A DNA stretch of 64,000 nt, from contig NZ_CP060139.1 of NCBI RefSeq assembly GCF_014524565.1, positions 2,549,501-2,613,500 of the forward strand, in the 5' to 3' direction. Positions 1-64,000 of this stretch are shown here, in pieces (position 1 is the first letter of the stretch; each line of letters opens with the position of its first letter). The notes under the pieces were generated by a model, which searched no databases, was not told the DNA's origin, and saw only the letters and a list, made by a program, of their open reading frames with translations. Position numbers and translations under genes: made by a program. This stretch comes from Croceimicrobium hydrocarbonivorans (GTDB lineage: Bacteria; Bacteroidota; Bacteroidia; Flavobacteriales; Schleiferiaceae).

Positions 1-249
1 GAAGAGGATAAGATGGTTGTAGCTCGTGCTCGTAAGGTTCAGCGTTTCTTGTCTCAACCATTCCACGTAGCGGAGCAGTTTACCGGTATTCCTGGAGTAT
101 TCGTAAGCATTGAAGATACTATCAAAGGATTTAATATGATCATGGATGGTGAGATGGATGCTTATCCTGAAGCAGCTTTCAACTTAAAAGGTACTATCGA
201 AGAAGTGCGTGAAGCTGGTGAGAAGATGTTAGCCGAAGCTCAGGCCTAA
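1..249 (+). CDS. atpD: F1F0 ATP synthase subunit beta, C-terminal part (partial)
   Basis: The frame is open from the first base and ends at 249, so this is the C-terminal ~82 residues of a gene that begins before the window. The sequence has the typical ATPase beta C-terminal run [13 protein letters not shown] followed by AEQFTGIPG, which belongs to the helical C-terminal domain that contacts gamma in the F1 head. The catalytic P-loop lies outside the window. atpC follows 18 bases downstream on the same strand, as in the usual beta-epsilon order, so the two are cotranscribed. The first in-frame ATG (base 13) is internal and not a start. Confidence 0.97.
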
Positions 250-267
250 TCTATCTAAGCACAAGAC

Positions 268-558
268 ATGACTTTAGAAATCATCACTCCCGAATCTAGA
301 ATCTTTGAAGGCGAAGCTGATGCCGTGCGTTTGCCCGGTAAAGAAGGTCTCTTCCAGATTTTAAACGGACACGCTCCAATGATTAGCACCTTGCGTGCAG
401 GAGAAGTGAAGATCGATATTCCCACTTCTTCTAAAACTATCGATGGCTTACACGGTACTATTGAAACCGATAAAAGCAACGATAAAGTTTTGCGTATGCA
501 AGTGAAAGGTGGCGTTGTTGAAGTGCAAAAAGATCGTGTGATTTTATTAGCAGATTAA
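268..558 (+). CDS. atpC: F1F0 ATP synthase subunit epsilon, short form
   Basis: This 96-residue protein has the beta-sandwich N-terminal domain of ATP synthase epsilon: it opens with LEIITPESRIFEGEADAV and contains the conserved LPGKEGLFQILNGHAPM segment. It follows atpD by 18 bases. Epsilon subunits of model bacteria are about 130-140 residues and end with two helices that can inhibit ATP hydrolysis. Here the chain stops after the beta domain (ending VILLAD), so those inhibitory helices are absent. Short epsilon subunits are common in Bacteroidota, so I read this as a complete gene. A terminator follows directly. Confidence 0.95.
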   Translation: MTLEIITPESRIFEGEADAVRLPGKEGLFQILNGHAPMISTLRAGEVKIDIPTSSKTIDGLHGTIETDKSNDKVLRMQVKGGVVEVQKDRVILLAD

Positions 559-589
559 TATCCACACCCACACACCTTATTATATAGTG

Positions 590-622
590 AACCCTGGTTT
601 AGCAATAAACCGGGGTTTTTTT
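590..622 (+). terminator. Rho-independent terminator of the atp operon
   Basis: An 11-bp stem (590-600 pairing with 607-617, one G-T pair) with a 6-base loop is followed by a T run to 622. It lies 31 bases after the atpC stop codon. Confidence 0.9.
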
Positions 623-627
623 ATGCC

Positions 628-1080
628 TTAATTCCGGGCTCGGATTACCGCTCCATCAAAAGTGCAACGATACTCCACCATGGAAATGGTAGCACCCTCA
701 CCCGGAGATCCATCAAAGAGTAAATATTTTTCGCCGTGGCAGGGGCATTCAGCGAAAACTCGATCATCACTTAATTCCAGTTGGGAACAATCTTCCGAAT
801 AATGCTTGGGGCAAGCGCGATCGAAAGCTGCAAAATCATCTACTTGATTGTTACCATAGCGGCGGAATATGATTAAGCCTCGATATCCGCCATTAAAGTA
901 AACGGCTCCCCCAGGGCTTTGTAATTCGATATTTGAGGGGTTATTCAGGTAGATGTACTGATCAAAACTAACCAGAGGGAAATCCCTTTGCTGGTTTTTT
1001 TTGCATGCGGAGGCAACCGATAGAAAAATCAGGGTCAAAAGAAGTGAAAGGCGCTTGTTCTGGAACACGGAATGAAGCAT
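628..1080 (-). CDS. Rieske-like lipoprotein
   Basis: This ~150-residue exported protein is probably a lipoprotein: a basic start (NKR), a hydrophobic stretch and a Cys after SVASA. I place the start at the ATG at 1080, because the frame extends upstream only to a TTG (1104) and the ATG gives a normal signal peptide. The C-terminal half has a Rieske-like pattern: CPKH, then DCSQL, then CPCHGEKY and FDGSPGEGA. Classical Rieske proteins use CxH plus CxxH; here both motifs read CxxH and there are extra cysteines, so [2Fe-2S] binding is plausible but not assured. Similar Bacteroidota lipoproteins with variable ligands are known to me. It faces the atp operon tail to tail. Confidence 0.8.
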   Translation of the reverse strand: MLHSVFQNKRLSLLLTLIFLSVASACKKNQQRDFPLVSFDQYIYLNNPSNIELQSPGGAVYFNGGYRGLIIFRRYGNNQVDDFAAFDRACPKHYSEDCSQLELSDDRVFAECPCHGEKYLLFDGSPGEGATISMVEYRCTFDGAVIRARN

Positions 1081-1211
1081 TTCTGCAAAATAACTCTGAA
1101 ACAACGTTAAAATTTTATGGCCTATGAACTTATTCTTAAAATAATGTTAACACTTAAGGGTTCATTTTCAAGAAATTATTAGAAAACACACTGATACCTC
1201 GGATTTTGGGC

Positions 1212-1243
1212 TTTGCCGCCGACCACGTTTTAACTTATATTTA
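1212..1243 (+). promoter_or_regulatory. Candidate Bacteroidota promoter of the receptor/PorV cassette
   Basis: TTTG at 1212-1215 and TATATTTA at 1236-1243, separated by 20 bases, resemble the Bacteroidota -33 (TTTG) and -7 (TAnnTTTG) elements with one mismatch in the last base. The receptor ATG is at 1288, leaving a leader of about 40 bases. Confidence 0.5.
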
Positions 1244-1287
1244 CGGCCTTTTAAATCCAGGAGGGATCTTAATAACCGAAAAATAGT

Positions 1288-4200
1288 ATGGGAAAGAAAA
1301 TACTCTTACTGCTATTCGTCACTTTCAGCACCGTTGCTTTTGCGCAACAACGCCCAGGTTCTTTAAAAGGAACAGTGACTGACGCCAGCACAGGCGAAAC
1401 TATACCGTTGGCTAACATTGCAATCAAAGATGGTGCCGGTTCATTTGTAACCGGAGGGTCAACAGACTTCGATGGAAAGTTTAATATCAACCCAGTTCCT
1501 CCCGGAACTTATACTGTAGAGGTAACTTTTGTAGGTTTCTCTACGGTTTCATTAAAGGGTGTATTAATCTCCCCTAACACTCCAACACTACAAGACTTTA
1601 AAATGCACCCTGCTTCTGAGATGCTCGGAGAAGTGGTACTTGAGTATGAACCCCCCTTGATCGATAAGGCTAAGTCGACCAAAGTGACTACTGCTGAAGA
1701 CATTCAGAATATGGCGGTTCGTGATATTACTTCTGTTGCTGGTCAGGCTGCAGGTGTAACTCAAGATGCTAATGGAAACACCAGTATTCGTGGTGCTCGT
1801 GGTGAGGGTACTGTTTACTTTATTGATGGGGTTAAAGTGCGTGGTAATGTGGGAATCCCACAGGCGGCTATTGCACAGACCGAGGTAATTACCGGTGGAC
1901 TTCCTGCTCAATATGGTGATGCGATTGGTGGGGTAATTAACACTACTACTCGTGGGCCTTCCAGTGAGTTCTTCGGTACTGCGGAGATCCTAACCTCTAT
2001 GCCATTTAAATATATGACTAAGGCGGATGGTACTCCAATTCTCGATGGTCAGAACTACAATTTGGGTGCCTTTACCTTAGGTGGTCCAATTTGGAAACGT
2101 AAACGCACTACTGCTGCAGGTGCTGAGCGTCAAGAGACTGTAATTGGATTCTTATTCAGTTCAGAATTCCAATATGTAGAAGAGCCTCGTCCAGTTCCAT
2201 CTGATATCCCATACATTCAATTAGATCCTGATGTATTAGCAAGTTTGGAGCAGAATCCTATTAGTATGGATCCAGGTGGTCGTGCTATTAACATCAACTC
2301 AGAATTTGTTACTGAGGACGATCTTTCCAATGTTTGGCAACGTCCTAACTCCTACACTAATAACCTGCGTTTAAGTGGTAATATTCAGTTTAAAACTACT
2401 GAAACTACTACCTTAACCTTAGGTGGTCGTTTGGTGTACAGCGATGATATGTCTTCCAGCTATGCTAGCCATATCTTCAACTATAATAATAATATGCGTT
2501 CTATCAATTCGGATTGGCAAGCTTACTTGCGTTTCCAACAGACTTTCCGCAATCCTGAAGAAAAGGAAGGAGAAAGTAATTTAATTAAGAACGCCTACTA
2601 CACTGTTCAGGTGGATTACACCCGTACCTTCGGTGAGACTATGGATGAAGTACACGGTAAGAACTTCTTCAACTATGGTTATACTGGTAAGTACGATGTA
2701 TTAACTACTCCGGCTTATGTATATGGTACTGATACTACCACCGGTCTTAGTGGATATCGCTACGTAGGTGATTTTGACGCGGGAATTAATTATACCCCTG
2801 GTGGTTTAAACCCTGTACGTGATAACTATATCAGTTCATTCTTCGACATTGCGGCCGATAACTCCGGTATCAATAGCCGTACTTTAGATGATGTTCTTGG
2901 TTATGGAATGCCGATTAACGGTTTTAACCCTCGTAGTGTATATGGTCTTTGGACCAATGTGGGTTCTCAGCAAGGTGGATATAATGTGGGTCGTACCAGC
3001 CAGTTCCGTGTAACTGCATCGACCAACTTCGATATCAAGGACCACTCGCTGATTATGGGATTCGAGTATGAGCAACGTATCGACCGTGCCTACGGTTTAG
3101 GTGCACAAGGTTTATGGACTCGTATGCGCTTATTGCAAAACCAGCCTAACTCTCAGTTAGATATTGCAAACCCAATTCCTGTATATGATCAATTCGGTAA
3201 CTATCAGGATACCATTAACTACAATTACGCATACAACCCTCAAGACGCTTCTCAATTCTCTGAAGAGATTCGTCGCGCCTTAGGATTAAACCCTTACGGA
3301 GTTGAGCAAATCAATATCGATAACATGGATCCAAGTACTTTCTCCTTGGATATGTTCTCAGCCGATGAATTAATCAACCCTAACGGTTCTGCCAGTGTAA
3401 GTTACTATGGTTACGATTATACCGGAAACATTCAGGATGGTAACCCAAGCATCTCTGAGTTCTTTACAGCTCGCGATGAGAACGGCCGCTATACCCGTCC
3501 GGTTGCACCTTTCCAACCGATCTATATTGCCGGTTATGTTCAGGATCAGTTTACTTTCCGCGATCTTACTTTTAACGTAGGTATCCGTGTAGACCGTTTC
3601 GATATGAACCAGGATGTATTACGTGATCCTTATGTATTGTATCCTTATTATACTGTAAGTGGTTTACCTAGTTCTCCACTTTCTGAAACTGAATTAAATA
3701 ATGTTCCTGCTTCAGTAGGTCAAGATTATGCGGTATACGTTAGTGATTTCGACTATACTAAAGCCAAAATTGTTGGATACCGTAGCGGTGATCAGTTCTA
3801 CAATGAAAATGGTGAGCCTTTAAGTGATCCAGGTGAATTATCAGATAAAGCAGGTGGTGGTATTAAACCATTCCTTGTTACTCCTCCCGGAGATGGTTCT
3901 ACCGGTGGTGATATCCCTTCTGAGTCTTTCGTAGATTATGATCCTCAGGTGGTGGTTATGCCTCGTGTAGCTTTCAACTTCCCTATTACTGATGAGGCGA
4001 TCTTTATCTTCCACTACGATGTATTGGCACAGCGTCCTACTACTGGCTTATCACGTTTGGATCCATTCTCTTACTTAGGTCTTACTTACTTGCGTAATGG
4101 TGGAGTATTAAACAATCCAAATCTGTTGCCACAGCGTACTACCGAATATGAAATGGCCTTTAAGCAAATGCTTTCTAAGAAGTCTGCATTGAAATTGGCG

Positions 4201-5001
4201 GCCTTCTATCGTGAGTTGCGTGACTTATTACAAGCCGTAAACTACCCAGAAGCCTATCCTATTACATATGTTGCTTACGGTAACCGTGACTTTGGTACTG
4301 TAAAAGGATTTACCCTTGAATACGAATTACGTCGTACTAAGAATATTAAAATTGATGCGAACTACACCTTGCAGTTTGCCAGTGGTACTGGATCAAGTGC
4401 TACCACCGGAGCTAACCTTGCTCGTGTAGGTGCTGCATCACTTCGTACTCTTTTACCATTTGACTACGATAACCGTCACCAGATTTTGGTTCGTCTTGAC
4501 TGGCGTTATAGCCGTGGCTTACAATATGACGGTCCTAAAATCAATGGTAAGAACATTCTGGAAAACTTCGGTGTGAACATTACTTGTAATGCGCTTTCCG
4601 GACGTCCATATACTCGTCGTGATCGTGCTTATGCTGTTACTGCATCTGCATCGTCTTCGGCACAAACTGCTGGTCAGATCAATGGTTCTCGCTTGCCATG
4701 GCAAGTAAACTTTGATGCCCGTATCAACAAGACTTTCATGTTGGACAAGAAGGGTAGCAAGAGCCTTGATGTATACCTTCAGATTTTGAACCTTTTGGAT
4801 ACTCGTAACATTGTTTCCGTATATCCATTTACTGGTAGTCCTGATGATGACGGCTTCCTTGCTTCTCAAGCAGGTCAAGCGCAAATTCAAGGTCAGATTA
4901 GTGAGCAAGCTTATGTTGATTTGTACAATCGTCGTATGGCGAGTCCTTTCAACTACTCCTTGCCTCGTCGTTTCCGCTTAGGAATTGCCTATAACTTCTA
5001 G
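1288..5001 (+). CDS. TonB-dependent outer-membrane receptor, 1237 aa
   Basis: A signal peptide of 19 residues (cleavage after VAFA) precedes a carboxypeptidase-regulatory-like beta domain (about 23-108, GSLKGTVTDASTGETIPLAN). The plug domain follows (about 130-235, SIRGARGEGTVYFIDGVKV and GGLPAQYGDAIGGVINTTT), then a very long beta-barrel ending RRFRLGIAYNF with a terminal aromatic residue. The family imports or handles large ligands at the outer membrane using TonB energy. The ligand is unknown; no SusD-like partner is next to it. Codons are strongly biased (cgt, ggt, gta), which suggests high expression. It is followed at 24 bases by a giant secreted protein and then a PorV/PorQ-like gene, with which it probably forms an operon. 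Confidence 0.93.
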   Translation: MGKKILLLLFVTFSTVAFAQQRPGSLKGTVTDASTGETIPLANIAIKDGAGSFVTGGSTDFDGKFNINPVPPGTYTVEVTFVGFSTVSLKGVLISPNTPTLQDFKMHPASEMLGEVVLEYEPPLIDKAKSTKVTTAEDIQNMAVRDITSVAGQAAGVTQDANGNTSIRGARGEGTVYFIDGVKVRGNVGIPQAAIAQTEVITGGLPAQYGDAIGGVINTTTRGPSSEFFGTAEILTSMPFKYMTKADGTPILDGQNYNLGAFTLGGPIWKRKRTTAAGAERQETVIGFLFSSEFQYVEEPRPVPSDIPYIQLDPDVLASLEQNPISMDPGGRAININSEFVTEDDLSNVWQRPNSYTNNLRLSGNIQFKTTETTTLTLGGRLVYSDDMSSSYASHIFNYNNNMRSINSDWQAYLRFQQTFRNPEEKEGESNLIKNAYYTVQVDYTRTFGETMDEVHGKNFFNYGYTGKYDVLTTPAYVYGTDTTTGLSGYRYVGDFDAGINYTPGGLNPVRDNYISSFFDIAADNSGINSRTLDDVLGYGMPINGFNPRSVYGLWTNVGSQQGGYNVGRTSQFRVTASTNFDIKDHSLIMGFEYEQRIDRAYGLGAQGLWTRMRLLQNQPNSQLDIANPIPVYDQFGNYQDTINYNYAYNPQDASQFSEEIRRALGLNPYGVEQINIDNMDPSTFSLDMFSADELINPNGSASVSYYGYDYTGNIQDGNPSISEFFTARDENGRYTRPVAPFQPIYIAGYVQDQFTFRDLTFNVGIRVDRFDMNQDVLRDPYVLYPYYTVSGLPSSPLSETELNNVPASVGQDYAVYVSDFDYTKAKIVGYRSGDQFYNENGEPLSDPGELSDKAGGGIKPFLVTPPGDGSTGGDIPSESFVDYDPQVVVMPRVAFNFPITDEAIFIFHYDVLAQRPTTGLSRLDPFSYLGLTYLRNGGVLNNPNLLPQRTTEYEMAFKQMLSKKSALKLAAFYRELRDLLQAVNYPEAYPITYVAYGNRDFGTVKGFTLEYELRRTKNIKIDANYTLQFASGTGSSATTGANLARVGAASLRTLLPFDYDNRHQILVRLDWRYSRGLQYDGPKINGKNILENFGVNITCNALSGRPYTRRDRAYAVTASASSSAQTAGQINGSRLPWQVNFDARINKTFMLDKKGSKSLDVYLQILNLLDTRNIVSVYPFTGSPDDDGFLASQAGQAQIQGQISEQAYVDLYNRRMASPFNYSLPRRFRLGIAYNF

Positions 5002-5024
5002 ATCAGAAATAAGTAAATAGCTGT

Positions 5025-8000
5025 ATGAAAATCAGAAGCTTTTTAACATTCGCCTTGGTTTTTTCGGTAAGCATTACCGGATTAAGTGCAAAGGAGAAAC
5101 CAGCGAAGAATAACAAAAACAAGTCGGCCCTAGAGGCATTGGCAGAGGGTTGTGCCCCTGCTACTGCCCAAACCGACCTGAATATTAACAACGTTCGGGC
5201 CCGTATCCTCGGTGGTGGGGATATGTGGTGGGACCTTAACGATGCCCAGTACGAGGTACCTAAAGGTTCTAATAAGCACTCCATGTTTGCTGGTGCACTT
5301 TGGTTAGGTGGTATTGATGATGCCGACCAATTGAAGTTAGCTGCTATGACTTATCGTCAAGATGGTGTGGATTACTGGCCTGGTCCATTGGATGACAATG
5401 CCTCGATTGATGAAGCTACTTGTCAGCAATACGACCGTCACTGGATGGTTTATCGTAGTGAAGTAGAATTACACGCGGCTTGGATTGCCTGTAAAGAAGA
5501 TCCAACCTGTGATCCTGAAACTCGCTACCCTGGTTACTCAGGAAATATTCCCGAGAGTATTCAAGAATGGCCAGGAAATGGTGCTGATGGACTTTTACCT
5601 ACAAGCTTAGCTCCATACGTTGAGTCGGATACAAATGGTATCCCAGGATTCTACGAATATGAGTGGGATTATCCAGGTTACGATTTCACACGTGAGGCCG
5701 ACTGTCAGTCAAAAGACGTTGACCTATTATATGGTGATCAAACTATCTGGTGGGTATATAATGATAAAGGAAACATTCACACGGAAACCAATGCTTCTGC
5801 ATTAGGTTTTGAAATTCGTGCGCAGGCTTTTGCCTTTACCGCGAATGACGAGGTGAACAACATGACCTTTAACAACTACCGCATTTTAAACCGCTCTACC
5901 TTCCGTTTACGTGATACTTACTTCGGAACTTGGTTTGACGCGGATTTGGGTAACCCTTACGATGATATCATTGGTAGTGATATTGCTCGTGGTTTGGGTT
6001 ATGTATACAATGGTGATAATGATGATGAAGGTGCCTTAGGCTATGGTGCAAATCCTCCCGCTATTGGATTTGACTTCTTCCAAGGTCCGTTCGCTGATTA
6101 TTTTAACGGTATTGACGATGACCGTGACGGTTGTGTTGATGGTGTTCGTATTGACGGGGTATGCGTGGCTGAAGATCCAAACTCAAACATTAATGAGCGT
6201 ATCATTATGTCGGGTTTCATGTATTACAATAATGCATCCAACTTTAATGGACCTTCAGGTACTACCGACCCTAACAATGCTCAGGAATTCTATAATTTAT
6301 TGAACAGTATCTGGAAAGATGGTCGTCCATTGGTGATTGAAAGCCCTGCCGGAAAAGGTAATACTGGTAATGGTGATGGTTACTCTTTGGATCCAGCCTT
6401 AGTACCAACAAAGTTTGCCTATCCAGGTGTTTCTATCGATACGACTGGTGCCTATGAGCCTTTCACTCCGGTAGATTGGTGGGAATCTCCAAACAACCAG
6501 GCTGATAAGCGCGGTCTACACTGTGCGGGTCCTTTCTCTTTGGCTCCTGGTGCATTGAACTTCATTACCACTGGTGCAGTTTGGGCGCGTAACTTCGCTT
6601 CTCAAGACTTATTTGCATCTGTAAATGATGTAATTGTGGCAGATGATAAGGCTCAACAGCTTTTTGATAACTGTTTCCAAGTATTGGACGGTCCTTTTAC
6701 TCCGGATTTAGAGATCATTGAAATGGATCAGGAATTGGTAATCAACATTCTGAGTCCTTTCACTGAAAATACTATTGGATACAAACAACGTGATCCACGT
6801 ATTCCACCCGATCCGAACTGGACTTCTACTCAATTGGATTCAGCATTACAAGCGGGATACTTTAACTACCTGTTTGAAGGATTCCAATTATTCCAAGTGG
6901 CGAACGCTGATGTGGGTGTTGATGATCTTTATGATGTAGCTCAATCTCGTCTTATTGCGCAGTCTGACCTTAAAAATGGAATCGGTCAGTTGGTTAACTA
7001 TACTGAAAGTCCTGACTTAATCGGTAACCCTCTTACTCCAACCGATATGACTTTGGAGGCAAATGACGACGGAATCGTATTAAGTTACCGTGTACTGGAA
7101 GATGCTTTTGCAGAAGGTAATCGTGCTTTGATCAATAACAAAGATTACTACTTCTACTTAATTACTTATGCGCATAACAATTACAAGACCTTCAGTCCTG
7201 GAAGCACCGGAGACAACTCCAATGCTCAAAAGACTCCTTACTTAGCGGGTCGTCGTAACATTGGTGATGGATCTAAACCTTATAAAGGAACTCCTAGCCG
7301 TACTGAAAACCGTAACAACGGTACTCGTTTGAATGCCCAGTGGGGTGATTTGGTAAGTGTTACTCGCTTAAGTGGTAATGGTAACGGTAGTGCTTATTTA
7401 CGGGTAAGCTCTGAAACTGAAGATCGTATTTTACAAACCGGAGGAACAAACGAGATTGAGTATCTCGCTGGATCTTCTCCAGTGGAAGTTAAAATTGTAG
7501 ATCCATACTTAGTAGGAACTAAGCGCACTGGAAAGTACCGTTTGTACTTTACTGATTTGGATACCAGTCGTAAATGGATTCTTACCGATTTGAACGATTC
7601 TGTGATTGATGTTGCTGAAACGGAAATTGATTTCCGTACCGAGCAGATCATATTCAATTCAGAAGGTGAGAGTCTTGGCTTCTCCATTAACGTTAAGGAA
7701 CCTGTTGCACCAGGATATGAATTGCCAAATTCAACTAATAATGGTGTAATTGGTGGTTCTGTAACCTTTGCAGATCCTACTAAGCCTTGGTTAACTGGTG
7801 TGGCAGATACCGACAACGAAAATCCTACCAACTGGATTTTGGCGGGATCTAATGAAATCGACGATAACGACAACTTGCCAACGGTATACTATAATGACCA
7901 TACCACTGGTGATAATAATGTGGATCCATTAGGTGAGTTCGAGAATATCATTGGAGGTACTTGGGGTCCTGTAGCCCTGGCTAGTAATGTTCCTTTTGCC

Positions 8001-9119
8001 GGAATTCCAGCAGATGAACCTGCAAGACGCCAGAGTCCTGGATATCCATTACGTGACGGTTCCAACTTTAACCGCATGTATCCTATTGATCAATTACCAA
8101 ACATCAATGTGGTATTATCTCCAGATCCTGCAAAATGGTCTCGTGTGCCAGTATTGGAAATGGGTAATTATGCGGATGCGAATGAGGGTGGAGTTCAAAC
8201 CTTCCGTTTACGCTCGGGCACCAGTTTGATGAAAACTTCGAATGGTGAATTAGTTCCTGATCCTAATGGATCAACCGGATGGAGTTATTTCCCAGGATAC
8301 GCTTATAATGTGGAAACTGGAAACCGCTTAAACTTAGTAATCGCTGAGAACTCTTGGTTAAAGAGCGAGTTCGGTGATGATATGAAGTGGAACCCTACCG
8401 CTAACTATACTCAGAAACTCGGTACAATCGCCTTAGGTGGTATGCACGTAGTGTATGTATTAGCCGACTCATCTACCTTCCGTGGTACGATGAAGGATCT
8501 TACTTACCAAGGTGATGCTATCGATGACTACCCAATGAAGGAGGAGATTGAGAATATGAGCAGTGCTCTTACCCGCACCGATGTTTGGGGTGCCATGACT
8601 TGGTGTTCTATCGGAATGTTGAGCAGTAATGAGTATCAGTTTACTGATTACCGTGACATTCCTACCGAAGCCTTAGTTGAGATTCGTGTTCAAAGTCCAT
8701 TTGGCGTTACCGCAACTTCTGGAAATGAAGGACGCCCAATGTATGAGTTCGATTTAGATCCTTACAATGCCGAGTTGAACAACTTAAGCATTGCTGAAAG
8801 TGCCTTAGATAACATTCGGGTTGTACCTAACCCTTATTATGGTTCATCCGCTTACGAAGATGGACAGTTGGATAATATCGTTAAGATCACCAACTTACCA
8901 CAGCGTTGTACCATTAACATCTTTATGCCTAACGGTACTTTGGTACGTACCATTTCCAAGGATAACTCCTTGACCTTTACAGAGTGGGATTTGAAGAATG
9001 ACTTCAATGTACCCATTGCTAGTGGAGTTTATCTGATCCATATCGATGCCGGACCAATTGGTCAGAAGGTGGTGAAATGGATGGGAAGTTTACGTCCAAT
9101 TGACCTGAATGCATTCTAA
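5025..9119 (+). CDS. Giant secreted protein, probable T9SS cargo (1364 aa)
   Basis: A signal peptide (about 22 residues, ending GLSA) leads into a mature protein with no enzyme domain that I recognise. An N-terminal block contains ILGGGDMWWDLNDAQYE, SMFAGALWLGGID and YRQDGVDYWPGPLD; I have the impression that this block recurs in large Bacteroidota surface proteins. Around residue 365 there is an Asp-rich FNGIDDDRDGCVDG segment that looks Ca-binding. The last ~85 residues (NPYYGSSAYED, then an SGVYLIHIDAG strand) resemble a T9SS type A sorting domain, but the tail MGSLRPIDLNAF after it is not the usual ending. It lies between a TonB receptor and a PorV-like gene (gaps 23 and 24 bases) and shares their codon bias. 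Function unknown. Confidence 0.85.
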   Translation: MKIRSFLTFALVFSVSITGLSAKEKPAKNNKNKSALEALAEGCAPATAQTDLNINNVRARILGGGDMWWDLNDAQYEVPKGSNKHSMFAGALWLGGIDDADQLKLAAMTYRQDGVDYWPGPLDDNASIDEATCQQYDRHWMVYRSEVELHAAWIACKEDPTCDPETRYPGYSGNIPESIQEWPGNGADGLLPTSLAPYVESDTNGIPGFYEYEWDYPGYDFTREADCQSKDVDLLYGDQTIWWVYNDKGNIHTETNASALGFEIRAQAFAFTANDEVNNMTFNNYRILNRSTFRLRDTYFGTWFDADLGNPYDDIIGSDIARGLGYVYNGDNDDEGALGYGANPPAIGFDFFQGPFADYFNGIDDDRDGCVDGVRIDGVCVAEDPNSNINERIIMSGFMYYNNASNFNGPSGTTDPNNAQEFYNLLNSIWKDGRPLVIESPAGKGNTGNGDGYSLDPALVPTKFAYPGVSIDTTGAYEPFTPVDWWESPNNQADKRGLHCAGPFSLAPGALNFITTGAVWARNFASQDLFASVNDVIVADDKAQQLFDNCFQVLDGPFTPDLEIIEMDQELVINILSPFTENTIGYKQRDPRIPPDPNWTSTQLDSALQAGYFNYLFEGFQLFQVANADVGVDDLYDVAQSRLIAQSDLKNGIGQLVNYTESPDLIGNPLTPTDMTLEANDDGIVLSYRVLEDAFAEGNRALINNKDYYFYLITYAHNNYKTFSPGSTGDNSNAQKTPYLAGRRNIGDGSKPYKGTPSRTENRNNGTRLNAQWGDLVSVTRLSGNGNGSAYLRVSSETEDRILQTGGTNEIEYLAGSSPVEVKIVDPYLVGTKRTGKYRLYFTDLDTSRKWILTDLNDSVIDVAETEIDFRTEQIIFNSEGESLGFSINVKEPVAPGYELPNSTNNGVIGGSVTFADPTKPWLTGVADTDNENPTNWILAGSNEIDDNDNLPTVYYNDHTTGDNNVDPLGEFENIIGGTWGPVALASNVPFAGIPADEPARRQSPGYPLRDGSNFNRMYPIDQLPNINVVLSPDPAKWSRVPVLEMGNYADANEGGVQTFRLRSGTSLMKTSNGELVPDPNGSTGWSYFPGYAYNVETGNRLNLVIAENSWLKSEFGDDMKWNPTANYTQKLGTIALGGMHVVYVLADSSTFRGTMKDLTYQGDAIDDYPMKEEIENMSSALTRTDVWGAMTWCSIGMLSSNEYQFTDYRDIPTEALVEIRVQSPFGVTATSGNEGRPMYEFDLDPYNAELNNLSIAESALDNIRVVPNPYYGSSAYEDGQLDNIVKITNLPQRCTINIFMPNGTLVRTISKDNSLTFTEWDLKNDFNVPIASGVYLIHIDAGPIGQKVVKWMGSLRPIDLNAF

Positions 9120-9143
9120 GAACGAATTAACGAGTAACGACCA

Positions 9144-10184
9144 ATGAAATATTTTCGAAAGATCGCAACCTCAGTTTGTCTCCTTGGCCTCGTTGGAAGC
9201 GCGTATGCGGGTAACCCCCAACGTGCAGGACAAGCAGGTGCTCCCGAATTATTAATCAACCCTTGGGCTCGTTCCTCTGGTTGGGGTGGAGTTAACATTG
9301 CTGGAGTATCTGGTGTGGAGTCCAGTTTTTTAAACATTGCTGGAATTGCAAATACAAATGGAACCGAGGTTTCCTTTGTGAACACCCAATGGTTAGTAGG
9401 TGCCGGAATTGGTATTAATGCTGCGGGCTTTAATCAGTCTGTTGGTGATAATGGGGTTTTAGCCGCCAATTTCGTATCCTTTGACTACGGTTCCTGGCAA
9501 CGTACTACCGTTAATAACCCTGAAGGTGGAGTAGGTGAGGTTAGTCCTTCTACAGCCATTATCGGTTTGGGTTATGCCCAGAAGTTTACGGAGTCTATTC
9601 GTGGTGGGGTAAACATTAAAATCTACACTACCAGTATTGTGGATATGAGTGTAACCTCTGCCAGCGTAGATGCCGGTGTACAATATGTAACTGGTGCCCG
9701 TGATCAGGTGAAATTTGGTATTACCTTGAAGAATATCGGTCCTGCGGCTCGTTACGATGGTGAAGGACAGTCCCTCACTTTAGTAGTGCCTCAGGGAGGT
9801 TATTCTCAGGAATACAATGAACGCAGTGAGTCCTTCGAATTACCAGCTACCCTATCTATCGGTGGTAGCTATGATTTCGAATTCGATCAACAGCGATTAA
9901 CTGTAGCCGGTGCTTTCCAGTCTAACTCTTTCGAGAAGGACATTTATACCTTTGGTGCTGAATATTCATTCAAGGAGATTGTATCGGTTCGAGCCGGTTA
10001 TAATTTCTTCGATGACCGTTCTTACGCAAAAAGCACTACTGTGTTTAATGGAATCACTGCTGGATTATCCTTCGATATTCCACTATCCAAAGACAATGAC
10101 AATTCTTTCCAATTGGATTACGCTTACCGTAGCACCGACTTCTTTAGTGGAGTTCATAGCATCGGAGTATCCATCCTGCTCTAA
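9144..10184 (+). CDS. PorV/PorQ family outer-membrane protein
   Basis: The protein has 346 residues. A 22-residue signal peptide (ending SAYA) is followed by AGAPELLINPWARSSGWGG, the characteristic opening of PorV/PorQ (UPF0164-like) barrels, and by alternating strands to the C-terminus (GVSILL). PorV in T9SS binds cargo at the outer membrane and hands it to the sortase-like attachment complex; family paralogues are often encoded beside their presumed cargo. This copy is the third gene of the receptor/giant-protein cassette, so a cargo-specific role for the 1364-residue protein is my inference. It is not necessarily the core PorV of the cell, since other T9SS genes are not in the window. Confidence 0.87.
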   Translation: MKYFRKIATSVCLLGLVGSAYAGNPQRAGQAGAPELLINPWARSSGWGGVNIAGVSGVESSFLNIAGIANTNGTEVSFVNTQWLVGAGIGINAAGFNQSVGDNGVLAANFVSFDYGSWQRTTVNNPEGGVGEVSPSTAIIGLGYAQKFTESIRGGVNIKIYTTSIVDMSVTSASVDAGVQYVTGARDQVKFGITLKNIGPAARYDGEGQSLTLVVPQGGYSQEYNERSESFELPATLSIGGSYDFEFDQQRLTVAGAFQSNSFEKDIYTFGAEYSFKEIVSVRAGYNFFDDRSYAKSTTVFNGITAGLSFDIPLSKDNDNSFQLDYAYRSTDFFSGVHSIGVSILL

Positions 10185-10215
10185 TTAGCAGCGGAAAGAA
10201 TCGAATAATTTTAGA

Positions 10216-10223
10216 TATCTTTG
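10216..10223 (+). promoter_or_regulatory. Candidate -7 element upstream of greA
   Basis: TATCTTTG is an exact match to TAnnTTTG, 54 bases before the greA ATG. No clear TTTG is found 19-21 bases upstream. If used, transcription would begin near 10230, at the foot of the inverted repeat 10228-10258. Confidence 0.45.
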
Positions 10224-10227
10224 CCAA

Positions 10228-10258
10228 GCAGAAAAGACCTCATTGAGGTCTTTTCTGC
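10228..10258 (+). terminator. Perfect 14-bp hairpin between the PorV-like gene and greA
   Basis: Arms 10228-10241 and 10245-10258 are perfectly complementary (GCAGAAAAGACCTC) with a 3-base loop, followed by GTTTT. It can serve as the terminator of the receptor/PorV cassette. It also lies between a possible greA -7 element and the greA start, so it could instead form the greA leader hairpin. Confidence 0.7.
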
Positions 10259-10276
10259 GTTTTAATCTATAGAAGA

Positions 10277-10750
10277 ATGGGAGTAAGTTATTACAGTAAA
10301 GAAGGTTTAGAGAAGCTCAAAAAGGAATTAGAGCAGATGAAGAGTATTGAGCGTCCCAAAATCTCTCAGCAAATCGCTGAAGCCAGAGATAAGGGTGATC
10401 TTTCTGAGAACGCCGAATACGATGCTGCTAAAGAAGCTCAAGGTTTGCTGGAAATGAAGATTAGCAAGCTGGAAGAAACCTTGTCTAATGCGCGTTTAAT
10501 GGACACCTCAAAGATCGATACCAGCAAAGTAATGGTATTGTCTACGGTGACCATCAAAAACAAGCGTAATGGTGCGCAAATGACTTACAAGCTGGTTAGC
10601 GAAAGTGAGGCCGATCTTAAAAGCGGTAAGATTTCCATCAGCAGCCCTATTGGCAAAGGTCTTTCTGGTAAGCATGTTGGTGAAACTGCAGAGATCCAAA
10701 CCCCTGCTGGTAAAATGGAATTTGAGATATTAGATATCAAATTCGATTAA
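10277..10750 (+). CDS. greA: Transcription elongation factor GreA
   Basis: The 157-residue length and domain order match GreA: an N-terminal coiled coil (about 1-75) with the conserved ARDKGDLSENAEYDAAKEAQ block at its tip, then an FKBP-like C-terminal domain with SPIGKGLSGKHVGE. GreA enters the RNA polymerase secondary channel and stimulates cleavage of backtracked transcripts through acidic residues in the coiled-coil tip. The HIT-family gene starts one base after its stop, so the two are cotranscribed. Confidence 0.97.
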   Translation: MGVSYYSKEGLEKLKKELEQMKSIERPKISQQIAEARDKGDLSENAEYDAAKEAQGLLEMKISKLEETLSNARLMDTSKIDTSKVMVLSTVTIKNKRNGAQMTYKLVSESEADLKSGKISISSPIGKGLSGKHVGETAEIQTPAGKMEFEILDIKFD

Positions 10751-10751
10751 T

Positions 10752-11147
10752 ATGCCCAGCATCTTTAGCAGAATTATTCAAGGTGAATTGCCTTCCTACA
10801 AAATCGGAGAAACCGAAGAAGCCTACGCATTTTTAGATATCTCTCCTTTGCATTCCGGTCATACTTTGGTAGTGCCGAAAAAGGAAGTCGATTACCTTTT
10901 CGATCTGCCAGATCAGGATTACCAAGCTTTAATGGCCTTTTCCAAGAAAGTGGCTCATGCAGTTGGCAAAGCCGTACCCTGCAAAAGAGTTGGGGTAGCC
11001 GTAATTGGTCTCGAGGTTCCTCATGCTCACGTACATCTTATTCCCATAGATAATGTGAGCGACATCGACTTTAGTCGTCCCAAAATGCAGTTTAGTGCTG
11101 AGGAAATGGAAGCGGTGGCCACTAAGATTAAATCCTATCTCGACTAA
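10752..11147 (+). CDS. HIT family nucleotide hydrolase/transferase
   Basis: This 131-residue protein begins with SIFSRIIQGELPSYKI, typical of Hint/PKCI-type HIT proteins, and carries the active-site histidine triad PHAHVHLIP. Members hydrolyse nucleoside phosphoramidates or related adenylated compounds; the natural substrate here cannot be told. It follows greA with a one-base gap, a common Bacteroidota arrangement. Its TAA stop is interlocked with the stop of the convergent ruvC gene (4-bp overlap, 11144-11147). Confidence 0.95.
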   Translation: MPSIFSRIIQGELPSYKIGETEEAYAFLDISPLHSGHTLVVPKKEVDYLFDLPDQDYQALMAFSKKVAHAVGKAVPCKRVGVAVIGLEVPHAHVHLIPIDNVSDIDFSRPKMQFSAEEMEAVATKIKSYLD

Positions 11148-11698
11148 GCCTTACGATCCGGATTAGCGCGTAAGAATTGCTCCCAGTTTTTCGCCTTAGT
11201 CCCTCCTAAAACAGGATTGCTGGCCTGATAGTGATGGCAAAGCGCTACGGCTAAGGCATCCGAAGCATCTAAATAGCGCGTTTCAATTTTATGTCCGAAA
11301 CTGCGCTCCAGCATTGCATATACTTGCTCCTTACTCGCACTTCCCTTACCAGTAATACTTTGTTTGATTTTACGAGGCGAATATTCTTCTACCGGAATAT
11401 TTTTAGAAAGCGCAGCGGCCATTACCACTCCTTGAGCCCGACCTAATTTAAGCATACTCTGCACGTTCTTACCAAAGAAAGGTGCTTCTACCGCCATTTC
11501 ATCGGGAAGGAATTTTTCAATAATCTCGGAACTGCTCTCAAAGATTTGTTTGAGACGTAGAATGGGGGTGTCTGCCAGTTTGAACTTGATACTTCCCAAA
11601 TCAATCATCTTAAAGGATTTCCCTTGTACTTCAATAATTCCGTAGCCCATGATTTGGGTTCCTGGGTCAATGCCGAGAATGATCTTTTCCTTGCTCAT
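11144..11698 (-). CDS. ruvC: Holliday junction resolvase RuvC
   Basis: The protein has 184 residues of the RNase H-like fold. The four catalytic acids are visible in their expected contexts: D11 in GIDPGTQIMGYG, E71 in VEAPFFGKN, and D144 and D147 in LDASDALAVALCHH. RuvC cuts four-way junctions at the end of recombinational repair, working with RuvAB, which is not in this window. It converges on the HIT gene with a 4-bp stop-stop overlap. Confidence 0.97.
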   Translation of the reverse strand: MSKEKIILGIDPGTQIMGYGIIEVQGKSFKMIDLGSIKFKLADTPILRLKQIFESSSEIIEKFLPDEMAVEAPFFGKNVQSMLKLGRAQGVVMAAALSKNIPVEEYSPRKIKQSITGKGSASKEQVYAMLERSFGHKIETRYLDASDALAVALCHHYQASNPVLGGTKAKNWEQFLRANPDRKA

Positions 11699-11746
11699 CA
11701 GGCCAAATTTAATGCTTTACCTTTGAGCACCTAGCACTCTATACTG

Positions 11747-12835
11747 ATGCTCCTTCTCATCCTTTTGGGCCTTAGCTTCTTATATCATGCGCAAATTGTT
11801 TTTTTGGCATGGGGATTACGAACGCGGATTCCTAAAATCAAGAGAATTGAGATGGCTCAAACTTCTGTGGCCATACTCATTGTGCATCGCAATGAACCGG
11901 AAGCTCTGGTTTCTTGTTTAAAGCATTTGCAAGAGGCCGAAAAACCCTCATCGAAATGGCCCATTTATGTGCTGGACGACCATAGCTCTAGTCAGTATAC
12001 AAAAGAGCTGGAAAAGATTCGTCAGAATTTTGAGGTGAAGATTGTTCCAAGTGAAGCTCTAGCCGGGAAGAAGAATGCATTGGCCTGGTTCTTACCGCAG
12101 ATGAAGGAGGAATTTGTTTTGCAAACCGATGCAGATTGTGAAGTCGATTCGGATTTTCTTATTGCGATTGAAGCTCATTTGGCTAGACAGGAGCCGGATG
12201 TGATTGTAGCCAGAGTGCGAATGTTCCCCACTAGAAATTGGTGGTCGAGGCTGGCGGCATTAGATCATATGGCCCTGCAATTGGTAACCTTTAGTGCCCT
12301 AAATCAAGGGAAGCTGGTAATGGCTGCCGGAGCGGCAATGGCTTATCGTCCCAAAGATTATTTACGGCATCAAGAACTCGGGAAGGCCTGGGCCGGGGGA
12401 GAGGATACATTCTTTACTCAGGCTATGGCTAAGGAAGGTGCTAAAATTGTAGCCGAGCCTCATTATGGGGTGAACACTCCTGCTCCAGAAAACTTTAAGG
12501 CCTTAGTAAGACAGCGAATTCGCTGGGGCGCTAAGAGTGTGGATTACCCTAGCCTATTGGCTAAAAGTTTAGCCGCCTCTGTGGCTTTAATAAATCTCGG
12601 AATCGTGCTAGGGATTATCCTATCGCCCTTCTTTGAAATAAACGGATTCCTTTGGTACTTCTGGCTGTATAAAATTGGCTGGGATGCCTTTTTATTGCAA
12701 CGATTTGCCGCCCTTTACGGCGGATCGGGCTTATTACGAGGCTATTTAATTTTAGCCTTGCTCTATCCCTTTTTTATTGCCCTGGTCATCCTGTTAATGC
12801 CCTTTTCGTCTAAGAAGAAATGGTTAGCCTCTTAA
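11747..12835 (+). CDS. Membrane-bound family 2 glycosyltransferase
   Basis: This 362-residue protein has an N-terminal transmembrane helix, a GT-A domain with the metal and donor motifs VLDDHSS and TDADCEVDSD, the later acidic motif GGEDTFF and the QRIRW (QxxRW) signature of processive GT2 enzymes. Three or so hydrophobic segments at the C-terminus (from about 275) anchor it in the membrane. The family uses nucleotide sugars to make polysaccharides or lipid-linked glycans; the acceptor is unknown. It stands alone on the plus strand and overlaps the convergent channel gene by 12 bp. Confidence 0.92.
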   Translation: MLLLILLGLSFLYHAQIVFLAWGLRTRIPKIKRIEMAQTSVAILIVHRNEPEALVSCLKHLQEAEKPSSKWPIYVLDDHSSSQYTKELEKIRQNFEVKIVPSEALAGKKNALAWFLPQMKEEFVLQTDADCEVDSDFLIAIEAHLARQEPDVIVARVRMFPTRNWWSRLAALDHMALQLVTFSALNQGKLVMAAGAAMAYRPKDYLRHQELGKAWAGGEDTFFTQAMAKEGAKIVAEPHYGVNTPAPENFKALVRQRIRWGAKSVDYPSLLAKSLAASVALINLGIVLGIILSPFFEINGFLWYFWLYKIGWDAFLLQRFAALYGGSGLLRGYLILALLYPFFIALVILLMPFSSKKKWLAS

Positions 12836-14086
12836 GCCTCTAAAATCAGAACCACTCGGGTTTTGGAAGATATGAAGCTCAAAATGATCAACGGCAGCCA
12901 TGAGGTGATCCATAATATTGCTTTGAATCTGCTCATAATTGAGCCAGGCAATATCATTGCTAAAGCAATAAATCTCCAATGGCACTCCTAATTCCGTAGG
13001 CTGTAATTGGCGCACCATTAAAGTTTGATCCTGAGCAATACTAGGGTGTTCCGCTAGATAGCTTTCCATATAAATCCGGAAAACACCAATATTGGTGAGA
13101 TGCCTGCCATTTACCAAAACCGATTTATCCACCTTTTTGCTTTCATTGGATAGGCGGATTTCCTCATGACGTTTTTCCAAATAAGTCTTGATGCGTTCCA
13201 CCTTCAGCAGCTTTTTGTAAAGCTCATCATCTACAAACTTGATACTGTGGATGTCAATATTAAGACTACGCTTGATCCGCCGAACCCCCTGAGAAGTCAT
13301 GCCGCGCCAGTTCACAAAGCTGTCGCTGATAAAAGCATAGGTGGGTACTGTTGATATAGTCTTATCCCAATTTCGAACCTTTACCGTAGTAAGGTTGATT
13401 TCCGTAACATCCCCATCAGCGCCATATTTGGGCATACTTACCCAATCGCCAATACGCACCATATCATTACCCGAAATCTGGATGCTGGCTACCAAGCCTA
13501 AGATCGTATCTCGGAAGATGAGCAGAATAACTGCGGTGGCCGCGCCAAAGGTGGTGAGGATGGCCGTTGCACTTTTATCCACCAGATTCGATAAGATGAA
13601 AACACCTCCGGCAATGTACATGCAGATCATCGCCACCTGAATATAGCTGCTTACCGGCTTGCCTTCAAATCGAGGAGAGCTAAGGCCGATGTGCTCTAAG
13701 GCCTTCAGGAATTTATGCCCCACATTTATGATGTTGATGATCATATAGGTGACCACCAATTTTTGCAGGAATTGAATCAGGCCAACCGATTCATCAAATA
13801 AATAGGGAAGTGAATAATAGATCACCAAGGCCGGCATGATATGAGCCAGCGATCTAAATACTCGCTTCTCGAGTAAAATATCATCGTATTGGTTTTTAGA
13901 ACGCTTTACATAGCGGGTAACGATTCGCAAAATGACTTTGCGGGCAATGAAATCCACTACCAAGCTAAGAAGCAGCACTAAAATAATATCGATACCTAAG
14001 GTGATGTATTCCACCCAATTGGTACCTAATCCCAAACCGGCCAACCACTCATGTGCCCAATGGTTTAGCACTACTTTATCATTCAT
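12824..14086 (-). CDS. MscS-family mechanosensitive channel (YbdG-like)
   Basis: In this 420-residue protein, four to five hydrophobic segments fill the first ~200 residues. The MscS core follows with GNDMVRIGDWVSMPKYGADG and VKVRNWDKTISTVP, then a large cytoplasmic domain. The insertion after the beta domain and the length fit the YbdG/MscM group rather than the shorter MscS. Such channels open under membrane tension during osmotic downshock. The start is 27 bases after the DUF4249 lipoprotein stop, so it may be read through from the TonB-receptor promoter upstream. Confidence 0.93.
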   Translation of the reverse strand: MNDKVVLNHWAHEWLAGLGLGTNWVEYITLGIDIILVLLLSLVVDFIARKVILRIVTRYVKRSKNQYDDILLEKRVFRSLAHIMPALVIYYSLPYLFDESVGLIQFLQKLVVTYMIINIINVGHKFLKALEHIGLSSPRFEGKPVSSYIQVAMICMYIAGGVFILSNLVDKSATAILTTFGAATAVILLIFRDTILGLVASIQISGNDMVRIGDWVSMPKYGADGDVTEINLTTVKVRNWDKTISTVPTYAFISDSFVNWRGMTSQGVRRIKRSLNIDIHSIKFVDDELYKKLLKVERIKTYLEKRHEEIRLSNESKKVDKSVLVNGRHLTNIGVFRIYMESYLAEHPSIAQDQTLMVRQLQPTELGVPLEIYCFSNDIAWLNYEQIQSNIMDHLMAAVDHFELHIFQNPSGSDFRGLRG

Positions 14087-14113
14087 GCGAAAGCTTTGAG
14101 CAAAGCTACAATT

Positions 14114-14998
14114 TTAGGGCTGATAGCGAATTCCATTACGGCTGCTTCCTACCACCTGAAAGTATCCGAAAGCATAAGTGTTAGGTTCGTTTTCCTTGTG
14201 AATATTCCCCAATACCAAGGCAGGAGGAGCATCGAAAGGAGAGCCGGTTTGCACTTGCGAATTCAATACTTGCATATAATCGAAAAACTCCGGAGAAACA
14301 GATTGCAATAAGACACCTAAACTATCCGCTTCTTCACCAGCTTCTGGTTCATCGAAGGGTCCGTAAATGGCGATGGGAGGAATAAAGCCTTGACCGAAAT
14401 AAATCCCATCAAAACCTTCATCGGAAATGAAGTTATTTTCTTGAGCGAAAATGGAGTCATTCAAATTGCGAATCACCCGGTAGTAATCGCCTTCTCCAGG
14501 AAGGTCGCCGAAATACATCAAGGCATAATCGCCTTCAAAAAAGGCTTGCGGAGTCGTATTGCGATTGAGGGTTCTTTGCTTCATCGAATCAATAGGAGGT
14601 ACTGGTCTCAAGGTATCTGCTGCACTAATCCAGGTGCCCGCAATCTTGTCCGGCACATCACCACTGATCTCAACTTTAATCTGGTAAGTAGCATTGAATT
14701 CGCCCAAGGTGGTACTCTCATATAAACCGGGAGTGCTGGTGCTTTCATCAAGCACAACTATTTCTTGGCCATCTTTTAGAAGACTAACGCGCGCCTCCTT
14801 AACAGGGATGAAGGGATTATTATCGAAATAAGCAGCAGTTTGACTCAATTTCACAAATACATTGCGATCATTGGTAATCACACCATCTACCACCAATTCG
14901 GGTTCTGAAGAATCCACATCAAGTTCCACCACATCGGTACAAGCCGAAATGCTGATCAATACTGTGAATACGAATAGGAATAAGGAAAACCTTTTCAT
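14114..14998 (-). CDS. DUF4249 domain lipoprotein
   Basis: The 294-residue protein has a lipoprotein signal peptide with the modified Cys at residue 20 (ISISAC). The mature part begins VVELDVDSSEPELVVDGVIT, the usual entry into the DUF4249 domain, and continues as a beta-rich surface protein. DUF4249 proteins of Bacteroidota are nearly always encoded directly after a TonB-dependent receptor, as here (2-base gap), and probably sit on the receptor at the cell surface in the way SusD does on SusC. The transported ligand is not known. Confidence 0.93.
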   Translation of the reverse strand: MKRFSLFLFVFTVLISISACTDVVELDVDSSEPELVVDGVITNDRNVFVKLSQTAAYFDNNPFIPVKEARVSLLKDGQEIVVLDESTSTPGLYESTTLGEFNATYQIKVEISGDVPDKIAGTWISAADTLRPVPPIDSMKQRTLNRNTTPQAFFEGDYALMYFGDLPGEGDYYRVIRNLNDSIFAQENNFISDEGFDGIYFGQGFIPPIAIYGPFDEPEAGEEADSLGVLLQSVSPEFFDYMQVLNSQVQTGSPFDAPPALVLGNIHKENEPNTYAFGYFQVVGSSRNGIRYQP

Positions 14999-15000
14999 GA

Positions 15001-17376
15001 TTAGAAGTTAAAGTTCCAGGTTACTGATGGGATGATGGTGCCGAAGATGGATAATTGCACCGCTTGCGTATTCAAATTGGTAGTGGTTGCGCCGTTGGCA
15101 TTATCTTGTTGTTCGAAGTAAATCGAATAAGCATTTCGGCGAGCGTAAACATTGTAAATACCAATCGACCAGGATGAATAGAATTTTTTGCCTTCCACCT
15201 TAGGAGGAGTATAGTTTGCTGAAAGGTCCAAGCGATGGTAGTCCGGAATGCGATACGAATTGCGGTCGCGGTAAATCGGAACCACATAGTCTTCAATTTG
15301 GAATTTACCCTCTGGAGGGGTAATTGGGCGACCGGTTTGGTAAGTGAAGTTTAAGCCAATATCCCATTTCTTGGTCAACTGATAATTCAATACCACGGAG
15401 ATATCATGGCGCTTATCGTAATTGGCAGGATACCATTCGCCGGCATTAATAGCCTGCATAGGATTAACTCCTTCTACCTTTAATTCGGTTTTAGAAAGGG
15501 TATAGCTCACCCAGCCTTTTAGGCGACCTTGTTGCTTGCGCAGATAAAACTCCAAACCGTAGGATCTGCCAATACCGGAAAGAATCTCGGTTTCAATGGT
15601 TTCATTGAAGATGAGTTCTGCACCATTGCGATAATCCACAATATTTTGAAAATCCTTGTAATAGCCTTCAAGGGAGAACTCATATTGATTGTCCATGAAG
15701 TTCTGGAAATAGCCTGCGGCCACCTGATTTACCGTAGCGGGTTTAATATGCATTCCCGCCGGACGATATAAATCTACCGGAGTAGGAGCGGTGGTATTGC
15801 TGATAAGGTGTATGTACTGACGGGTACGGTTATAGCTCAGCTTCACACTTTTTTCGTCATCAATGCGATAGTTCAAAGCAATACGTGGTTCCAAACCTTC
15901 CAAGCCATTATAGGCTTTAATCACTTCACCTGATCCATAAGTGCGAGTTTCAACAACTTCATCTACTTCTGGTAAATCCTGATTTTGGTAGATATTCTTT
16001 ACCTGCGAGCCCAGGTTGTAGAAAGAGGAGTAACGCAAGCCATATTGCAAGGTGAAGAGCGGGCTGAATTTGTACTCATGACTGAAATACAAGGAAGGCT
16101 CCAAAGCATATTCCTCTTGTAATTTCATTTCTACCGTACCAGTGATGGTGCCAGGCTTGAAGCGGTAGTAAATACCTTCCATACCAAATTCGAATTCGCT
16201 CTTGGCATTGGCATACCAGGTATATTGATTTTTGAAATGGTAATCCTGAATGGTAGATTCTAAACGAAAATTAAAGGCATCATCTTCCGGGGTACCCAGG
16301 GCATAGGTGTAATCACTAAATATCAAAGTGAAGTTGGAGAATAACTGATCACTAAAGAGGTGATTCCAGCGTAAGGAAGTGGTAGCATTCCCCCAATTAA
16401 AACCAAAGAGATCATTAATTTCAAAAATATCTCGACCATAATAACCACTGAGGTAGAGACGGTCTTTATCGCCCAGAATGTAATTCAGTTTGGCATTGAA
16501 GTCGTAGAAATACAAAGTGTTTTGCGAAAGGGCTTCATTAGGGCTTAGTCCTAAAAAGATATCGGCATAAGAGCGGCGGCCGGCAAACATAAAAGCAGAC
16601 TTTTCTTTTACCAGGGGACCCTCCACCAAAAGACGTGAAGAGAGCAATCCAATACCGCCGGTGCCGGAAAACTCACGGTTATTGCCATCCTTCTGACGTA
16701 CATCAACCACCGAGCTTAATCGTCCACCATAGCGAGAGGGGATTCCACCTTTGTAAAGCTTAACATCCTTAACGGCATCAGCATTAAAGATGGAGAAGAA
16801 ACCAAAGAGGTGTGAGGAATTGTAAATAGGAGCTTCATCCAAAAGAATCAAGTTTTGATCGGTATTACCACCTCGAACATTGAAACCGTTTGAGGCTTCC
16901 CCCACTGTGCTAATACCTGGCAAAAGGGTTAAGCTGCGGATGATATCTACCTCACCCAAAAGGGCAGGCATTTTCTTCACATCCTTTACATCGAGTTGCG
17001 CCACACTCATTTCGACGCTGCTCACATTGCGGTCAATCTTCTCTGATTCAACTACAACTTCATCCAATTGAGTGCTGCTTTCTTTGAGCTCCCAATTGAG
17101 TTTTAGATTTTTGTCGAGAGTGATTTTTCGCTCTTGGCTGGTATATCCAATGTACTGAACACTAAAGGTGTAAGTGCCCGGAGGTAAGGAAATGGAATAA
17201 TAGCCGTAGCTGTTGGTGGAGGTGCCAGTGCCCTTTTCGGGGACCACAATGTTTACTCCAATTAGTTCTTCGCCGGTTCCGGCATCGCGGATATATCCGC
17301 TTAAGGTGAATAGATCATTTTGCCCTATTGCTGCGTTAGATAGCAGGATAAGGCAAAAGAGCAAAGCTCTTTTCAT
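15001..17376 (-). CDS. TonB-dependent receptor paired with DUF4249 lipoprotein
   Basis: The receptor has 791 residues. The signal peptide ends near residue 18 (NAAIG). A carboxypeptidase-regulatory-like domain (about 22-108, FTLSGYIRDAGTGEELIG) is followed by the plug (about 115-230, GFNVRGGNTDQNLILLDEA and GGIPSRYGGRLSSVVDVR) and a 22-stranded-type barrel ending SVTWNFNF. It energises uptake of an unidentified substrate and is the first gene of a likely operon with the DUF4249 lipoprotein and the MscS-type channel. A candidate -7 element lies at 17457-17464 on the same strand. Confidence 0.94.
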   Translation of the reverse strand: MKRALLFCLILLSNAAIGQNDLFTLSGYIRDAGTGEELIGVNIVVPEKGTGTSTNSYGYYSISLPPGTYTFSVQYIGYTSQERKITLDKNLKLNWELKESSTQLDEVVVESEKIDRNVSSVEMSVAQLDVKDVKKMPALLGEVDIIRSLTLLPGISTVGEASNGFNVRGGNTDQNLILLDEAPIYNSSHLFGFFSIFNADAVKDVKLYKGGIPSRYGGRLSSVVDVRQKDGNNREFSGTGGIGLLSSRLLVEGPLVKEKSAFMFAGRRSYADIFLGLSPNEALSQNTLYFYDFNAKLNYILGDKDRLYLSGYYGRDIFEINDLFGFNWGNATTSLRWNHLFSDQLFSNFTLIFSDYTYALGTPEDDAFNFRLESTIQDYHFKNQYTWYANAKSEFEFGMEGIYYRFKPGTITGTVEMKLQEEYALEPSLYFSHEYKFSPLFTLQYGLRYSSFYNLGSQVKNIYQNQDLPEVDEVVETRTYGSGEVIKAYNGLEGLEPRIALNYRIDDEKSVKLSYNRTRQYIHLISNTTAPTPVDLYRPAGMHIKPATVNQVAAGYFQNFMDNQYEFSLEGYYKDFQNIVDYRNGAELIFNETIETEILSGIGRSYGLEFYLRKQQGRLKGWVSYTLSKTELKVEGVNPMQAINAGEWYPANYDKRHDISVVLNYQLTKKWDIGLNFTYQTGRPITPPEGKFQIEDYVVPIYRDRNSYRIPDYHRLDLSANYTPPKVEGKKFYSSWSIGIYNVYARRNAYSIYFEQQDNANGATTTNLNTQAVQLSIFGTIIPSVTWNFNF

Positions 17377-17456
17377 TTTAACTTTAGTTTAGTTCGTTGC
17401 GTCAGACTAAGCTTAAAAAAAGAGCTTATTTTAGCCTGAATTCCTTTATGAAGCGG

Positions 17457-17464
17457 CAAAAGTA
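17457..17464 (-). promoter_or_regulatory. Candidate -7 element for the receptor/DUF4249 operon
   Basis: TACTTTTG, read on the minus strand, is an exact match to TAnnTTTG about 80 bases before the receptor ATG. No convincing TTTG is seen at the usual distance upstream. Confidence 0.45.
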
Positions 17465-17528
17465 AAGTCATTTCAAAAGCCCTTTGTAGAATTTGTTGAG
17501 TTTAACAAAGAATTAAGCAAGATATTAT

Positions 17529-19649
17529 ATGTCAGTTCTTAAGAATCTGAATCGTTACAGAATCATAATATTGGTGGCCGCCATTGGTTTGGGTTTAGCA
17601 TTTTACCCACCCGTTCCCAAGGCCGATGAAAAAGACAAACTGATAATGAACATCATTTATCAGGTATTGCGGACGAACCATTTTTCGCCCCAATCCTTAG
17701 ATGATGACTTCTCTGGGAAAGTATATGATGGTTTCCTCGAAAACCTCGATTACAATAAGCGTTTTCTTATTCAAGAAGATGTGGATCAATTGGAATCCTA
17801 TCGACTTAAGATTGATGATGAGATTCGTAGTTCTGATCTCAGTTTTTTCGATGATGCTTTTAGTCGCTATCAAAAACGCTACACAGAGGTAAAGGGCTTT
17901 TACAAGGAAATCCTGGCCCAGCCTATGGATTTGGAAGTAGAGGAAAGTTTGGAAACTGATGATGATAAATTAAGCTACGCTAGCAGCATGGAGGAGCTTA
18001 AAGATCGCTGGCGTCAGTATCTGAAGTATCGCATTTTACTGCGTATGGATGATATGATGACGGATCAGGAGAACGACTCTACCGATAGTGAAACGGAGGT
18101 ATTGACCCTAGCGCAAATGGAGGAGAAAGCGCGGAGCAAGGAATTAGAAATGCATGATGATTGGTTCAATAGCTTGGATGATCTGGAGCGCATCGATTGG
18201 GTTTCCACTTACATGAATGCCATTACCGCATTGTATGATCCTCATACCCAATACTTCCCGCCTGAAAAGAAGGAGGATTTTGAAATTAACATGACCGGTC
18301 AGCTCCAAGGAATTGGTGCTCAATTACAACAGAAAGGCGACTATGTAACTATCTCTAAAGTGATTGTAGGTAGTCCCTGTTGGAAACAAGGTGACCTGGA
18401 AGTAGGGGATAAAATTTTGAAAGTAGAGCAAGAAGATGGCGAGGTAGTAGACCTGGTTGGCATTAGTGTTCGTAAGGCAGTAAAACATATTCGCGGTCCA
18501 AAAGGTACAGTAGTGAAATTAACCGTTCGCAAATTGGATGGTAGTAAAATGGATATTCCCATTACCCGCGATATTGTAGAATTGGAGTCAACTTTTGCCA
18601 AGTCTACCGTAATTGGTGAGGGCGAAGACAAGGTGGGTTATATCCGTCTACCTAAGTTTTACGTGAATTTCTATGGCGATGAAAATCACGATTGTGCCGA
18701 AGATGTTGCGAAGGAATTAGAGAAGCTAAAAGCGGAAGGCGTTAAAAGCGTGGTTCTCGATCTTCGCAATAATGGCGGAGGTAGCTTGCAAGGTGTAATT
18801 GATATCGTAGGTCTCTTTATTGATAAAGGTCCGGTAGTACAAGTGAAGGCATCGGGCCAAAGGCCAAAAGTATTATCCGATTCCAAGGGTGGTGTTGTTT
18901 ATGACGGACCTTTGGTAGTGATGGTCAATAAATTCAGTGCCTCGGCTTCTGAGATTTTTGCAGCGGCCATCCAAGATTACAAAAGAGGGATTATCATAGG
19001 TAGCAATTCTACCTTCGGTAAAGGAACTGTGCAAAATGTGGTAGACATGGACCGCACCGTGAATTTGGCCTATAATGACCTGAAACCCTTAGGTGCCCTA
19101 AAACTTACTATTCAGAAGTACTATCGTATTAATGGCGGAACACCTCAATTGAAAGGAGTGCAAGCCGATATCGTAACTCCGGATAATTATATGTACATCC
19201 CTTATGGTGAGAAAGAGCAAGACTATGCTTTGCCTTACGATGAGATTGAACCAGCCGATTACGATTTATGGAAACCTGGTGTATCTGCTTATCCCGGAAT
19301 TATCGCGCGCAGCAAAAGCCGCATGGATACCAATTCGCATTTTGCCATGATCGAAGAGTATGCGCGTTGGATTAAAGAAGAGCAAGAGCATACCTTAATT
19401 CCTTTGAAATTGGAAGATTTCCGCAAGTATCAAGAAGATTATCGCGCGGAAGCAAAGCAATATCAAGGGATGCGTAAGAGTCAAACCGAATTGACAGTAA
19501 GCTCCAATAAAGCAGATTTGGCAGAAATTAATTCATCGGAAGAGAACCTCGAAAAAAGAGATAACTGGCATAAAGGACTTAAAAAGGACTTGTACTTAAG
19601 CGAAGCCTATTTAGTAGCTTTGGACTTGAGCGCTAATTATACTCCTTGA
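17529..19649 (+). CDS. prc: Tail-specific C-terminal processing protease (S41, Prc-like)
   Basis: This 706-residue protein is close in length to E. coli Prc. After an N-terminal membrane anchor or signal (about 10-30), an alpha-helical region precedes a PDZ domain (about 255-345, GIGAQLQQKGDYVTI). The catalytic domain shows S472 in FSASASEIF and K498 in FGKGTVQN, the Ser-Lys dyad of the family; a C-terminal helical domain follows. These proteases degrade or trim periplasmic proteins by their C-termini, including peptidoglycan hydrolases and lipoproteins. The permease gene overlaps its stop by 4 bp. The start at 17529 is the only ATG giving the full anchor. Confidence 0.94.
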   Translation: MSVLKNLNRYRIIILVAAIGLGLAFYPPVPKADEKDKLIMNIIYQVLRTNHFSPQSLDDDFSGKVYDGFLENLDYNKRFLIQEDVDQLESYRLKIDDEIRSSDLSFFDDAFSRYQKRYTEVKGFYKEILAQPMDLEVEESLETDDDKLSYASSMEELKDRWRQYLKYRILLRMDDMMTDQENDSTDSETEVLTLAQMEEKARSKELEMHDDWFNSLDDLERIDWVSTYMNAITALYDPHTQYFPPEKKEDFEINMTGQLQGIGAQLQQKGDYVTISKVIVGSPCWKQGDLEVGDKILKVEQEDGEVVDLVGISVRKAVKHIRGPKGTVVKLTVRKLDGSKMDIPITRDIVELESTFAKSTVIGEGEDKVGYIRLPKFYVNFYGDENHDCAEDVAKELEKLKAEGVKSVVLDLRNNGGGSLQGVIDIVGLFIDKGPVVQVKASGQRPKVLSDSKGGVVYDGPLVVMVNKFSASASEIFAAAIQDYKRGIIIGSNSTFGKGTVQNVVDMDRTVNLAYNDLKPLGALKLTIQKYYRINGGTPQLKGVQADIVTPDNYMYIPYGEKEQDYALPYDEIEPADYDLWKPGVSAYPGIIARSKSRMDTNSHFAMIEEYARWIKEEQEHTLIPLKLEDFRKYQEDYRAEAKQYQGMRKSQTELTVSSNKADLAEINSSEENLEKRDNWHKGLKKDLYLSEAYLVALDLSANYTP

Positions 19650-20719
19650 GAATATTAAAAGGCATAGGCAAGGACCCGCTGGGAGCAGCCGGGCTTCTGA
19701 TAATCAGCATAAGCGCCATCATGGCGCTTTTTGCTTATACCTTCATTGAGGATAATAGTCCTAATGCCAATGAAATGCATTTGGCTTTGGCCAATCAGGC
19801 TCCCGGCTTTGAAGCGGAAATGCTGGCCTTGCCTCGTGAATCAAAGGAACAGTCGTGGTGGGATGTCCTTCAGAATGGAAAGGACCCTCAATTTCAACGC
19901 ATCCCATTGCAATGGCACAAACAAAAATGGGATAGCCTTTACTATCGTGAATTTGGTCAGGCAGCCGATTCTGATCCCCAGGTTTTAGCCCTTTCGAACT
20001 ATTATAGTTTGGAAGCTATCCGCAATAAGGAGTACTTACAAACCAAATATTTTCTTTTTGGCTCAGATCGCTTTGGTCGGGATTTGTTTAGCCGCTTGGT
20101 TTTAGGTGCACGAGTTTCCTTTTCCGTAGGTTTTTTAGCGGTCCTTATTTCCTTAATTATCGGAATCCCCATCGGATCGCTGGCCGCTTATTATGGAGGC
20201 TGGGTGGATAAACTGATACTCTGGTTAATCAATGTGGTTTGGTCTATTCCCGGCTTACTATTAGTGATTGCCATTACCCTTGCCTTAGGTAAAGGACTGT
20301 GGCAGGTGTATGTGGCGATAGGCTTTACCATGTGGGTAGAGGTGGCCCGGGTAATAAGGGGGCAGATTCTAAGCATTAAGGAGAAAGAGTATATCCAGGC
20401 CGCTCGAGTGCTGGCTTTTTCAGATATGCGGATCATTTTTCGACATATTTTGCCTAATGCTTTTGCGCCGCTTATTGTTATTTCGGCCGCAAATTTTGCC
20501 GCTGCCATTTTGATAGAAAGCGGATTGAGTTTTTTAGGCTTAGGAGCGCAGCCTCCAAGTCCTACCTGGGGTACTATGATTAAGGATCATTATGCCTATC
20601 TCATCGTAGATAAGGCTTACTTGGCTATCATTCCTGGAATGGCGATTATGTTTTTGGTATTGGCCTTTATGTTTATCGGCAATGCCTTGCGGGATGTTCT
20701 TGATATTCGCAGTACTTAA
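19646..20719 (+). CDS. ABC transporter permease, OppC/DppC type
   Basis: The 357-residue protein starts at TTG within TTGA, overlapping the protease stop by 4 bp (translational coupling likely). It has the OppC N-terminal helix, then a long extracytoplasmic insert (about 35-125) before the motif FLFGSDRFGRDLFSRLVLGARVS (start), the binding-protein-dependent permease core and the EAA loop (EYIQAARVLAFSD). It ends at FMFIGNALRDVLDIRS, normal for OppC. Partners (OppB, ATPase, binding protein) are not adjacent, so it is an orphan half of a peptide-type importer in this window. The substrate is unknown. Confidence 0.9.
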   Translation: MRILKGIGKDPLGAAGLLIISISAIMALFAYTFIEDNSPNANEMHLALANQAPGFEAEMLALPRESKEQSWWDVLQNGKDPQFQRIPLQWHKQKWDSLYYREFGQAADSDPQVLALSNYYSLEAIRNKEYLQTKYFLFGSDRFGRDLFSRLVLGARVSFSVGFLAVLISLIIGIPIGSLAAYYGGWVDKLILWLINVVWSIPGLLLVIAITLALGKGLWQVYVAIGFTMWVEVARVIRGQILSIKEKEYIQAARVLAFSDMRIIFRHILPNAFAPLIVISAANFAAAILIESGLSFLGLGAQPPSPTWGTMIKDHYAYLIVDKAYLAIIPGMAIMFLVLAFMFIGNALRDVLDIRST

Positions 20720-21309
20720 AAGCTTAAATGAAGACTTAAGCTTTGAGCACTGACTCTCAAATCGGCAGGAATCGCTTTTAGAAACTCCAATTGATCTTGC
20801 CGATGCATCCAATAAAACAAGAGGTCAAAGGCCAGTAAAAAGGCACCGTTTACCGCGATAGCCTGGCCAAAACCTTGATTACGTAGCGCCTTTTCTCCTT
20901 TATTCCCCCAGTGATTGAGCGCGAAGCCACTGCCAATATAAAGTAGGTCCAGGCCGGCATTAATCAGCAGTATTTGTTGAATGCGTTCCTGGGCTTCCAG
21001 GCTTTCCATAAGATTGAGACCATAGTTTGCGGTGGAGGCCTGGTAAAAGCCATAAATAGCGATCCCTAGATTAACACTATTCCAGGCCAGATTCATTTGG
21101 TGATAGGATCGAGTTTTGGGATCAATGCTTTTAAGCTTGGTCGCGCTTAGTCCGATATTCACCAAGGCCCAAGAGCCTAAAATCATCATGCCCTTTTTAT
21201 TCTTCAATTCTCGCTCCTCATTAAAATCAATGATTTGTTGAGGACTTACTTGTGCCTTTAAGACAGATGTGCTTATGGAAATTAAGAGGAGTAGGAGCCA
21301 GCTTTTCAT
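20716..21309 (-). CDS. Hypothetical exported/membrane protein
   Basis: I place the start at the ATG at 21309, which gives 197 residues and a clean signal peptide (MKSWLLLLLISISTSVLKAQ). The longer frame starts only at a TTG inside aat. The mature part has four hydrophobic segments (for example MMILGSWALVNIGLSA, IQQILLINAGLDLLYIGSG and AIAVNGAFLLAFDLLFYWM), so it is a small polytopic membrane protein of unknown function. It is the last gene of the flavin reductase-DUF3127-permease-aat run, and its stop is interlocked with that of the convergent permease gene. Confidence 0.72.
   Translation of the reverse strand: MKSWLLLLLISISTSVLKAQVSPQQIIDFNEERELKNKKGMMILGSWALVNIGLSATKLKSIDPKTRSYHQMNLAWNSVNLGIAIYGFYQASTANYGLNLMESLEAQERIQQILLINAGLDLLYIGSGFALNHWGNKGEKALRNQGFGQAIAVNGAFLLAFDLLFYWMHRQDQLEFLKAIPADLRVSAQSLSLHLSF
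20719..20744. terminator. AT-rich 9-bp inverted repeat at a convergent gene end
   Basis: Arms 20719-20727 and 20736-20744 (AAAGCTTAA) pair perfectly around an 8-base loop where two convergent genes meet. The T run is short in both directions, so this is only a weak bidirectional terminator candidate. Confidence 0.35.
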
Positions 21310-21344
21310 AGCATCGATAATGAGCTGAGCTTTAAATTGTTCGC

Positions 21345-22031
21345 TTAGGAGAATATTTCTTCCCAATCAGGATGCTCGCTGCGGCAGAAGTCCAGAGCTT
21401 TTAAAAAGCTTTCGCGGCTAATGCGGTAGGCTCCCAAGCTGGCCAGGTAGCTATTATAGATCTGGCAGTCGATTAAGTGAATACCCCAGAAGTCGAGACG
21501 TTTACAAAGTTCAATGAAGCAGATTTTACCAGCATTACTTTGCTTGGAAAACATAGATTCACCGCTAAAGCATGCCCCGGTGCTAAGTCCGTATAAGCCG
21601 CCCACCAGCTGTTCATCCTGCCAGGCTTCCACACTAAAGGCTCTGCCTTCGCGATGTAACTGTTTAAAACTCGCAATATGCTCATCGGTTATCCAAGTCC
21701 CTTCCTGACCGGGGCGATTCACTTCTTTGCAAGCTTCAATCACCGCATCAAAGTCTTTATTAAAACTAATTTGAAAGCGTTGTTGATTGATCAGGTTGCG
21801 AGAGCTTTTACTGATATGCACTTCTTTGGGACGTAAGACCATGCGCTCTAAAGGACACCACCAAAGCAGATCGGACTCCGGTTCATTCCAAGGAAATATT
21901 CCCTGATCATAGGCCGCTTCCAGTCGCTTTGGACTTAAATCGCCTCCCACCGCCACAATACCTTCATCGGGCTCCCAAAGGTCGGGTGTAGGGAACCACA
22001 TCGATTGGCTGTCTAATTGGTAGATTGGCAT
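21345..22031 (-). CDS. aat: Leucyl/phenylalanyl-tRNA--protein transferase
   Basis: The 228-residue protein has the family motifs FPTPDLWEPDEGIVAVGGDLS at its start, GIFPWNEPESDLLWWCP, and the GELYG-type GGLYGLSTGACFSGESMFS segment with the acyltransferase core. The enzyme adds Leu or Phe to proteins with N-terminal Lys or Arg, marking them for ClpAP/ClpS degradation in the N-end rule pathway. The start directly abuts the permease stop at 22032, showing tight operon packing. Confidence 0.97.
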   Translation of the reverse strand: MPIYQLDSQSMWFPTPDLWEPDEGIVAVGGDLSPKRLEAAYDQGIFPWNEPESDLLWWCPLERMVLRPKEVHISKSSRNLINQQRFQISFNKDFDAVIEACKEVNRPGQEGTWITDEHIASFKQLHREGRAFSVEAWQDEQLVGGLYGLSTGACFSGESMFSKQSNAGKICFIELCKRLDFWGIHLIDCQIYNSYLASLGAYRISRESFLKALDFCRSEHPDWEEIFS

Positions 22032-23387
22032 TTAGAAAAGCATTAATACCCCTAAAAATACCACAGCTCCTAATAGCATCAAAAGCAAAGTGTAGGGAAC
22101 AATTCTGCGAGCTTTTAAACCGGTGATTCCCAATAGGGGTAGGGCCCAGAAGGGTTGTAGCATATTGGTTAACTGATCACCATAGGCCATGGCCATAATT
22201 GCTTTTCCATAAGGGATGCCCAGTGATTGAGCGGTTTCCAGCAATACTGGCCCTTGGATGGCCCATTGACCTCCTCCACTCGGAACAAAGATGTTTATAA
22301 TGCCAGCGCTGAAAAATGTCCAAAGAGGAAAGCTAAAGGCCGTGCTATTGGCACTGAAATAATTGCTCATGGCTTCAATTAATCCGCCATCGCGCATTAA
22401 GCCCATAATACCGAAGTATAAGGGGAACTGCAATAAGATTCCCGCGGCTCCATGAATGGCATCATCCAGGGCATTTAAGAAGTTTTGGAGGCTGCCATGA
22501 AAGGCTAAGCCCAAGGCTAGTAAAGCGAGGTTGATGAAGTTGGGAGTGAGGAAGTTTAAACCTTCACTATTCCAAGCGCTACGTAAGCCAATAATCAGGA
22601 TAAGCAGGCCAATGATCAAACCGAACCAGGGCGAATGATCCAGTTTTTCGGCACCCTGATGTTCACTAGTCTCAATGCTGCTATTTTGAGCTTGAATATT
22701 TTCCTTTTGACCGGGGGCTTTTCGAGCCACCCAATACAATAAGAGAGGGATAAGAATCAATAGGAACAAACTAGCTGTTCCGTTCATTGGGCTGAAAATG
22801 GTTTCTTCCCAAGCAATGCGATCCGGCATAGCGTTTATTTGGCTATTTACCAGACTTTGCACATGGCCAGGTTCTGCTGCTTTAATTGGGGCGCTGCCAC
22901 TAATGCCTCCGTGCCAAACCATTAATCCGCTATAGCCAGCCGCACCCAAAAGTCCATAATTAAAAACCTGGCCTCGGGCACTTAAGTTTTCCGCTGCTTT
23001 GCGGGCCATCACTGCGCCAAAAACCAAGGCCAGGCCCCAATTTAAAAAGGCCAGGACTAAGGTGAAAAAACTAATAAGGGCGGTGTTTTTAGCCGGATCA
23101 CGACTTAAAGAAAGTATCCAATTGACGAAGAGAGTTACCGGTTTGGCTAAGGCCAGGGTATGGCCTAAAACCAAGATCAACATCATTTGAACCATGAAAA
23201 CCAGCAGGGGACCGTTCCACAGTCCCGCTTGCCAGTAATCAATAGAGTTTCCCAATCGGGAGAGCCAGGGCCCATCGGCATAAAGCCAAAACAGCCCGAA
23301 GCTGAAAATTGTAAGTAAAAGAGCTATCGCAAAGGGCGAGGGTAAAAGAAGTCGAAATACTTTCTCGAAGCGCTTTGCGAAACTCAT
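22032..23387 (-). CDS. Short-chain fatty acid permease (AtoE family)
   Basis: This 451-residue polytopic protein has about a dozen hydrophobic segments. It carries features of the AtoE/TIGR00366 family: NWGLALVFGAVMARK, GAAGYSGLMVWHGGISGSAP, and FVPSGGGQWAIQGPV. AtoE takes up short-chain fatty acids such as acetoacetate or butyrate; exact specificity cannot be read here. A hydrophilic loop (about 225-250) divides the two halves. It follows the DUF3127 gene by 7 bases and abuts aat. Confidence 0.92.
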   Translation of the reverse strand: MSFAKRFEKVFRLLLPSPFAIALLLTIFSFGLFWLYADGPWLSRLGNSIDYWQAGLWNGPLLVFMVQMMLILVLGHTLALAKPVTLFVNWILSLSRDPAKNTALISFFTLVLAFLNWGLALVFGAVMARKAAENLSARGQVFNYGLLGAAGYSGLMVWHGGISGSAPIKAAEPGHVQSLVNSQINAMPDRIAWEETIFSPMNGTASLFLLILIPLLLYWVARKAPGQKENIQAQNSSIETSEHQGAEKLDHSPWFGLIIGLLILIIGLRSAWNSEGLNFLTPNFINLALLALGLAFHGSLQNFLNALDDAIHGAAGILLQFPLYFGIMGLMRDGGLIEAMSNYFSANSTAFSFPLWTFFSAGIINIFVPSGGGQWAIQGPVLLETAQSLGIPYGKAIMAMAYGDQLTNMLQPFWALPLLGITGLKARRIVPYTLLLMLLGAVVFLGVLMLF

Positions 23388-23394
23388 AAGCTAT

Positions 23395-23784
23395 TTAAAA
23401 AGGCAGATCGTCGTCGTCTTCCTCATAAGGGGTCATGCTGGGAGGAGTTCCGAAATCGGTGCTAGGCGCAGCTCCACCTTGAGGCGCAGGATTAGAAGGA
23501 GCGGGAGCAGGACTGCTCTTATCTATTCTCCATCCCTGAATAGTATTGAAATACTTTACTTCACCTTGAGGAGAGGTCCATTCACGACCTCTAAGGTTAA
23601 TACCGATGGTTACCTTTTCACCTTCACGAACACTGTCGAGGAGATCGGTCTTATCTTGTACAAACTCGATAGAGATATGCTGTGGATACTGCTCTTCGGT
23701 AGTTACCACTACTTCTCTTTTCTTGAAACTGGCACTGATCTGTTGGGTGCCGCCAACGCGTTTTACGATTCCGCTTACTTCCAT
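23395..23784 (-). CDS. DUF3127 protein with SSB-like acidic C-terminal tail
   Basis: The 129-residue protein has an OB-like beta domain (about 1-88: MEVSGIVKRVGGTQQISASF, QHISIEFVQDKTDLLD, NTIQGWRI) that matches DUF3127. A Pro/Ala/Ser-rich linker (about 90-115) and a tip reading EEDDDDLPF follow. This globular domain, flexible linker and acidic DDLPF end is the layout of single-stranded DNA-binding protein SSB, whose tip recruits repair and replication partners. Binding of ssDNA is an inference. It lies 6 bases after the flavin reductase gene and 7 before the permease gene. Confidence 0.88.
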   Translation of the reverse strand: MEVSGIVKRVGGTQQISASFKKREVVVTTEEQYPQHISIEFVQDKTDLLDSVREGEKVTIGINLRGREWTSPQGEVKYFNTIQGWRIDKSSPAPAPSNPAPQGGAAPSTDFGTPPSMTPYEEDDDDLPF

Positions 23785-23790
23785 TCTGTA

Positions 23791-24693
23791 TTAAACTCTG
23801 TTTAATTTATCGCAAAGCAAAGCTTTCCAAGCTTCACTCACTTCATTGGTATTTAATAATTCTTTTGCGTATTGGTGCAGAAGCTCGCGGGCTTCCATAC
23901 CATTGTCTGATTCTTCAAAGATGCCGCGAATACGACTGCCTTTGGCAAATTCTTCCAATTCCGCATCATTAGGCAAGCGTTCCACATTACCTAATTTACC
24001 TAGGTCATTGCCATCCAGGAAAATGCTTTTACGGATACGATCCGGAATTTGATCTACCCCGATGCCTAAGGTGGCAAGGGGTTTCTCTACTTCAAACATC
24101 GATTCGTGGTTCGCTCGGCAATACCAATTGGCTCCCATGCGAGCTACTAAATCTAATTTGGTGCTGTCGGTTAATCCGGCTTCGTTTAAAACCGATTCAT
24201 CCACATGCATGCGTAGTACTTCGCAGATAATCATATTACCGGCTCCGCCATTTTCGCCTAAGCTAATGATTTCATTCACCTTACACTCAAATTGAACCGG
24301 AGATTCCTTCACCCGTAAGGGCTTCACAATGTCGGATTCAATGGCGGTTAAGCCGGCTTTTTTGAACTCATCAACACCGGTGGCGTACTCGGTAGAAGCC
24401 AGGGACATCTGTTGAACAATGTCATAATTTACCACATTAATCACCACTTCTTTCGTTGCTTGCGCATTGTGGAGGGTGTCTTTGGTGGTGTTATCTCGAA
24501 CCCTGCGTGAGGGTGAAAAAACTAAAATTGGAGGATTACTTCCAAATACATTAAAGAAGCTAAAGGGACTAAGATTGGGATTACCATCTTGATCCACAGT
24601 GCTTGCAAATGCAATGGGACGTGGCCCTACAGCGGCCAATAAATGACCATGTGCTTCCTTCGATGGGAGCTCTTTCAGATCAAATGATTTCAT
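23791..24693 (-). CDS. Flavin reductase-like FMN-binding protein
   Basis: In this 300-residue protein, the N-terminal ~200 residues have the flavin-reductase split-barrel pattern: LAAVGPRPIAFASTVDQDGN, LSPFSFFNVFGSNPP and KDTLHNAQATKEVVIN. This is the long type found in many Bacteroidota, with a C-terminal tail of about 90 residues that I cannot assign. Members bind FMN and use NAD(P)H to reduce flavins or other acceptors; the physiological acceptor is unknown. First gene of a five-gene minus-strand operon running to 20716. Confidence 0.92.
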   Translation of the reverse strand: MKSFDLKELPSKEAHGHLLAAVGPRPIAFASTVDQDGNPNLSPFSFFNVFGSNPPILVFSPSRRVRDNTTKDTLHNAQATKEVVINVVNYDIVQQMSLASTEYATGVDEFKKAGLTAIESDIVKPLRVKESPVQFECKVNEIISLGENGGAGNMIICEVLRMHVDESVLNEAGLTDSTKLDLVARMGANWYCRANHESMFEVEKPLATLGIGVDQIPDRIRKSIFLDGNDLGKLGNVERLPNDAELEEFAKGSRIRGIFEESDNGMEARELLHQYAKELLNTNEVSEAWKALLCDKLNRV

Positions 24694-24711
24694 ATTAAAA
24701 ATCTAAAGGGG

Positions 24712-24719
24712 CAAAAGTA
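24712..24719 (-). promoter_or_regulatory. Candidate -7 element for the flavin reductase operon
   Basis: TACTTTTG on the minus strand matches TAnnTTTG, 18 bases before the flavin reductase ATG. No good -33 box is visible. Confidence 0.45.
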
Positions 24720-24809
24720 ACTAATTAGGTTCGGCTCTTCCGGTATAAACGTTACCGAAGCGTTTATTTCCTTAGTTGAGATTTTTTAGATAGGGAAAAG
24801 CAAAATTTA

Positions 24810-24817
24810 TATATTTG
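24810..24817 (+). promoter_or_regulatory. Candidate -7 element for tRNA-Leu
   Basis: TATATTTG is an exact TAnnTTTG match, ending 20 bases before the mature 5' end of the tRNA gene. A convincing -33 TTTG is not seen. Confidence 0.5.
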
Positions 24818-24837
24818 CCGCCCCAGAAATGGGCAAT

Positions 24838-24919
24838 GCGGGCGTGGTGGAATTGGTAGACACGCTAGACTTAGGATCTAGTGCCGCGAGGTGTGGGAGT
24901 TCGAGTCTCCCCGCCCGCA
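24838..24919 (+). tRNA. tRNA-Leu (anticodon UAG)
   Basis: A 7-bp acceptor stem (GCGGGCG with CGCCCGC), a D-arm TGGTGGAATTGGTAGACACGC, an anticodon stem CTAGA/TCTAG around loop CTTAGGA (anticodon TAG), a long variable arm (class II) and a T-arm GGGAG TTCGAGT CTCCC are all present. The discriminator is A at 24919 and the next bases are CCG, so the 3' CCA is not fully encoded. Confidence 0.97.
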
Positions 24920-24928
24920 CCGTAAAAG

Positions 24929-24960
24929 AAAAGGCTTGGTTCATTTGAATCAAGCCTTTT
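24929..24960. terminator. Bidirectional terminator after tRNA-Leu
   Basis: A 15-bp stem (24929-24943 with 24946-24960, one G-T pair) is flanked by A-rich sequence on the left and Ts on the right. It sits between the tRNA gene and the stop of the convergent LamG gene, and can end both transcripts. Confidence 0.8.
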
Positions 24961-24965
24961 TCTGT

Positions 24966-26324
24966 TTAATGCACTACTTGCAATTTCTTTTGAGTCCTTT
25001 GCTCTTTGCCCTCTAGCCGGAGAAGGTAAATTCCATCCGGTACTTTAGGGAGGCTTATATCACTTTGTCCATTAAGATCTAAGTCGCCACCAAGGATCAG
25101 TCTCCCTTGTAAATCGAGCAGATAATAGCGATTGTAATCTCCTGCTTTAACGCTGATTTGAAGCTTGCTAGTAGCTGGGTTAGGATAAACCTGAATTTCG
25201 GAATCTTCAAAACTTTGGAGTCCAACATTGCTAACCAGGATGCAGGCCGAGGTATCAACACAGCCGTTTAAACTTACCTCCACGGCGTAATATCCATTTT
25301 GCACGAAGGTGAAGACTTTGCCAGTTGCACCGCTTATTTTACTGAAATTGTTATTGCAGTTTAACCATTGGAATTGAGCATTGGTGTCCGATTCCAAAGC
25401 TTCTAATTGATTAGCTGATATGCGGTTGGCTGCCGAATTAAGATTGGTCACATTTAAGTTTAGGTCTATTATGGTATCACAACCGGAAGGGGAGTTAATA
25501 GTGTCTTGATAATGACCACTTGTATTATAGGTAATGCCATTAGGCGCGGTATAGGGACCGCAAGAATTAATGCTTAAAGCTAAATTTAGTCCAGCACCTT
25601 GAACGGGAGAAGCTACAAAATTAGAGCTACTTCCTGCCAAGGCGAAGTTTTGGAGGCTGCCATTATTACCATTGGCGGAATGATCAATGATTGCGCTAAT
25701 AGCACTATTATTCGCCTGAGGATTGCCATCATTACATTTATAGTAAGCCACCAAATTGTTTGGCGATATACAATATTCACTGCTGTCTTTTAAGGCTAAT
25801 TGACTTGGAGTTAAAGCGGTGTTCCAAACTCGAATTTCATCAATATCACCATCAAAGTAATTTACACCATCTACACGTCGCCCAATCACAAAGCTGCCGG
25901 AACTGGTATTTACCCCGCTGAGGCTTCCACTAGTATCTAAAACACCATCCACATACAAGCTTACCAATCCTGATTTATAGGTAGCAGCAACATGATGCCA
26001 GGTGCCATCATTTACGGCAGTATTTCCGCTTAGGCCGGAACCTCCAATTTCGAGGCGAATGGCATTATTCCAAAGCAGGCAAAATGTAAATCGAGTACCG
26101 GTGGTCATGCTGCCCCAGTTTACTAATACCTTTTGGCCGCCCTGCCCGGGAATGGAATTAGCGGTGGTGCGAATCCAAGCTTCAACAGTGCGCTCGCCAG
26201 AGCCAGTGACGCCGGAATAATTAGAACTTATATGATCGTCAGTTCCATCCAGGTTTAGGGCAGCTTGGGCCGATACTATTTGACTGATGAGGATCAGACT
26301 TAATAAAGTGTAGAGCTTTCTCAT
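24966..26324 (-). CDS. LamG-domain protein with T9SS type A sorting signal
   Basis: The 452-residue protein has a signal peptide (about 19 residues, ending QIVSA), a LamG/concanavalin-like domain (about 20-185) typified by AALNLDGTDDHI, GTWHHVAATYKSGLVSLYVDG and FDGDIDEIRVWN, then a poorly defined middle with cysteines. A C-terminal T9SS sorting domain (about 375-452) begins QVYPNPATSKLQISV and contains PDGIYLLRLEGKE. It should be exported, passed through the T9SS and fixed to or released from the surface. LamG domains often bind glycans, but the ligand is unknown. It follows a tonB gene by 16 bases. Confidence 0.92.
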   Translation of the reverse strand: MRKLYTLLSLILISQIVSAQAALNLDGTDDHISSNYSGVTGSGERTVEAWIRTTANSIPGQGGQKVLVNWGSMTTGTRFTFCLLWNNAIRLEIGGSGLSGNTAVNDGTWHHVAATYKSGLVSLYVDGVLDTSGSLSGVNTSSGSFVIGRRVDGVNYFDGDIDEIRVWNTALTPSQLALKDSSEYCISPNNLVAYYKCNDGNPQANNSAISAIIDHSANGNNGSLQNFALAGSSSNFVASPVQGAGLNLALSINSCGPYTAPNGITYNTSGHYQDTINSPSGCDTIIDLNLNVTNLNSAANRISANQLEALESDTNAQFQWLNCNNNFSKISGATGKVFTFVQNGYYAVEVSLNGCVDTSACILVSNVGLQSFEDSEIQVYPNPATSKLQISVKAGDYNRYYLLDLQGRLILGGDLDLNGQSDISLPKVPDGIYLLRLEGKEQRTQKKLQVVH

Positions 26325-26340
26325 TAACCTGGATTTTAAA

Positions 26341-27105
26341 TTATTCTTTTAATTCAATTTTGATGGGCACCACAAAGCTCATCCGAACCGCTTTTCCACG
26401 TTGTTTGGCGGGTTCAATTTGTGGTAATCCTGAAATTACTCGTAATGCTTCATTATCCAAATAAGGATCTACACTGCGCATGACCTGAACATTGGATACC
26501 TGACCGTTTTTCTCAACTACAAAACTTACAATTACCCGACCTTCTATTTTAAGGCGGCGGGCCGTTTCGCTGTATACAAAGTTTTGACTTACGTATTGCA
26601 GTAATTGAGTTTGAAAGCAAGTCTTACGCTCGTCATTAGTAGCAAAGCTTTCGCAACCTGGGAAGATGGGCACGGTTTCTACTACCGCAAAGGGAATGGG
26701 GTCTTCCAATTCTTCAAGGTCTTCAGCTTCTTCGCCTACTATTTCTACCTCACCTTCTACATACCTTACATCTTGATTCTCGGAGATTAGATATTCGTCT
26801 TCGTCTGTTTCAGTAGCGCTCATATCGAGCTCATTATCTACGACTGTGTTGTCATCAACAACATTGAGTTCACTTGGAAGCTCTTTTGGTTGTTCTATCT
26901 TAACTGTTTTAGGAGGTCTCACCGTAATGGGTATTACAATATCATCTCCATCCACTACAATTTGTTGAGGCTTTTCAATTTCAGGTTCCGAGAAATTGAT
27001 GTTAAATAGTTGGATAACAATAAATAATGAGAGTGCAACACCCGCCAGTAAAAAGTGGGTGCGGTATTTTTCGAGGTCTAATTTTGGATTCTTTTTATTC
27101 TCCAT
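26341..27105 (-). CDS. Energy transducer TonB
   Basis: I place the start at the ATG at 27105 (MENKKNPKLDLEKYR, 254 aa), because the upstream extension begins only at a TTG. One inner-membrane helix (FLLAGVALSLFIVIQLF) is followed by a periplasmic linker rich in Pro and acidic residues, a cysteine-pair block (PIFPGC, then CF 12 residues on), and the TonB C-terminal domain with RRLKIEGRVIVSFVVEKNG. TonB couples the proton motive force to outer-membrane receptors such as those encoded at 1288, 15001 and 35736. Next gene downstream is the LamG cargo. Confidence 0.92.
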   Translation of the reverse strand: MENKKNPKLDLEKYRTHFLLAGVALSLFIVIQLFNINFSEPEIEKPQQIVVDGDDIVIPITVRPPKTVKIEQPKELPSELNVVDDNTVVDNELDMSATETDEDEYLISENQDVRYVEGEVEIVGEEAEDLEELEDPIPFAVVETVPIFPGCESFATNDERKTCFQTQLLQYVSQNFVYSETARRLKIEGRVIVSFVVEKNGQVSNVQVMRSVDPYLDNEALRVISGLPQIEPAKQRGKAVRMSFVVPIKIELKE

Positions 27106-27178
27106 CCCTTTATCAGAGTTTGGCAGCAATTTACATTTTTAAAGACTTCTTTAATGTGAGAAGCGTGGCATTAGACCT

Positions 27179-27205
27179 AAAAAAAGCCGGCGTTGTGCCG
27201 GCTTT
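27179..27205 (-). terminator. Terminator of the 1812-residue surface protein gene
   Basis: Read on the minus strand, a 9-bp GC-rich stem (27197-27205 with 27183-27191) and a 5-base loop are followed by a T run (the A run at 27179-27185). It begins 4 bases after the stop codon at 27209. Confidence 0.88.
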
Positions 27206-27208
27206 AGT

Positions 27209-30200
27209 TTAGTCTTTTATCAAAGGATAATGTAGTTCACCAAATGATCCTTTAATGACCAAGTGATAATATCCAGGTACCAAGTCGCTTAGGTCAATCG
27301 CTTTATTTATTTCTTCAGTTGCGATATTCCGAATTACTTGACCGGTACTATTATATATAACTAAGAGATCAGGGCTTTTGGCTTCCTCTGGCCATTCAAT
27401 TCTCAAATAGCGTTCTACAGGGTTGGGATATACATTCGGATCTGGTATTTCCGCTGCATCCAGCCCCAGCTGATTGAGCTTAAAGCTTCGAGTGGAGCTT
27501 CCACAGACACCATTAATGGTTAGGGTTACCTTATAGAACAGTCCTGGTGTACTGTAAATATGGATTGGCATGGGTCCGGTTCCGGTTGTGCCATCACCAA
27601 AGTCCCAACTATAAGATGTTGCTCCGGTAGATATTGTGCCATCAAATTGAATTCGTAATCCTGAGTTAATCGGACTGAGAACGGTATAGGTCCAGTCTGC
27701 CCTCGGAGGATCACAAGCTTCTACTCTCCGGGTATTGCGAACAGTATCCCCACAATTATTCCAGCTTGTTAGGGTAACGAATTTGTCTAAGGTATCTGAA
27801 TAAAAAGCGGAGGCAGTGCTGCCGCTAGCAAAAGTGCCATTGCCTAGATCCCAAGAATAGCCACTCGCATTATTACCTGGGTTGGCCGTGAAGTGTGTGC
27901 TATCGGTGCTTTGAGTCCAATTGAAGTTGGCTCTTAAAGTGTCGCAAACCTCTAATATTTGCACTATGGTATCGCTGTTTCCACAGTTATTGGATGCTAT
28001 GAGCGTAACAGAATATGTGCCTGGAGTAGAATAGAAGTAGACAGGATTAGTAAGGGCACTGCTATCACCATTACCGAAATACCATTTTAGGCTATCAGCA
28101 TTGCTGGCTCCAGATGTGAAATTGCGGCGTAAGAATCGACTGGTATAGGTGAAATTAGCAGTCACGCTATCGCAAACCAATGTGGAAAGCGTGTCGATTA
28201 AGCTGGCGCTAATGGTGGTGGTACAGCTGTCAAATAGCTCAATAACATATTGACTACTTGAGTTGAGATTATTAATGGAGTAAGGGCTGCTTACATTCGG
28301 CACCACGGTAGCGCTGCCAATTCCCAATGCGGCATCATACCAACGCAAGGTAGTAACCGAGTTTCCGGTATTGCTGTTTTGCCAGCTAAAGCTCAGGCTG
28401 GTGTAACCCTGGTTTTGCACCTGTAAATTATAAGGTATACCGCAGGAGGGGCCACTGGAGCGAACAGATACATCATCTACCGCAATATCACCCTGGCCAC
28501 CACTAGAAACGGCTCGGAACACTATTTCAATGGTATCGCCAACATAGGCGCTTAAGTCGAGAGAGTCTTCTTTCCAGGCCGCGCCATTGCTAAATTGTTG
28601 TTGGCCGGTCCAGGTTCTTAGGGTTATGTTATTGCCATTATTGCGGGTATTAATCTGCACCTTAAGCGAGTTGATATTATTGCCAAACATGTGATAGCTA
28701 TAATAAAGCTTAGGGGTAGAAGTGTTTACCAGGGCAATTTCCGGACTGGTCATTAAAGCAGGATTAGCGGTGGTGCTAAAGTCACTTTCGAAATAAATGT
28801 AATTACCAGAACCCAAAGCATCTTCCTGTGGTCCGGTAGCAAAGCTTGGGGTGGTTCCTGCACCAACACCCCACTTGTCATTGCTGGTTTGTCGGTTGCG
28901 AGTCCAGCAGGGGCTAATTTGATCGTTGGTATTAAAGAATCCAAGGCCTTCTTGCCAAGGGATATTATCGAAATTCTCATTAAAGGGTAAAGAAGATATT
29001 CCACAGGCAGTGTTTCCGATAAATGGACCTTCCCACCAACTAACATCGTTGGCTCCACAACTATCGCGAACAAAAATCTCGTAGTTGGTATTGGGATTAA
29101 GCCCATTTAATACAAAAGGCTTGCTGGTAACGGATACCAGGTTAAAGGCCCCGGTTGATCCTGCCGGACGGTATTGGATTTGCCAATTTGTTGCGCCACC
29201 GCTAGTCCAGTCAAGTGTGAGCGTTGTTTGGCTATTAGCCGTTTGCTGAATATTGGTAGGATTTGGACAGGTAGGGGTATTGTCTATTCTGATGTCATCA
29301 ATAGCCATACTGGCCCTAAAGGCGGTTCCAGTTGAGCGGAAAGCTCTAAAACGAATTTGAATAGTATCGCCAATATAGGAGCTTAAGCTAACAACCTTTT
29401 CCAACCAAGCGGCGGAGGCACTTGTTTGTTGCTGGCCACTAATGGTGTTTACATTAGACCATCCTGAACCGGCATTAACAGCTATCACTAGTTTGTCAAT
29501 ATCCTGACCAAACATATGATACCAAAAACGTAATTCTGGACTACTGAGAGTGTCTAAACTAACCAAGGGAGTGAATAGGTCGGTGCTGAAATAGCTATTG
29601 AAGATTCCTTCTCGAATGGTATAGGCGTAAAAACCATTCCCTGAAGTATGGTCTGCATCTGGTCCGGTGTTGAAGCCATCACCTGCACCTTGGTTGCCGC
29701 GCCAATAATAAGTGGTAGTGTCGGAGCGAGACCAGCATGGATCAATATTCCCTGGATCATTAAAGACTGAAGGGTCATTCCAAAGTCCATTATCAAAATC
29801 TTCGAAATAAGGAGCAATGCTCACGGTGCAAGCAGTACGACCTTGAACAAAACTTGACCAGAAACTCACATTCCCTAAACCACAACTGTCTCTTACGATA
29901 AATTGATAGGGGGTGTTTGGAGTCAATCCGTTCAATACAAATGGATTGCTACTGGCATTTACCAGTGTGCCGCTACCGGCTGAAAATCCTGGGGCACCAT
30001 ATTCTATTTGCCAATCGCTAGCGCCACCTGTGGTCCAGTTTAAGGTAATACTGGTAGATCCCACAGCAGTGATACTTAAATTGCTTGGTTGTGGGCAGCT
30101 CGGTTGCTCATCAATGCGGAAATCATCTACGCCAATTGGTGCCTGGTTACTAAAAGGGGAGTTCCGATAAGCAATTATGCGCACAGAAATGGTGTCATTC

Positions 30201-32647
30201 GCAAAGTTGGCTAAAGGAATAATAGCTTCAGCCCAAGGGTCGCTGCTGGCCGTTTGTTGCTGTCCGCTGATGCTCCAAACATGCTGGTAGCCACTGCCAT
30301 TATTTACTTCCACTCCCAAAGAATCTACACCTTGACCGTACATGTGATACCAAAAGCGCAATTCTGGGATTGTTAATGGGCTTAGGTCCACTAGTGGTGA
30401 CTCCACCGCTGTGGATGTTACCTGGCCGATACCAACAGTAAATATTGCTTGTGAAAAAATGTATTGCCCGGATCCGGTAGTATGATCGGCATTAGGCCCA
30501 GAATTGAAAGTTCCGGGAGGGCCGTCTTCTACCGACCATTGGTAATTAACCGCGGTGTCCCTACTCCAGCAACTATTTAGCGTGCCGGGAGCATTAAAGG
30601 CACCGGGTACAAAATCAGTACCATCGAAGTTCTCAAAATAGGGTGCGGCAACGGCATTACATTCAGTTTGAATGCGCAGAGGACCGGTCCAAATGGAAAC
30701 ATCTCCAGGACCGCAACTGTCTCGAACATAAATGTCGTAGGAGGTATTAGCGCTAAGTCCGGATAAATTAAATGGATTTGAGCTGGCATTTACAATAGTT
30801 CCTGCATTAGCGGCAGTGCCAGGAGCCCCGTAAGAAACATTCCAGTTAGTAGCTCCGCCGGTGGTCCATCCTAGGTTTGCTGTGGTGGTTCCAATACTAA
30901 TGGCAGCCAGGTTTTGGGGACGAGGGCAACTGGGTGCCTCATCAATGGTTATATCATCAATACTAATGTCGGCAGCGAAGCCATTAGCAGAGCGGAAACC
31001 AACAAAACGCAACTGAATAGTATCGTTTAGGTAGGCACTCAAAGGCGCTATAACCTCTTTCCAGCTTTGGTTTTTACTGTTTTGTTGTTGCCCACTTTGG
31101 GTGTTTAGAAGCTGATAGGCTCCTCCATTGGAGATATACACTTTAAGCTGACTGATATTAGCCCCGAACATGTGTACATAGAATTTTAATTCGGGTACAC
31201 TTAAGCCATTAAGGTCAATTAAGGGACTTTGAAGAATTGTAGAGTCAGAGCTGCCACCTGCGATTACTTCGGTGTACATAAATTGAGCACTTCCTGTGGT
31301 ATGGTCACCAGTGGGGCCAGTGTTTGTAGGGCTAAATTGGGGTGGTCCGGTTTTCCAGGCGTAAATAGTAGTGGGGGTTCTTTGCCAGCAGCTGTTTATG
31401 TTGCCTAAACCGTTAAAGGTAGGGCTGGTGACAAATCCATTGGCGTCAAAATTTTCAGAGTAGGGAGTGGCAACTGGGTTGCAGGCTGTGCGGAAAGCGA
31501 TTGGGCCAAACCAGTCCGATACATCTCCGGGTCCACAGCTATCTCGCACATATACCTGATAGTTGGTGTTTGGGCTTAATCCGGTTAATTCACCGGGATT
31601 GGAATTTTGGGGAATGATGGTTCCGCTATTGGGAGAAAAGCCTGGCGTTCCATAGGATAATTCCCAGTCGCTGGCGCCTCCGCTGGTCCAGGATAATCGA
31701 GCTGAATTGAAACCAGCAAACACCAGTTGAAGGTTGGAAGGCTTAGGGCAGCTGGGGGCTTCTTCAATACTCACATCATCGATGCAAATCGCATTTTGAA
31801 AACCTACTGTTTGCTCCACAGAGCGGAATAGAATCCGAACCGTATCATTTGCATAAGCACTAAGGTTTAAAATGCTTTCCTTCCAGGCATCGGTATTGGA
31901 GCTTTGTTGTTGACCGCTAATCGTTTGTAGCAGGCTGTAGTTAAGACCAAAATCTGTACTGATATACACTTTAAGCTTTTCAATATCGGCACCAAACATG
32001 TGGTACCAAAAGCTCATTTGTGGATTGGTTAAAGTACCTAAATCGAAAAGTGGGGAAACAAAATCTGCCGAATCGGTAGGATTGATTGGGAAGCTGATTT
32101 GATCAATCTGAACGTATTTTCCGTTCCCAGATTTATCACTGCTGGCACCGGTGAAATTACTCACAAAGGCCGGTGGGCCGGGTTTCCAGATATAACCGGT
32201 TGTCGCATTTCTTTGCCAGCAAGCATTGATACTCCCGGCGGTGTTGATGGCACCCACTGTCCAGGCGGCACCATTAAAATTGGAGCTGAAAGGAGGGTTG
32301 ACCACCGCACAACTGGTACCGGCGGCCAAAAAAGCGGGCCAAGGATTTGGACCGGGTGAGCATAACTCCCTTACTTGAACTACGTAAAAAGTGCTTGCAC
32401 TGAGTCCACTAATGGTGAGTGGTTTGTTGCTAGTGGTGTTAATCGTAGCGGTAACTAAACTCCCTCCTTGAGTTACATATCTGTATTGGAAGGAACCGGC
32501 TGTGGTGTTATCCCAGTCGATAGTTATGAAATCTGGACCATAGGCAACCAGCCTCACATTAGTGGGGGTATTGCACTGTCCTTGAAGATTCAAAGTCAGG
32601 AAGCCGAGTATCAGGGTAAGGAGGACGGGGAGTAATTTTCCTTTCAT
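27209..32647 (-). CDS. Giant FN3 / MAM-like / PKD repeat protein with T9SS signal
   Basis: The protein has 1812 residues. The signal peptide ends near residue 23. Five tandem units of about 270 residues follow, each an FN3-type domain starting C-x-x-P-x-N (for example CPKPSNLQLVFAG) and a MAM/jelly-roll-like domain with the recurring block WYHMFG, SGQQQ and IDDISIDE. A sixth FN3 domain, three PKD domains (for example YSWDFGDGTTGTG) and a C-terminal T9SS type A domain (VYPNPVERYLRIEWPEE to YPLIKD) close the protein. It is a cell-surface or secreted adhesin or matrix-like protein; no catalytic site is seen. It stands alone with its own terminator. Confidence 0.93.
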   Translation of the reverse strand: MKGKLLPVLLTLILGFLTLNLQGQCNTPTNVRLVAYGPDFITIDWDNTTAGSFQYRYVTQGGSLVTATINTTSNKPLTISGLSASTFYVVQVRELCSPGPNPWPAFLAAGTSCAVVNPPFSSNFNGAAWTVGAINTAGSINACWQRNATTGYIWKPGPPAFVSNFTGASSDKSGNGKYVQIDQISFPINPTDSADFVSPLFDLGTLTNPQMSFWYHMFGADIEKLKVYISTDFGLNYSLLQTISGQQQSSNTDAWKESILNLSAYANDTVRILFRSVEQTVGFQNAICIDDVSIEEAPSCPKPSNLQLVFAGFNSARLSWTSGGASDWELSYGTPGFSPNSGTIIPQNSNPGELTGLSPNTNYQVYVRDSCGPGDVSDWFGPIAFRTACNPVATPYSENFDANGFVTSPTFNGLGNINSCWQRTPTTIYAWKTGPPQFSPTNTGPTGDHTTGSAQFMYTEVIAGGSSDSTILQSPLIDLNGLSVPELKFYVHMFGANISQLKVYISNGGAYQLLNTQSGQQQNSKNQSWKEVIAPLSAYLNDTIQLRFVGFRSANGFAADISIDDITIDEAPSCPRPQNLAAISIGTTTANLGWTTGGATNWNVSYGAPGTAANAGTIVNASSNPFNLSGLSANTSYDIYVRDSCGPGDVSIWTGPLRIQTECNAVAAPYFENFDGTDFVPGAFNAPGTLNSCWSRDTAVNYQWSVEDGPPGTFNSGPNADHTTGSGQYIFSQAIFTVGIGQVTSTAVESPLVDLSPLTIPELRFWYHMYGQGVDSLGVEVNNGSGYQHVWSISGQQQTASSDPWAEAIIPLANFANDTISVRIIAYRNSPFSNQAPIGVDDFRIDEQPSCPQPSNLSITAVGSTSITLNWTTGGASDWQIEYGAPGFSAGSGTLVNASSNPFVLNGLTPNTPYQFIVRDSCGLGNVSFWSSFVQGRTACTVSIAPYFEDFDNGLWNDPSVFNDPGNIDPCWSRSDTTTYYWRGNQGAGDGFNTGPDADHTSGNGFYAYTIREGIFNSYFSTDLFTPLVSLDTLSSPELRFWYHMFGQDIDKLVIAVNAGSGWSNVNTISGQQQTSASAAWLEKVVSLSSYIGDTIQIRFRAFRSTGTAFRASMAIDDIRIDNTPTCPNPTNIQQTANSQTTLTLDWTSGGATNWQIQYRPAGSTGAFNLVSVTSKPFVLNGLNPNTNYEIFVRDSCGANDVSWWEGPFIGNTACGISSLPFNENFDNIPWQEGLGFFNTNDQISPCWTRNRQTSNDKWGVGAGTTPSFATGPQEDALGSGNYIYFESDFSTTANPALMTSPEIALVNTSTPKLYYSYHMFGNNINSLKVQINTRNNGNNITLRTWTGQQQFSNGAAWKEDSLDLSAYVGDTIEIVFRAVSSGGQGDIAVDDVSVRSSGPSCGIPYNLQVQNQGYTSLSFSWQNSNTGNSVTTLRWYDAALGIGSATVVPNVSSPYSINNLNSSSQYVIELFDSCTTTISASLIDTLSTLVCDSVTANFTYTSRFLRRNFTSGASNADSLKWYFGNGDSSALTNPVYFYSTPGTYSVTLIASNNCGNSDTIVQILEVCDTLRANFNWTQSTDSTHFTANPGNNASGYSWDLGNGTFASGSTASAFYSDTLDKFVTLTSWNNCGDTVRNTRRVEACDPPRADWTYTVLSPINSGLRIQFDGTISTGATSYSWDFGDGTTGTGPMPIHIYSTPGLFYKVTLTINGVCGSSTRSFKLNQLGLDAAEIPDPNVYPNPVERYLRIEWPEEAKSPDLLVIYNSTGQVIRNIATEEINKAIDLSDLVPGYYHLVIKGSFGELHYPLIKD

Positions 32648-32944
32648 TAGAATCTACATCTTGGGTTCTTCGTTACTAAAATAGCGTTGTTTCCTGATAA
32701 TCTGCTAATTCCGGTCTTGAAATTGATTAAAAGTGAGGTTTGAATTAGTAGCTGATTTGCCTATCTCGACAATTGGTGTTTTTTAGGGAATTCATGTGTT
32801 GATTTGCTGGAATTATGGAGCCTGAGGGGAGTATTTGCTATTCTTGAATATTGGGCTTTGTTAACTAGCGATAGCTGAAATTCATCACCTCCTTCGTAAA
32901 TTAGCAGGCCTTTCAAAAAATGGCAATCAAGAGCAAATAGTAAC
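32648..32944. other. Divergent intergenic region, no gene seen
   Basis: This 297-base AT-rich stretch separates the giant surface protein gene (minus) from the Crp/Fnr gene (plus) and must hold both promoters. I find no exact TAnnTTTG element with good spacing, no tRNA and no convincing small gene; the one short minus-strand frame here (32761-32946) has no sign of coding. Confidence 0.5.
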
Positions 32945-33607
32945 ATGGCAGATAATCAGGAAACCCAACAAAGCATAAAGGAGGTCTTAAAGCAAAACTT
33001 CCCGGTCTTCCACAATGACCAATTGTTGGATAGAATCGCCAAGGAGGCACGCGTTTTTCACAATGATGAAGAAAGCGTAGTAGTGGAATTAGGCGATTTT
33101 CCAAAATGGATTCCTTTGGTGATAAAAGGGGCGATTAAAATTAGTCGTGCTGATACCGAAGGAGGCGAAATTTTCCTGTATTACCTCTATCCAGGTCAAA
33201 CCTGTGCCATGACTTTGAACTGCTGTATGGTCGATAAACCCAGTGAAGTTAGAGCCATCGCAGAAGCCGGTACCGAATTTATTGGCCTTCCTCGAAAAGC
33301 CCTGCCACAATGGATGCTCGAATTTGAAGAATGGCGTCAGTTTACGCTCGAATCTTACAATGAGCGCTACGAAAACTTATTGGCTACCATTGATGCCATT
33401 GCATTTCAGAAGTTAGATGAACGTTTGATCGGACTTTTGCGTGATAAAAGTATTGCTTTAGGTAGTACCGCTGTTGAGGTAACTCACAAGCGATTAGCCG
33501 AAGAGCTGCATTCTTCACGAGAAGTTATTTCCCGTTTGCTCAAGCAGTTGGAGAAAATCGGTAAGGTGCGATTAATGCGGAATAAAGTTGAGCTTCTTGA
33601 CTTTTAG
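32945..33607 (+). CDS. Crp/Fnr family transcriptional regulator
   Basis: The 220-residue protein has an N-terminal cupin-like sensor domain (about 15-130) with LYPGQTCAMTLNCCM, a linking helix and a C-terminal winged helix (about 150-220: VTHKRLAEELHSSREVISRL) for DNA binding. The Arg/Ser residues of the cAMP pocket are not evident, so the ligand is probably not cAMP. Three cysteines in CAMTLNCCM could sense thiols, persulfide or redox state, which is inference. It precedes, on the same strand, a cysteine-dioxygenase-like gene and a rhodanese gene that may be its targets. Confidence 0.92.
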   Translation: MADNQETQQSIKEVLKQNFPVFHNDQLLDRIAKEARVFHNDEESVVVELGDFPKWIPLVIKGAIKISRADTEGGEIFLYYLYPGQTCAMTLNCCMVDKPSEVRAIAEAGTEFIGLPRKALPQWMLEFEEWRQFTLESYNERYENLLATIDAIAFQKLDERLIGLLRDKSIALGSTAVEVTHKRLAEELHSSREVISRLLKQLEKIGKVRLMRNKVELLDF

Positions 33608-33670
33608 GTGATAAATATCATACTTTAAATCAGGGCTATAGTTTACATTGATCTTTAATATTGAAGTAAA

Positions 33671-34195
33671 ATGGAAACTATAAAATCGGTTGAAAGACTT
33701 CGCTATAATCTGACATTGGGCCCGGGTTACGGGGGTTATAGCGAGCTGCTGAAAGCGGTTGATTTAGACAAAGAAGCCCTGCAGCCTTTCCTGCATTTCG
33801 ATCCCCATTCCTATCAAAGGGTGCGCCTCTATGATACGAATGTAGTTGAAGCGGTTCTCACCTGTTGGGAGCCAGGACAAATTGGTCAAATTCACGACTT
33901 TCATAATTCGCTGGGTTGGTTTAAGGTTTTACAAGGTGCGATAGAGATCGAACACTTTAACCTTGAAAAGGGCGAACCTAAACTGCGCTTTAGTTACGAT
34001 TACCCTGGTGGATCCCAAGGTTTTTTAAATGATGATTTAGGATTTCATCGTTTTAAGAATACCTCTCAAGGACGCACGGTAATCTTGCATTTCTATGCCG
34101 ATAAGATTCGACATTGGGAAGTGTATAATGAAGCTTCCCACAAAATTGAGGACCGTCAGGCCTCCGTTCACTTTAATTATGATCAGCCGGCTTAA
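33671..34195 (+). CDS. Cysteine dioxygenase-like thiol dioxygenase
   Basis: The 174-residue protein is a cupin with the thiol-dioxygenase metal pattern: two His in QIGQIHDFHNSLGWF and a third in LGFHRFKN. Gly replaces the Cys that forms the Cys-Tyr crosslink in mammalian enzymes, as is usual in bacteria. By eye the later Ser-His-Tyr triad reads I-H-Y (VILHFY), so the Ser is missing. The reaction of the family is oxidation of a thiol such as cysteine to its sulfinate with O2; the exact substrate is uncertain. It lies between the Crp/Fnr and rhodanese genes. Confidence 0.88.
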   Translation: METIKSVERLRYNLTLGPGYGGYSELLKAVDLDKEALQPFLHFDPHSYQRVRLYDTNVVEAVLTCWEPGQIGQIHDFHNSLGWFKVLQGAIEIEHFNLEKGEPKLRFSYDYPGGSQGFLNDDLGFHRFKNTSQGRTVILHFYADKIRHWEVYNEASHKIEDRQASVHFNYDQPA

Positions 34196-34263
34196 GTCGT
34201 GATGGCAGTCACTCTTTATATTTACAATTAGTGCTTGCTTTGCCAGCCTAATAAAAACACAAT

Positions 34264-34569
34264 ATGGGATTATTTTCATTTCTCACGAAGAAGGGTGATA
34301 AAATTCAAGATTTTAAAAGCCGTGGAGCGGTGGTGATTGACGTTCGCAGCAAGGAAGAATTTCGCGGTGGCCATATCAAGAATGCGAAGAATATGCCTTT
34401 ACCAGGATTGTCTTCCAAAGTTGCTGAAATCAAAAAAATGGGAAAACCAGTAGTTTTCTGCTGTGCATCAGGAATGCGTAGCGGACAGGCTACTGCTATG
34501 ATGAAAAGTCAAGGAATCGAATGTATGAACGGCGGAGGCTGGATGAGCCTGCAAAGACATTGGAGCTAG
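34264..34569 (+). CDS. Rhodanese-like sulfurtransferase domain protein
   Basis: This single-domain protein of 101 residues has the rhodanese entry DFKSRGAVVIDVRSKEEF, the GHIKNAKNMPL segment and the active-site loop FCCASGMRSGQA, with a double Cys at the persulfide position. Family members carry sulfane sulfur between donors and acceptors. No signal peptide, so it is cytoplasmic. Its place after a thiol-dioxygenase-like gene suggests sulfur or persulfide handling; the separate 68-base gap leaves open its own promoter (a TATATTTA element is near 34218). Confidence 0.93.
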   Translation: MGLFSFLTKKGDKIQDFKSRGAVVIDVRSKEEFRGGHIKNAKNMPLPGLSSKVAEIKKMGKPVVFCCASGMRSGQATAMMKSQGIECMNGGGWMSLQRHWS

Positions 34570-34591
34570 TTTTCATTGATCAATATTTTTT

Positions 34592-34615
34592 AAGGCCTCC
34601 TATTTAGGGGGCCTT
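34592..34615 (+). terminator. Possible terminator after the rhodanese gene
   Basis: A 9-bp stem (34592-34600 with 34607-34615, one G-T pair) lies 22 bases after the rhodanese stop, but the following T run is poor (GCTGTTTAAG). Confidence 0.5.
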
Positions 34616-34639
34616 GCTGTTTAAGGTCTAAGTATTCAA

Positions 34640-34647
34640 TATTTTTG
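34640..34647 (+). promoter_or_regulatory. Candidate -7 element for the nucleoid-associated protein gene
   Basis: TATTTTTG matches TAnnTTTG 16 bases before the ATG; a TTG at 34614-34616 is 23 bases upstream, slightly farther than the usual spacing. Confidence 0.45.
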
Positions 34648-34663
34648 GAGCAGATTTTATAGC

Positions 34664-35701
34664 ATGTTCGAAAAGACTTTAAGCAATTTGGAGCATCTCG
34701 CGGTGCATTTGGTAGGGAACAAAAGCAAGGAGGAGGAATTGATTTTAAGTGCCTCCCAAAGTGGCTTGGATCAACCAACCATCAATATTATCTGGCACTA
34801 TCTTCAAAGTGCCTTTCGCGATCTGGATTTTTATCGCTTTCACCATCCCAGTGGTTTGGAGTTTAACTCCGTGTTTCAGGTAGCTAAGTCTCTCTTCAAT
34901 AATCCTCAGAGTTTTTTGTCGGCCTCTCAAAAGGTGGCCCAGCTTTTATATGAAGTATCTGATCATCCACAGGTGCGCTCTGGTGAATTGCTGGTGATCT
35001 ATTTTAGTCATTTAAGGCATGCTCAGGTTGAAGGACCAGCTTTAGCCCTGTTTAAATCCGAAAAGAAGCAGCCTTTTTTATTTACCGAGGAGGAAGCTCA
35101 GAACATCGAACTTTATAGCTATCAGGGTATCAATCCTTCTAAAGTGGATAAAGCAGCACTCATCTTTGCCCAGGAGGAATCTGAAGGATATCAGGTAATG
35201 GCCGTTGATAATATCAATAAAGGAGAAGAAGCTAAATTTTGGTTTGAGCAGTTCCTGCGGATACAAATGCGCTCCACAGAATTTACCAAAACTTCGGAGA
35301 TCATTAAAGTGACCAAAAGCTTTATCGATCAGGATTTGGGTGATGAAACTCCATTGGAGAAGACCGAAAGCATGGAGTATATCGGACGCTCCAAAGATTA
35401 TTTCGAATTGGAAGAAGAGTATAATCCGGAAACCTATAGCAAACAGGTGTTTGAAGATGAGGCAGTGGCCGATCGCTTTCGCGAATACGTGCGCAGCCGT
35501 GATCTGCAAAATTTGGAATTGGATGAAAATTTCGCGGTTTCAGAAGAGGCGGTGAAAAAGAAAGGTCGCGTCTTTAAAAGTGTGATCAAATTGGATAAGA
35601 ACTTCCATATCTATGTTCATGGTGATCGCTCTAAAATTGAAAAGGGAGTGGATGAAGACGGTAGGCAGTTTTACAAACTGTATTACGAAGAAGAAGATTA
35701 A
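34664..35701 (+). CDS. Nucleoid-associated protein (NdpA/YejK family)
   Basis: The 345-residue soluble protein matches the Bacteroidota form of the nucleoid-associated NdpA family: an N-terminal domain beginning LSNLEHLAVHLVGNKSKEEE, a core with RSGELLVIYFSHL and EGYQVMAVDNINKGEEAKFWF, and a C-terminal basic/acidic domain containing FHIYVHGDRSKIEKG. The E. coli homologue YejK is found on the nucleoid, but its molecular role is poorly known. It is a single-gene unit with its own terminator. Confidence 0.88.
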   Translation: MFEKTLSNLEHLAVHLVGNKSKEEELILSASQSGLDQPTINIIWHYLQSAFRDLDFYRFHHPSGLEFNSVFQVAKSLFNNPQSFLSASQKVAQLLYEVSDHPQVRSGELLVIYFSHLRHAQVEGPALALFKSEKKQPFLFTEEEAQNIELYSYQGINPSKVDKAALIFAQEESEGYQVMAVDNINKGEEAKFWFEQFLRIQMRSTEFTKTSEIIKVTKSFIDQDLGDETPLEKTESMEYIGRSKDYFELEEEYNPETYSKQVFEDEAVADRFREYVRSRDLQNLELDENFAVSEEAVKKKGRVFKSVIKLDKNFHIYVHGDRSKIEKGVDEDGRQFYKLYYEEED

Positions 35702-35734
35702 AAAAAAAGCCCTGCATTTGCAGGGCTTTTCTGT
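35701..35734. terminator. Bidirectional terminator between ndpA-like and metal receptor genes
   Basis: An 11-bp stem (35705-35715 with 35720-35730) is flanked by an A run at 35701-35708 and Ts on the right. It can stop the nucleoid-associated gene (plus) and the TonB receptor gene (minus), whose stop is at 35736. Confidence 0.88.
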
Positions 35735-35735
35735 T

Positions 35736-37964
35736 TTAAGGCAGGCGATAATAGAGGCCTGCGTAAATGTTTCTCCCGAAAATCGGACCCCACACAAAAT
35801 TACTATCAAAGTAATTTGAAAAGGCCTGTGATGGATTTACAATAGGGTTTTCCTGTTTGTAGTTAAATAGGTTATCCACTCCGGCGAAGAATTCAAATCG
35901 GCGCCAAACTTTGTTCACCTGAAGATTGACCGTGAAATAGTCAGGCGACCAGTCTAGCTGTTGAAATTCAGCGGGACTTAAGCTGGTATTAGGCTGACGT
36001 TTTTTGCCAAACCAATTCAGGGTGGCATCAAACTTCCATTCCTTTTCTGTGGCATAAGCTAGGTTTAAAAAGGCTCGGTGCACTGGGATCTGATAGCTTA
36101 AATCCAAGCCTTCCAGGAACTTATCTTGACTATTCAAATACTTATAGGCTAAACGGATATCGAAGTTTTTACCCAAACTATAATCCATTTGACTGAGTAA
36201 GGACCAAGATTGAGAGCCACTTCGATTTAGGATATAGGCTTTTAGAGGGTCATAGTCCAGATCCATCACCAATTTGCTTTCAAACCAGGTGTAGAAGAGG
36301 TCCGTATTCCAGCGCAGGACATTTTCGCCAAGAATGATATTTTGGCTCCAGCTAAAACCTGCGTTCCAGGCGATTTCCGGGAAACGGTAAGTATCCACAA
36401 ATTGAAGGTCTCTGGAAGAAGCCAAGGCAGAGCTGCTTTCAGCCAATCGATTGGGGCTGCGTTGTCCACGTCCTCCGCTTAAGCGAAAGGTGGTGTTTGG
36501 AGAAAGCTGATAACGCGCTTGTAATCGAGGACTGAAATAGAGTTTATCAAAATAGCTATTGTAATCGCTGCGAATTCCGGCTACCAAACTAAAATCATCG
36601 GCAGGCTCATAGCTGTATTCGAAATAAGCACCCGGCACAATTTCATTTCTTTGATGCTGGTACAAACTACTGTCTCGCCCGATCAGGTATAACTGCTCAC
36701 TTACTTGATCTACGTTTAAGGAGATACCGGTTTTAAACTGATGTTCTAAGTTTCCGATATAATCCTGCAAAATGGTGTTCAAGTAGAAATTACCCTGATG
36801 CAATTTGGTGCCACGGTTCCCGTATGTACTGTTTCGTTCCTGGTAGCTGCCATTGTAGATAATGCCAATGCTTCGGATTTCTTTATCAGGAAAGATATAG
36901 CCATTTTTACCAAAGAAGCCATAACGTTTGTCCCGACTGCTAAAGCTCCAGCCAAAAGGATCCACATTTTCCAAAGCACTCATCTGGCCACCTTCTCTTA
37001 AATCATCTACCAGTACCAAACCAAATTGTCCTTCCCAGTTGGGATTAAGTTTATAATGGACGCGATGCATAGCGTTAAATTGGCGACCCATGGTAAGGTC
37101 TGCAAATTGATCACCATTACGATCCTGCGCATAGGGCACACTGCTAAAGTGTAGCATGGTACTGTTGTGAGCTTTGGCGGCATCACTCCAGCTATCGCGA
37201 ATAAGGGCATTGATTTCATTACGACCACCGGTATTGCCAAAGACATTGATCAAAAGGCGGGGGGCATTTTCCGGTTTGTAATACTCTACATTGATCTGCC
37301 CAGTGATACTTTCATATCCATTAAGAACAGAACTCAGGCCTTTGGTAACCTGGATACTTTCGATAAAGGGACCAGGTACATAGGATAGGCCATTTTGAGC
37401 ATTAAGGCCACGGGCGAAAGGAACATTCTCCCTTTGAATCAAAGCATATTTCCCCGCCAGTCCTAGCATTTCGATTTGCTTGGTACCGGTAATTCCATCA
37501 TTAAAGGAAACGTCAATGCTGGCATTGGTTTCAAAGCTTTCCGAAAGATTACAGCAGGCCGCCTTGCGCAGCTCTTTATTGTTGATCTCAAAATGCAAGC
37601 CAGCCGCTTTGGCATTCACCTGAGTAGCTAGGGCTTCACCGGTAACCGTTACATCTTCCAATTCGGTAGACTCAGGAATCAATACAAAGTTGGTGCTTCC
37701 CTTCCGGGAGATAATTACTTTGGAAAGATTTTGATATCCAGTGAAACTCGCGATTAAGGTATTATGACCCGGCACTTTTTCCAGGCTGAAATATCCTTTG
37801 TCATCAGTAGTAGTTCCGGTTGAAGTACCTTCCCAATAAACCGCAGCATTGGGTGCAGGTACTTGTACATTGTCTTCGTAGAGATATACGTAACCATCGA
37901 TTTGGGCCACGAGTAAATTAGCACTTCCAAGAAGGAGTGCTAATACAAAATAAAAATGTCTCAT
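35736..37964 (-). CDS. TonB-dependent receptor of a heavy-metal-type module
   Basis: The receptor has 742 residues. The signal peptide ends near residue 20 (LLVAQ); a carboxypeptidase-regulatory-like domain (about 22-105) precedes a plug (about 120-235) and a barrel. The plug carries an unusual double cysteine, RKAACCNLSESFE, and the segment LAGKYALIQRENVPFARG. The gene is 5 bases after a small HMA-domain protein and 57 after that comes an HYC_CC_PP-type protein. This gene set recurs in Bacteroidota and is usually thought to handle copper or a related soft metal; the cysteines support that but do not prove it. Confidence 0.92.
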   Translation of the reverse strand: MRHFYFVLALLLGSANLLVAQIDGYVYLYEDNVQVPAPNAAVYWEGTSTGTTTDDKGYFSLEKVPGHNTLIASFTGYQNLSKVIISRKGSTNFVLIPESTELEDVTVTGEALATQVNAKAAGLHFEINNKELRKAACCNLSESFETNASIDVSFNDGITGTKQIEMLGLAGKYALIQRENVPFARGLNAQNGLSYVPGPFIESIQVTKGLSSVLNGYESITGQINVEYYKPENAPRLLINVFGNTGGRNEINALIRDSWSDAAKAHNSTMLHFSSVPYAQDRNGDQFADLTMGRQFNAMHRVHYKLNPNWEGQFGLVLVDDLREGGQMSALENVDPFGWSFSSRDKRYGFFGKNGYIFPDKEIRSIGIIYNGSYQERNSTYGNRGTKLHQGNFYLNTILQDYIGNLEHQFKTGISLNVDQVSEQLYLIGRDSSLYQHQRNEIVPGAYFEYSYEPADDFSLVAGIRSDYNSYFDKLYFSPRLQARYQLSPNTTFRLSGGRGQRSPNRLAESSSALASSRDLQFVDTYRFPEIAWNAGFSWSQNIILGENVLRWNTDLFYTWFESKLVMDLDYDPLKAYILNRSGSQSWSLLSQMDYSLGKNFDIRLAYKYLNSQDKFLEGLDLSYQIPVHRAFLNLAYATEKEWKFDATLNWFGKKRQPNTSLSPAEFQQLDWSPDYFTVNLQVNKVWRRFEFFAGVDNLFNYKQENPIVNPSQAFSNYFDSNFVWGPIFGRNIYAGLYYRLP

Positions 37965-37969
37965 GGCTG

Positions 37970-38317
37970 CTATTGCTTTTTATGGGAATTGTTAGGGTCC
38001 CGATAATAGCAACAAGGCGATAGACTGTAGTAGCTGGAATCGCTAGCCGTTTTAAATTCAGTGTCGTAACCTGATGCTACAACCGAATTATTGATCTTTT
38101 CGAGATCTGTTAATGCGGGATCGAATTTTAGTTTCAATTCTAATGATTCCACATTCCATTCGGCAAAGCTTACACCTTCAATCTTGGCGGCTTTTTCGAT
38201 GGTGTTTTTACACATGCCACAAACTCCGTTTACAACAATGGTGGTATCGGTGGTGGATTGTGCTTGTAAGCTGAATCCGCTTACTAAGAGAATTAATATT
38301 AAAATGCTGTTTTTCAT
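37970..38317 (-). CDS. Exported heavy-metal-associated (HMA) domain protein
   Basis: The 115-residue protein has a signal peptide (about 19 residues, GFSLQA) and an HMA ferredoxin-like domain with the metal site GVCGMCKNTIEKAA (CxxC). The C-terminal tail adds two adjacent cysteines in SPCCYYRDP, giving a possible second site. As an exported metallochaperone it could pass Cu or a similar ion to or from the receptor encoded 5 bases downstream. Confidence 0.92.
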   Translation of the reverse strand: MKNSILILILLVSGFSLQAQSTTDTTIVVNGVCGMCKNTIEKAAKIEGVSFAEWNVESLELKLKFDPALTDLEKINNSVVASGYDTEFKTASDSSYYSLSPCCYYRDPNNSHKKQ

Positions 38318-38369
38318 GATTTTGGATTTTTTACTAATAATTTAAAAATGAACGGCTTATTAGTAAATC

Positions 38370-38801
38370 CTAAATCTGATAGCGTTGGATTTGAGCTCTG
38401 AATTTCCGGGCCTGATAGAGATCCGGTGGATCTGAAAAAATCTCAGAGTCTGGTTCGTTTTCGGTAGAGTTCCAAACTAAAACCAGGCTTTCCTGATTCT
38501 TAAATTGCAAGGGAGAGATAAGAATAAGCTGGCTGGCTTTCTGCTCTTGGTTAAGCGTGTCAACCGGGCAGATTTGAATCCATTCATTGCGGCAGCAATC
38601 TTTTTCGCCCCATGAATTCTCATTTTCCGGAGATTCGCATTCTTCGGCCTCCATAAAGGCCATGTCGCAAGAATCTTTGGCAAAATAGAGATACTCATCT
38701 ACCAATAAATCCATGCAAAAATGGCGGCTGAGTGAAAAGCCCATGCCTGCCCATAAGAGCGCTGGAATTAAAAGAAGAGCAAATATTTTGCGGAAATTCA
38801 T
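38370..38801 (-). CDS. HYC_CC_PP family protein
   Basis: The 143-residue exported protein starts with a signal peptide that also includes a conserved SRHFCMDLL segment (the HYC position reads HFC). It then has several cysteines, among them DSCDMAF, EECESPE and the double-cysteine block DCCRNEW, and ICPVD. The name of the family comes from such short motifs. It sits at the head of the HMA-TonB receptor run (52 bases before the HMA gene), as it does elsewhere in Bacteroidota. Function is not established; metal binding in the periplasm is likely from the cysteines. Confidence 0.82.
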   Translation of the reverse strand: MNFRKIFALLLIPALLWAGMGFSLSRHFCMDLLVDEYLYFAKDSCDMAFMEAEECESPENENSWGEKDCCRNEWIQICPVDTLNQEQKASQLILISPLQFKNQESLVLVWNSTENEPDSEIFSDPPDLYQARKFRAQIQRYQI

Positions 38802-38833
38802 TTTACAAAATTATCATCAAAAATCGAGACCAC

Positions 38834-38858
38834 AAAAAAAGCCCGACCAGCGGGCTTT
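38834..38858 (-). terminator. Terminator of the barrel/SPOR gene
   Basis: On the minus strand an 8-bp stem (38851-38858 with 38838-38845) is followed by a T run (A run at 38834-38840). It lies about 25 bases after the stop at 38884. Confidence 0.85.
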
Positions 38859-38883
38859 CTATTTCTTAGTCAGATTCAGTTAC

Positions 38884-40041
38884 TTAGAACTTAGCAATCC
38901 AAGCATCTGAATAATATTGACGGGCTTCTTGAGCAGCTTTTTTAGCCGAGTCAAGGCTTTCACTTGATTTGTAAATTACTCGGTAGGTATCCAGTTTTTC
39001 GATATAGGCAATCATCATTTCACTCTTATCCAGTTTACAGCGATCGATAAAACGCTGGGCACCGGCTTGGGTGGGTGATGATACTACTACTACTCTATAT
39101 CTTACGGGACCTAAATCGGCATTAGCAGCGCCGGCTCCTTGATCCGAGCCACTTTCGCGAACTACCATACGCTCACCTTTGCCGGGTTTCACTTCTTTAG
39201 AAACCACAACCGGATTGGCTTTTAAACTATCTAATTCTGAGCGCATCATTTCCAATTGCATGTCCTTTTCCTGATTGCTCATTTCTAAACGTGCCACCTT
39301 TTCATTGTTACGATTGGCTTGGGCTGCAAATGCATCACTGCTATCGGCTTTCATTTGAAGAGCTTGGAATTTTTTAGGGTCTACTTCAATTTTGGATTCA
39401 TCCTTATCGGATTTTAAGTAGAATGTTACACCAGCAGTTACATAACCATAAGTATCGAATGAATTGGGATCGTAGGCATCTACCCAAGGTTGGAAGAATA
39501 ACAAACGATGGGCATACCCAATATTAATATCCATTTTCTTGTTAATGGGAATACCAGCATTGGCGCCACCTAGAATAAAGGTTTGAACCGAGAACGCATC
39601 GCCAGATACAGCAGAGTTAGGTACTTCGGCTAAGCGACGACGAGTAGTAATATCATATAGGTAGGAGTTCATCATTCCGGCTCCAATACCGATACGGGCG
39701 TTCAATTTAAAGTTATTGCTAACCGGGCCGAAAATATGTAGGAGGTTGTATTCATAAGAAAGGCTACCCTCATAAGAGTTGGCTTGGAAATAGGCCGTTG
39801 CATTGTTGCCATTAAATTGCCCAGCCATTATATCACCGCGTAAGCGAGAAGCTTTATCGAATTGGTAACCGATACCAGCATTAATCCCCAAATTGGGTTT
39901 GTAGCCAGGGTAGGTATTTTGATTGAGCTCTACAAATGGAATACCTAAGCCGAATTCAATATTGGCAGAAAACTTGTTTTGAGCATTTAAACTCAATCCT
40001 GCCAGAAACGCTAAGGTGAAAAGGCTAGTAATTTTTTTCAT
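38884..40041 (-). CDS. Outer-membrane barrel-like protein with C-terminal SPOR-like domain
   Basis: In this 385-residue protein, a signal peptide (20 residues, ending SLNA) is followed by an outer-membrane beta-barrel-like region (about 21-200; KFSANIEFGLGIPFVEL, GYVTAGVTFYLK). A coiled coil comes next (about 215-270; NNEKVARLEMSNQEKDMQL) and then a SPOR-like domain (about 308-385; PVRYRVVVVSSPTQAGAQR). SPOR domains bind peptidoglycan stripped of peptides, so the protein may tie the outer membrane to the wall. Partner and exact role are not known. It is a single-gene unit with its own terminator. Confidence 0.8.
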   Translation of the reverse strand: MKKITSLFTLAFLAGLSLNAQNKFSANIEFGLGIPFVELNQNTYPGYKPNLGINAGIGYQFDKASRLRGDIMAGQFNGNNATAYFQANSYEGSLSYEYNLLHIFGPVSNNFKLNARIGIGAGMMNSYLYDITTRRRLAEVPNSAVSGDAFSVQTFILGGANAGIPINKKMDINIGYAHRLLFFQPWVDAYDPNSFDTYGYVTAGVTFYLKSDKDESKIEVDPKKFQALQMKADSSDAFAAQANRNNEKVARLEMSNQEKDMQLEMMRSELDSLKANPVVVSKEVKPGKGERMVVRESGSDQGAGAANADLGPVRYRVVVVSSPTQAGAQRFIDRCKLDKSEMMIAYIEKLDTYRVIYKSSESLDSAKKAAQEARQYYSDAWIAKF

Positions 40042-40196
40042 AAAGCGAGTTAATTATAAATAAAGACTTTATCCAATTTCCCGTAAAAATAGAACAATTA
40101 ATGATTTGCGATTTTTTTTCATTTCAAAAATGCTAAATCAGCTTGTTAATAATTCGAAACCTTCACTTCTTGATTTCTCAGCTAAGGAATAATGTC

Positions 40197-40204
40197 TACT
40201 TTTG
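40197..40204 (+). promoter_or_regulatory. Candidate -7 element for tig
   Basis: TACTTTTG is an exact TAnnTTTG match, 38 bases before the tig ATG. A TTG at 40170-40172 is 24 bases upstream. Confidence 0.5.
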
Positions 40205-40242
40205 CGCTCCCTTTTTAAGAACATACTGAATAGAAGGAATTT

Positions 40243-41583
40243 ATGAAGGTTAATGTCCAAAAGAAAGATGACTTGAATGCCGTACTGACAGTGGCTATCG
40301 AGGAATCAGATTACCGTGAAAAGGTAGATAAGACTTTAAAGGATTACCGTAAAAAAGCAAGCATTCCTGGCTTCCGTCCGGGGCATGTGCCTGCCGGTTT
40401 GATCAAAAAGCAGTTTGGAAAGTCGGTTTTGATTGAAGAGATCAACCATATTCTTCAGCATGCGGTTTATGACCATATTCAGGAAGAGAAATTGGATATC
40501 CTTGGAAATCCAATGCCAGTGGAGCAGAGCGATATCGATTGGGATGGGCAGAAGGAATTCCAGTTTGATTACGAATTAGGCTTGGCGCCAGAATTTGAAT
40601 TAAAGCTGAATGCTCGTACCAAGATTCCTTTTAATAAGGTAATTGCCGATGATGAGATGATCGATCGCTATGTGACTGATTATGCCCGTCGTTTTGGCAC
40701 TATGTCTTATCCTGAAACTGTAGAAGAAAATGCCATCCTTAAAGCCAAATTTGTTGAGGTTGACAAAAAGGATCTTGCAGTAGAAGGTGGAATTGAAGCC
40801 GAAAGCACCATCGCCCTTGAGGCCCTTACTGATAAAGCAGCTAAATCTGTTTTAGGTAAGAAGGTAGGCGATAAAGTAGTGCTCGCTAAAAAGGATTTTA
40901 AAGATGATTTCCGTTTAGCAGGTGTATTGAAAGTGGAAGATGAGGTTTTGGAGAATTCCAGCTACCGCTTCGAGCTTGAGATCACTGAATTGAGCAAATT
41001 AGATCCGGCCGAATTGAACCAAGAGCTTTTTGATAAGGTATTTGGTGAAGGCACTGTAAGTAGCGAAGAAGAGTTCCGTGCGCGCATTAAAGCTGATGCT
41101 GAGCGTGTATTCGTGGGTGATTCAGATCGCAAGTTCTATCAGGATGTTCGCGATAAGCTTTTAGATAAATATCAGTTCGAATTACCTGATTTGTTCTTAA
41201 AGAAGTGGATGAAAACGGCCACTGAAGAGCCAATGTCAGAAGAGGAGATCGAAGAAAAATTCCCTCAGATGAAAGATGATATGCGTTGGCAGATTATCGA
41301 GAACCGCGTGATTCGTGAGAACGATATTAAAGTGGAGCATGAGGAAATGGTGGAATACACCAAGCAAATGGTTCTTCAGCAAATGGCACAATACGGTCAG
41401 TTCCCAGAAGGAATGGACTTAGATAAGATTGCTCATAATGTATTGGGTAACCGCGAGGAAGCTCAGCGTATTAATGATCAATTGTTCCAGCAAAAATTAT
41501 TGCAGTTCTTTAAAGATACCTTCAAGCTTGATGAGCAAGAGGTGACTTATGGAGAGTTCGTTAAATCCTTCTACGGGAATTAA
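40243..41583 (+). CDS. tig: Trigger factor chaperone
   Basis: The 446-residue protein has the full trigger factor layout: the ribosome-binding domain with the signature GFRPGHVPAGLIKKQFG (residues about 45-61), a PPIase-like middle part (about 160-245) and the long helical C-terminal chaperone domain. The middle domain lacks clear FKBP active-site residues, as in many Bacteroidota, so isomerase activity is doubtful. It binds nascent chains at the ribosome exit. It lies before clpP-clpX, a widespread order, but a terminator separates them. Confidence 0.95.
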   Translation: MKVNVQKKDDLNAVLTVAIEESDYREKVDKTLKDYRKKASIPGFRPGHVPAGLIKKQFGKSVLIEEINHILQHAVYDHIQEEKLDILGNPMPVEQSDIDWDGQKEFQFDYELGLAPEFELKLNARTKIPFNKVIADDEMIDRYVTDYARRFGTMSYPETVEENAILKAKFVEVDKKDLAVEGGIEAESTIALEALTDKAAKSVLGKKVGDKVVLAKKDFKDDFRLAGVLKVEDEVLENSSYRFELEITELSKLDPAELNQELFDKVFGEGTVSSEEEFRARIKADAERVFVGDSDRKFYQDVRDKLLDKYQFELPDLFLKKWMKTATEEPMSEEEIEEKFPQMKDDMRWQIIENRVIRENDIKVEHEEMVEYTKQMVLQQMAQYGQFPEGMDLDKIAHNVLGNREEAQRINDQLFQQKLLQFFKDTFKLDEQEVTYGEFVKSFYGN

Positions 41584-41603
41584 CTGCAATACTGTCATAA
41601 AAC

Positions 41604-41637
41604 AAAAAAAGGCTCGATCATTGTCGAGCCTTTTTTT
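41604..41637 (+). terminator. Terminator after tig
   Basis: A 14-bp perfect stem (41604-41617 with 41624-41637) with a 6-base loop runs into seven Ts. It is symmetrical with an A run on the left, though no minus-strand gene ends here. Confidence 0.9.
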
Positions 41638-41667
41638 GTTAATATTATCTCCCTTAAAACGTAACTA

Positions 41668-42342
41668 ATGGATTTCGGAAAAGAATTTATGCAATACGCG
41701 GTTAAGGATCAAGGTTTAAACTCCATGCACGTGGGGAATTACCTTCAATCTTCCTTAACTCCCTACATTATTGAAGAACGTCAGATGAATGTGGCCCAGA
41801 TGGATGTGTTCTCACGTCTGATGATGGACCGTATCATCTTTTTGGGTACCGGTATCAATGACCAGGTAGCCAATATCGTACAAGCTCAGTTGCTCTTCTT
41901 AGAATCAGCAGACTCTACCAAAGACATTCAAATTTACTTGAACAGCCCTGGTGGATCGGTATATGCCGGTTTAGGAATTTACGATACCATGCAATTAGTA
42001 AAGCCTGATGTGGCTACTATTTGTACCGGTATGGCAGCTTCAATGGGAGCGGTATTATTATGTGCTGGAGCCGATGGTAAGCGTTCCGCCTTAAAGCATA
42101 GTCGCGTGATGATTCACCAGCCAATGAGCGGTGCCCAAGGTCAAGCTTCCGATATGGAAATCGCAGTAAAAGAGGTGCTGAAGATGAAGAAAGAGCTTTA
42201 TCAGATTATCTCTAACCACAGTGGTAAAGATTTCGAGAAGGTAGAAAAAGACTCGGATCGTGATTACTGGATGAATTCTCAAGAAGCGAAAGATTACGGT
42301 ATGATCGATGAGGTTTTAGATACCAAACGCAAGCCCGCTTAA
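41668..42342 (+). CDS. clpP: ATP-dependent Clp protease proteolytic subunit
   Basis: This 224-residue protein carries the catalytic triad S125 (GMAASMGAV), H150 (VMIHQPMSG) and D199 (DSDRDYWM), with the spacing of ClpP. The tetradecamer degrades proteins unfolded by ClpX or other AAA+ partners. The N-terminal ~25 residues include a propeptide-like stretch. It is followed by clpX with a hairpin in between. Confidence 0.97.
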
Positions 42343-42372
42343 GAACGTTTCTCTAGTAAGAGTCAATCATTT

Positions 42373-42414
42373 GGAATCCGTTTCAGTATGCTCTGAAACG
42401 GATTCCGTATTTTT
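42373..42414 (+). terminator. 14-bp hairpin between clpP and clpX
   Basis: Arms 42373-42386 and 42393-42406 (GGAATCCGTTTCAG) are perfectly complementary around a 6-base loop, followed by GTATTTTT. It can be a terminator or attenuator for clpP. The same T run is part of TATTTTTG (42408-42415), a match to the TAnnTTTG -7 element, but a -33 box at the right distance is not seen. Confidence 0.7.
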
Positions 42415-42430
42415 GCAGCAGAATAAGGCT

Positions 42431-43687
42431 ATGAGTTCCAGTAATAAAGAAAGTTTAAGTTGTTCATTTTGTGGGCGTGAAAAAAAGGACACCAATGTTC
42501 TGATCGCCGGTATTAATGGACATATCTGTGACCATTGTATTCGCCAGGCCTATGGCATTGTGGTAGAGGAAATGGACATGAAAGAGCGCAAGGAACTTAG
42601 TCGTTCCATGCGAATCGTTAAGCCCAGAGAGATTAAGAAATTCCTCGATCAATATGTAATTGGTCAGGATGAAGCCAAGCGTATCCTTTCTGTGGCAGTA
42701 TATAATCACTATAAACGCTTAAGCGCTGATAAAAGCGAGCTGAAGGAAGATGCCATCGAAATTGATAAATCCAATATCATGATGGTTGGTGAAACTGGTA
42801 CTGGTAAAACCCTTCTGGCGCGCACCATCGCTAAAATGCTAAACGTTCCTTTTACCATTGTGGATGCCACGGTATTAACCGAGGCCGGCTATGTAGGTGA
42901 GGATGTGGAAAGTATTTTAACTCGCTTATTGCAAGCTTCCAATTACGATCAGAAGGCGGCAGAGCGCGGGATCATCTTTATTGATGAGATCGACAAAATT
43001 GCCCGTAAGAGTGATAACCCTTCCATTACTCGTGATGTGAGTGGTGAGGGGGTACAGCAAGCCCTTTTGAAATTATTGGAAGGCACCAAGGTGAATGTTC
43101 CCCCACAAGGTGGTCGTAAGCATCCCGATCAGAAATTTATTGAAGTAGATACTCGCAATATTTTATTCATTGCCGGTGGTGCCTTTGATGGCATTCAACG
43201 CAATATTGCCAATCGTTTAAATACGCAATCCGTAGGTTTCCATTCTTCTAAGGATCGTGAAGCTTTGGATAAGAATAATATGCTGCAGTATGTAGCACCT
43301 CAAGACCTGAAGAGCTTTGGCTTAATCCCTGAGTTAATTGGTCGTATTCCAGTGTTAACGCATTTAAATCCTCTGGATGCAGATGCCTTAAAACTGATTT
43401 TAACCGAGCCAAAGAATGCCATTATCAAGCAGTACGAAGAATTACTGCGCATGGACGATATTAGCCTTGATTTTAAAGAAGAGGCCATCGACTATGTAGT
43501 AGATAAGGCCATGGAGTTCAAATTAGGAGCACGAGGTTTACGCTCAATTATCGAGACCATCCTTACCGATGCCATGTTCGAATTGCCCGGTGAGGTAGAG
43601 CAGAACCATCAATTGGTAGTAGATCAAGCCTATGCCAAGAAACGCATCGATAAAATGTCGATGAATGCCCTTAAGGCCGTTAGCTAG
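42431..43687 (+). CDS. clpX: ATP-dependent Clp protease ATPase subunit ClpX
   Basis: From the ATG at 42431 this is 418 residues. A longer frame starts at TTG 42371 but its first 20 residues are encoded by the hairpin and look unlike ClpX. The zinc-binding domain (CSFCGREK and CDHC), the AAA+ Walker A GETGTGKT (120-127), Walker B IIFIDEID (181-188) and the ELIGRIPV sensor region are all present. ClpX unfolds tagged substrates and feeds them to ClpP. Its stop interlocks with that of the convergent folA (4-bp overlap). Confidence 0.97.
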
Positions 43688-44175
43688 AGCTTGATTTTTT
43701 TATAAGTCTGAAATTCAAAGGGGTGGGCGTGTTTATCGTCCGCCTCTTTTTTTTCACCCCGAGCCAATTTCCAAACTTCCGGATCAAATTCAGGGAAATA
43801 AGTGTCGCCTTCGTAATCGGCCTTAATTAAGGTAAGCTCAATGGTCTTTGCGAAAGGCAAAGCTTGTTTATAGATCTCAGCACCACCAACAATAAAAGGT
43901 TGATTGTCCTCCTTCGCCAGTTCTATTGCCGACTCCATGTTGGAAGCCATTAGGCAGCCTTCTGCTTTATAGTCGGCTTGTCTGGTGATCACAATATTCT
44001 TGCGATTGGGTAAAGGGCGCCCCAGGCTCTCATAGGTTTTACGGCCCATAATGATGGCATGGCCGCTGGTCAGCTTTTTAAAACGCTTAAGATCTTCCGG
44101 GAAATGCCAAATCAAATCATTGTCTTTGCCAATTACTCGATTTTGAGCCATGGCGGCAATAAGAGTTAGATTCAT
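43684..44175 (-). CDS. folA: Dihydrofolate reductase
   Basis: The protein has 163 residues. It starts [21 protein letters not shown], with the folate-site acid in HFPEDLKRF, the NADPH segment [18 protein letters not shown] and the FIVGGAEIY block. It reduces dihydrofolate to tetrahydrofolate, completing the cycle begun by thymidylate synthase. thyA lies on the same strand 2.7 kb upstream, separated by two paralogous TonB_C-domain genes. The gap to the preceding gene is 80 bases, so a separate promoter is possible (TATCTTCG at 44226-44233 on this strand is a weak candidate). Confidence 0.97.
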
Positions 44176-44255
44176 AATCCTGGACTTTCTGTGTTAAAAT
44201 TTGCTGAGGCGAATTCGCGATGCGGCGAAGATAGAGGATATTAGAATTATAGATT

Positions 44256-45575
44256 CTAATTCAACTTGAGGTTTATCGGCTGGGTAAAACTCATGCGAAC
44301 CGCCTTGCCTTTTTGCGTGGCGGGCCTAAGCTTAGGTGTTTCTGAGATTACCCGAATGGCTTCCAGGTCCAATAAAGGATAAGTTTTGGTTCGAACTTCA
44401 ATTCCACTTAGTTCACCAGTTTTTTCAACCACAAAGTACACATAGACCTTACCTTCTAAACCTAGGAAAATAGCTTTACGAGGATAGTTGTAAGATTCTG
44501 AGATGTATTTCACCATCTGGTATTCGAAGCAGGTTTTTAATACCTCATTGCTCCATTCTGGATTACAATCTTTAAAAACGGGGACCTTTTCCAATTCCGC
44601 AGACTGTTCCTTGCTTAAACTTGTCGCCTTTTCATCGGAAGAAGAATTATCGGCCTGTGGATAGCGTTCGGTGGTCCACATTCTTTGGGGAATATTCCCT
44701 GCGCTTAATTGTTCTTCCAAATAGCGGAGCAAGAATTCATTGTAAAAGTGCAATTGCAATAAGGTGTCTATAAGCGGGGTAGCACGAGTAGGATCAATTG
44801 CCCTTCTTAATTGTGACCAATTTTCACTGCGGATATATTCACCATAGCGCTGATCAAAATAGCTTGGAGCTTGGGCGCTGTCTGTGAGGCCAATGTGCTT
44901 ATAATGGTAGATAAATTCACCTGATTTTTCGAGACTCTTCTTTTTGAAGTTTTGATCATCAAAAAGGGGGAATTGCTGCAATGCGTCGATTAGCCTCTTG
45001 TTTACTAATGGAGCTCGACTAATATTCACGCGACTTAATTTTCCATATTGGTAAAACAAATCAGCGGAGAGGTCGTCTTTAAAAGTGTCGAAGTCCAGCG
45101 CTTGATCCAGCTCGTAGGAGATAAAGTACTTCGCACAGGCCAATTGAGCAGCTTCATTAAACTTGCGGCATTCCCGAGCTTCGGGATGGGGACTGGAAAG
45201 GCTGAGTTCCGGTGCAGAAAGTTCCTCGGGACTAAAGTCCTGCCGATAATTTAAGCTAAAGTCCTGTCCGGCTTCCATTTCTGCCGTATTAATCTGCTCT
45301 TTTAGAGCCTTGGCATAAACGCTGATTGCGTCTTCATTAATCCAGGCATAGGATTTCAGAAGACTTAATTCTCCTCCATCATCAAGTTTGAAATCAAAGC
45401 TAAGACTGTCATTGTATTCAAATCCGTATTGAGCATAGATCTGGGCTTCTACTTCAGCCATGATGGCAAAATAGCGCTCTTGACTGCATTCCGGTTCCGA
45501 ACATCCTTTGAATGGAATTACCTGAGCTGGCGAAAGAAAGACGAGGAATAGAAGGGGGAGGAACTGAAGCTTCAT
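44256..45575 (-). CDS. Exported TonB C-terminal domain protein, paralogue A
   Basis: The protein has 439 residues. A signal peptide (LQFLPLLFLVFLSPAQ) replaces the transmembrane anchor of true TonB. A conserved ~300-residue N-terminal region starts IPFKGCSEPECSQERYFAIM and has no assigned domain. The C-terminal ~100 residues (after VPVFKDC) form a TonB_C domain with LEGKVYVYFVVEKTGELSG and KGKAVRMSF. The neighbour at 45601 is collinear along its whole length, so they arose by tandem duplication. Without an anchor and a link to ExbBD it is unlikely to energise receptors; a periplasmic binding or adaptor role is inferred. Confidence 0.88.
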   Translation of the reverse strand: MKLQFLPLLFLVFLSPAQVIPFKGCSEPECSQERYFAIMAEVEAQIYAQYGFEYNDSLSFDFKLDDGGELSLLKSYAWINEDAISVYAKALKEQINTAEMEAGQDFSLNYRQDFSPEELSAPELSLSSPHPEARECRKFNEAAQLACAKYFISYELDQALDFDTFKDDLSADLFYQYGKLSRVNISRAPLVNKRLIDALQQFPLFDDQNFKKKSLEKSGEFIYHYKHIGLTDSAQAPSYFDQRYGEYIRSENWSQLRRAIDPTRATPLIDTLLQLHFYNEFLLRYLEEQLSAGNIPQRMWTTERYPQADNSSSDEKATSLSKEQSAELEKVPVFKDCNPEWSNEVLKTCFEYQMVKYISESYNYPRKAIFLGLEGKVYVYFVVEKTGELSGIEVRTKTYPLLDLEAIRVISETPKLRPATQKGKAVRMSFTQPINLKLN

Positions 45576-45600
45576 TACTCAAATTTAGCCCTTTAAGCTT

Positions 45601-46890
45601 TTATTGCAATTTTGCATTTATTGGCAGTATAAAATCAAATGGTGTGATTTTACCGCCTGGTATCGGAGAACTAAAATTGGGTAAGATGGATATTACCCTT
45701 ATACCTTCTATATCTAATAAGGGAAAGGATTTCTTATTTACTTCGATGGTAGAAATCGAACCATCCTCTTCAATTCGGAATTCCACATAAATTCTTCCTC
45801 CCTGGCCGTTTTGTTTGCAAATTTCAGGGAATTCAAAGTTTTGCGTGATGAATCCCATAATGCCTCTTTGAAAGCAAACTATTTGTTTGTCACGCTCCAA
45901 ATCTGGGTCACATCCAGAGTATATTGGAATATCTTTTTTTTCCTCAGAAGAATCATTAAGCTCCTTTTTTTTCTTCACAGCCCACATCTGAGAAGGGATA
46001 CTTCCATTTTGTAATTCAGCTTCAAGGTATTCCAGTAAAGCAATTGTGTACTTCTTATTAAAAGACAGTGTGTCGATTTCAGGAATTTGATGATTAGGGT
46101 CAATAGCCAATCGCAATTGCGACCATAATTGGTTTTGAATGTAAAAGCCATAGCTATCTTGGATATGGGCTTTAAGCTTTTGGGGATCTATTTGAAAGGG
46201 ACGAGAGTACTTGATGTGGTATTCGCCTGCACCAGGCAAACTGTGCTTGTTAAAGTTTACCGTATCATATACTGGGAAACCTTGAAAGGCAGTTAAAACA
46301 TTTTTTTGTGAAATGGGAGCTCTACTGATAAACACGCGCCGTAGTCTTCCTCTGCTGTAATGCAGTTCTGCTTTTAATTCATCTTCTGGAATAGTAATCT
46401 TAGTGGCTTCATCCAATTGATAAGAGATTACATATTTTGCACAGCCCAATTGGGCCTTTCGATTGAATTGACTGCAGGCATTAGCGGTTGGAAATGCGCT
46501 GTTGATATCAATTTCGGGAACTGTAAGGTCTTTGGAATTGAATTCTTGTTTCCAGTGCAATTGAAATTCTTGTCCAGGAATGAGAGCGGCACTATCGGCC
46601 AAGCTTTTCAAGGCACTAAAATAGCGGATAGGAGCTGCTTCGTTAATCCAGGCAAAAGATTTTGTTAATTCAAGCTGTCTGTTTTCATCAACCTTTAAGC
46701 TAAGGCTGATGCTGTCGTTGTATTCAAAACCAGTTCCTTGATAAATGCCATGAGCAACGCTATTCATCAGAGCTTGATAACGTTGTTCACTACAGGCTTC
46801 ATCAGCACAGCCCCTGATGGGAAACACTTGTGCTTGGCTCCAACTTTGGAATGCGATACTTAGCAGGCAGATTAAAAGGGTCTTTTTCAT
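45601..46890 (-). CDS. Exported TonB C-terminal domain protein, paralogue B
   Basis: This 429-residue protein is collinear with the product of the next gene (44256-45575). It has a signal peptide (about 20 residues, QSWSQAQ), then FPIRGCADEACSEQRYQALM, shared internal blocks (QLGCAKYVISYQLDEAT, IFISRAPISQ-like, LWSQLRLAIDP), the cysteine pair in PIYSGC and VCF, and a TonB_C domain that is more divergent (GGRIYVEFRIEEDGSI, ending LPINAKLQ). It starts 9 bases after thyA and ends 25 bases before its paralogue, so the four genes thyA to folA look like one operon. Function unknown. Confidence 0.87.
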   Translation of the reverse strand: MKKTLLICLLSIAFQSWSQAQVFPIRGCADEACSEQRYQALMNSVAHGIYQGTGFEYNDSISLSLKVDENRQLELTKSFAWINEAAPIRYFSALKSLADSAALIPGQEFQLHWKQEFNSKDLTVPEIDINSAFPTANACSQFNRKAQLGCAKYVISYQLDEATKITIPEDELKAELHYSRGRLRRVFISRAPISQKNVLTAFQGFPVYDTVNFNKHSLPGAGEYHIKYSRPFQIDPQKLKAHIQDSYGFYIQNQLWSQLRLAIDPNHQIPEIDTLSFNKKYTIALLEYLEAELQNGSIPSQMWAVKKKKELNDSSEEKKDIPIYSGCDPDLERDKQIVCFQRGIMGFITQNFEFPEICKQNGQGGRIYVEFRIEEDGSISTIEVNKKSFPLLDIEGIRVISILPNFSSPIPGGKITPFDFILPINAKLQ

Positions 46891-46899
46891 GCTTTGGGT

Positions 46900-47805
46900 T
46901 TAAACCGCCACCTGTGCACGAATGGCAGGATGCGGATCGTAATTCACTAATTCAAAATCTTCAAACTTAAAGGAGAAGAAATCCTTTACTTCGGGATTAA
47001 TCTTCATTTGCGGAAGGGCTCGGAAGTTGCGACTTAATTGCTCCTTGGTCTGATCCAGATGGTTTTCATACAAATGGGCATCGCCAAAGGTGTGCACGAA
47101 ATCTCCTAATTCTAGATCACAAACCTGAGCTACCATCATAGTAAGTAAAGCGTAAGAGGCAATGTTAAAGGGTACTCCCAAAAATACATCGGCTGAACGT
47201 TGGTAAAGCTGGCAACTTAATTTATTATCAGCTACATAAAACTGGAATAGGGTGTGGCAGGGCGGTAAACCTGATTTGGCCATAACCGGAATATCCTTAG
47301 GATTCCAGGCAGAAATGATATGTCGGCGACTATTAGGATTGCGCTTAATATCTTCAATCAATTGTGCCATTTGGTCAATTCCCTCAAAGTTTCGCCATTG
47401 GCGTCCGTAAACCGGACCTAGCTCCCCCCATTCTTTAGCGAAGCTCTCATCGGTAATAATTTGCTCTTTGAAATTTTGCAATTCCGCTTTCCAGGCATCA
47501 CTGTACTTAGGCAGTTTATTGCTTAAGCCTTTTTCATTCAGGTAATTTTGGAAGGGCCATTCATTCCAGATATTCACTCCATTTTCTACCAAATAGCGAA
47601 TATTGGTGTCGCCTGCGATAAACCAGAGCAGTTCATGAATAATCGATTTGAGGTGCACCTTTTTGGTAGTTACCAGAGGAAAGCCCTCTTGAAGATTGAA
47701 ACGCATCTGATAACCAAAAACGGAAATAGTATTAATCCCGGTGCGGTTTTCTTTAAGCGTTCCTTGATCCAAAATATGACGCATCAAATCGTGATACTGC
47801 TGCAT
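46900..47805 (-). CDS. thyA: Thymidylate synthase
   Basis: The 301-residue protein shows the ThyA landmarks: DRTG-type [44 protein letters not shown], the catalytic C183 in [12 protein letters not shown], and [20 protein letters not shown]. It is about 37 residues longer than the E. coli enzyme because of an insert (about 85-120), a form also common in other bacteria. It methylates dUMP using methylene-tetrahydrofolate, giving dihydrofolate for FolA downstream. Confidence 0.98.
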
Positions 47806-47951
47806 GGCCTGATAATTTGAAGTAAAAATAAGGGCTCTCTGTCGATAGACCTCAAAGCCTGTGGATGAAAAAAGAAGCTTGTTAATTTCTTTTGTCTGGC
47901 TCAGGCATTGTCCCTAAAAATGGGCAACTTTAATGCTGTAAAATCTACACT

Positions 47952-49745
47952 ATGCCTAAGCTTAATGTCCCCCTGATAGAATGTTCCTGGGAAGTATGTA
48001 ATCAGATTGGCGGAATCTACACCGTTTTACGGTCTAAGGTCCCCGCGATGATCGAACAATACGGGGATGATTATACCCTTTTAGGGCCATTGGTGGCGAA
48101 AGGTATTGATGCTGAATTGGAAGATATTCACGATGCGGATGATGCAATAGCTCGGGCGGTAAAGCTTTTGCAAAAGGAGGGCCTCGAGGTCAGATACGCC
48201 CGTTGGTTAGTTACCGGTCGCCCCAAAGTAGTACTAATAAAGCCTGATTTGGGAGCAGAGAAATTAGCGCAATATCAGGAGCATTACCAAAAGCTTTATG
48301 GGATAGAGAAGGATCCGAAAAACGATCTCCTCAATGAAATGATCGTATGGTCGCGCTTAAACTATCGTTTTCTGGAAGCCTTGAATAAAGAATTGGGTAA
48401 TGGCGCTAAAATGATTGCCCATTTCCATGAATGGATGGCTTCTTTGCCGATTTTGGATTTGAATAAAAATCATCCGGATATACGCACAGTATTTACTACC
48501 CATGCAACTTTATTGGGTCGCTATCTCGCCTCAAACTATGCCTCTTTTTACAAGCGTTTACCCAGTTATGATTGGGAGAAAGAAGCCCGGCATTTTGGGA
48601 TTTTGCCTATGGTGCAAATAGAAAGATTGAGCGCTAAGTACAGTAATTGCTTTAGTACCGTTAGTGAAATTACCGCTAAAGAATGTAAATACCTTTTAGG
48701 GAAAGAGCCGGAGCTTATTACTCCCAACGGCTTGAATATTAAGCGCTATGTAGCCATGCATGAGGTCCAGGTAAAGCATCAGGAGTTTAAAGATGTATTG
48801 CATGATTTCACCATTGGCCATTTCTTTCCCAGTTATCATTTTGATTTGGATCGGACCCTCTACTTTTTTACCTCTGGGCGCTATGAGTTTAGTAATAAGG
48901 GTTATGATGTTACCCTGCGAGCTTTGGCTTTGTTAAATGAGCGTATGAAGCAAGAGAAGCTGGACGTAACGGTGGTGATGTTTTTTGTGACCAATAAAGA
49001 AACCTGGTCTATCAACCCTAAGGTCTTACAATCCAATGGGGTGCTGCGCGAAATCCAGAAATGCGTAGGTGAAATTCAAAAGCAAATTGGAAAGCGGCTT
49101 TATGAATCGGCCGTAGGTTCTGACGATGATCATCGTTTACCGGATACATCGGCCATGGTCGATGATTATTGGAAACTACGCTACCGTCGTACCATCCAAT
49201 CCTGGAAAAGTGATGAATGGCCCTATATCACCACTCATAATTTAAAGGATGATCAAAATGATGATATCCTAAATGAGATGCGGGCTAAAAAGCTATTCAA
49301 TAGTCCTAAGGATAAAGTAAAGGTGGTATACCATCCAGAGTTTATCAATAGCACTAATCCCTTGTTTGGTATCGATTACGGCAATTTTGTGCGCGGTTGT
49401 CATCTCGGAATTTTCCCCTCTTATTATGAGCCCTGGGGTTATACTCCTTTAGAATGCATAGCAAGAGGAGTGGCCACCGTAACCTCCGACCTTTCCGGTT
49501 TTGGAAACTATGTAAGTGCTCAAGATACCGGTGGGGTAGATCATGGGGTGCATGTATTGCGGAGGGAAGGTCGTACGGAGTCTCAGTCGATCGAAGATTT
49601 GGCCAATTACCTGCTCGACTTCGTGAAATTAAGTCGGCGCTATCGCATTATCCAAAGAAATCGAGCTGAAGATTTTTCTGAGCGATTTGATTGGAAACAA
49701 CTCTTGCCCGAATATGAAAAGGCTTATCAGAAGGCCCTAGCCTAG
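47952..49745 (+). CDS. Glycogen synthase, GT3 family
   Basis: The protein has 597 residues. The opening LIECSWEVCNQIGGIYTVLRSK is the donor-site entry of eukaryotic-type glycogen synthases (GT3), and the later blocks NKGYDVTLRALALLNERMKQ, FPSYYEPWGYTPLECIARG and VTSDLSGFGNYV are the conserved C-terminal Rossmann motifs with the ExxG-type acid. The enzyme extends alpha-1,4-glucan from a nucleotide-glucose donor. This GT3 type occurs in many Bacteroidota in place of GlgA (GT5). It is alone on its strand and its stop interlocks with the lipoprotein gene (49742-49745). Confidence 0.94.
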   Translation: MPKLNVPLIECSWEVCNQIGGIYTVLRSKVPAMIEQYGDDYTLLGPLVAKGIDAELEDIHDADDAIARAVKLLQKEGLEVRYARWLVTGRPKVVLIKPDLGAEKLAQYQEHYQKLYGIEKDPKNDLLNEMIVWSRLNYRFLEALNKELGNGAKMIAHFHEWMASLPILDLNKNHPDIRTVFTTHATLLGRYLASNYASFYKRLPSYDWEKEARHFGILPMVQIERLSAKYSNCFSTVSEITAKECKYLLGKEPELITPNGLNIKRYVAMHEVQVKHQEFKDVLHDFTIGHFFPSYHFDLDRTLYFFTSGRYEFSNKGYDVTLRALALLNERMKQEKLDVTVVMFFVTNKETWSINPKVLQSNGVLREIQKCVGEIQKQIGKRLYESAVGSDDDHRLPDTSAMVDDYWKLRYRRTIQSWKSDEWPYITTHNLKDDQNDDILNEMRAKKLFNSPKDKVKVVYHPEFINSTNPLFGIDYGNFVRGCHLGIFPSYYEPWGYTPLECIARGVATVTSDLSGFGNYVSAQDTGGVDHGVHVLRREGRTESQSIEDLANYLLDFVKLSRRYRIIQRNRAEDFSERFDWKQLLPEYEKAYQKALA

Positions 49746-50587
49746 TTTCGGATAGATTTAAAATAGAGCGTATCAGGATCGCTTTTATCAGGATACATAT
49801 CCGCTTGATATTCCAAGCATTTTAGGGCCCAGTCTCTGCGATTGATCCATACCAATTCCAAGGGATAGAATTGATTAGTTTGAAATTGCCCTGCTTTGCG
49901 AAACTGCAGGCTATCACCAGCTCTGATCATTTGTGCCTGCACTAAACTAAAGCCCTGGCCGCTATAAGTGTCTTCACCTAATAGCATAAATTGATCCTTT
50001 CCCGGGGCTGGGATTAACTGAGTCCAGGCCCCATCGTAATTGCCATTTAACACAAATTGCTTTCCGCTGATGCTATCAAGGATCAGGCTTTGCGCAACAA
50101 TCCTGCTTCTGGCTGCAAAGTGAAGTTTTAAGTTCTGAGCATAGCCAAAATAGTAGTAATACCAATCCTTGGAGTGCCAATTTGGATTTTGAACCCGGCT
50201 GTCGTAGTGCACAAAGTGCTTTTGAGTGGGAATCCAGAAATTGTTGTACTCCTCATAAAGGGCTGCTTCCGCCTTAAATAAGTTCTGACTTTTATAAAGC
50301 TTTTCATAGCGTTCAAAGTCTGACTTATTGATAGGGATGAGTTTCCAGCTATTTGCGCTGTCGCTGAGGTAAATTAGATTATCCGCATAAGAACTAGGTA
50401 CTTCCCAATGCCAAAGGGTATCGCGTGGGGGCGGACTGCTTATTTTTTCAGGGCTTGGTTCTTGCCTTTCGGCGGATGTTTGACTGCTAGGCAGCTCAGT
50501 GTCGGCCCCTGAATTCTGGCAGGCCGTAAAGCCGAAAAGGGCAAGGACTAGATAGACAGATTTAGACAAGGGAATTTGCTTTGCCAA
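49742..50587 (-). CDS. Hypothetical lipoprotein
   Basis: This 281-residue protein of unknown function has a lipoprotein signal with Cys at residue 23 (ALFGFTAC), then a Pro/Ser/Gln/Glu-rich linker. The globular part is rich in Trp and Tyr (DTLWHWEVPSS, NWHSKDWYYYYFGYAQ). No ATG precedes the signal in frame; the start must be a TTG, either at 50587 or at 50569, the latter giving a shorter, more usual leader. It follows the nucleoside transporter gene by 12 bases and is probably the last gene of the etf operon. Confidence 0.75.
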   Translation of the reverse strand: MAKQIPLSKSVYLVLALFGFTACQNSGADTELPSSQTSAERQEPSPEKISSPPPRDTLWHWEVPSSYADNLIYLSDSANSWKLIPINKSDFERYEKLYKSQNLFKAEAALYEEYNNFWIPTQKHFVHYDSRVQNPNWHSKDWYYYYFGYAQNLKLHFAARSRIVAQSLILDSISGKQFVLNGNYDGAWTQLIPAPGKDQFMLLGEDTYSGQGFSLVQAQMIRAGDSLQFRKAGQFQTNQFYPLELVWINRRDWALKCLEYQADMYPDKSDPDTLYFKSIRN

Positions 50588-50599
50588 AAGGTAATTAAA

Positions 50600-52345
50600 T
50601 CAGATAATCATCCCTACAATCACCGCGGTAAAGAGGCTGGCCATAGTACCTGCGATCAAGGCCTTAAAGCCGAGTTTGGAAAGGTCTCCACGACGCGATG
50701 GTGCTAAGGAGCCGATACCTCCAATCTGAATACCAATACTGGCAAAGTTGGAGAAACCACAAAGAATGTAGGTTGCGATAATAATCGATTTCTGGGATTT
50801 GAAGGCCCCGCCTTGCATTAGATCGCCAAGAGAAACATAGGCCACAAATTCATTAAGAATGGTTTTCTCTCCCAGCAATTGCCCTACTAAGAAAATGTCC
50901 TCCTTTGCAACACCCATTAACCAGGTAATAGGGGCCAGCGTATAACCCAGAATGAACTCCATTGAGAATCCGTCATACTGACCATCAGTAAGATCCGATA
51001 CCCAGGCGTTTAATCCGGTAACATCGCCAATAAAATTGGTGAGGATAGCATTTAACATCGCCACCAGTGCAATGAAAACCAGGAGCATTGCTCCAACATT
51101 TACGGCTAGTTTTAAGCCCTCGGTAGTTCCATTGGTGATCGCTTCCAGTGCATTGCCGCCAATTTTGGTCGACTCAATATGCATCTCATTATTCACCTCC
51201 TTGGTTTCAGGGAGGAGAATTTTTGCTGCTACCACTGCAGCCGGTGCACTCATTACCGATGCCGCAATTAAATGCTTGGCAAAGAAGGTTTGTTGCATAA
51301 TATCACCACCTCCTAAAAAGCCAATATAGGCGGCTAAAACCCCACCGGCAATGGTTGCCATACCGCCACTCATCACACAAAGCAATTCGCTGCGGGTCAT
51401 TTTATTGATATAGGGTTTCACCAATAAAGGGGATTCGGTTTGACCTAAGAAGATATTCCCTGCCGCCGAAAGACTTTCCGCACCACTAAGGCGCAGGGTG
51501 TGCTTCATTACCCAGGCAAAAGCATAAACGATTTTCTGCATCACTCCATAATAGAATAGAAGAGAGGTTAAGGCCGAGAAAAAGATTACCGTGGGCAATA
51601 CTTTAAAAGCAAAAATATAGCCCAAGGAAGAGGAGTCGTTGATAAGCTCTCCAAAGAGGAATTTGGCGCCCACATTGGTAAAGCTCAGGAGGATCACAAA
51701 TTTCTCGCTGATCCAATCAAAGGCCCCGCGGATAAATGGAACTTTTAAAATGGCAAAGGCGAATATGATCTGAATCAACAAGCCACTAAAAACCTGGCGC
51801 CAGTTAATGGATCGGCGCTTGGAAGACATTAAAAAGGTAAGGGCTAGTAATACTGTTAGGCCTAATAGACCGCGGGCGAGGGAAGCTAGTTTAAATTCAC
51901 TCTGACTAAAATCGTAATTCAAAGGCAGGCCTTGTGGACCGCTTTCTTGCATCGCTATTAGGGCAGTGCTGCTATCGCTATCTCTGCGGCTAAAACGATA
52001 ATGCACACCTTTTTCTTCAATATCTAAGAGACTGTCATTCAGGATATGAATGGCGTAAGAGCGCAGACCATCGTTTGGGGCTGAATAGTGGAAATGTAAG
52101 CTGTCATTGCGAAGAACATAGCTGCCATAAGCTTGCAAAGATTTGGCTTGCAATTGATAAGCGAAACTATCATTTGGGAAAATGAAGAAAGAATCTTGAG
52201 CGGCAATTGGGAAGAGACTTTCCCCTTCTGCAGAAAGGATTTCATGAAATGCCCAGTTTCCAATTGCACTTTGTGCCTTGGTGGTATGGCCCCAGAACAG
52301 CACGAGAGCGAACAGGATCCCAAATAGTGTTGATTTTTGCTTCAT
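50600..52345 (-). CDS. CNT nucleoside transporter with N-terminal extracytoplasmic domain
   Basis: The protein has 581 residues. The C-terminal ~420 residues are a NupC-type concentrative nucleoside transporter, with GAESLSAAGNIFLGQTES, SGGMATIAGGVLAAY and NEFVAYVSLG, the substrate and Na/H sites of the family. Unlike E. coli NupC (about 400 aa), it begins with a signal peptide (about 24 residues, HTTKA) and a beta-rich lipocalin-like domain (about 25-125, GNWAFHEILSAEGESLFP), joined by the linker QESGPQGLPLNYDFSQSE. The extra domain should lie in the periplasm. It is in a run with etfBA, the bifunctional nuclease and, farther on, thyA-folA. Confidence 0.92.
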   Translation of the reverse strand: MKQKSTLFGILFALVLFWGHTTKAQSAIGNWAFHEILSAEGESLFPIAAQDSFFIFPNDSFAYQLQAKSLQAYGSYVLRNDSLHFHYSAPNDGLRSYAIHILNDSLLDIEEKGVHYRFSRRDSDSSTALIAMQESGPQGLPLNYDFSQSEFKLASLARGLLGLTVLLALTFLMSSKRRSINWRQVFSGLLIQIIFAFAILKVPFIRGAFDWISEKFVILLSFTNVGAKFLFGELINDSSSLGYIFAFKVLPTVIFFSALTSLLFYYGVMQKIVYAFAWVMKHTLRLSGAESLSAAGNIFLGQTESPLLVKPYINKMTRSELLCVMSGGMATIAGGVLAAYIGFLGGGDIMQQTFFAKHLIAASVMSAPAAVVAAKILLPETKEVNNEMHIESTKIGGNALEAITNGTTEGLKLAVNVGAMLLVFIALVAMLNAILTNFIGDVTGLNAWVSDLTDGQYDGFSMEFILGYTLAPITWLMGVAKEDIFLVGQLLGEKTILNEFVAYVSLGDLMQGGAFKSQKSIIIATYILCGFSNFASIGIQIGGIGSLAPSRRGDLSKLGFKALIAGTMASLFTAVIVGMII

Positions 52346-52380
52346 CTCGGCTGGTGAAAATAGGTAATTAAGACCTTGAA

Positions 52381-52992
52381 TTAGTCTTTATTTCCTTCCC
52401 GTTTTTCAATTTCGTCCCGGAGTCGGGCAGCGCGCTCGTAGTCTTCATTACGAACCGCTTCATCCATTTGTTTTTTTAAGCTATCCAGACTTTGGGTAGA
52501 GAGGAGTCCGGGGCTGCTGCTACTTTTTTCAGTAGACTTTGCTTTGCTGCTTTTACCTTTTTCGGTATCCGCCTGACCTTCGCCAAGGATAACCCCGGCT
52601 TTGTCCAGTATTTCTTCGTAGGTGAAGATGGGGGTTTTAAAACGAATAGCCAGTGCCACTGCATCCGAGGTCCGGGCATCCAGGCTATGGGTTTCCCCCT
52701 CGCGTTCACAAACCAAGATGGAGTAAAATACTCCATCTTGTAATTTGTGAATCAGTACTTCTTTTAAAGTGATCTTAAACTGATCGGCAAAATTCTTAAA
52801 TAGGTCATGTGTTAAAGGCCGGGGCGGATTCATATCCTTCTCGAGGGCAATAGCAATACTTTGCGCCTCGAATCCCCCAATGATAATGGGCAAACGCCGT
52901 TCTCCGCTTTCTTCTCCCAAGACCAAAGCATAAGCACCACTTTGGGTTTGGCTGTAGGAAAGCCCTTTTACATAAAGCCTGATTTGCTGCAT
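52381..52992 (-). CDS. Bifunctional nuclease family protein with UVR motif
   Basis: The 203-residue protein has an N-terminal BFN/DUF151 domain (about 1-135; ERRLPIIIGGFEAQSIAIALE, RPLTHDLFKNFADQF, ARTSDAVALAIRFKTPIF) and, after a Ser/Lys-rich linker, a C-terminal UVR motif (MDEAVRNEDYERAARLRDEI) like those linking UvrB and UvrC or found in McsA. Family members have been reported to act on nucleic acids, though catalytic residues are not settled. Its start overlaps the etfA stop by one base. Confidence 0.93.
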   Translation of the reverse strand: MQQIRLYVKGLSYSQTQSGAYALVLGEESGERRLPIIIGGFEAQSIAIALEKDMNPPRPLTHDLFKNFADQFKITLKEVLIHKLQDGVFYSILVCEREGETHSLDARTSDAVALAIRFKTPIFTYEEILDKAGVILGEGQADTEKGKSSKAKSTEKSSSSPGLLSTQSLDSLKKQMDEAVRNEDYERAARLRDEIEKREGNKD

Positions 52993-53960
52993 TAATTTGC
53001 CGCCTTGAATTTTTTGATTTCCTCAGTTAATTTAGGAACAACTTCAAAAGCATCGCCCACCACGCCGTAATCTGCGGCTTTAAAGAAGGGGGCTTCAGGA
53101 TCTTTATTAATTACCACGATGGTTTTTGAAGCGCTCACCCCGGCAAGGTGTTGAATTGCGCCCGAAATTCCAACGGCTACGTATAAATTTGGTTTAATAG
53201 CGATGCCGGTTTGTCCAACGTGCTCGCTATGAGGACGCCAATCCATATCCGAAACAGGCTTGCTACAAGCAGTACCTGCGTCTAATACTTCGGCAAGTTC
53301 TTCGATCATGCCCCAGTTCTCAGGACCTTTCAATCCACGACCACCGCTAATTACGCGCTCCGCTTCGGGTAATGGAATTTTACCCTTAACACGGTCAACT
53401 TCCTTAACTGCTACAGGGCTTATAGAACCTTGACCAGCTGAGGTTCCTTCTACACTCGCGCTACCGCCGGTAGCTTCTGGAGCAATAGAGTTAGGAACAA
53501 AGAGTACAATGCGCTTGGCAGCATCGCTAGTCAAAATATTAAATCCTTTACCAGAGAATACACCGCGCTTCACGCTAAATGGACTGGCATTTTCAGGTAG
53601 GGCTACAACATTGCTTAAAAGTGCAGCATCTGCTTGAATGCTCAAAGCTGGAGCTAGGGCTTTGCCATTGAAGGTAGCACTTACAATTACCGTATTGGCA
53701 GATTGAGCAGCGGCTACTTCTGCAATTGCAGCACCGTAAACATTGGCGTCGAATTGATTGAAGGCATCACCTTCGAGCTTTAAAACTTTGGAAAGACCGT
53801 AATTACCGGCTTCGCTAGCGTCTTCGTCCAATTTGCCAATGCATAAACCAATGGCTTCGGTACCTAACATTGAAGCGGTTTTGGCCGCATAAGTGGCCGC
53901 TTCCCAAGTGTTCTTCTTAAATTTCCCTTCCCAGGATTCTAGATATACTAATACAGACAT
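52992..53960 (-). CDS. etfA: Electron transfer flavoprotein subunit alpha
   Basis: The 322-residue protein has an N-terminal domain with variable sequence, then the FAD-binding domain (about 195-322) with RVISGGRGLKGPENW, GQTGIAIKPNLYVAVGISGA and VINKDPEAPFFKAADYG. Together with EtfB it accepts electrons from acyl-CoA and other dehydrogenases and passes them to the quinone pool through ETF-QO. It follows etfB by 17 bases. Confidence 0.97.
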   Translation of the reverse strand: MSVLVYLESWEGKFKKNTWEAATYAAKTASMLGTEAIGLCIGKLDEDASEAGNYGLSKVLKLEGDAFNQFDANVYGAAIAEVAAAQSANTVIVSATFNGKALAPALSIQADAALLSNVVALPENASPFSVKRGVFSGKGFNILTSDAAKRIVLFVPNSIAPEATGGSASVEGTSAGQGSISPVAVKEVDRVKGKIPLPEAERVISGGRGLKGPENWGMIEELAEVLDAGTACSKPVSDMDWRPHSEHVGQTGIAIKPNLYVAVGISGAIQHLAGVSASKTIVVINKDPEAPFFKAADYGVVGDAFEVVPKLTEEIKKFKAAN

Positions 53961-53977
53961 TCTTCCAATTTTTTTGA

Positions 53978-54724
53978 TTAGATCACTTTCGCTTCTTCGT
54001 GGAGCATGCGAACCAATTCGGCCATGTTTTCGGCATCAACCATTTTCACTGCACTCTTAGGAGCAGGCTTGCTAAAGGCGCCGGTTTGCGTCTTGTTGGC
54101 CGCCTCTACCGGAGCTTTAACTTCCAATGGTTTGGTACGGGCTTGCATAATACCACGCATGTTGGGGATGCGAAGATCTTTTTCTTCAACCAAGCCTTTT
54201 TGTCCTGCTACCACAAAAGGAGCAGAAGCGCTTAGTTTTTCTTTACCACCATCGATTTCACGCACGAAATCATAAGTATCGCCATTGGCTTCCATTCCAG
54301 CGCAGGCATTTACAAAAGGCCAGCCTAATAAAGCGGCTACCATACCTGGCACCTGACCGCCATTGTAGTCGATCGATTCACGACCGGCAATGATCATATC
54401 ATATCCACCTTCTTTAGCTACAGCAGCAATTTGCTGGGCAACGAAATAAGCATCGGTGGGTTCAGCTTCAACGCGGATGGCCGTATCGGCTCCAATCGCT
54501 AAAGCTTTGCGCAGAGTGGGCTCGGTTTCTTTGTTTCCTACATTAAGCACGGTGATGGAAGCACCCTGCTTTTCCTTAAGCCAAACCGCACGGGTTAAGC
54601 CAAATTCGTCATAGGGATTAATTACGTACTGAACTCCGTTTTTATCAAAAGCACTGTTATCGGCAGTGAAGTTGATTTTAGAAGTTGTGTCGGGTACGTG
54701 ACTAATACAAACTAGTACCTTCAT
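53978..54724 (-). CDS. etfB: Electron transfer flavoprotein subunit beta
   Basis: The 248-residue protein opens MKVLVCISHVPDTTSKINF and carries the beta-subunit signature: VINPYDEFGLTRAVWLKE, DMIIAGRESIDYNGGQVPG and the C-terminal arm wrapping the alpha subunit. It binds AMP rather than FAD in the known structures. First gene of the minus-strand etfB-etfA-nuclease-nupC-lipoprotein run; the region upstream is shared with the divergent pdhB. Confidence 0.97.
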   Translation of the reverse strand: MKVLVCISHVPDTTSKINFTADNSAFDKNGVQYVINPYDEFGLTRAVWLKEKQGASITVLNVGNKETEPTLRKALAIGADTAIRVEAEPTDAYFVAQQIAAVAKEGGYDMIIAGRESIDYNGGQVPGMVAALLGWPFVNACAGMEANGDTYDFVREIDGGKEKLSASAPFVVAGQKGLVEEKDLRIPNMRGIMQARTKPLEVKAPVEAANKTQTGAFSKPAPKSAVKMVDAENMAELVRMLHEEAKVI

Positions 54725-54795
54725 ATGTGTTTATTCTGAGAGTGATATTGTCTATGCCGCGAAAATAGCCTAAAAAAAGCCGCGGTCAAAATATT

Positions 54796-54835
54796 ATGCA
54801 TGCATACTAATTTCATTTTCAGGGTATGCGTGCAT
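54796..54835. promoter_or_regulatory. Inverted repeat between etfB and pdhB
   Basis: Arms 54796-54807 (ATGCATGCATAC) and 54824-54835 (GTATGCGTGCAT) are complementary at 11 of 12 positions. A further TGCA-containing segment lies at 54842-54853. The repeat is upstream of the pdhB -7 element and between two divergent metabolic genes, which suits an operator. Confidence 0.4.
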
Positions 54836-54863
54836 TTTAGTCTGCATATTGCAAGCTCTTTAG

Positions 54864-54871
54864 TACTTTTG
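54864..54871 (+). promoter_or_regulatory. Candidate -7 element for pdhB
   Basis: TACTTTTG is an exact TAnnTTTG match, 17 bases before the pdhB ATG. No TTTG is seen at 19-21 bases upstream. Confidence 0.5.
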
Positions 54872-54887
54872 GCCCTGCAAAATCTGA

Positions 54888-55874
54888 ATGATGGGCAGAA
54901 TTATACAGTTCCGTGAGGCCGTTGCCGAGGCCATGAGTGAAGAAATGCGTCGCGATGAGCGCGTATATTTAATGGGTGAAGAGGTTGCCGAATACAATGG
55001 TGCCTACAAAGCCTCTAAAGGCATGCTGGATGAGTTTGGTCCGAAGCGCGTTTTGGATACCCCTATTGCCGAGCTAGGATTTGCCGGTATTGGTGTGGGT
55101 TCTGCTATGAACGGCTTACGTCCGATCGTAGAATTTATGACCTTCAACTTTTCGATGGTAGCCATCGATCAGATCATTAATAATGCCGCCAAGATGTTCC
55201 AGATGAGCGGTGGTCAATTTAATGTACCTATCGTATTCCGCGGGCCAACCGCTTCTGCGGGTCAGCTAGCGGCAACACACAGCCAGGCTTTTGAAAGCTG
55301 GTATGCCAACTGTCCGGGTTTAAAGGTGATTGTACCTAGCAATCCTTACGATGCAAAAGGTTTATTGAAAAGCGCCATTCGTGATAATGATCCGGTGATC
55401 TTTATGGAGAGTGAGCAGATGTATGGTGATAAAGCTGAGGTTCCGGAAGAGGAATACCTAATCGAAATTGGAAAAGCTTCCATTCGTCGTGAAGGTTCAG
55501 ATGTAACCATCGTTTCCTTTGGTAAGATCATTAAAGAAGCGGATAAAGCCGCTGAAGAATTAGCGAAGGATGGCATCGAATGTGAGATCATCGACTTGCG
55601 CACAGTTCGTCCGATTGACTATGCCGCGGTGGTGAACTCCTTGAAGAAAACCAATCGTATGGTAATTTTGGAAGAGGCTTGGCCTTTGGGAAATATCTCA
55701 ACAGAGATTATTGCGCATTGCCAGCAGCACGCCTTTGATTACTTGGATGCTCCTATTTTGAGAATCAACACTGCAGATACCCCAATGGCCTATGCGCCTA
55801 CCTTGGTGGAAGAGTTCCTTCCGAATGCTGCCAGAGTAATTACTGCCGTTAAGGAAGTGATGTACAAAAAATAA
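54888..55874 (+). CDS. pdhB: Pyruvate dehydrogenase E1 component, beta subunit
   Basis: The 328-residue protein has E1-beta features: REAVAEAMSEEMRRDERVYL, GEEVAEYNGAYKASKGML, the thiamine-activating region DTPIAELGFAGIGVGSAM and FVEFMTFNF-like VEFMTFNFS, and C-terminal EEAWPLGNISTEI. It is an alpha2beta2-type E1, which decarboxylates pyruvate with thiamine diphosphate. The alpha subunit and E2 are not adjacent, as in many Bacteroidota. Two ATGs in tandem (54888 and 54891) are both possible starts. Confidence 0.95.
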   Translation: MMGRIIQFREAVAEAMSEEMRRDERVYLMGEEVAEYNGAYKASKGMLDEFGPKRVLDTPIAELGFAGIGVGSAMNGLRPIVEFMTFNFSMVAIDQIINNAAKMFQMSGGQFNVPIVFRGPTASAGQLAATHSQAFESWYANCPGLKVIVPSNPYDAKGLLKSAIRDNDPVIFMESEQMYGDKAEVPEEEYLIEIGKASIRREGSDVTIVSFGKIIKEADKAAEELAKDGIECEIIDLRTVRPIDYAAVVNSLKKTNRMVILEEAWPLGNISTEIIAHCQQHAFDYLDAPILRINTADTPMAYAPTLVEEFLPNAARVITAVKEVMYKK

Positions 55875-55894
55875 TAGCTGCTTAATTCAGCATT

Positions 55895-55924
55895 AAAGTC
55901 CCGCTCAGTCGGGACTTTTTTTTG
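55895..55924 (+). terminator. Terminator after pdhB
   Basis: A 9-bp stem (55895-55903 with 55910-55918) and 6-base loop run into a T run to 55924, 20 bases after the pdhB stop. Confidence 0.9.
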
Positions 55925-55966
55925 TCCCTATTTTTCTTGCTTGTGCTCATAATCAGGGGCTATGCC

Positions 55967-55997
55967 TTTGGCTGATTGGCATTTTAGATTACTTTTG
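55967..55997 (+). promoter_or_regulatory. Promoter of the membrane pyrophosphatase gene
   Basis: TTTG at 55967-55970 and TACTTTTG at 55990-55997 are separated by 19 bases, matching both the -33 and -7 elements of Bacteroidota promoters. The ATG is at 56035, giving a leader of about 30 bases. This is the best promoter match in the window. Confidence 0.7.
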
Positions 55998-56034
55998 CGC
56001 CCCTTATTAAGAGAACAAATCAATCAATACAACT

Positions 56035-58569
56035 ATGAACGACTGGTTAATGTATGCGGTTCCAGGCCTTGGCCTTATTGGAATCCTGATCATGTTGGCG
56101 AAGTCTTCCTGGGTGAGCAAACAAAGCTCAGGAGATGCGAAAATGTCTGAGCTTGCAGGACACATTGCAGATGGTGCAATGTCTTTCTTGAAAGCCGAAT
56201 GGAAGATCATGAGCTACTTTGTAGTGATCGCCGCCTTATTATTAGGTTTCTCCGGAACCTTGGTAGAGCACTCTCACCCCATCATTGCGGTGGCCTTTGT
56301 TATTGGTGCCGTTTTTTCTGCCTTGGCAGGATATATCGGAATGCGCATTGCAACCAAAGCAAACGTTCGTACTACCGAAGCCGCTCGTACCAGTTTAGTA
56401 GCTGCCCTTAAAGTTTCATTTACCGGTGGTTCGGTAATGGGATTAGGTGTAGCCGGCCTGGCCGTTTTAGGTTTAGGTAGCTTATTTATCATATTCTTCA
56501 ATATGTTCGTGCCCGAGGGTGCTGCCATTACTGGCGACGAAATGAAAACTGCAATCGAAGTATTGGCAGGTTTCTCCTTAGGTGCAGAATCTATCGCATT
56601 ATTCGCCCGTGTAGGTGGTGGTATTTATACTAAGGCTGCCGACGTAGGTGCTGACTTGGTAGGTAAAGTGGAAGCTGGTATTCCAGAAGATGATCCCCGT
56701 AACCCTGCTACTATTGCCGATAACGTAGGTGATAACGTAGGTGATGTTGCCGGTATGGGTGCCGACCTTTTCGGATCTTATGTAGCGACAATCTTAGCTA
56801 CTATGGTATTGGGTCAGGAGATTAACAGCCTCGATGAATTCGGTGGTATGGCTCCAATCTTATTACCAATGGTGATTGCCGGTTTAGGCTTGATCTTCTC
56901 CATTATCTCTATGGCTTTAGTACGTATTAGCAATGAGAATAGCTCGGTACAGAAAGCCTTAAACATGGGTAACTGGTCTTCTATCATTATGGTAGTGATC
57001 GTATCCTATCCATTAAGTATGTGGATGTTGCCCGAGAGCATGGTATTACGTGGCTACGAATTTGGTGCTATGGATGTGTTCATGGCCATTTTAGTAGGAT
57101 CAGTAGTAGGTGCCTTAATGAGCTGGATTACCGAGTTCTATACCGCTATGGGTAAGAAGCCGGTTAACTCTATCGTACAACAATCTTCAACTGGTCATGC
57201 GACCAATATTATTGGTGGTTTAGCAATGGGTATGCAGTCTACTGTTATCCCAATCATTATTCTTGCTGCCGGTATTATCTTGTCTTATATGTTCGCTGGA
57301 TTATACGGGGTGGCTATCGCTGCTGCCGGTATGATGGCTACTACTGCAATGCAGTTGGCAATTGATGCTTTCGGTCCTATTGCGGATAACGCGGGTGGTA
57401 TTGCTGAGATGAGCCAGTTGCCTGAAGAGGTTCGTGGTCGTACCGATAATCTGGATGCCGTAGGTAACACTACTGCTGCTACCGGTAAAGGTTTCGCGAT
57501 TGCTTCTGCCGCACTTACTGCCTTGGCTTTATTTGCCGCCTTCGTAGGTATTGCCGGTATCGATGCGATTGATATTTACAAAGCTCCCGTATTAGCGATG
57601 TTGTTCATCGGTGGTATGATTCCTTTTATCTTCTCTTCTTTGGCTATTTCGGCGGTAGGTCGCGCGGCCATGGCGATGGTACATGAGGTACGTCGTCAGT
57701 TTAAAGAGATTCCAGGTATTATGGAATACAAAGCGGAGCCTGAGTATGAGAAGTGTGTGGAAATTTCTACCAAAGCTTCGATCCGCGAAATGATGTTACC
57801 CGGTGCGATCGCCTTAATTACTCCGGTATTAGTTGGTTTCGGTTTTAATGGAGTGTTCGAAGGAACTTCTTCCGCCGAAATGTTAGGAGGTTTATTAGCC
57901 GGTGTTACCGTAAGTGGTGTATTGATGGGAATCTTCCAGAACAATGCTGGTGGTGCCTGGGATAATGCTAAAAAATCTTTCGAAGCTGGTGTTGAGATCG
58001 ATGGTAAGATGGAGTACAAAGGTTCTGATGCTCACAAAGCTTCAGTAACTGGTGATACTGTAGGTGATCCTTTTAAAGATACCTCAGGTCCTTCTATGAA
58101 CATCTTGATCAAATTGATGTCGATCGTTTCTTTAGTTATCGCTCCTCACATTCATGTAGGTGGTGGTCACCATGCAGCTAATGATATGCCTTTAGGTCAA
58201 GAGGAAATGGCAAAATTGGCCAGCGATAATGTAATGACCGCCGAAGGAACTACAGTAGGGACTATTGACTTTTTAGGACCAGAGAACTTTGGTGGCACTT
58301 TGAATGCACGTGCTTTTCGTTTCGACTTCCCCGAAGGTGAGATGATTATCGACTTCCAAATGTTATTGAACAATGAGGAATTAGGTAATATCCTTCAGTC
58401 TGAAGTAAATGAAGCCGTAGTACGTTCTGAGGAAATGCGACTAAATGCGGATGGTCGTTTTAGTGGCCGTGCTTACCTGATTTTAGATGGTAATGCCATT
58501 CCAGCTCAATTACGTGTAAGCGTATTAGGTAAGAATAAAATCAGTGCTTCTTTAGCCATGTTTGGCTAG
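56035..58569 (+). CDS. hppA: Membrane-bound ion-pumping pyrophosphatase with C-terminal extension
   Basis: The protein has 844 residues. The 16-helix M-PPase core has the substrate motif [11 protein letters not shown] (203-213), [20 protein letters not shown], and [19 protein letters not shown]. The site that fixes K+ dependence reads [10 protein letters not shown], with Ala481 and Gly484, the K+-dependent form (Lys and Thr in independent enzymes). It hydrolyses PPi to pump H+ and/or Na+; which ion cannot be settled here. After the last helix (SLVIAPHIH, about 705) there is an extra ~140-residue hydrophilic, beta-like tail ([31 protein letters not shown]), absent from most homologues I know. 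Strong codon bias suggests high expression. Confidence 0.95.
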
Positions 58570-58590
58570 ACTAAGCTTTAGATATTTTGG

Positions 58591-58623
58591 AAGCCCCGAT
58601 CTGAATAAGGTCGGGGTTTTTTT
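58591..58623 (+). terminator. Terminator after the pyrophosphatase gene
   Basis: A 12-bp stem (58591-58602 with 58608-58619, with G-T pairs) and a 5-base loop run into seven Ts, 22 bases after the stop. Confidence 0.88.
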
Positions 58624-58633
58624 CTGCCCGGGA

Positions 58634-58759
58634 TTGCAGCGTAAAGCCCGCAGCGAAAAGCATTGCGCAGCCAGGCTTTGAGGGGCGACCACAGGAAGCC
58701 ACCGCAAAAGCTTAGGCGAAGCATGCTTTGCAGTGAGGACTTGCAGCGTAAAGCCCGCA
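58634..58759. repeat. GC-rich intergenic element with 19-bp direct repeats
   Basis: TTGCAGCGTAAAGCCCGCA occurs at 58634-58652 and again, identical, at 58741-58759, bounding a 126-base segment. Inside are a near-palindrome around AAGCATGCTT (about 58719-58728) and further GCAG/AGCC words. The segment is clearly richer in G+C than the adjacent genes. It sits between the terminator of hppA and the end of the dNK gene. No protein-coding sign is seen. Confidence 0.7.
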
Positions 58760-58780
58760 AGGCAGCCTAAAGAAGCTTAA

Positions 58781-59395
58781 TTAAAATAAACCGTTGAGTT
58801 CGGCGTCGATATTATTGATGATGCTTCCTAAATCTTCAGGATTGTTGGCAAACTTGTTTTCATCTACATTGATGATCAGTAATTTGCCTTTGTCGTATCC
58901 AGAAATCCAGGCCTCGTAGCGCTCGTTGAGTCGGTTGAGGTAATCGATGCGAATATTGTTCTCGTAATCGCGACCGCGCTTCTGAATTTGATCTACCAGA
59001 GTAGGGATGGAGGCACGGAGGTAAATGAGTAAATCGGGTGGCTCCACGAAGGACTCCATTAATTCGAAAAGCGAGATGTAATTTTCAAAGTCGCGGCTGG
59101 GCATTAATCCCATGGCGTGCAGGTTGGGTGCAAAGATGTGGGCATCTTCGTAGATAGTCCGATCCTGAATAATATCCTGACCGCCATCGCGAATTTCCTT
59201 CACCTGACGAAAACGACTGTTTAGGAAGTAGATCTGCAGGTTAAAGGACCAGCGTTGCATTTCGCGGTAAAAATCGTCCAGGTAAGGATTGTCCTCAACG
59301 TCTTCAAAATGGGGGGTCCACTTATAGTGTTTGGCAAGCAAACGAGTTAAGGTGGTTTTTCCTGATCCGATGTTTCCGGAAACGGCAATATGCAT
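58781..59395 (-). CDS. Deoxynucleoside kinase
   Basis: The 204-residue protein has the P-loop GNIGSGKTT (7-15), the EDVEDNPYLDDFY region, the QDRTIYEDAHIFA motif (ERS-type substrate/catalytic site) and the lid RGRDYENNI. It belongs to the dNK/dGK/dCK family and phosphorylates deoxynucleosides for salvage; base preference (dA or dG are usual in Bacteroidota) cannot be read. It follows the beta-propeller-like gene by 34 bases and is the last gene of the GH3 operon. Confidence 0.94.
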   Translation of the reverse strand: MHIAVSGNIGSGKTTLTRLLAKHYKWTPHFEDVEDNPYLDDFYREMQRWSFNLQIYFLNSRFRQVKEIRDGGQDIIQDRTIYEDAHIFAPNLHAMGLMPSRDFENYISLFELMESFVEPPDLLIYLRASIPTLVDQIQKRGRDYENNIRIDYLNRLNERYEAWISGYDKGKLLIINVDENKFANNPEDLGSIINNIDAELNGLF

Positions 59396-59429
59396 GATTG
59401 CTAATTTTAGCCCACAAATCTAAAATATT

Positions 59430-60266
59430 TTAGGGCTTGTTCGGGCTTTTACTTGGGCTTTGGACACGGTATTGATGGAGCTTATCACCATCGTATAAAT
59501 ACAATTGGGGATGAAAGTAAAATACCTGGCGAGCGGATTCGACCGGGCATATTAAATCCCAATGATTTTGGAGGTTTAAATTGTAGATGCGCAAGAGGCC
59601 ATTGCTTAGCAATACACTGAGCTTTTGGTTGAAATAAGAATAGGAGCTCAGGCTAGTATCTAAGGAAAGCTTTTTTTGATAGGAGCCCTGGGCGTCGAAA
59701 AGTAGGAAGGATTCTTTTTCCGCTTGTTTGATGTGAACTACCAATTGATCAAAGCCTGCTTTGAAACTGAGTACCTCTGCTTGATCATCATTCAATATCT
59801 GACTAATGATGGGACTGCGATTCAGGATGCGATTCTCCACAAAGGAATAGCGAATCATTTGATCGGCATTTTGATCGTAGAGCCAGATACTGTTTTCGGC
59901 CGCTGCGGCAATGCTGCTGGGGTCGTTAAAGGTGTAAGCTAGGTTTAGCTCCCGACTTTGATTAAGGCGGTTATCCAGAATCCGTAGCTCATTCGAATTC
60001 TGGAAATAAACAATGGGATTCATGGGATTGAGCAGGTCTACATCGGATATGCTTCCTTGCAGTGGGTCGCTGTAGCTGGCCTGATACTCACCTTTATTAT
60101 TGAGCTTGCGCAGTTCATTATCCAACACCAAATAGATGCTTCCAAATTGGTCTACCTGAATGAAGTCGGCCTGAGCTTTAAGCGGGATGCTATTTAGCCT
60201 TTCTAATTCCTGGCCCTCTAAGTTTAAGCACAGCAGGATACTTAAAATATAGAGGATAGCTTTCAT
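59430..60266 (-). CDS. Exported beta-propeller-like protein of unknown function
   Basis: The 278-residue protein has a signal peptide (about 18 residues, CLNLEGQ) and then recurring short strand pairs of the form D-x-F-G-x-I-Y-L (QVDQFGSIYLVLDNELRKL), as in NHL/SMP-30-type propellers, with at least five blade-like units. No catalytic residues are recognisable. Its start overlaps the GH3 stop by 4 bp (ATGA), so the two are coupled, and the kinase gene follows. It may act as a periplasmic or surface sensor-type protein; this is a guess. Confidence 0.75.
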   Translation of the reverse strand: MKAILYILSILLCLNLEGQELERLNSIPLKAQADFIQVDQFGSIYLVLDNELRKLNNKGEYQASYSDPLQGSISDVDLLNPMNPIVYFQNSNELRILDNRLNQSRELNLAYTFNDPSSIAAAAENSIWLYDQNADQMIRYSFVENRILNRSPIISQILNDDQAEVLSFKAGFDQLVVHIKQAEKESFLLFDAQGSYQKKLSLDTSLSSYSYFNQKLSVLLSNGLLRIYNLNLQNHWDLICPVESARQVFYFHPQLYLYDGDKLHQYRVQSPSKSPNKP

Positions 60267-61777
60267 GTTTGCAGGGCTAAAAGTTCTTCGATATGCTCGC
60301 GACTATTGCTGAGACGTGGCACTTTGTTTTGGCCGCCCAATTTGCCTTTTTGCTTGAGCCAATCGTAGAATAGTCCTTTGCGAGCGGAGATTACTTCCAG
60401 GGGTTTTAGGGCCATGCCTTTATGTCTTTTGGCTTCGTAGTCGCTGTTGAGGCCGCAGAGCTTTTGATCCAACAATTGCGCGAATTCTTCCAGACTATTA
60501 GGCTCTTGTTCAAATTCGATTAGCCATTGATGGGCACCACTTTCTTTGCGCTGCATAAAGATGGGCGCGGCGGTGTATTCATGAATGCGTGCACCCATTT
60601 CGTTGCATGTCGCAGTTAGGGCAGATTCGGCATTTTCGATAATCAATTCTTCTCCAAAAACATTTATAAAATGCTTGGTTCTTCCGCTAATGCGGAAACG
60701 ATAGGGGCTAATGGAGCTAAAGCGGATGGTATCTCCAATCAGATAGCGCCACAAGCCGGCATTGGTGGATATTACCACCGCATAATTGGTGTTGAGCTTT
60801 ACCTCTTCCAGGCCAATGGTTTTGGAATTGGTGCCATCAAATTGATCCATGGGGATAAACTCATAATAGATGCCATAGTCTAACATCAGGAGCATATCCT
60901 CACTTTCCTTCTGATCCTGAATGCCAAAGAAGCCTTCGGAAGCATTATAGGTTTCGAGGTAGTTGATGTCTTTGCCTATCAGTTCTTTAAACTGACTGCG
61001 GTAGGGGGCGAAGCTAACGCCACCATGCATATAGAGTTCGAGATTGGGCCATACATCAATAATGTGTTTTTTGCCACTGATGTCGAGCACTCTTTCGAGT
61101 AAAACCATCATCCAGGATGGGACCCCTGCTAATGAGGTTACATCTTCGCGCATGGAGGTGGTAGACATGGCCTCGATTTTGGCTTCCCACTCCTGCATCA
61201 AAGAAATTTTATTGCTGGGCGTACTGCGCATTTCCACCCAGAAGGGGAGGTTTTCGATGATGATGGCCGATACATCTCCGTAATAGGAGTTGATCTCTTC
61301 ATTATCCACAAAGGTGCTACCACCCAATCGCAGGTTCATGCCGCTGAAAATGGTGGTTTCGGGATAGAGGTTGCAATAAATGCTGAGCAGGTCTTTGCCT
61401 CCTTTAAAGTGGCAATCTTCGATATGCTCATTGCTTACCGGAAGGAATTTACTCTTGGCATTGGTGGTGCCACTTGATTTGGCGAACCAGCGAATATCAC
61501 CGGGCCACATTACATTATCCGCACCATCGCGAATGCGTTGCACCTCCGGTTCAATATCTTCATAGCGATGCAGGGGAATACGATCGCGAAACTCTTCATT
61601 GCTGCCAATCGACTTGAAATCGTAGCGTTTTCCCCATTCGGTTTGCGCAGCAGTACCCAATAGATTTTGCAGCACTTCGGCCTGCACTTCATGCGGGTAT
61701 TTCATGAATAACTCCAACTGATGATAGCGTTTTTTCATGCGCCAGCTTAAGAAGGAATTTACCAGATCGAGCTTCAT
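60263..61777 (-). CDS. GH3 auxin-responsive-promoter family acyl-adenylating protein
   Basis: The protein has 504 residues. The ANL-type ATP loop reads FAKSSGTTNAKSKFLPVS, with further GH3 blocks (YNASEGFFGIQ, WRYLIGDTIRFSS, RISGRTKHFINVFGEEL). Plant GH3 enzymes adenylate auxin or jasmonate and join them to amino acids; bacterial members are widespread in Bacteroidota but their substrates are unknown to me. It is the first gene in an operon with the propeller-like protein (4-bp overlap) and the deoxynucleoside kinase. Confidence 0.92.
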   Translation of the reverse strand: MKLDLVNSFLSWRMKKRYHQLELFMKYPHEVQAEVLQNLLGTAAQTEWGKRYDFKSIGSNEEFRDRIPLHRYEDIEPEVQRIRDGADNVMWPGDIRWFAKSSGTTNAKSKFLPVSNEHIEDCHFKGGKDLLSIYCNLYPETTIFSGMNLRLGGSTFVDNEEINSYYGDVSAIIIENLPFWVEMRSTPSNKISLMQEWEAKIEAMSTTSMREDVTSLAGVPSWMMVLLERVLDISGKKHIIDVWPNLELYMHGGVSFAPYRSQFKELIGKDINYLETYNASEGFFGIQDQKESEDMLLMLDYGIYYEFIPMDQFDGTNSKTIGLEEVKLNTNYAVVISTNAGLWRYLIGDTIRFSSISPYRFRISGRTKHFINVFGEELIIENAESALTATCNEMGARIHEYTAAPIFMQRKESGAHQWLIEFEQEPNSLEEFAQLLDQKLCGLNSDYEAKRHKGMALKPLEVISARKGLFYDWLKQKGKLGGQNKVPRLSNSREHIEELLALQT

Positions 61778-61810
61778 GGGTTGCGGTTGTTTTGTACTAG
61801 ATTTACAGCT

Positions 61811-62617
61811 ATGGAATTAACGCTAACTCTGGAAAAAATGCCGGCCTGGCTAAATGATGAAGGGCAAGCCACTTACATCTTAAAGGCCGATCAGGATTTC
61901 ATTCAGTTACAACGCCTCCTTGGGCAGCAAATTACGATAGAATTCGTGAATGAGAAGTATTGCGCCAATTGTGGGAATCGCTTTGAGCAATTATACCGGA
62001 TGGGATTTTGTCAGAATTGTTTCTTTACCTCGCCACAGGCGGGCGAAAGCATTATTAGACCAGAGTTGAGTCGTGCCCACGAAGGGATTGAAGATCGCGA
62101 TTTGGAATTTGAAAAATCCTATCAGCTACAGCCCCATTTGGTGTATTTAGCCAATAGTGGTGATATTAAGGTAGGGGTTACGCGCATGGGACAAAGACCT
62201 ACCCGCTGGATTGATCAAGGGGCTTCGGAGGCCATTGTTTTTGCCGAGACCGAAAATCGCTATCAAGCCGGGCAAATTGAAGTAGCTATGAAATCGCATT
62301 TGGGGGATAAAACTCCCTGGCAGCGAATGCTGAAAAATGAGATTCCCGAAATTAATCTGCTGGAAGAAAAGCAAAACTTGAAATCAAAATTGGAAGGCGA
62401 TTTAGCGCAATTCTATTCCAGTGATGATCAGCTTTGGAAGATAGATTACCCAGTGCTGGAATATCCTACCAAAGTGAAATCCATAAATCTGGATAAGGAA
62501 CCTCAAATTGAAGCAGTGCTCAAAGGCATACGCGGGCAGTACCTCATTTTTGAAGGGGGACGGGTGCTGAATGTGCGTGCCAATACAGGCTATCGCGTTA
62601 AGCTCTCTTTCGCTTAA
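61811..62617 (+). CDS. DUF2797 zinc-finger-like protein
   Basis: From the ATG at 61811 the protein has 268 residues; an upstream TTG at 61781 would add ten unrelated residues. It matches DUF2797: a Cys4 site (YCANCGNRF and GFCQNCFF), then DLEFEKSYQLQPHLVYLANS, and a GIY-YIG-like element (LVYLANSGDIKVGVTR) with QRPTRWIDQGA. The GIY-YIG similarity hints at a nuclease fold, but the family is uncharacterised. Its last 20 bases overlap the convergent gene. Confidence 0.9.
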   Translation: MELTLTLEKMPAWLNDEGQATYILKADQDFIQLQRLLGQQITIEFVNEKYCANCGNRFEQLYRMGFCQNCFFTSPQAGESIIRPELSRAHEGIEDRDLEFEKSYQLQPHLVYLANSGDIKVGVTRMGQRPTRWIDQGASEAIVFAETENRYQAGQIEVAMKSHLGDKTPWQRMLKNEIPEINLLEEKQNLKSKLEGDLAQFYSSDDQLWKIDYPVLEYPTKVKSINLDKEPQIEAVLKGIRGQYLIFEGGRVLNVRANTGYRVKLSFA

Positions 62618-63542
62618 GTCGATCGATCTCTACTTTTTTAAGACTGCTTAGGCCAACAATGGCCGGAATGGCCCAGTTGAAGAACCATACTGCGGTGCTG
62701 GCCAAAGTGAAGCTTAGGGCATCGGTCTCAAATACATCGAAGAAATACAAGGCCAAGGTGCCCTTAATGATGAAGTCGATTCCTGTATAACTGGGGATTA
62801 AGGCCGAAATAAAATAATACAGCGGTATAGACCAGTACAATTGCCAGGTGAGGAGTTCCGGTTTAAAGGCCAATAACACCAATGCCATTTGGGAGGAGAA
62901 TAGCAGAAAACGCAAGGCATTGATAGCTAATACGGCTAGCTTCTGCTGGATAGTGGGTTTGCCTTTAATGAGATAGTCCTTTAAGGGACGATTCCACAAT
63001 TCCTTTTCATGCAAAAGGCTGATCACCCTTTCCAAGCGTAGATATAGAGCCAGGCTAATCAGAATTGCTAAAAGGGCTAAAAGGCTGTATTGCAATCCTA
63101 AGCCTTGATTGGGTAACATAAAGGCTAAAATCCCAAAGCTTACAATGGCCTTGGAAAAGAGCTTAGGAGCATGAGTCCAGAAGGTGAGAAATAAGGCTTT
63201 CTTTCGATCGTAAGGTTTTTCTTGAATAAGGTAACGCCCAGCAATTTCGCCACTATTCATAGGTGATATAAATGCCAAGCCGTAGCATTTTAAATTATGA
63301 ACCAGGGCTGTTTTGAGGCTGATGGGATGTAATATACTTTGAACGATACTCCAGGCCTGGGCATCAAAAAGCAGATTTAGAAACCACAAAAGAAGGAAGC
63401 CCGATAGGTAGTAAAGACTGTGATGGGTCCAGTTCCACTGTAAATGATCGAGCTCAATGGAGTCGAGTTTTAAATATAAAAAGTAAAAGGCCAAGCTAAG
63501 GAGCAGGACTTTTAGGGACCAGAAGAAAGCCTTGCCTACCAT
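62598..63542 (-). CDS. Flippase-like LPG-synthase-type membrane protein
   Basis: This 314-residue protein has about eight hydrophobic segments and the layout of the lysylphosphatidylglycerol synthase transmembrane/UPF0104 family: ALVHNLKCYGLAFISPMNSGEIAGRY in its first part and a late conserved FISALIPSYTGIDFIIKG segment. The soluble aminoacyltransferase domain of MprF is absent, so this is the flippase-like part only. Its substrate is unknown. Its start overlaps the upstream transporter gene by 7 bp. Confidence 0.85.
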   Translation of the reverse strand: MVGKAFFWSLKVLLLSLAFYFLYLKLDSIELDHLQWNWTHHSLYYLSGFLLLWFLNLLFDAQAWSIVQSILHPISLKTALVHNLKCYGLAFISPMNSGEIAGRYLIQEKPYDRKKALFLTFWTHAPKLFSKAIVSFGILAFMLPNQGLGLQYSLLALLAILISLALYLRLERVISLLHEKELWNRPLKDYLIKGKPTIQQKLAVLAINALRFLLFSSQMALVLLAFKPELLTWQLYWSIPLYYFISALIPSYTGIDFIIKGTLALYFFDVFETDALSFTLASTAVWFFNWAIPAIVGLSSLKKVEIDRLKRKRA

Positions 63543-64000
63543 AATGCGATTTCTTCTCCGCGCTGCAATTTAAAATGGGCGCGAATCCAAAGAACCAGAG
63601 GATAAATGACCAAAGTGTCGGCAGCGGCAAAGAGAACTTTGAATAACCAGCCATCCCCGATTAAGGGTAGCATTTCATCAAAGCTTTTCAATCCCCAGAA
63701 GATTACACTGATTACCAGAACGGTGTCTACCAATTGCGAGAAGATAGTCGAGAAATTGTTCCGCAACCAAAGGTGATTGCCCTTGGTTTTTTGTTTGATG
63801 AGGTGGAAAATACGCACATCCACAAATTGGGCTACCAGGTAGGCGATCATGCTGGAAGCAATAACGCGCCAGGAGTTTTGGAATACGGTATCGAAATACT
63901 CATCACTTACTGGTGAGCCATCAATGGCAGGAAAGATATGCCCCAGGTAAAGGATTAGTAAAACCAGCAGGGAAGCGAAAAAACCGCTTAATACTACTAA
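63536..64000 (-). CDS. Queuosine precursor transporter (YhhQ/VUT family), partial
   Basis: The minus-strand frame stays open to the window edge, so the N-terminus is missing and the Met at 63850 is internal: the upstream codons read SWRVIASSMIAYLVAQFVD. The family signature follows: VDVRIFHLIKQKTKGNHLWLRNNFSTIFSQLVDT (in parts), with four or so helices visible. VUT/YhhQ proteins import queuine or preQ bases used for tRNA modification. It is coupled to the flippase-like gene by a 7-bp overlap. Confidence 0.93.
   Translation of the reverse strand, partial: LVVLSGFFASLLVLLILYLGHIFPAIDGSPVSDEYFDTVFQNSWRVIASSMIAYLVAQFVDVRIFHLIKQKTKGNHLWLRNNFSTIFSQLVDTVLVISVIFWGLKSFDEMLPLIGDGWLFKVLFAAADTLVIYPLVLWIRAHFKLQRGEEIALW

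Follow-up and report, generated by a model that had tools for sequence, protein, structure and literature searches.

A receptor, a giant exported protein and a PorV-family barrel encoded as one unit

The window, that is, the whole 64,000-nucleotide stretch of Croceimicrobium hydrocarbonivorans DNA analysed here, carries three open reading frames of 1237, 1364 and 346 amino acids (aa), hereafter T, G and P, that lie on one strand (+) with intergenic gaps of 23 and 24 bases; the coordinates and lengths given for this closely spaced gene set in the original prediction are exact.

1288–5001, + strand: T, TonB-dependent receptor, 1237 aa (open reading frame list, profile and structure-sequence matches)
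5025–9119, + strand: G, giant, putatively exported protein, 1364 aa (signal-peptide-like N-terminus, by inspection)
5145–6680, + strand: predicted super-beta-sandwich domain, G residues ~41–552 (AlphaFold2, Foldseek, VIA-align)
8787–9116, + strand: putative divergent C-terminal sorting domain (CTD) of the type 9 secretion system (T9SS), G residues ~1255–1364 (profiles, motif alignment, model)
9144–10184, + strand: P, PorV-family outer-membrane barrel, 346 aa (profile, PDB sequence match, model)
10228–10258, + strand: intrinsic-terminator-like hairpin followed by GTTTTAAT, between P and greA (sequence)

The hairpin has a stem of 14 bp and is succeeded by a T-rich run; because this terminator-like element separates P from greA, the three genes probably constitute one transcription unit that ends there. 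The codon adaptation of the 47 genes of the window was measured against ribosomal-protein genes; T, G and P ranked 1st, 5th and 8th, with values of 0.80, 0.79 and 0.75, respectively (window median, 0.68; ribosomal median, 0.76), in support of the earlier suggestion, drawn from codon bias, that all three genes are strongly expressed. Antisense upstream of T, a small lipoprotein-like gene (628–1104, −) with a weak Rieske match is kept in closer relatives.

Conservation and duplication of the triad across Bacteroidota

Relatives of G were located in 79 named contigs, and neighbouring genes were counted at those loci where the contig reaches far enough. T is the gene immediately upstream of G in 76 of the 77 informative loci, and P the one immediately downstream in 74 of 75, the sole exception in this set being a locus with neither T nor P beside G (L085). 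In a separate whole-genome sample that spans several classes, T-G-P order and strand are kept in all 39 homologue loci, 34 of which are outside the window's class (loci of its own class, L089–L093). Thus, the possibility that the three genes are rarely neighbours elsewhere, on which the original prediction could have foundered, fails decisively, and chance adjacency is excluded by the conservation of order across genomes. The T-G-P cassette is real, old and phylum-wide.

A greA gene and a HIT-family gene (10277–11147) lie 3′ of the triad in most of the window's class, and the pair is absent at the 34 triads of other classes. As greA-HIT follows the triad in the window's class only, ordinary synteny does not account for the conservation of the triad. 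We also rejected greA-HIT as a part of the same machine, given its absence beside the triad in other classes and its separation from P by the hairpin.

One complete genome (G302) has eight complete triads and a ninth T-P pair with CTD neighbours. Across the eight triads, the divergences of T, G and P are correlated (Mantel r = 0.82–0.88, p = 0.003 or less), most closely for T and P (r = 0.88), indicating that the triads were duplicated as units; contact between the products is not proved by this correlation, since adjacent genes co-duplicate anyway. In the same genome, tandem arrays of four to five giant-protein genes adjoin a single PorV-like gene (L136, L138–L139), and some of these tandem genes have stops inside the matched stretch. 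Given that tandem G genes share one P and one T in some genomes, the pairing is not always one to one.

A second, rearranged cassette of T-like, P-like and CTD proteins is present in the genome from which the window comes (L134, 1,328,000–1,346,000). It comprises two or more CTD proteins, a lipoprotein, a TonB receptor, a PorV-like barrel, a second lipoprotein and further CTD proteins, and two genomes from other families have the same arrangement (L156 and L162). Paired PorV-family genes were observed in two genomes (L158 and L165) beside a protein of 530–540 aa with a sorting-domain-like end.

These linkage patterns bear on a reading in which only P and G belong together, as a T9SS cargo-shuttle pair, T is linked for co-regulation alone, and G is an adhesin or structural protein of the surface while T is an independent transporter. 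Such an arrangement would have a counterpart in type B cargo and PorP/SprF, which form cognate pairs without a receptor (PMC12618676), and would accommodate the G genes that have no adjacent T (L136, L140, L145 and L146). However, the linkage of T is as tight as that of P in every class sampled, the best-correlated divergences are those of T and P, and in the second conserved cassette (L134, L156, L162), T-P pairs accompany other CTD proteins. We therefore consider this reading unlikely, albeit the strongest of the alternatives weighed here.

Sequence and predicted structure of T and P

A Pfam profile search identified a CarboxypepD_reg domain in T at residues 25–106 (64 bits) and a Plug domain (PF07715) at residues 125–216 (41.7 bits, cut-off 23.9); in PDB sequence comparison, the plug is matched by the colicin I receptor and siderophore receptors. 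The plug score places T among the TonB-dependent receptors, and a C-terminal barrel, ending in ...LGIAYNF, is likely from the length of the protein and its C-terminal motif. No other full-length member of the T subfamily is encoded in the genome. For the SusC/RagA model (TIGR04056), no match was listed for T, and the match of the window's other receptor is below the cut-off.

P exceeds the cut-off of the PorV family model over residues 31–344 (NF033709; 141.4 vs. 90 bits) but not those of the PorV equivalog (NF033710; 60.5 vs. 250 bits) and the PorQ equivalog (NF033711; 78.9 vs. 220 bits), and also passes the PorP_SprF model by a small margin (25.5 vs. 22.3 bits). Its earlier designation as a PorV/PorQ paralogue is thus borne out. 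That P is PorV or PorQ proper was rejected on the two equivalog scores and because an evident PorV is encoded elsewhere in the genome; among the five PorV-family members of the genome, the evident PorV scores 409 bits (NF033709) and adjoins a PorU-like CTD protein. By sequence, P is closest to PorV (6h3i, E = 3e-19), and its structural model is closest to PorV in the substrate-bound translocon (8gl6_F, Z = 33.3), compared to Z = 25–29 for FadL and TodX and Z = 23–26 for BamG.

The similarity to FadL and TodX, together with the membership of P in the FadL superfamily of hydrophobic-substrate channels, lends itself to a reading whereby P is a FadL-like small-molecule channel that shares the substrate of T, and G is released or covalently attached as ordinary type A cargo via the housekeeping PorV/PorU. 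A 545-aa paralogue in the same genome, in which the N-terminal region of G (205 bits) is joined to a canonical type A CTD (48.9 bits) with no P adjacent, would fit this reading. Nevertheless, P is nearest to PorV in both sequence and fold, and linked G proteins have a distinctive CTD, which in the window's class is conserved down to the last residue. We regard a channel function of P with housekeeping export of G as the least probable of the alternatives.

The body and the putative sorting domain of G

No Pfam family, including that of SusD (PF07980), matches G, and in this respect the original description of a protein with no known domain stands; however, it does not hold at the level of structure, as residues ~41–552 are predicted to form a super-beta-sandwich. 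The AlphaFold2 model of this domain (pLDDT 86) matches solved structures with a Foldseek E value of 9e-6 and aligns with dextran dextrinase (9ju0) over 252 residues (VIA-align Z = 19.7, rmsd 3.0 Å). The predicted fold is thus likened to that of GH65, GH94 and GH116 enzymes, cellobiose phosphorylases and dextran dextrinase; the catalytic (alpha/alpha)6 barrel of these enzymes is missing from the predicted domain, and a predicted fold shared with sugar enzymes is no proof of sugar binding. In the Foldseek comparison, mainly up to model residue 595, no solved structure spans the whole of G.

The T9SS-like end that had been noted in G appears, from profiles and motifs, to be a divergent sorting domain, with the CTD of PorZ as its nearest characterised relative. 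It carries PNPY, GxY and Lys motifs that can be aligned with those of type A CTDs, its model has pLDDT values mostly above 90, and residues 1257–1340 match the PorZ C-terminus model (NF052228, E = 4e-6). The domain is below the curated cut-offs for both type A and type B CTDs (for type A, 14.3 vs. 23 bits with TIGR04183 and no match to PF18962), and its best PDB sequence matches, PorZ (E = 0.08) and PorU (E = 0.76), are both weak. Compared to type A, the G CTD has an added extension, with a conserved aromatic residue (F/Y) at its end, which is missing from some distant G relatives. The genome contains ~148 matches to the type A sorting domain, and two proteins of the window, of 452 and 1812 aa, end in canonical domains of this type (24975–25190 and 27248–27433, −).

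The G CTD and P, which are in one frame, were also folded as a tethered chain with the stop read as Gly. The resulting model had a pTM of 0.65 over 680 residues, and the product of these values (0.65 × 680 = 442 vs. ~326 barrel residues) gives a hint that some G residues are confidently placed with respect to the barrel; several FadL alignments begin at G residue 1301. The tether being artificial, this model is not counted as evidence of docking.

Co-occurrence with SprA and complementarity with SusD

We scored 392 genomes of the phylum for G, SprA and SusD (PF07980). The G family is represented in 195 genomes and SprA in 319; SprA is present in all 195 G-positive genomes, and none of the 73 SprA-negative genomes has G. 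In view of this co-occurrence, the 545-aa paralogue with a type A CTD and the neighbouring PorV-family gene, export by the T9SS is the best reading for G.

Among the 220 SprA-positive genomes of other classes, 187 are G-positive (77 with SusD) and 33 are G-negative (32 with SusD), leaving a single genome with neither G nor SusD. Counts in the fully scored subset were 12–23 PorV-family genes and 0–1 SusD per genome for ten G-rich genomes, compared to 3–6 PorV-family genes and 4–38 SusD for six genomes of the window's class. These counts, which are not phylogenetically independent given that the SprA and SusD patterns track deep lineages, fit the substitution of one lid system by another. A SusD-like role of G is plausible, and the complementarity of G and SusD across genomes is circumstantial support for the analogy.

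The distribution is also relevant to a reading that assigns T-G-P an accessory role in T9SS maturation or outer-membrane assembly. The cassette would then be a machine comparable to PorQ-PorZ or to the canopy that BamG-BamH forms above BamA, and T its client or scaffold. The relationship of the G CTD to that of PorZ, the resemblance of the P fold to BamG, the anchor of an extracellular canopy (PMC12611786), and the strong codon bias of T, G and P would all be compatible with such a function. Conversely, many copies per genome suit substrate diversification better than housekeeping, G is missing from most SprA-positive genomes of the window's class, and P is clearly nearer to PorV than to BamG. 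All in all, an accessory machine seems improbable.

A putative T9SS-built surface uptake cassette

We propose, with a probability of roughly 0.5, that T-G-P is a phylum-wide SusCD-like surface cassette built via the T9SS. According to this scheme, G would be exported by Sec, bound by P via its CTD at the SprA translocon and pulled through to the cell surface, where it would be held by the CTD staying on P, as the PorZ CTD does on PorQ. The displayed super-beta-sandwich and the further beta domains of G would then contact T and capture a ligand, probably a carbohydrate-containing one, over its extracellular mouth, and T would import the captured ligand with TonB energy. P would serve as both carrier and anchor, and a role as dedicated carrier of G is likely. 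Given the presence of a receptor in nearly every unit and the sugar-enzyme type fold predicted in G, the cassette most likely functions as a SusCD-like uptake complex. Several known features of T9SS components are relevant here: type B cargo depends on a PorP/SprF barrel of its own (PMC12618676), PorV and PorQ retain the uncleaved CTDs of PorU and PorZ, respectively (PMC10202324), and the extracellular loops of PorV hold cargo CTDs (PMC10994853).

Like SusCD, which consists of the TonB-dependent SusC and the lipoprotein lid SusD, T-G has adjacent genes for a TonB receptor and a large surface protein, and both systems are present in many copies per genome in some lineages and have a sugar-related fold in the surface part. 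Unlike in SusCD, G has a T9SS-type CTD and no PF07980 match, a PorV-like barrel is encoded alongside, and T has no TIGR04056 match. We treat the cassette as a putative T9SS cargo with a cognate barrel, combined with a receptor and its surface lid; it is kept apart from SusCD, since G has no match to PF07980, the SusD family.

G and P resemble the type B pairs (SprB-SprF, Fjoh_3952-3951; PMC12618676), in which a CTD protein is directly followed by its own FadL-superfamily barrel; the linkage of P to G parallels that of the PorP/SprF shuttles to their type B cargo. The pairs differ in that the G CTD resembles type A rather than type B, P is a PorV-family protein, and the genes for G and P are preceded by one for a TonB receptor. 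PorZ-PorQ and PorU-PorV, both parts of the T9SS attachment complex (PMC10202324), include the surface proteins whose characterised CTDs are the nearest to that of G, and the retention of uncleaved PorZ and PorU on a PorV-family barrel is similar to what is proposed for G on P. However, PorZ and PorU act in attaching A-LPS to other cargo, with no TonB receptor in the unit, whereas the N-terminal body of G is a predicted super-beta-sandwich. In BamG-BamH of the Bacteroidota BAM complex (PMC12611786, PMC12578637), a FadL-family barrel holds an extracellular protein beside another barrel, as proposed for P, G and T, but BamH is a lipoprotein, and BamG, with its extended N-tail, resembles P less than PorV does.

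If the proposed scheme is correct, many species without SusD import large substrates by an unstudied machine, the T9SS builds transporters besides secreting enzymes, and many PorV paralogues of unknown role in genomes with T-G-P gain a function. The cassette may be an undescribed kind of surface uptake machine that stands in for SusCD in some lineages; no description of the triad was found in the open-access literature searched, and one elsewhere is possible. More tentatively, and at somewhat less than even odds, T-G-P could be a second general solution to nutrient capture, with a T9SS-delivered lid on its own PorV-like anchor, that replaces SusCD in whole lineages and has multiplied for different substrates, and could include a further class of sorting signals with cognate carriers.

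The window contains a separate receptor-lipoprotein pair, in which a DUF4249 lipoprotein gene (14114–14998, −) is directly downstream of a gene for a TonB-dependent receptor of 791 aa (15001–17376, −); this receptor is also present beyond the triad in close relatives.
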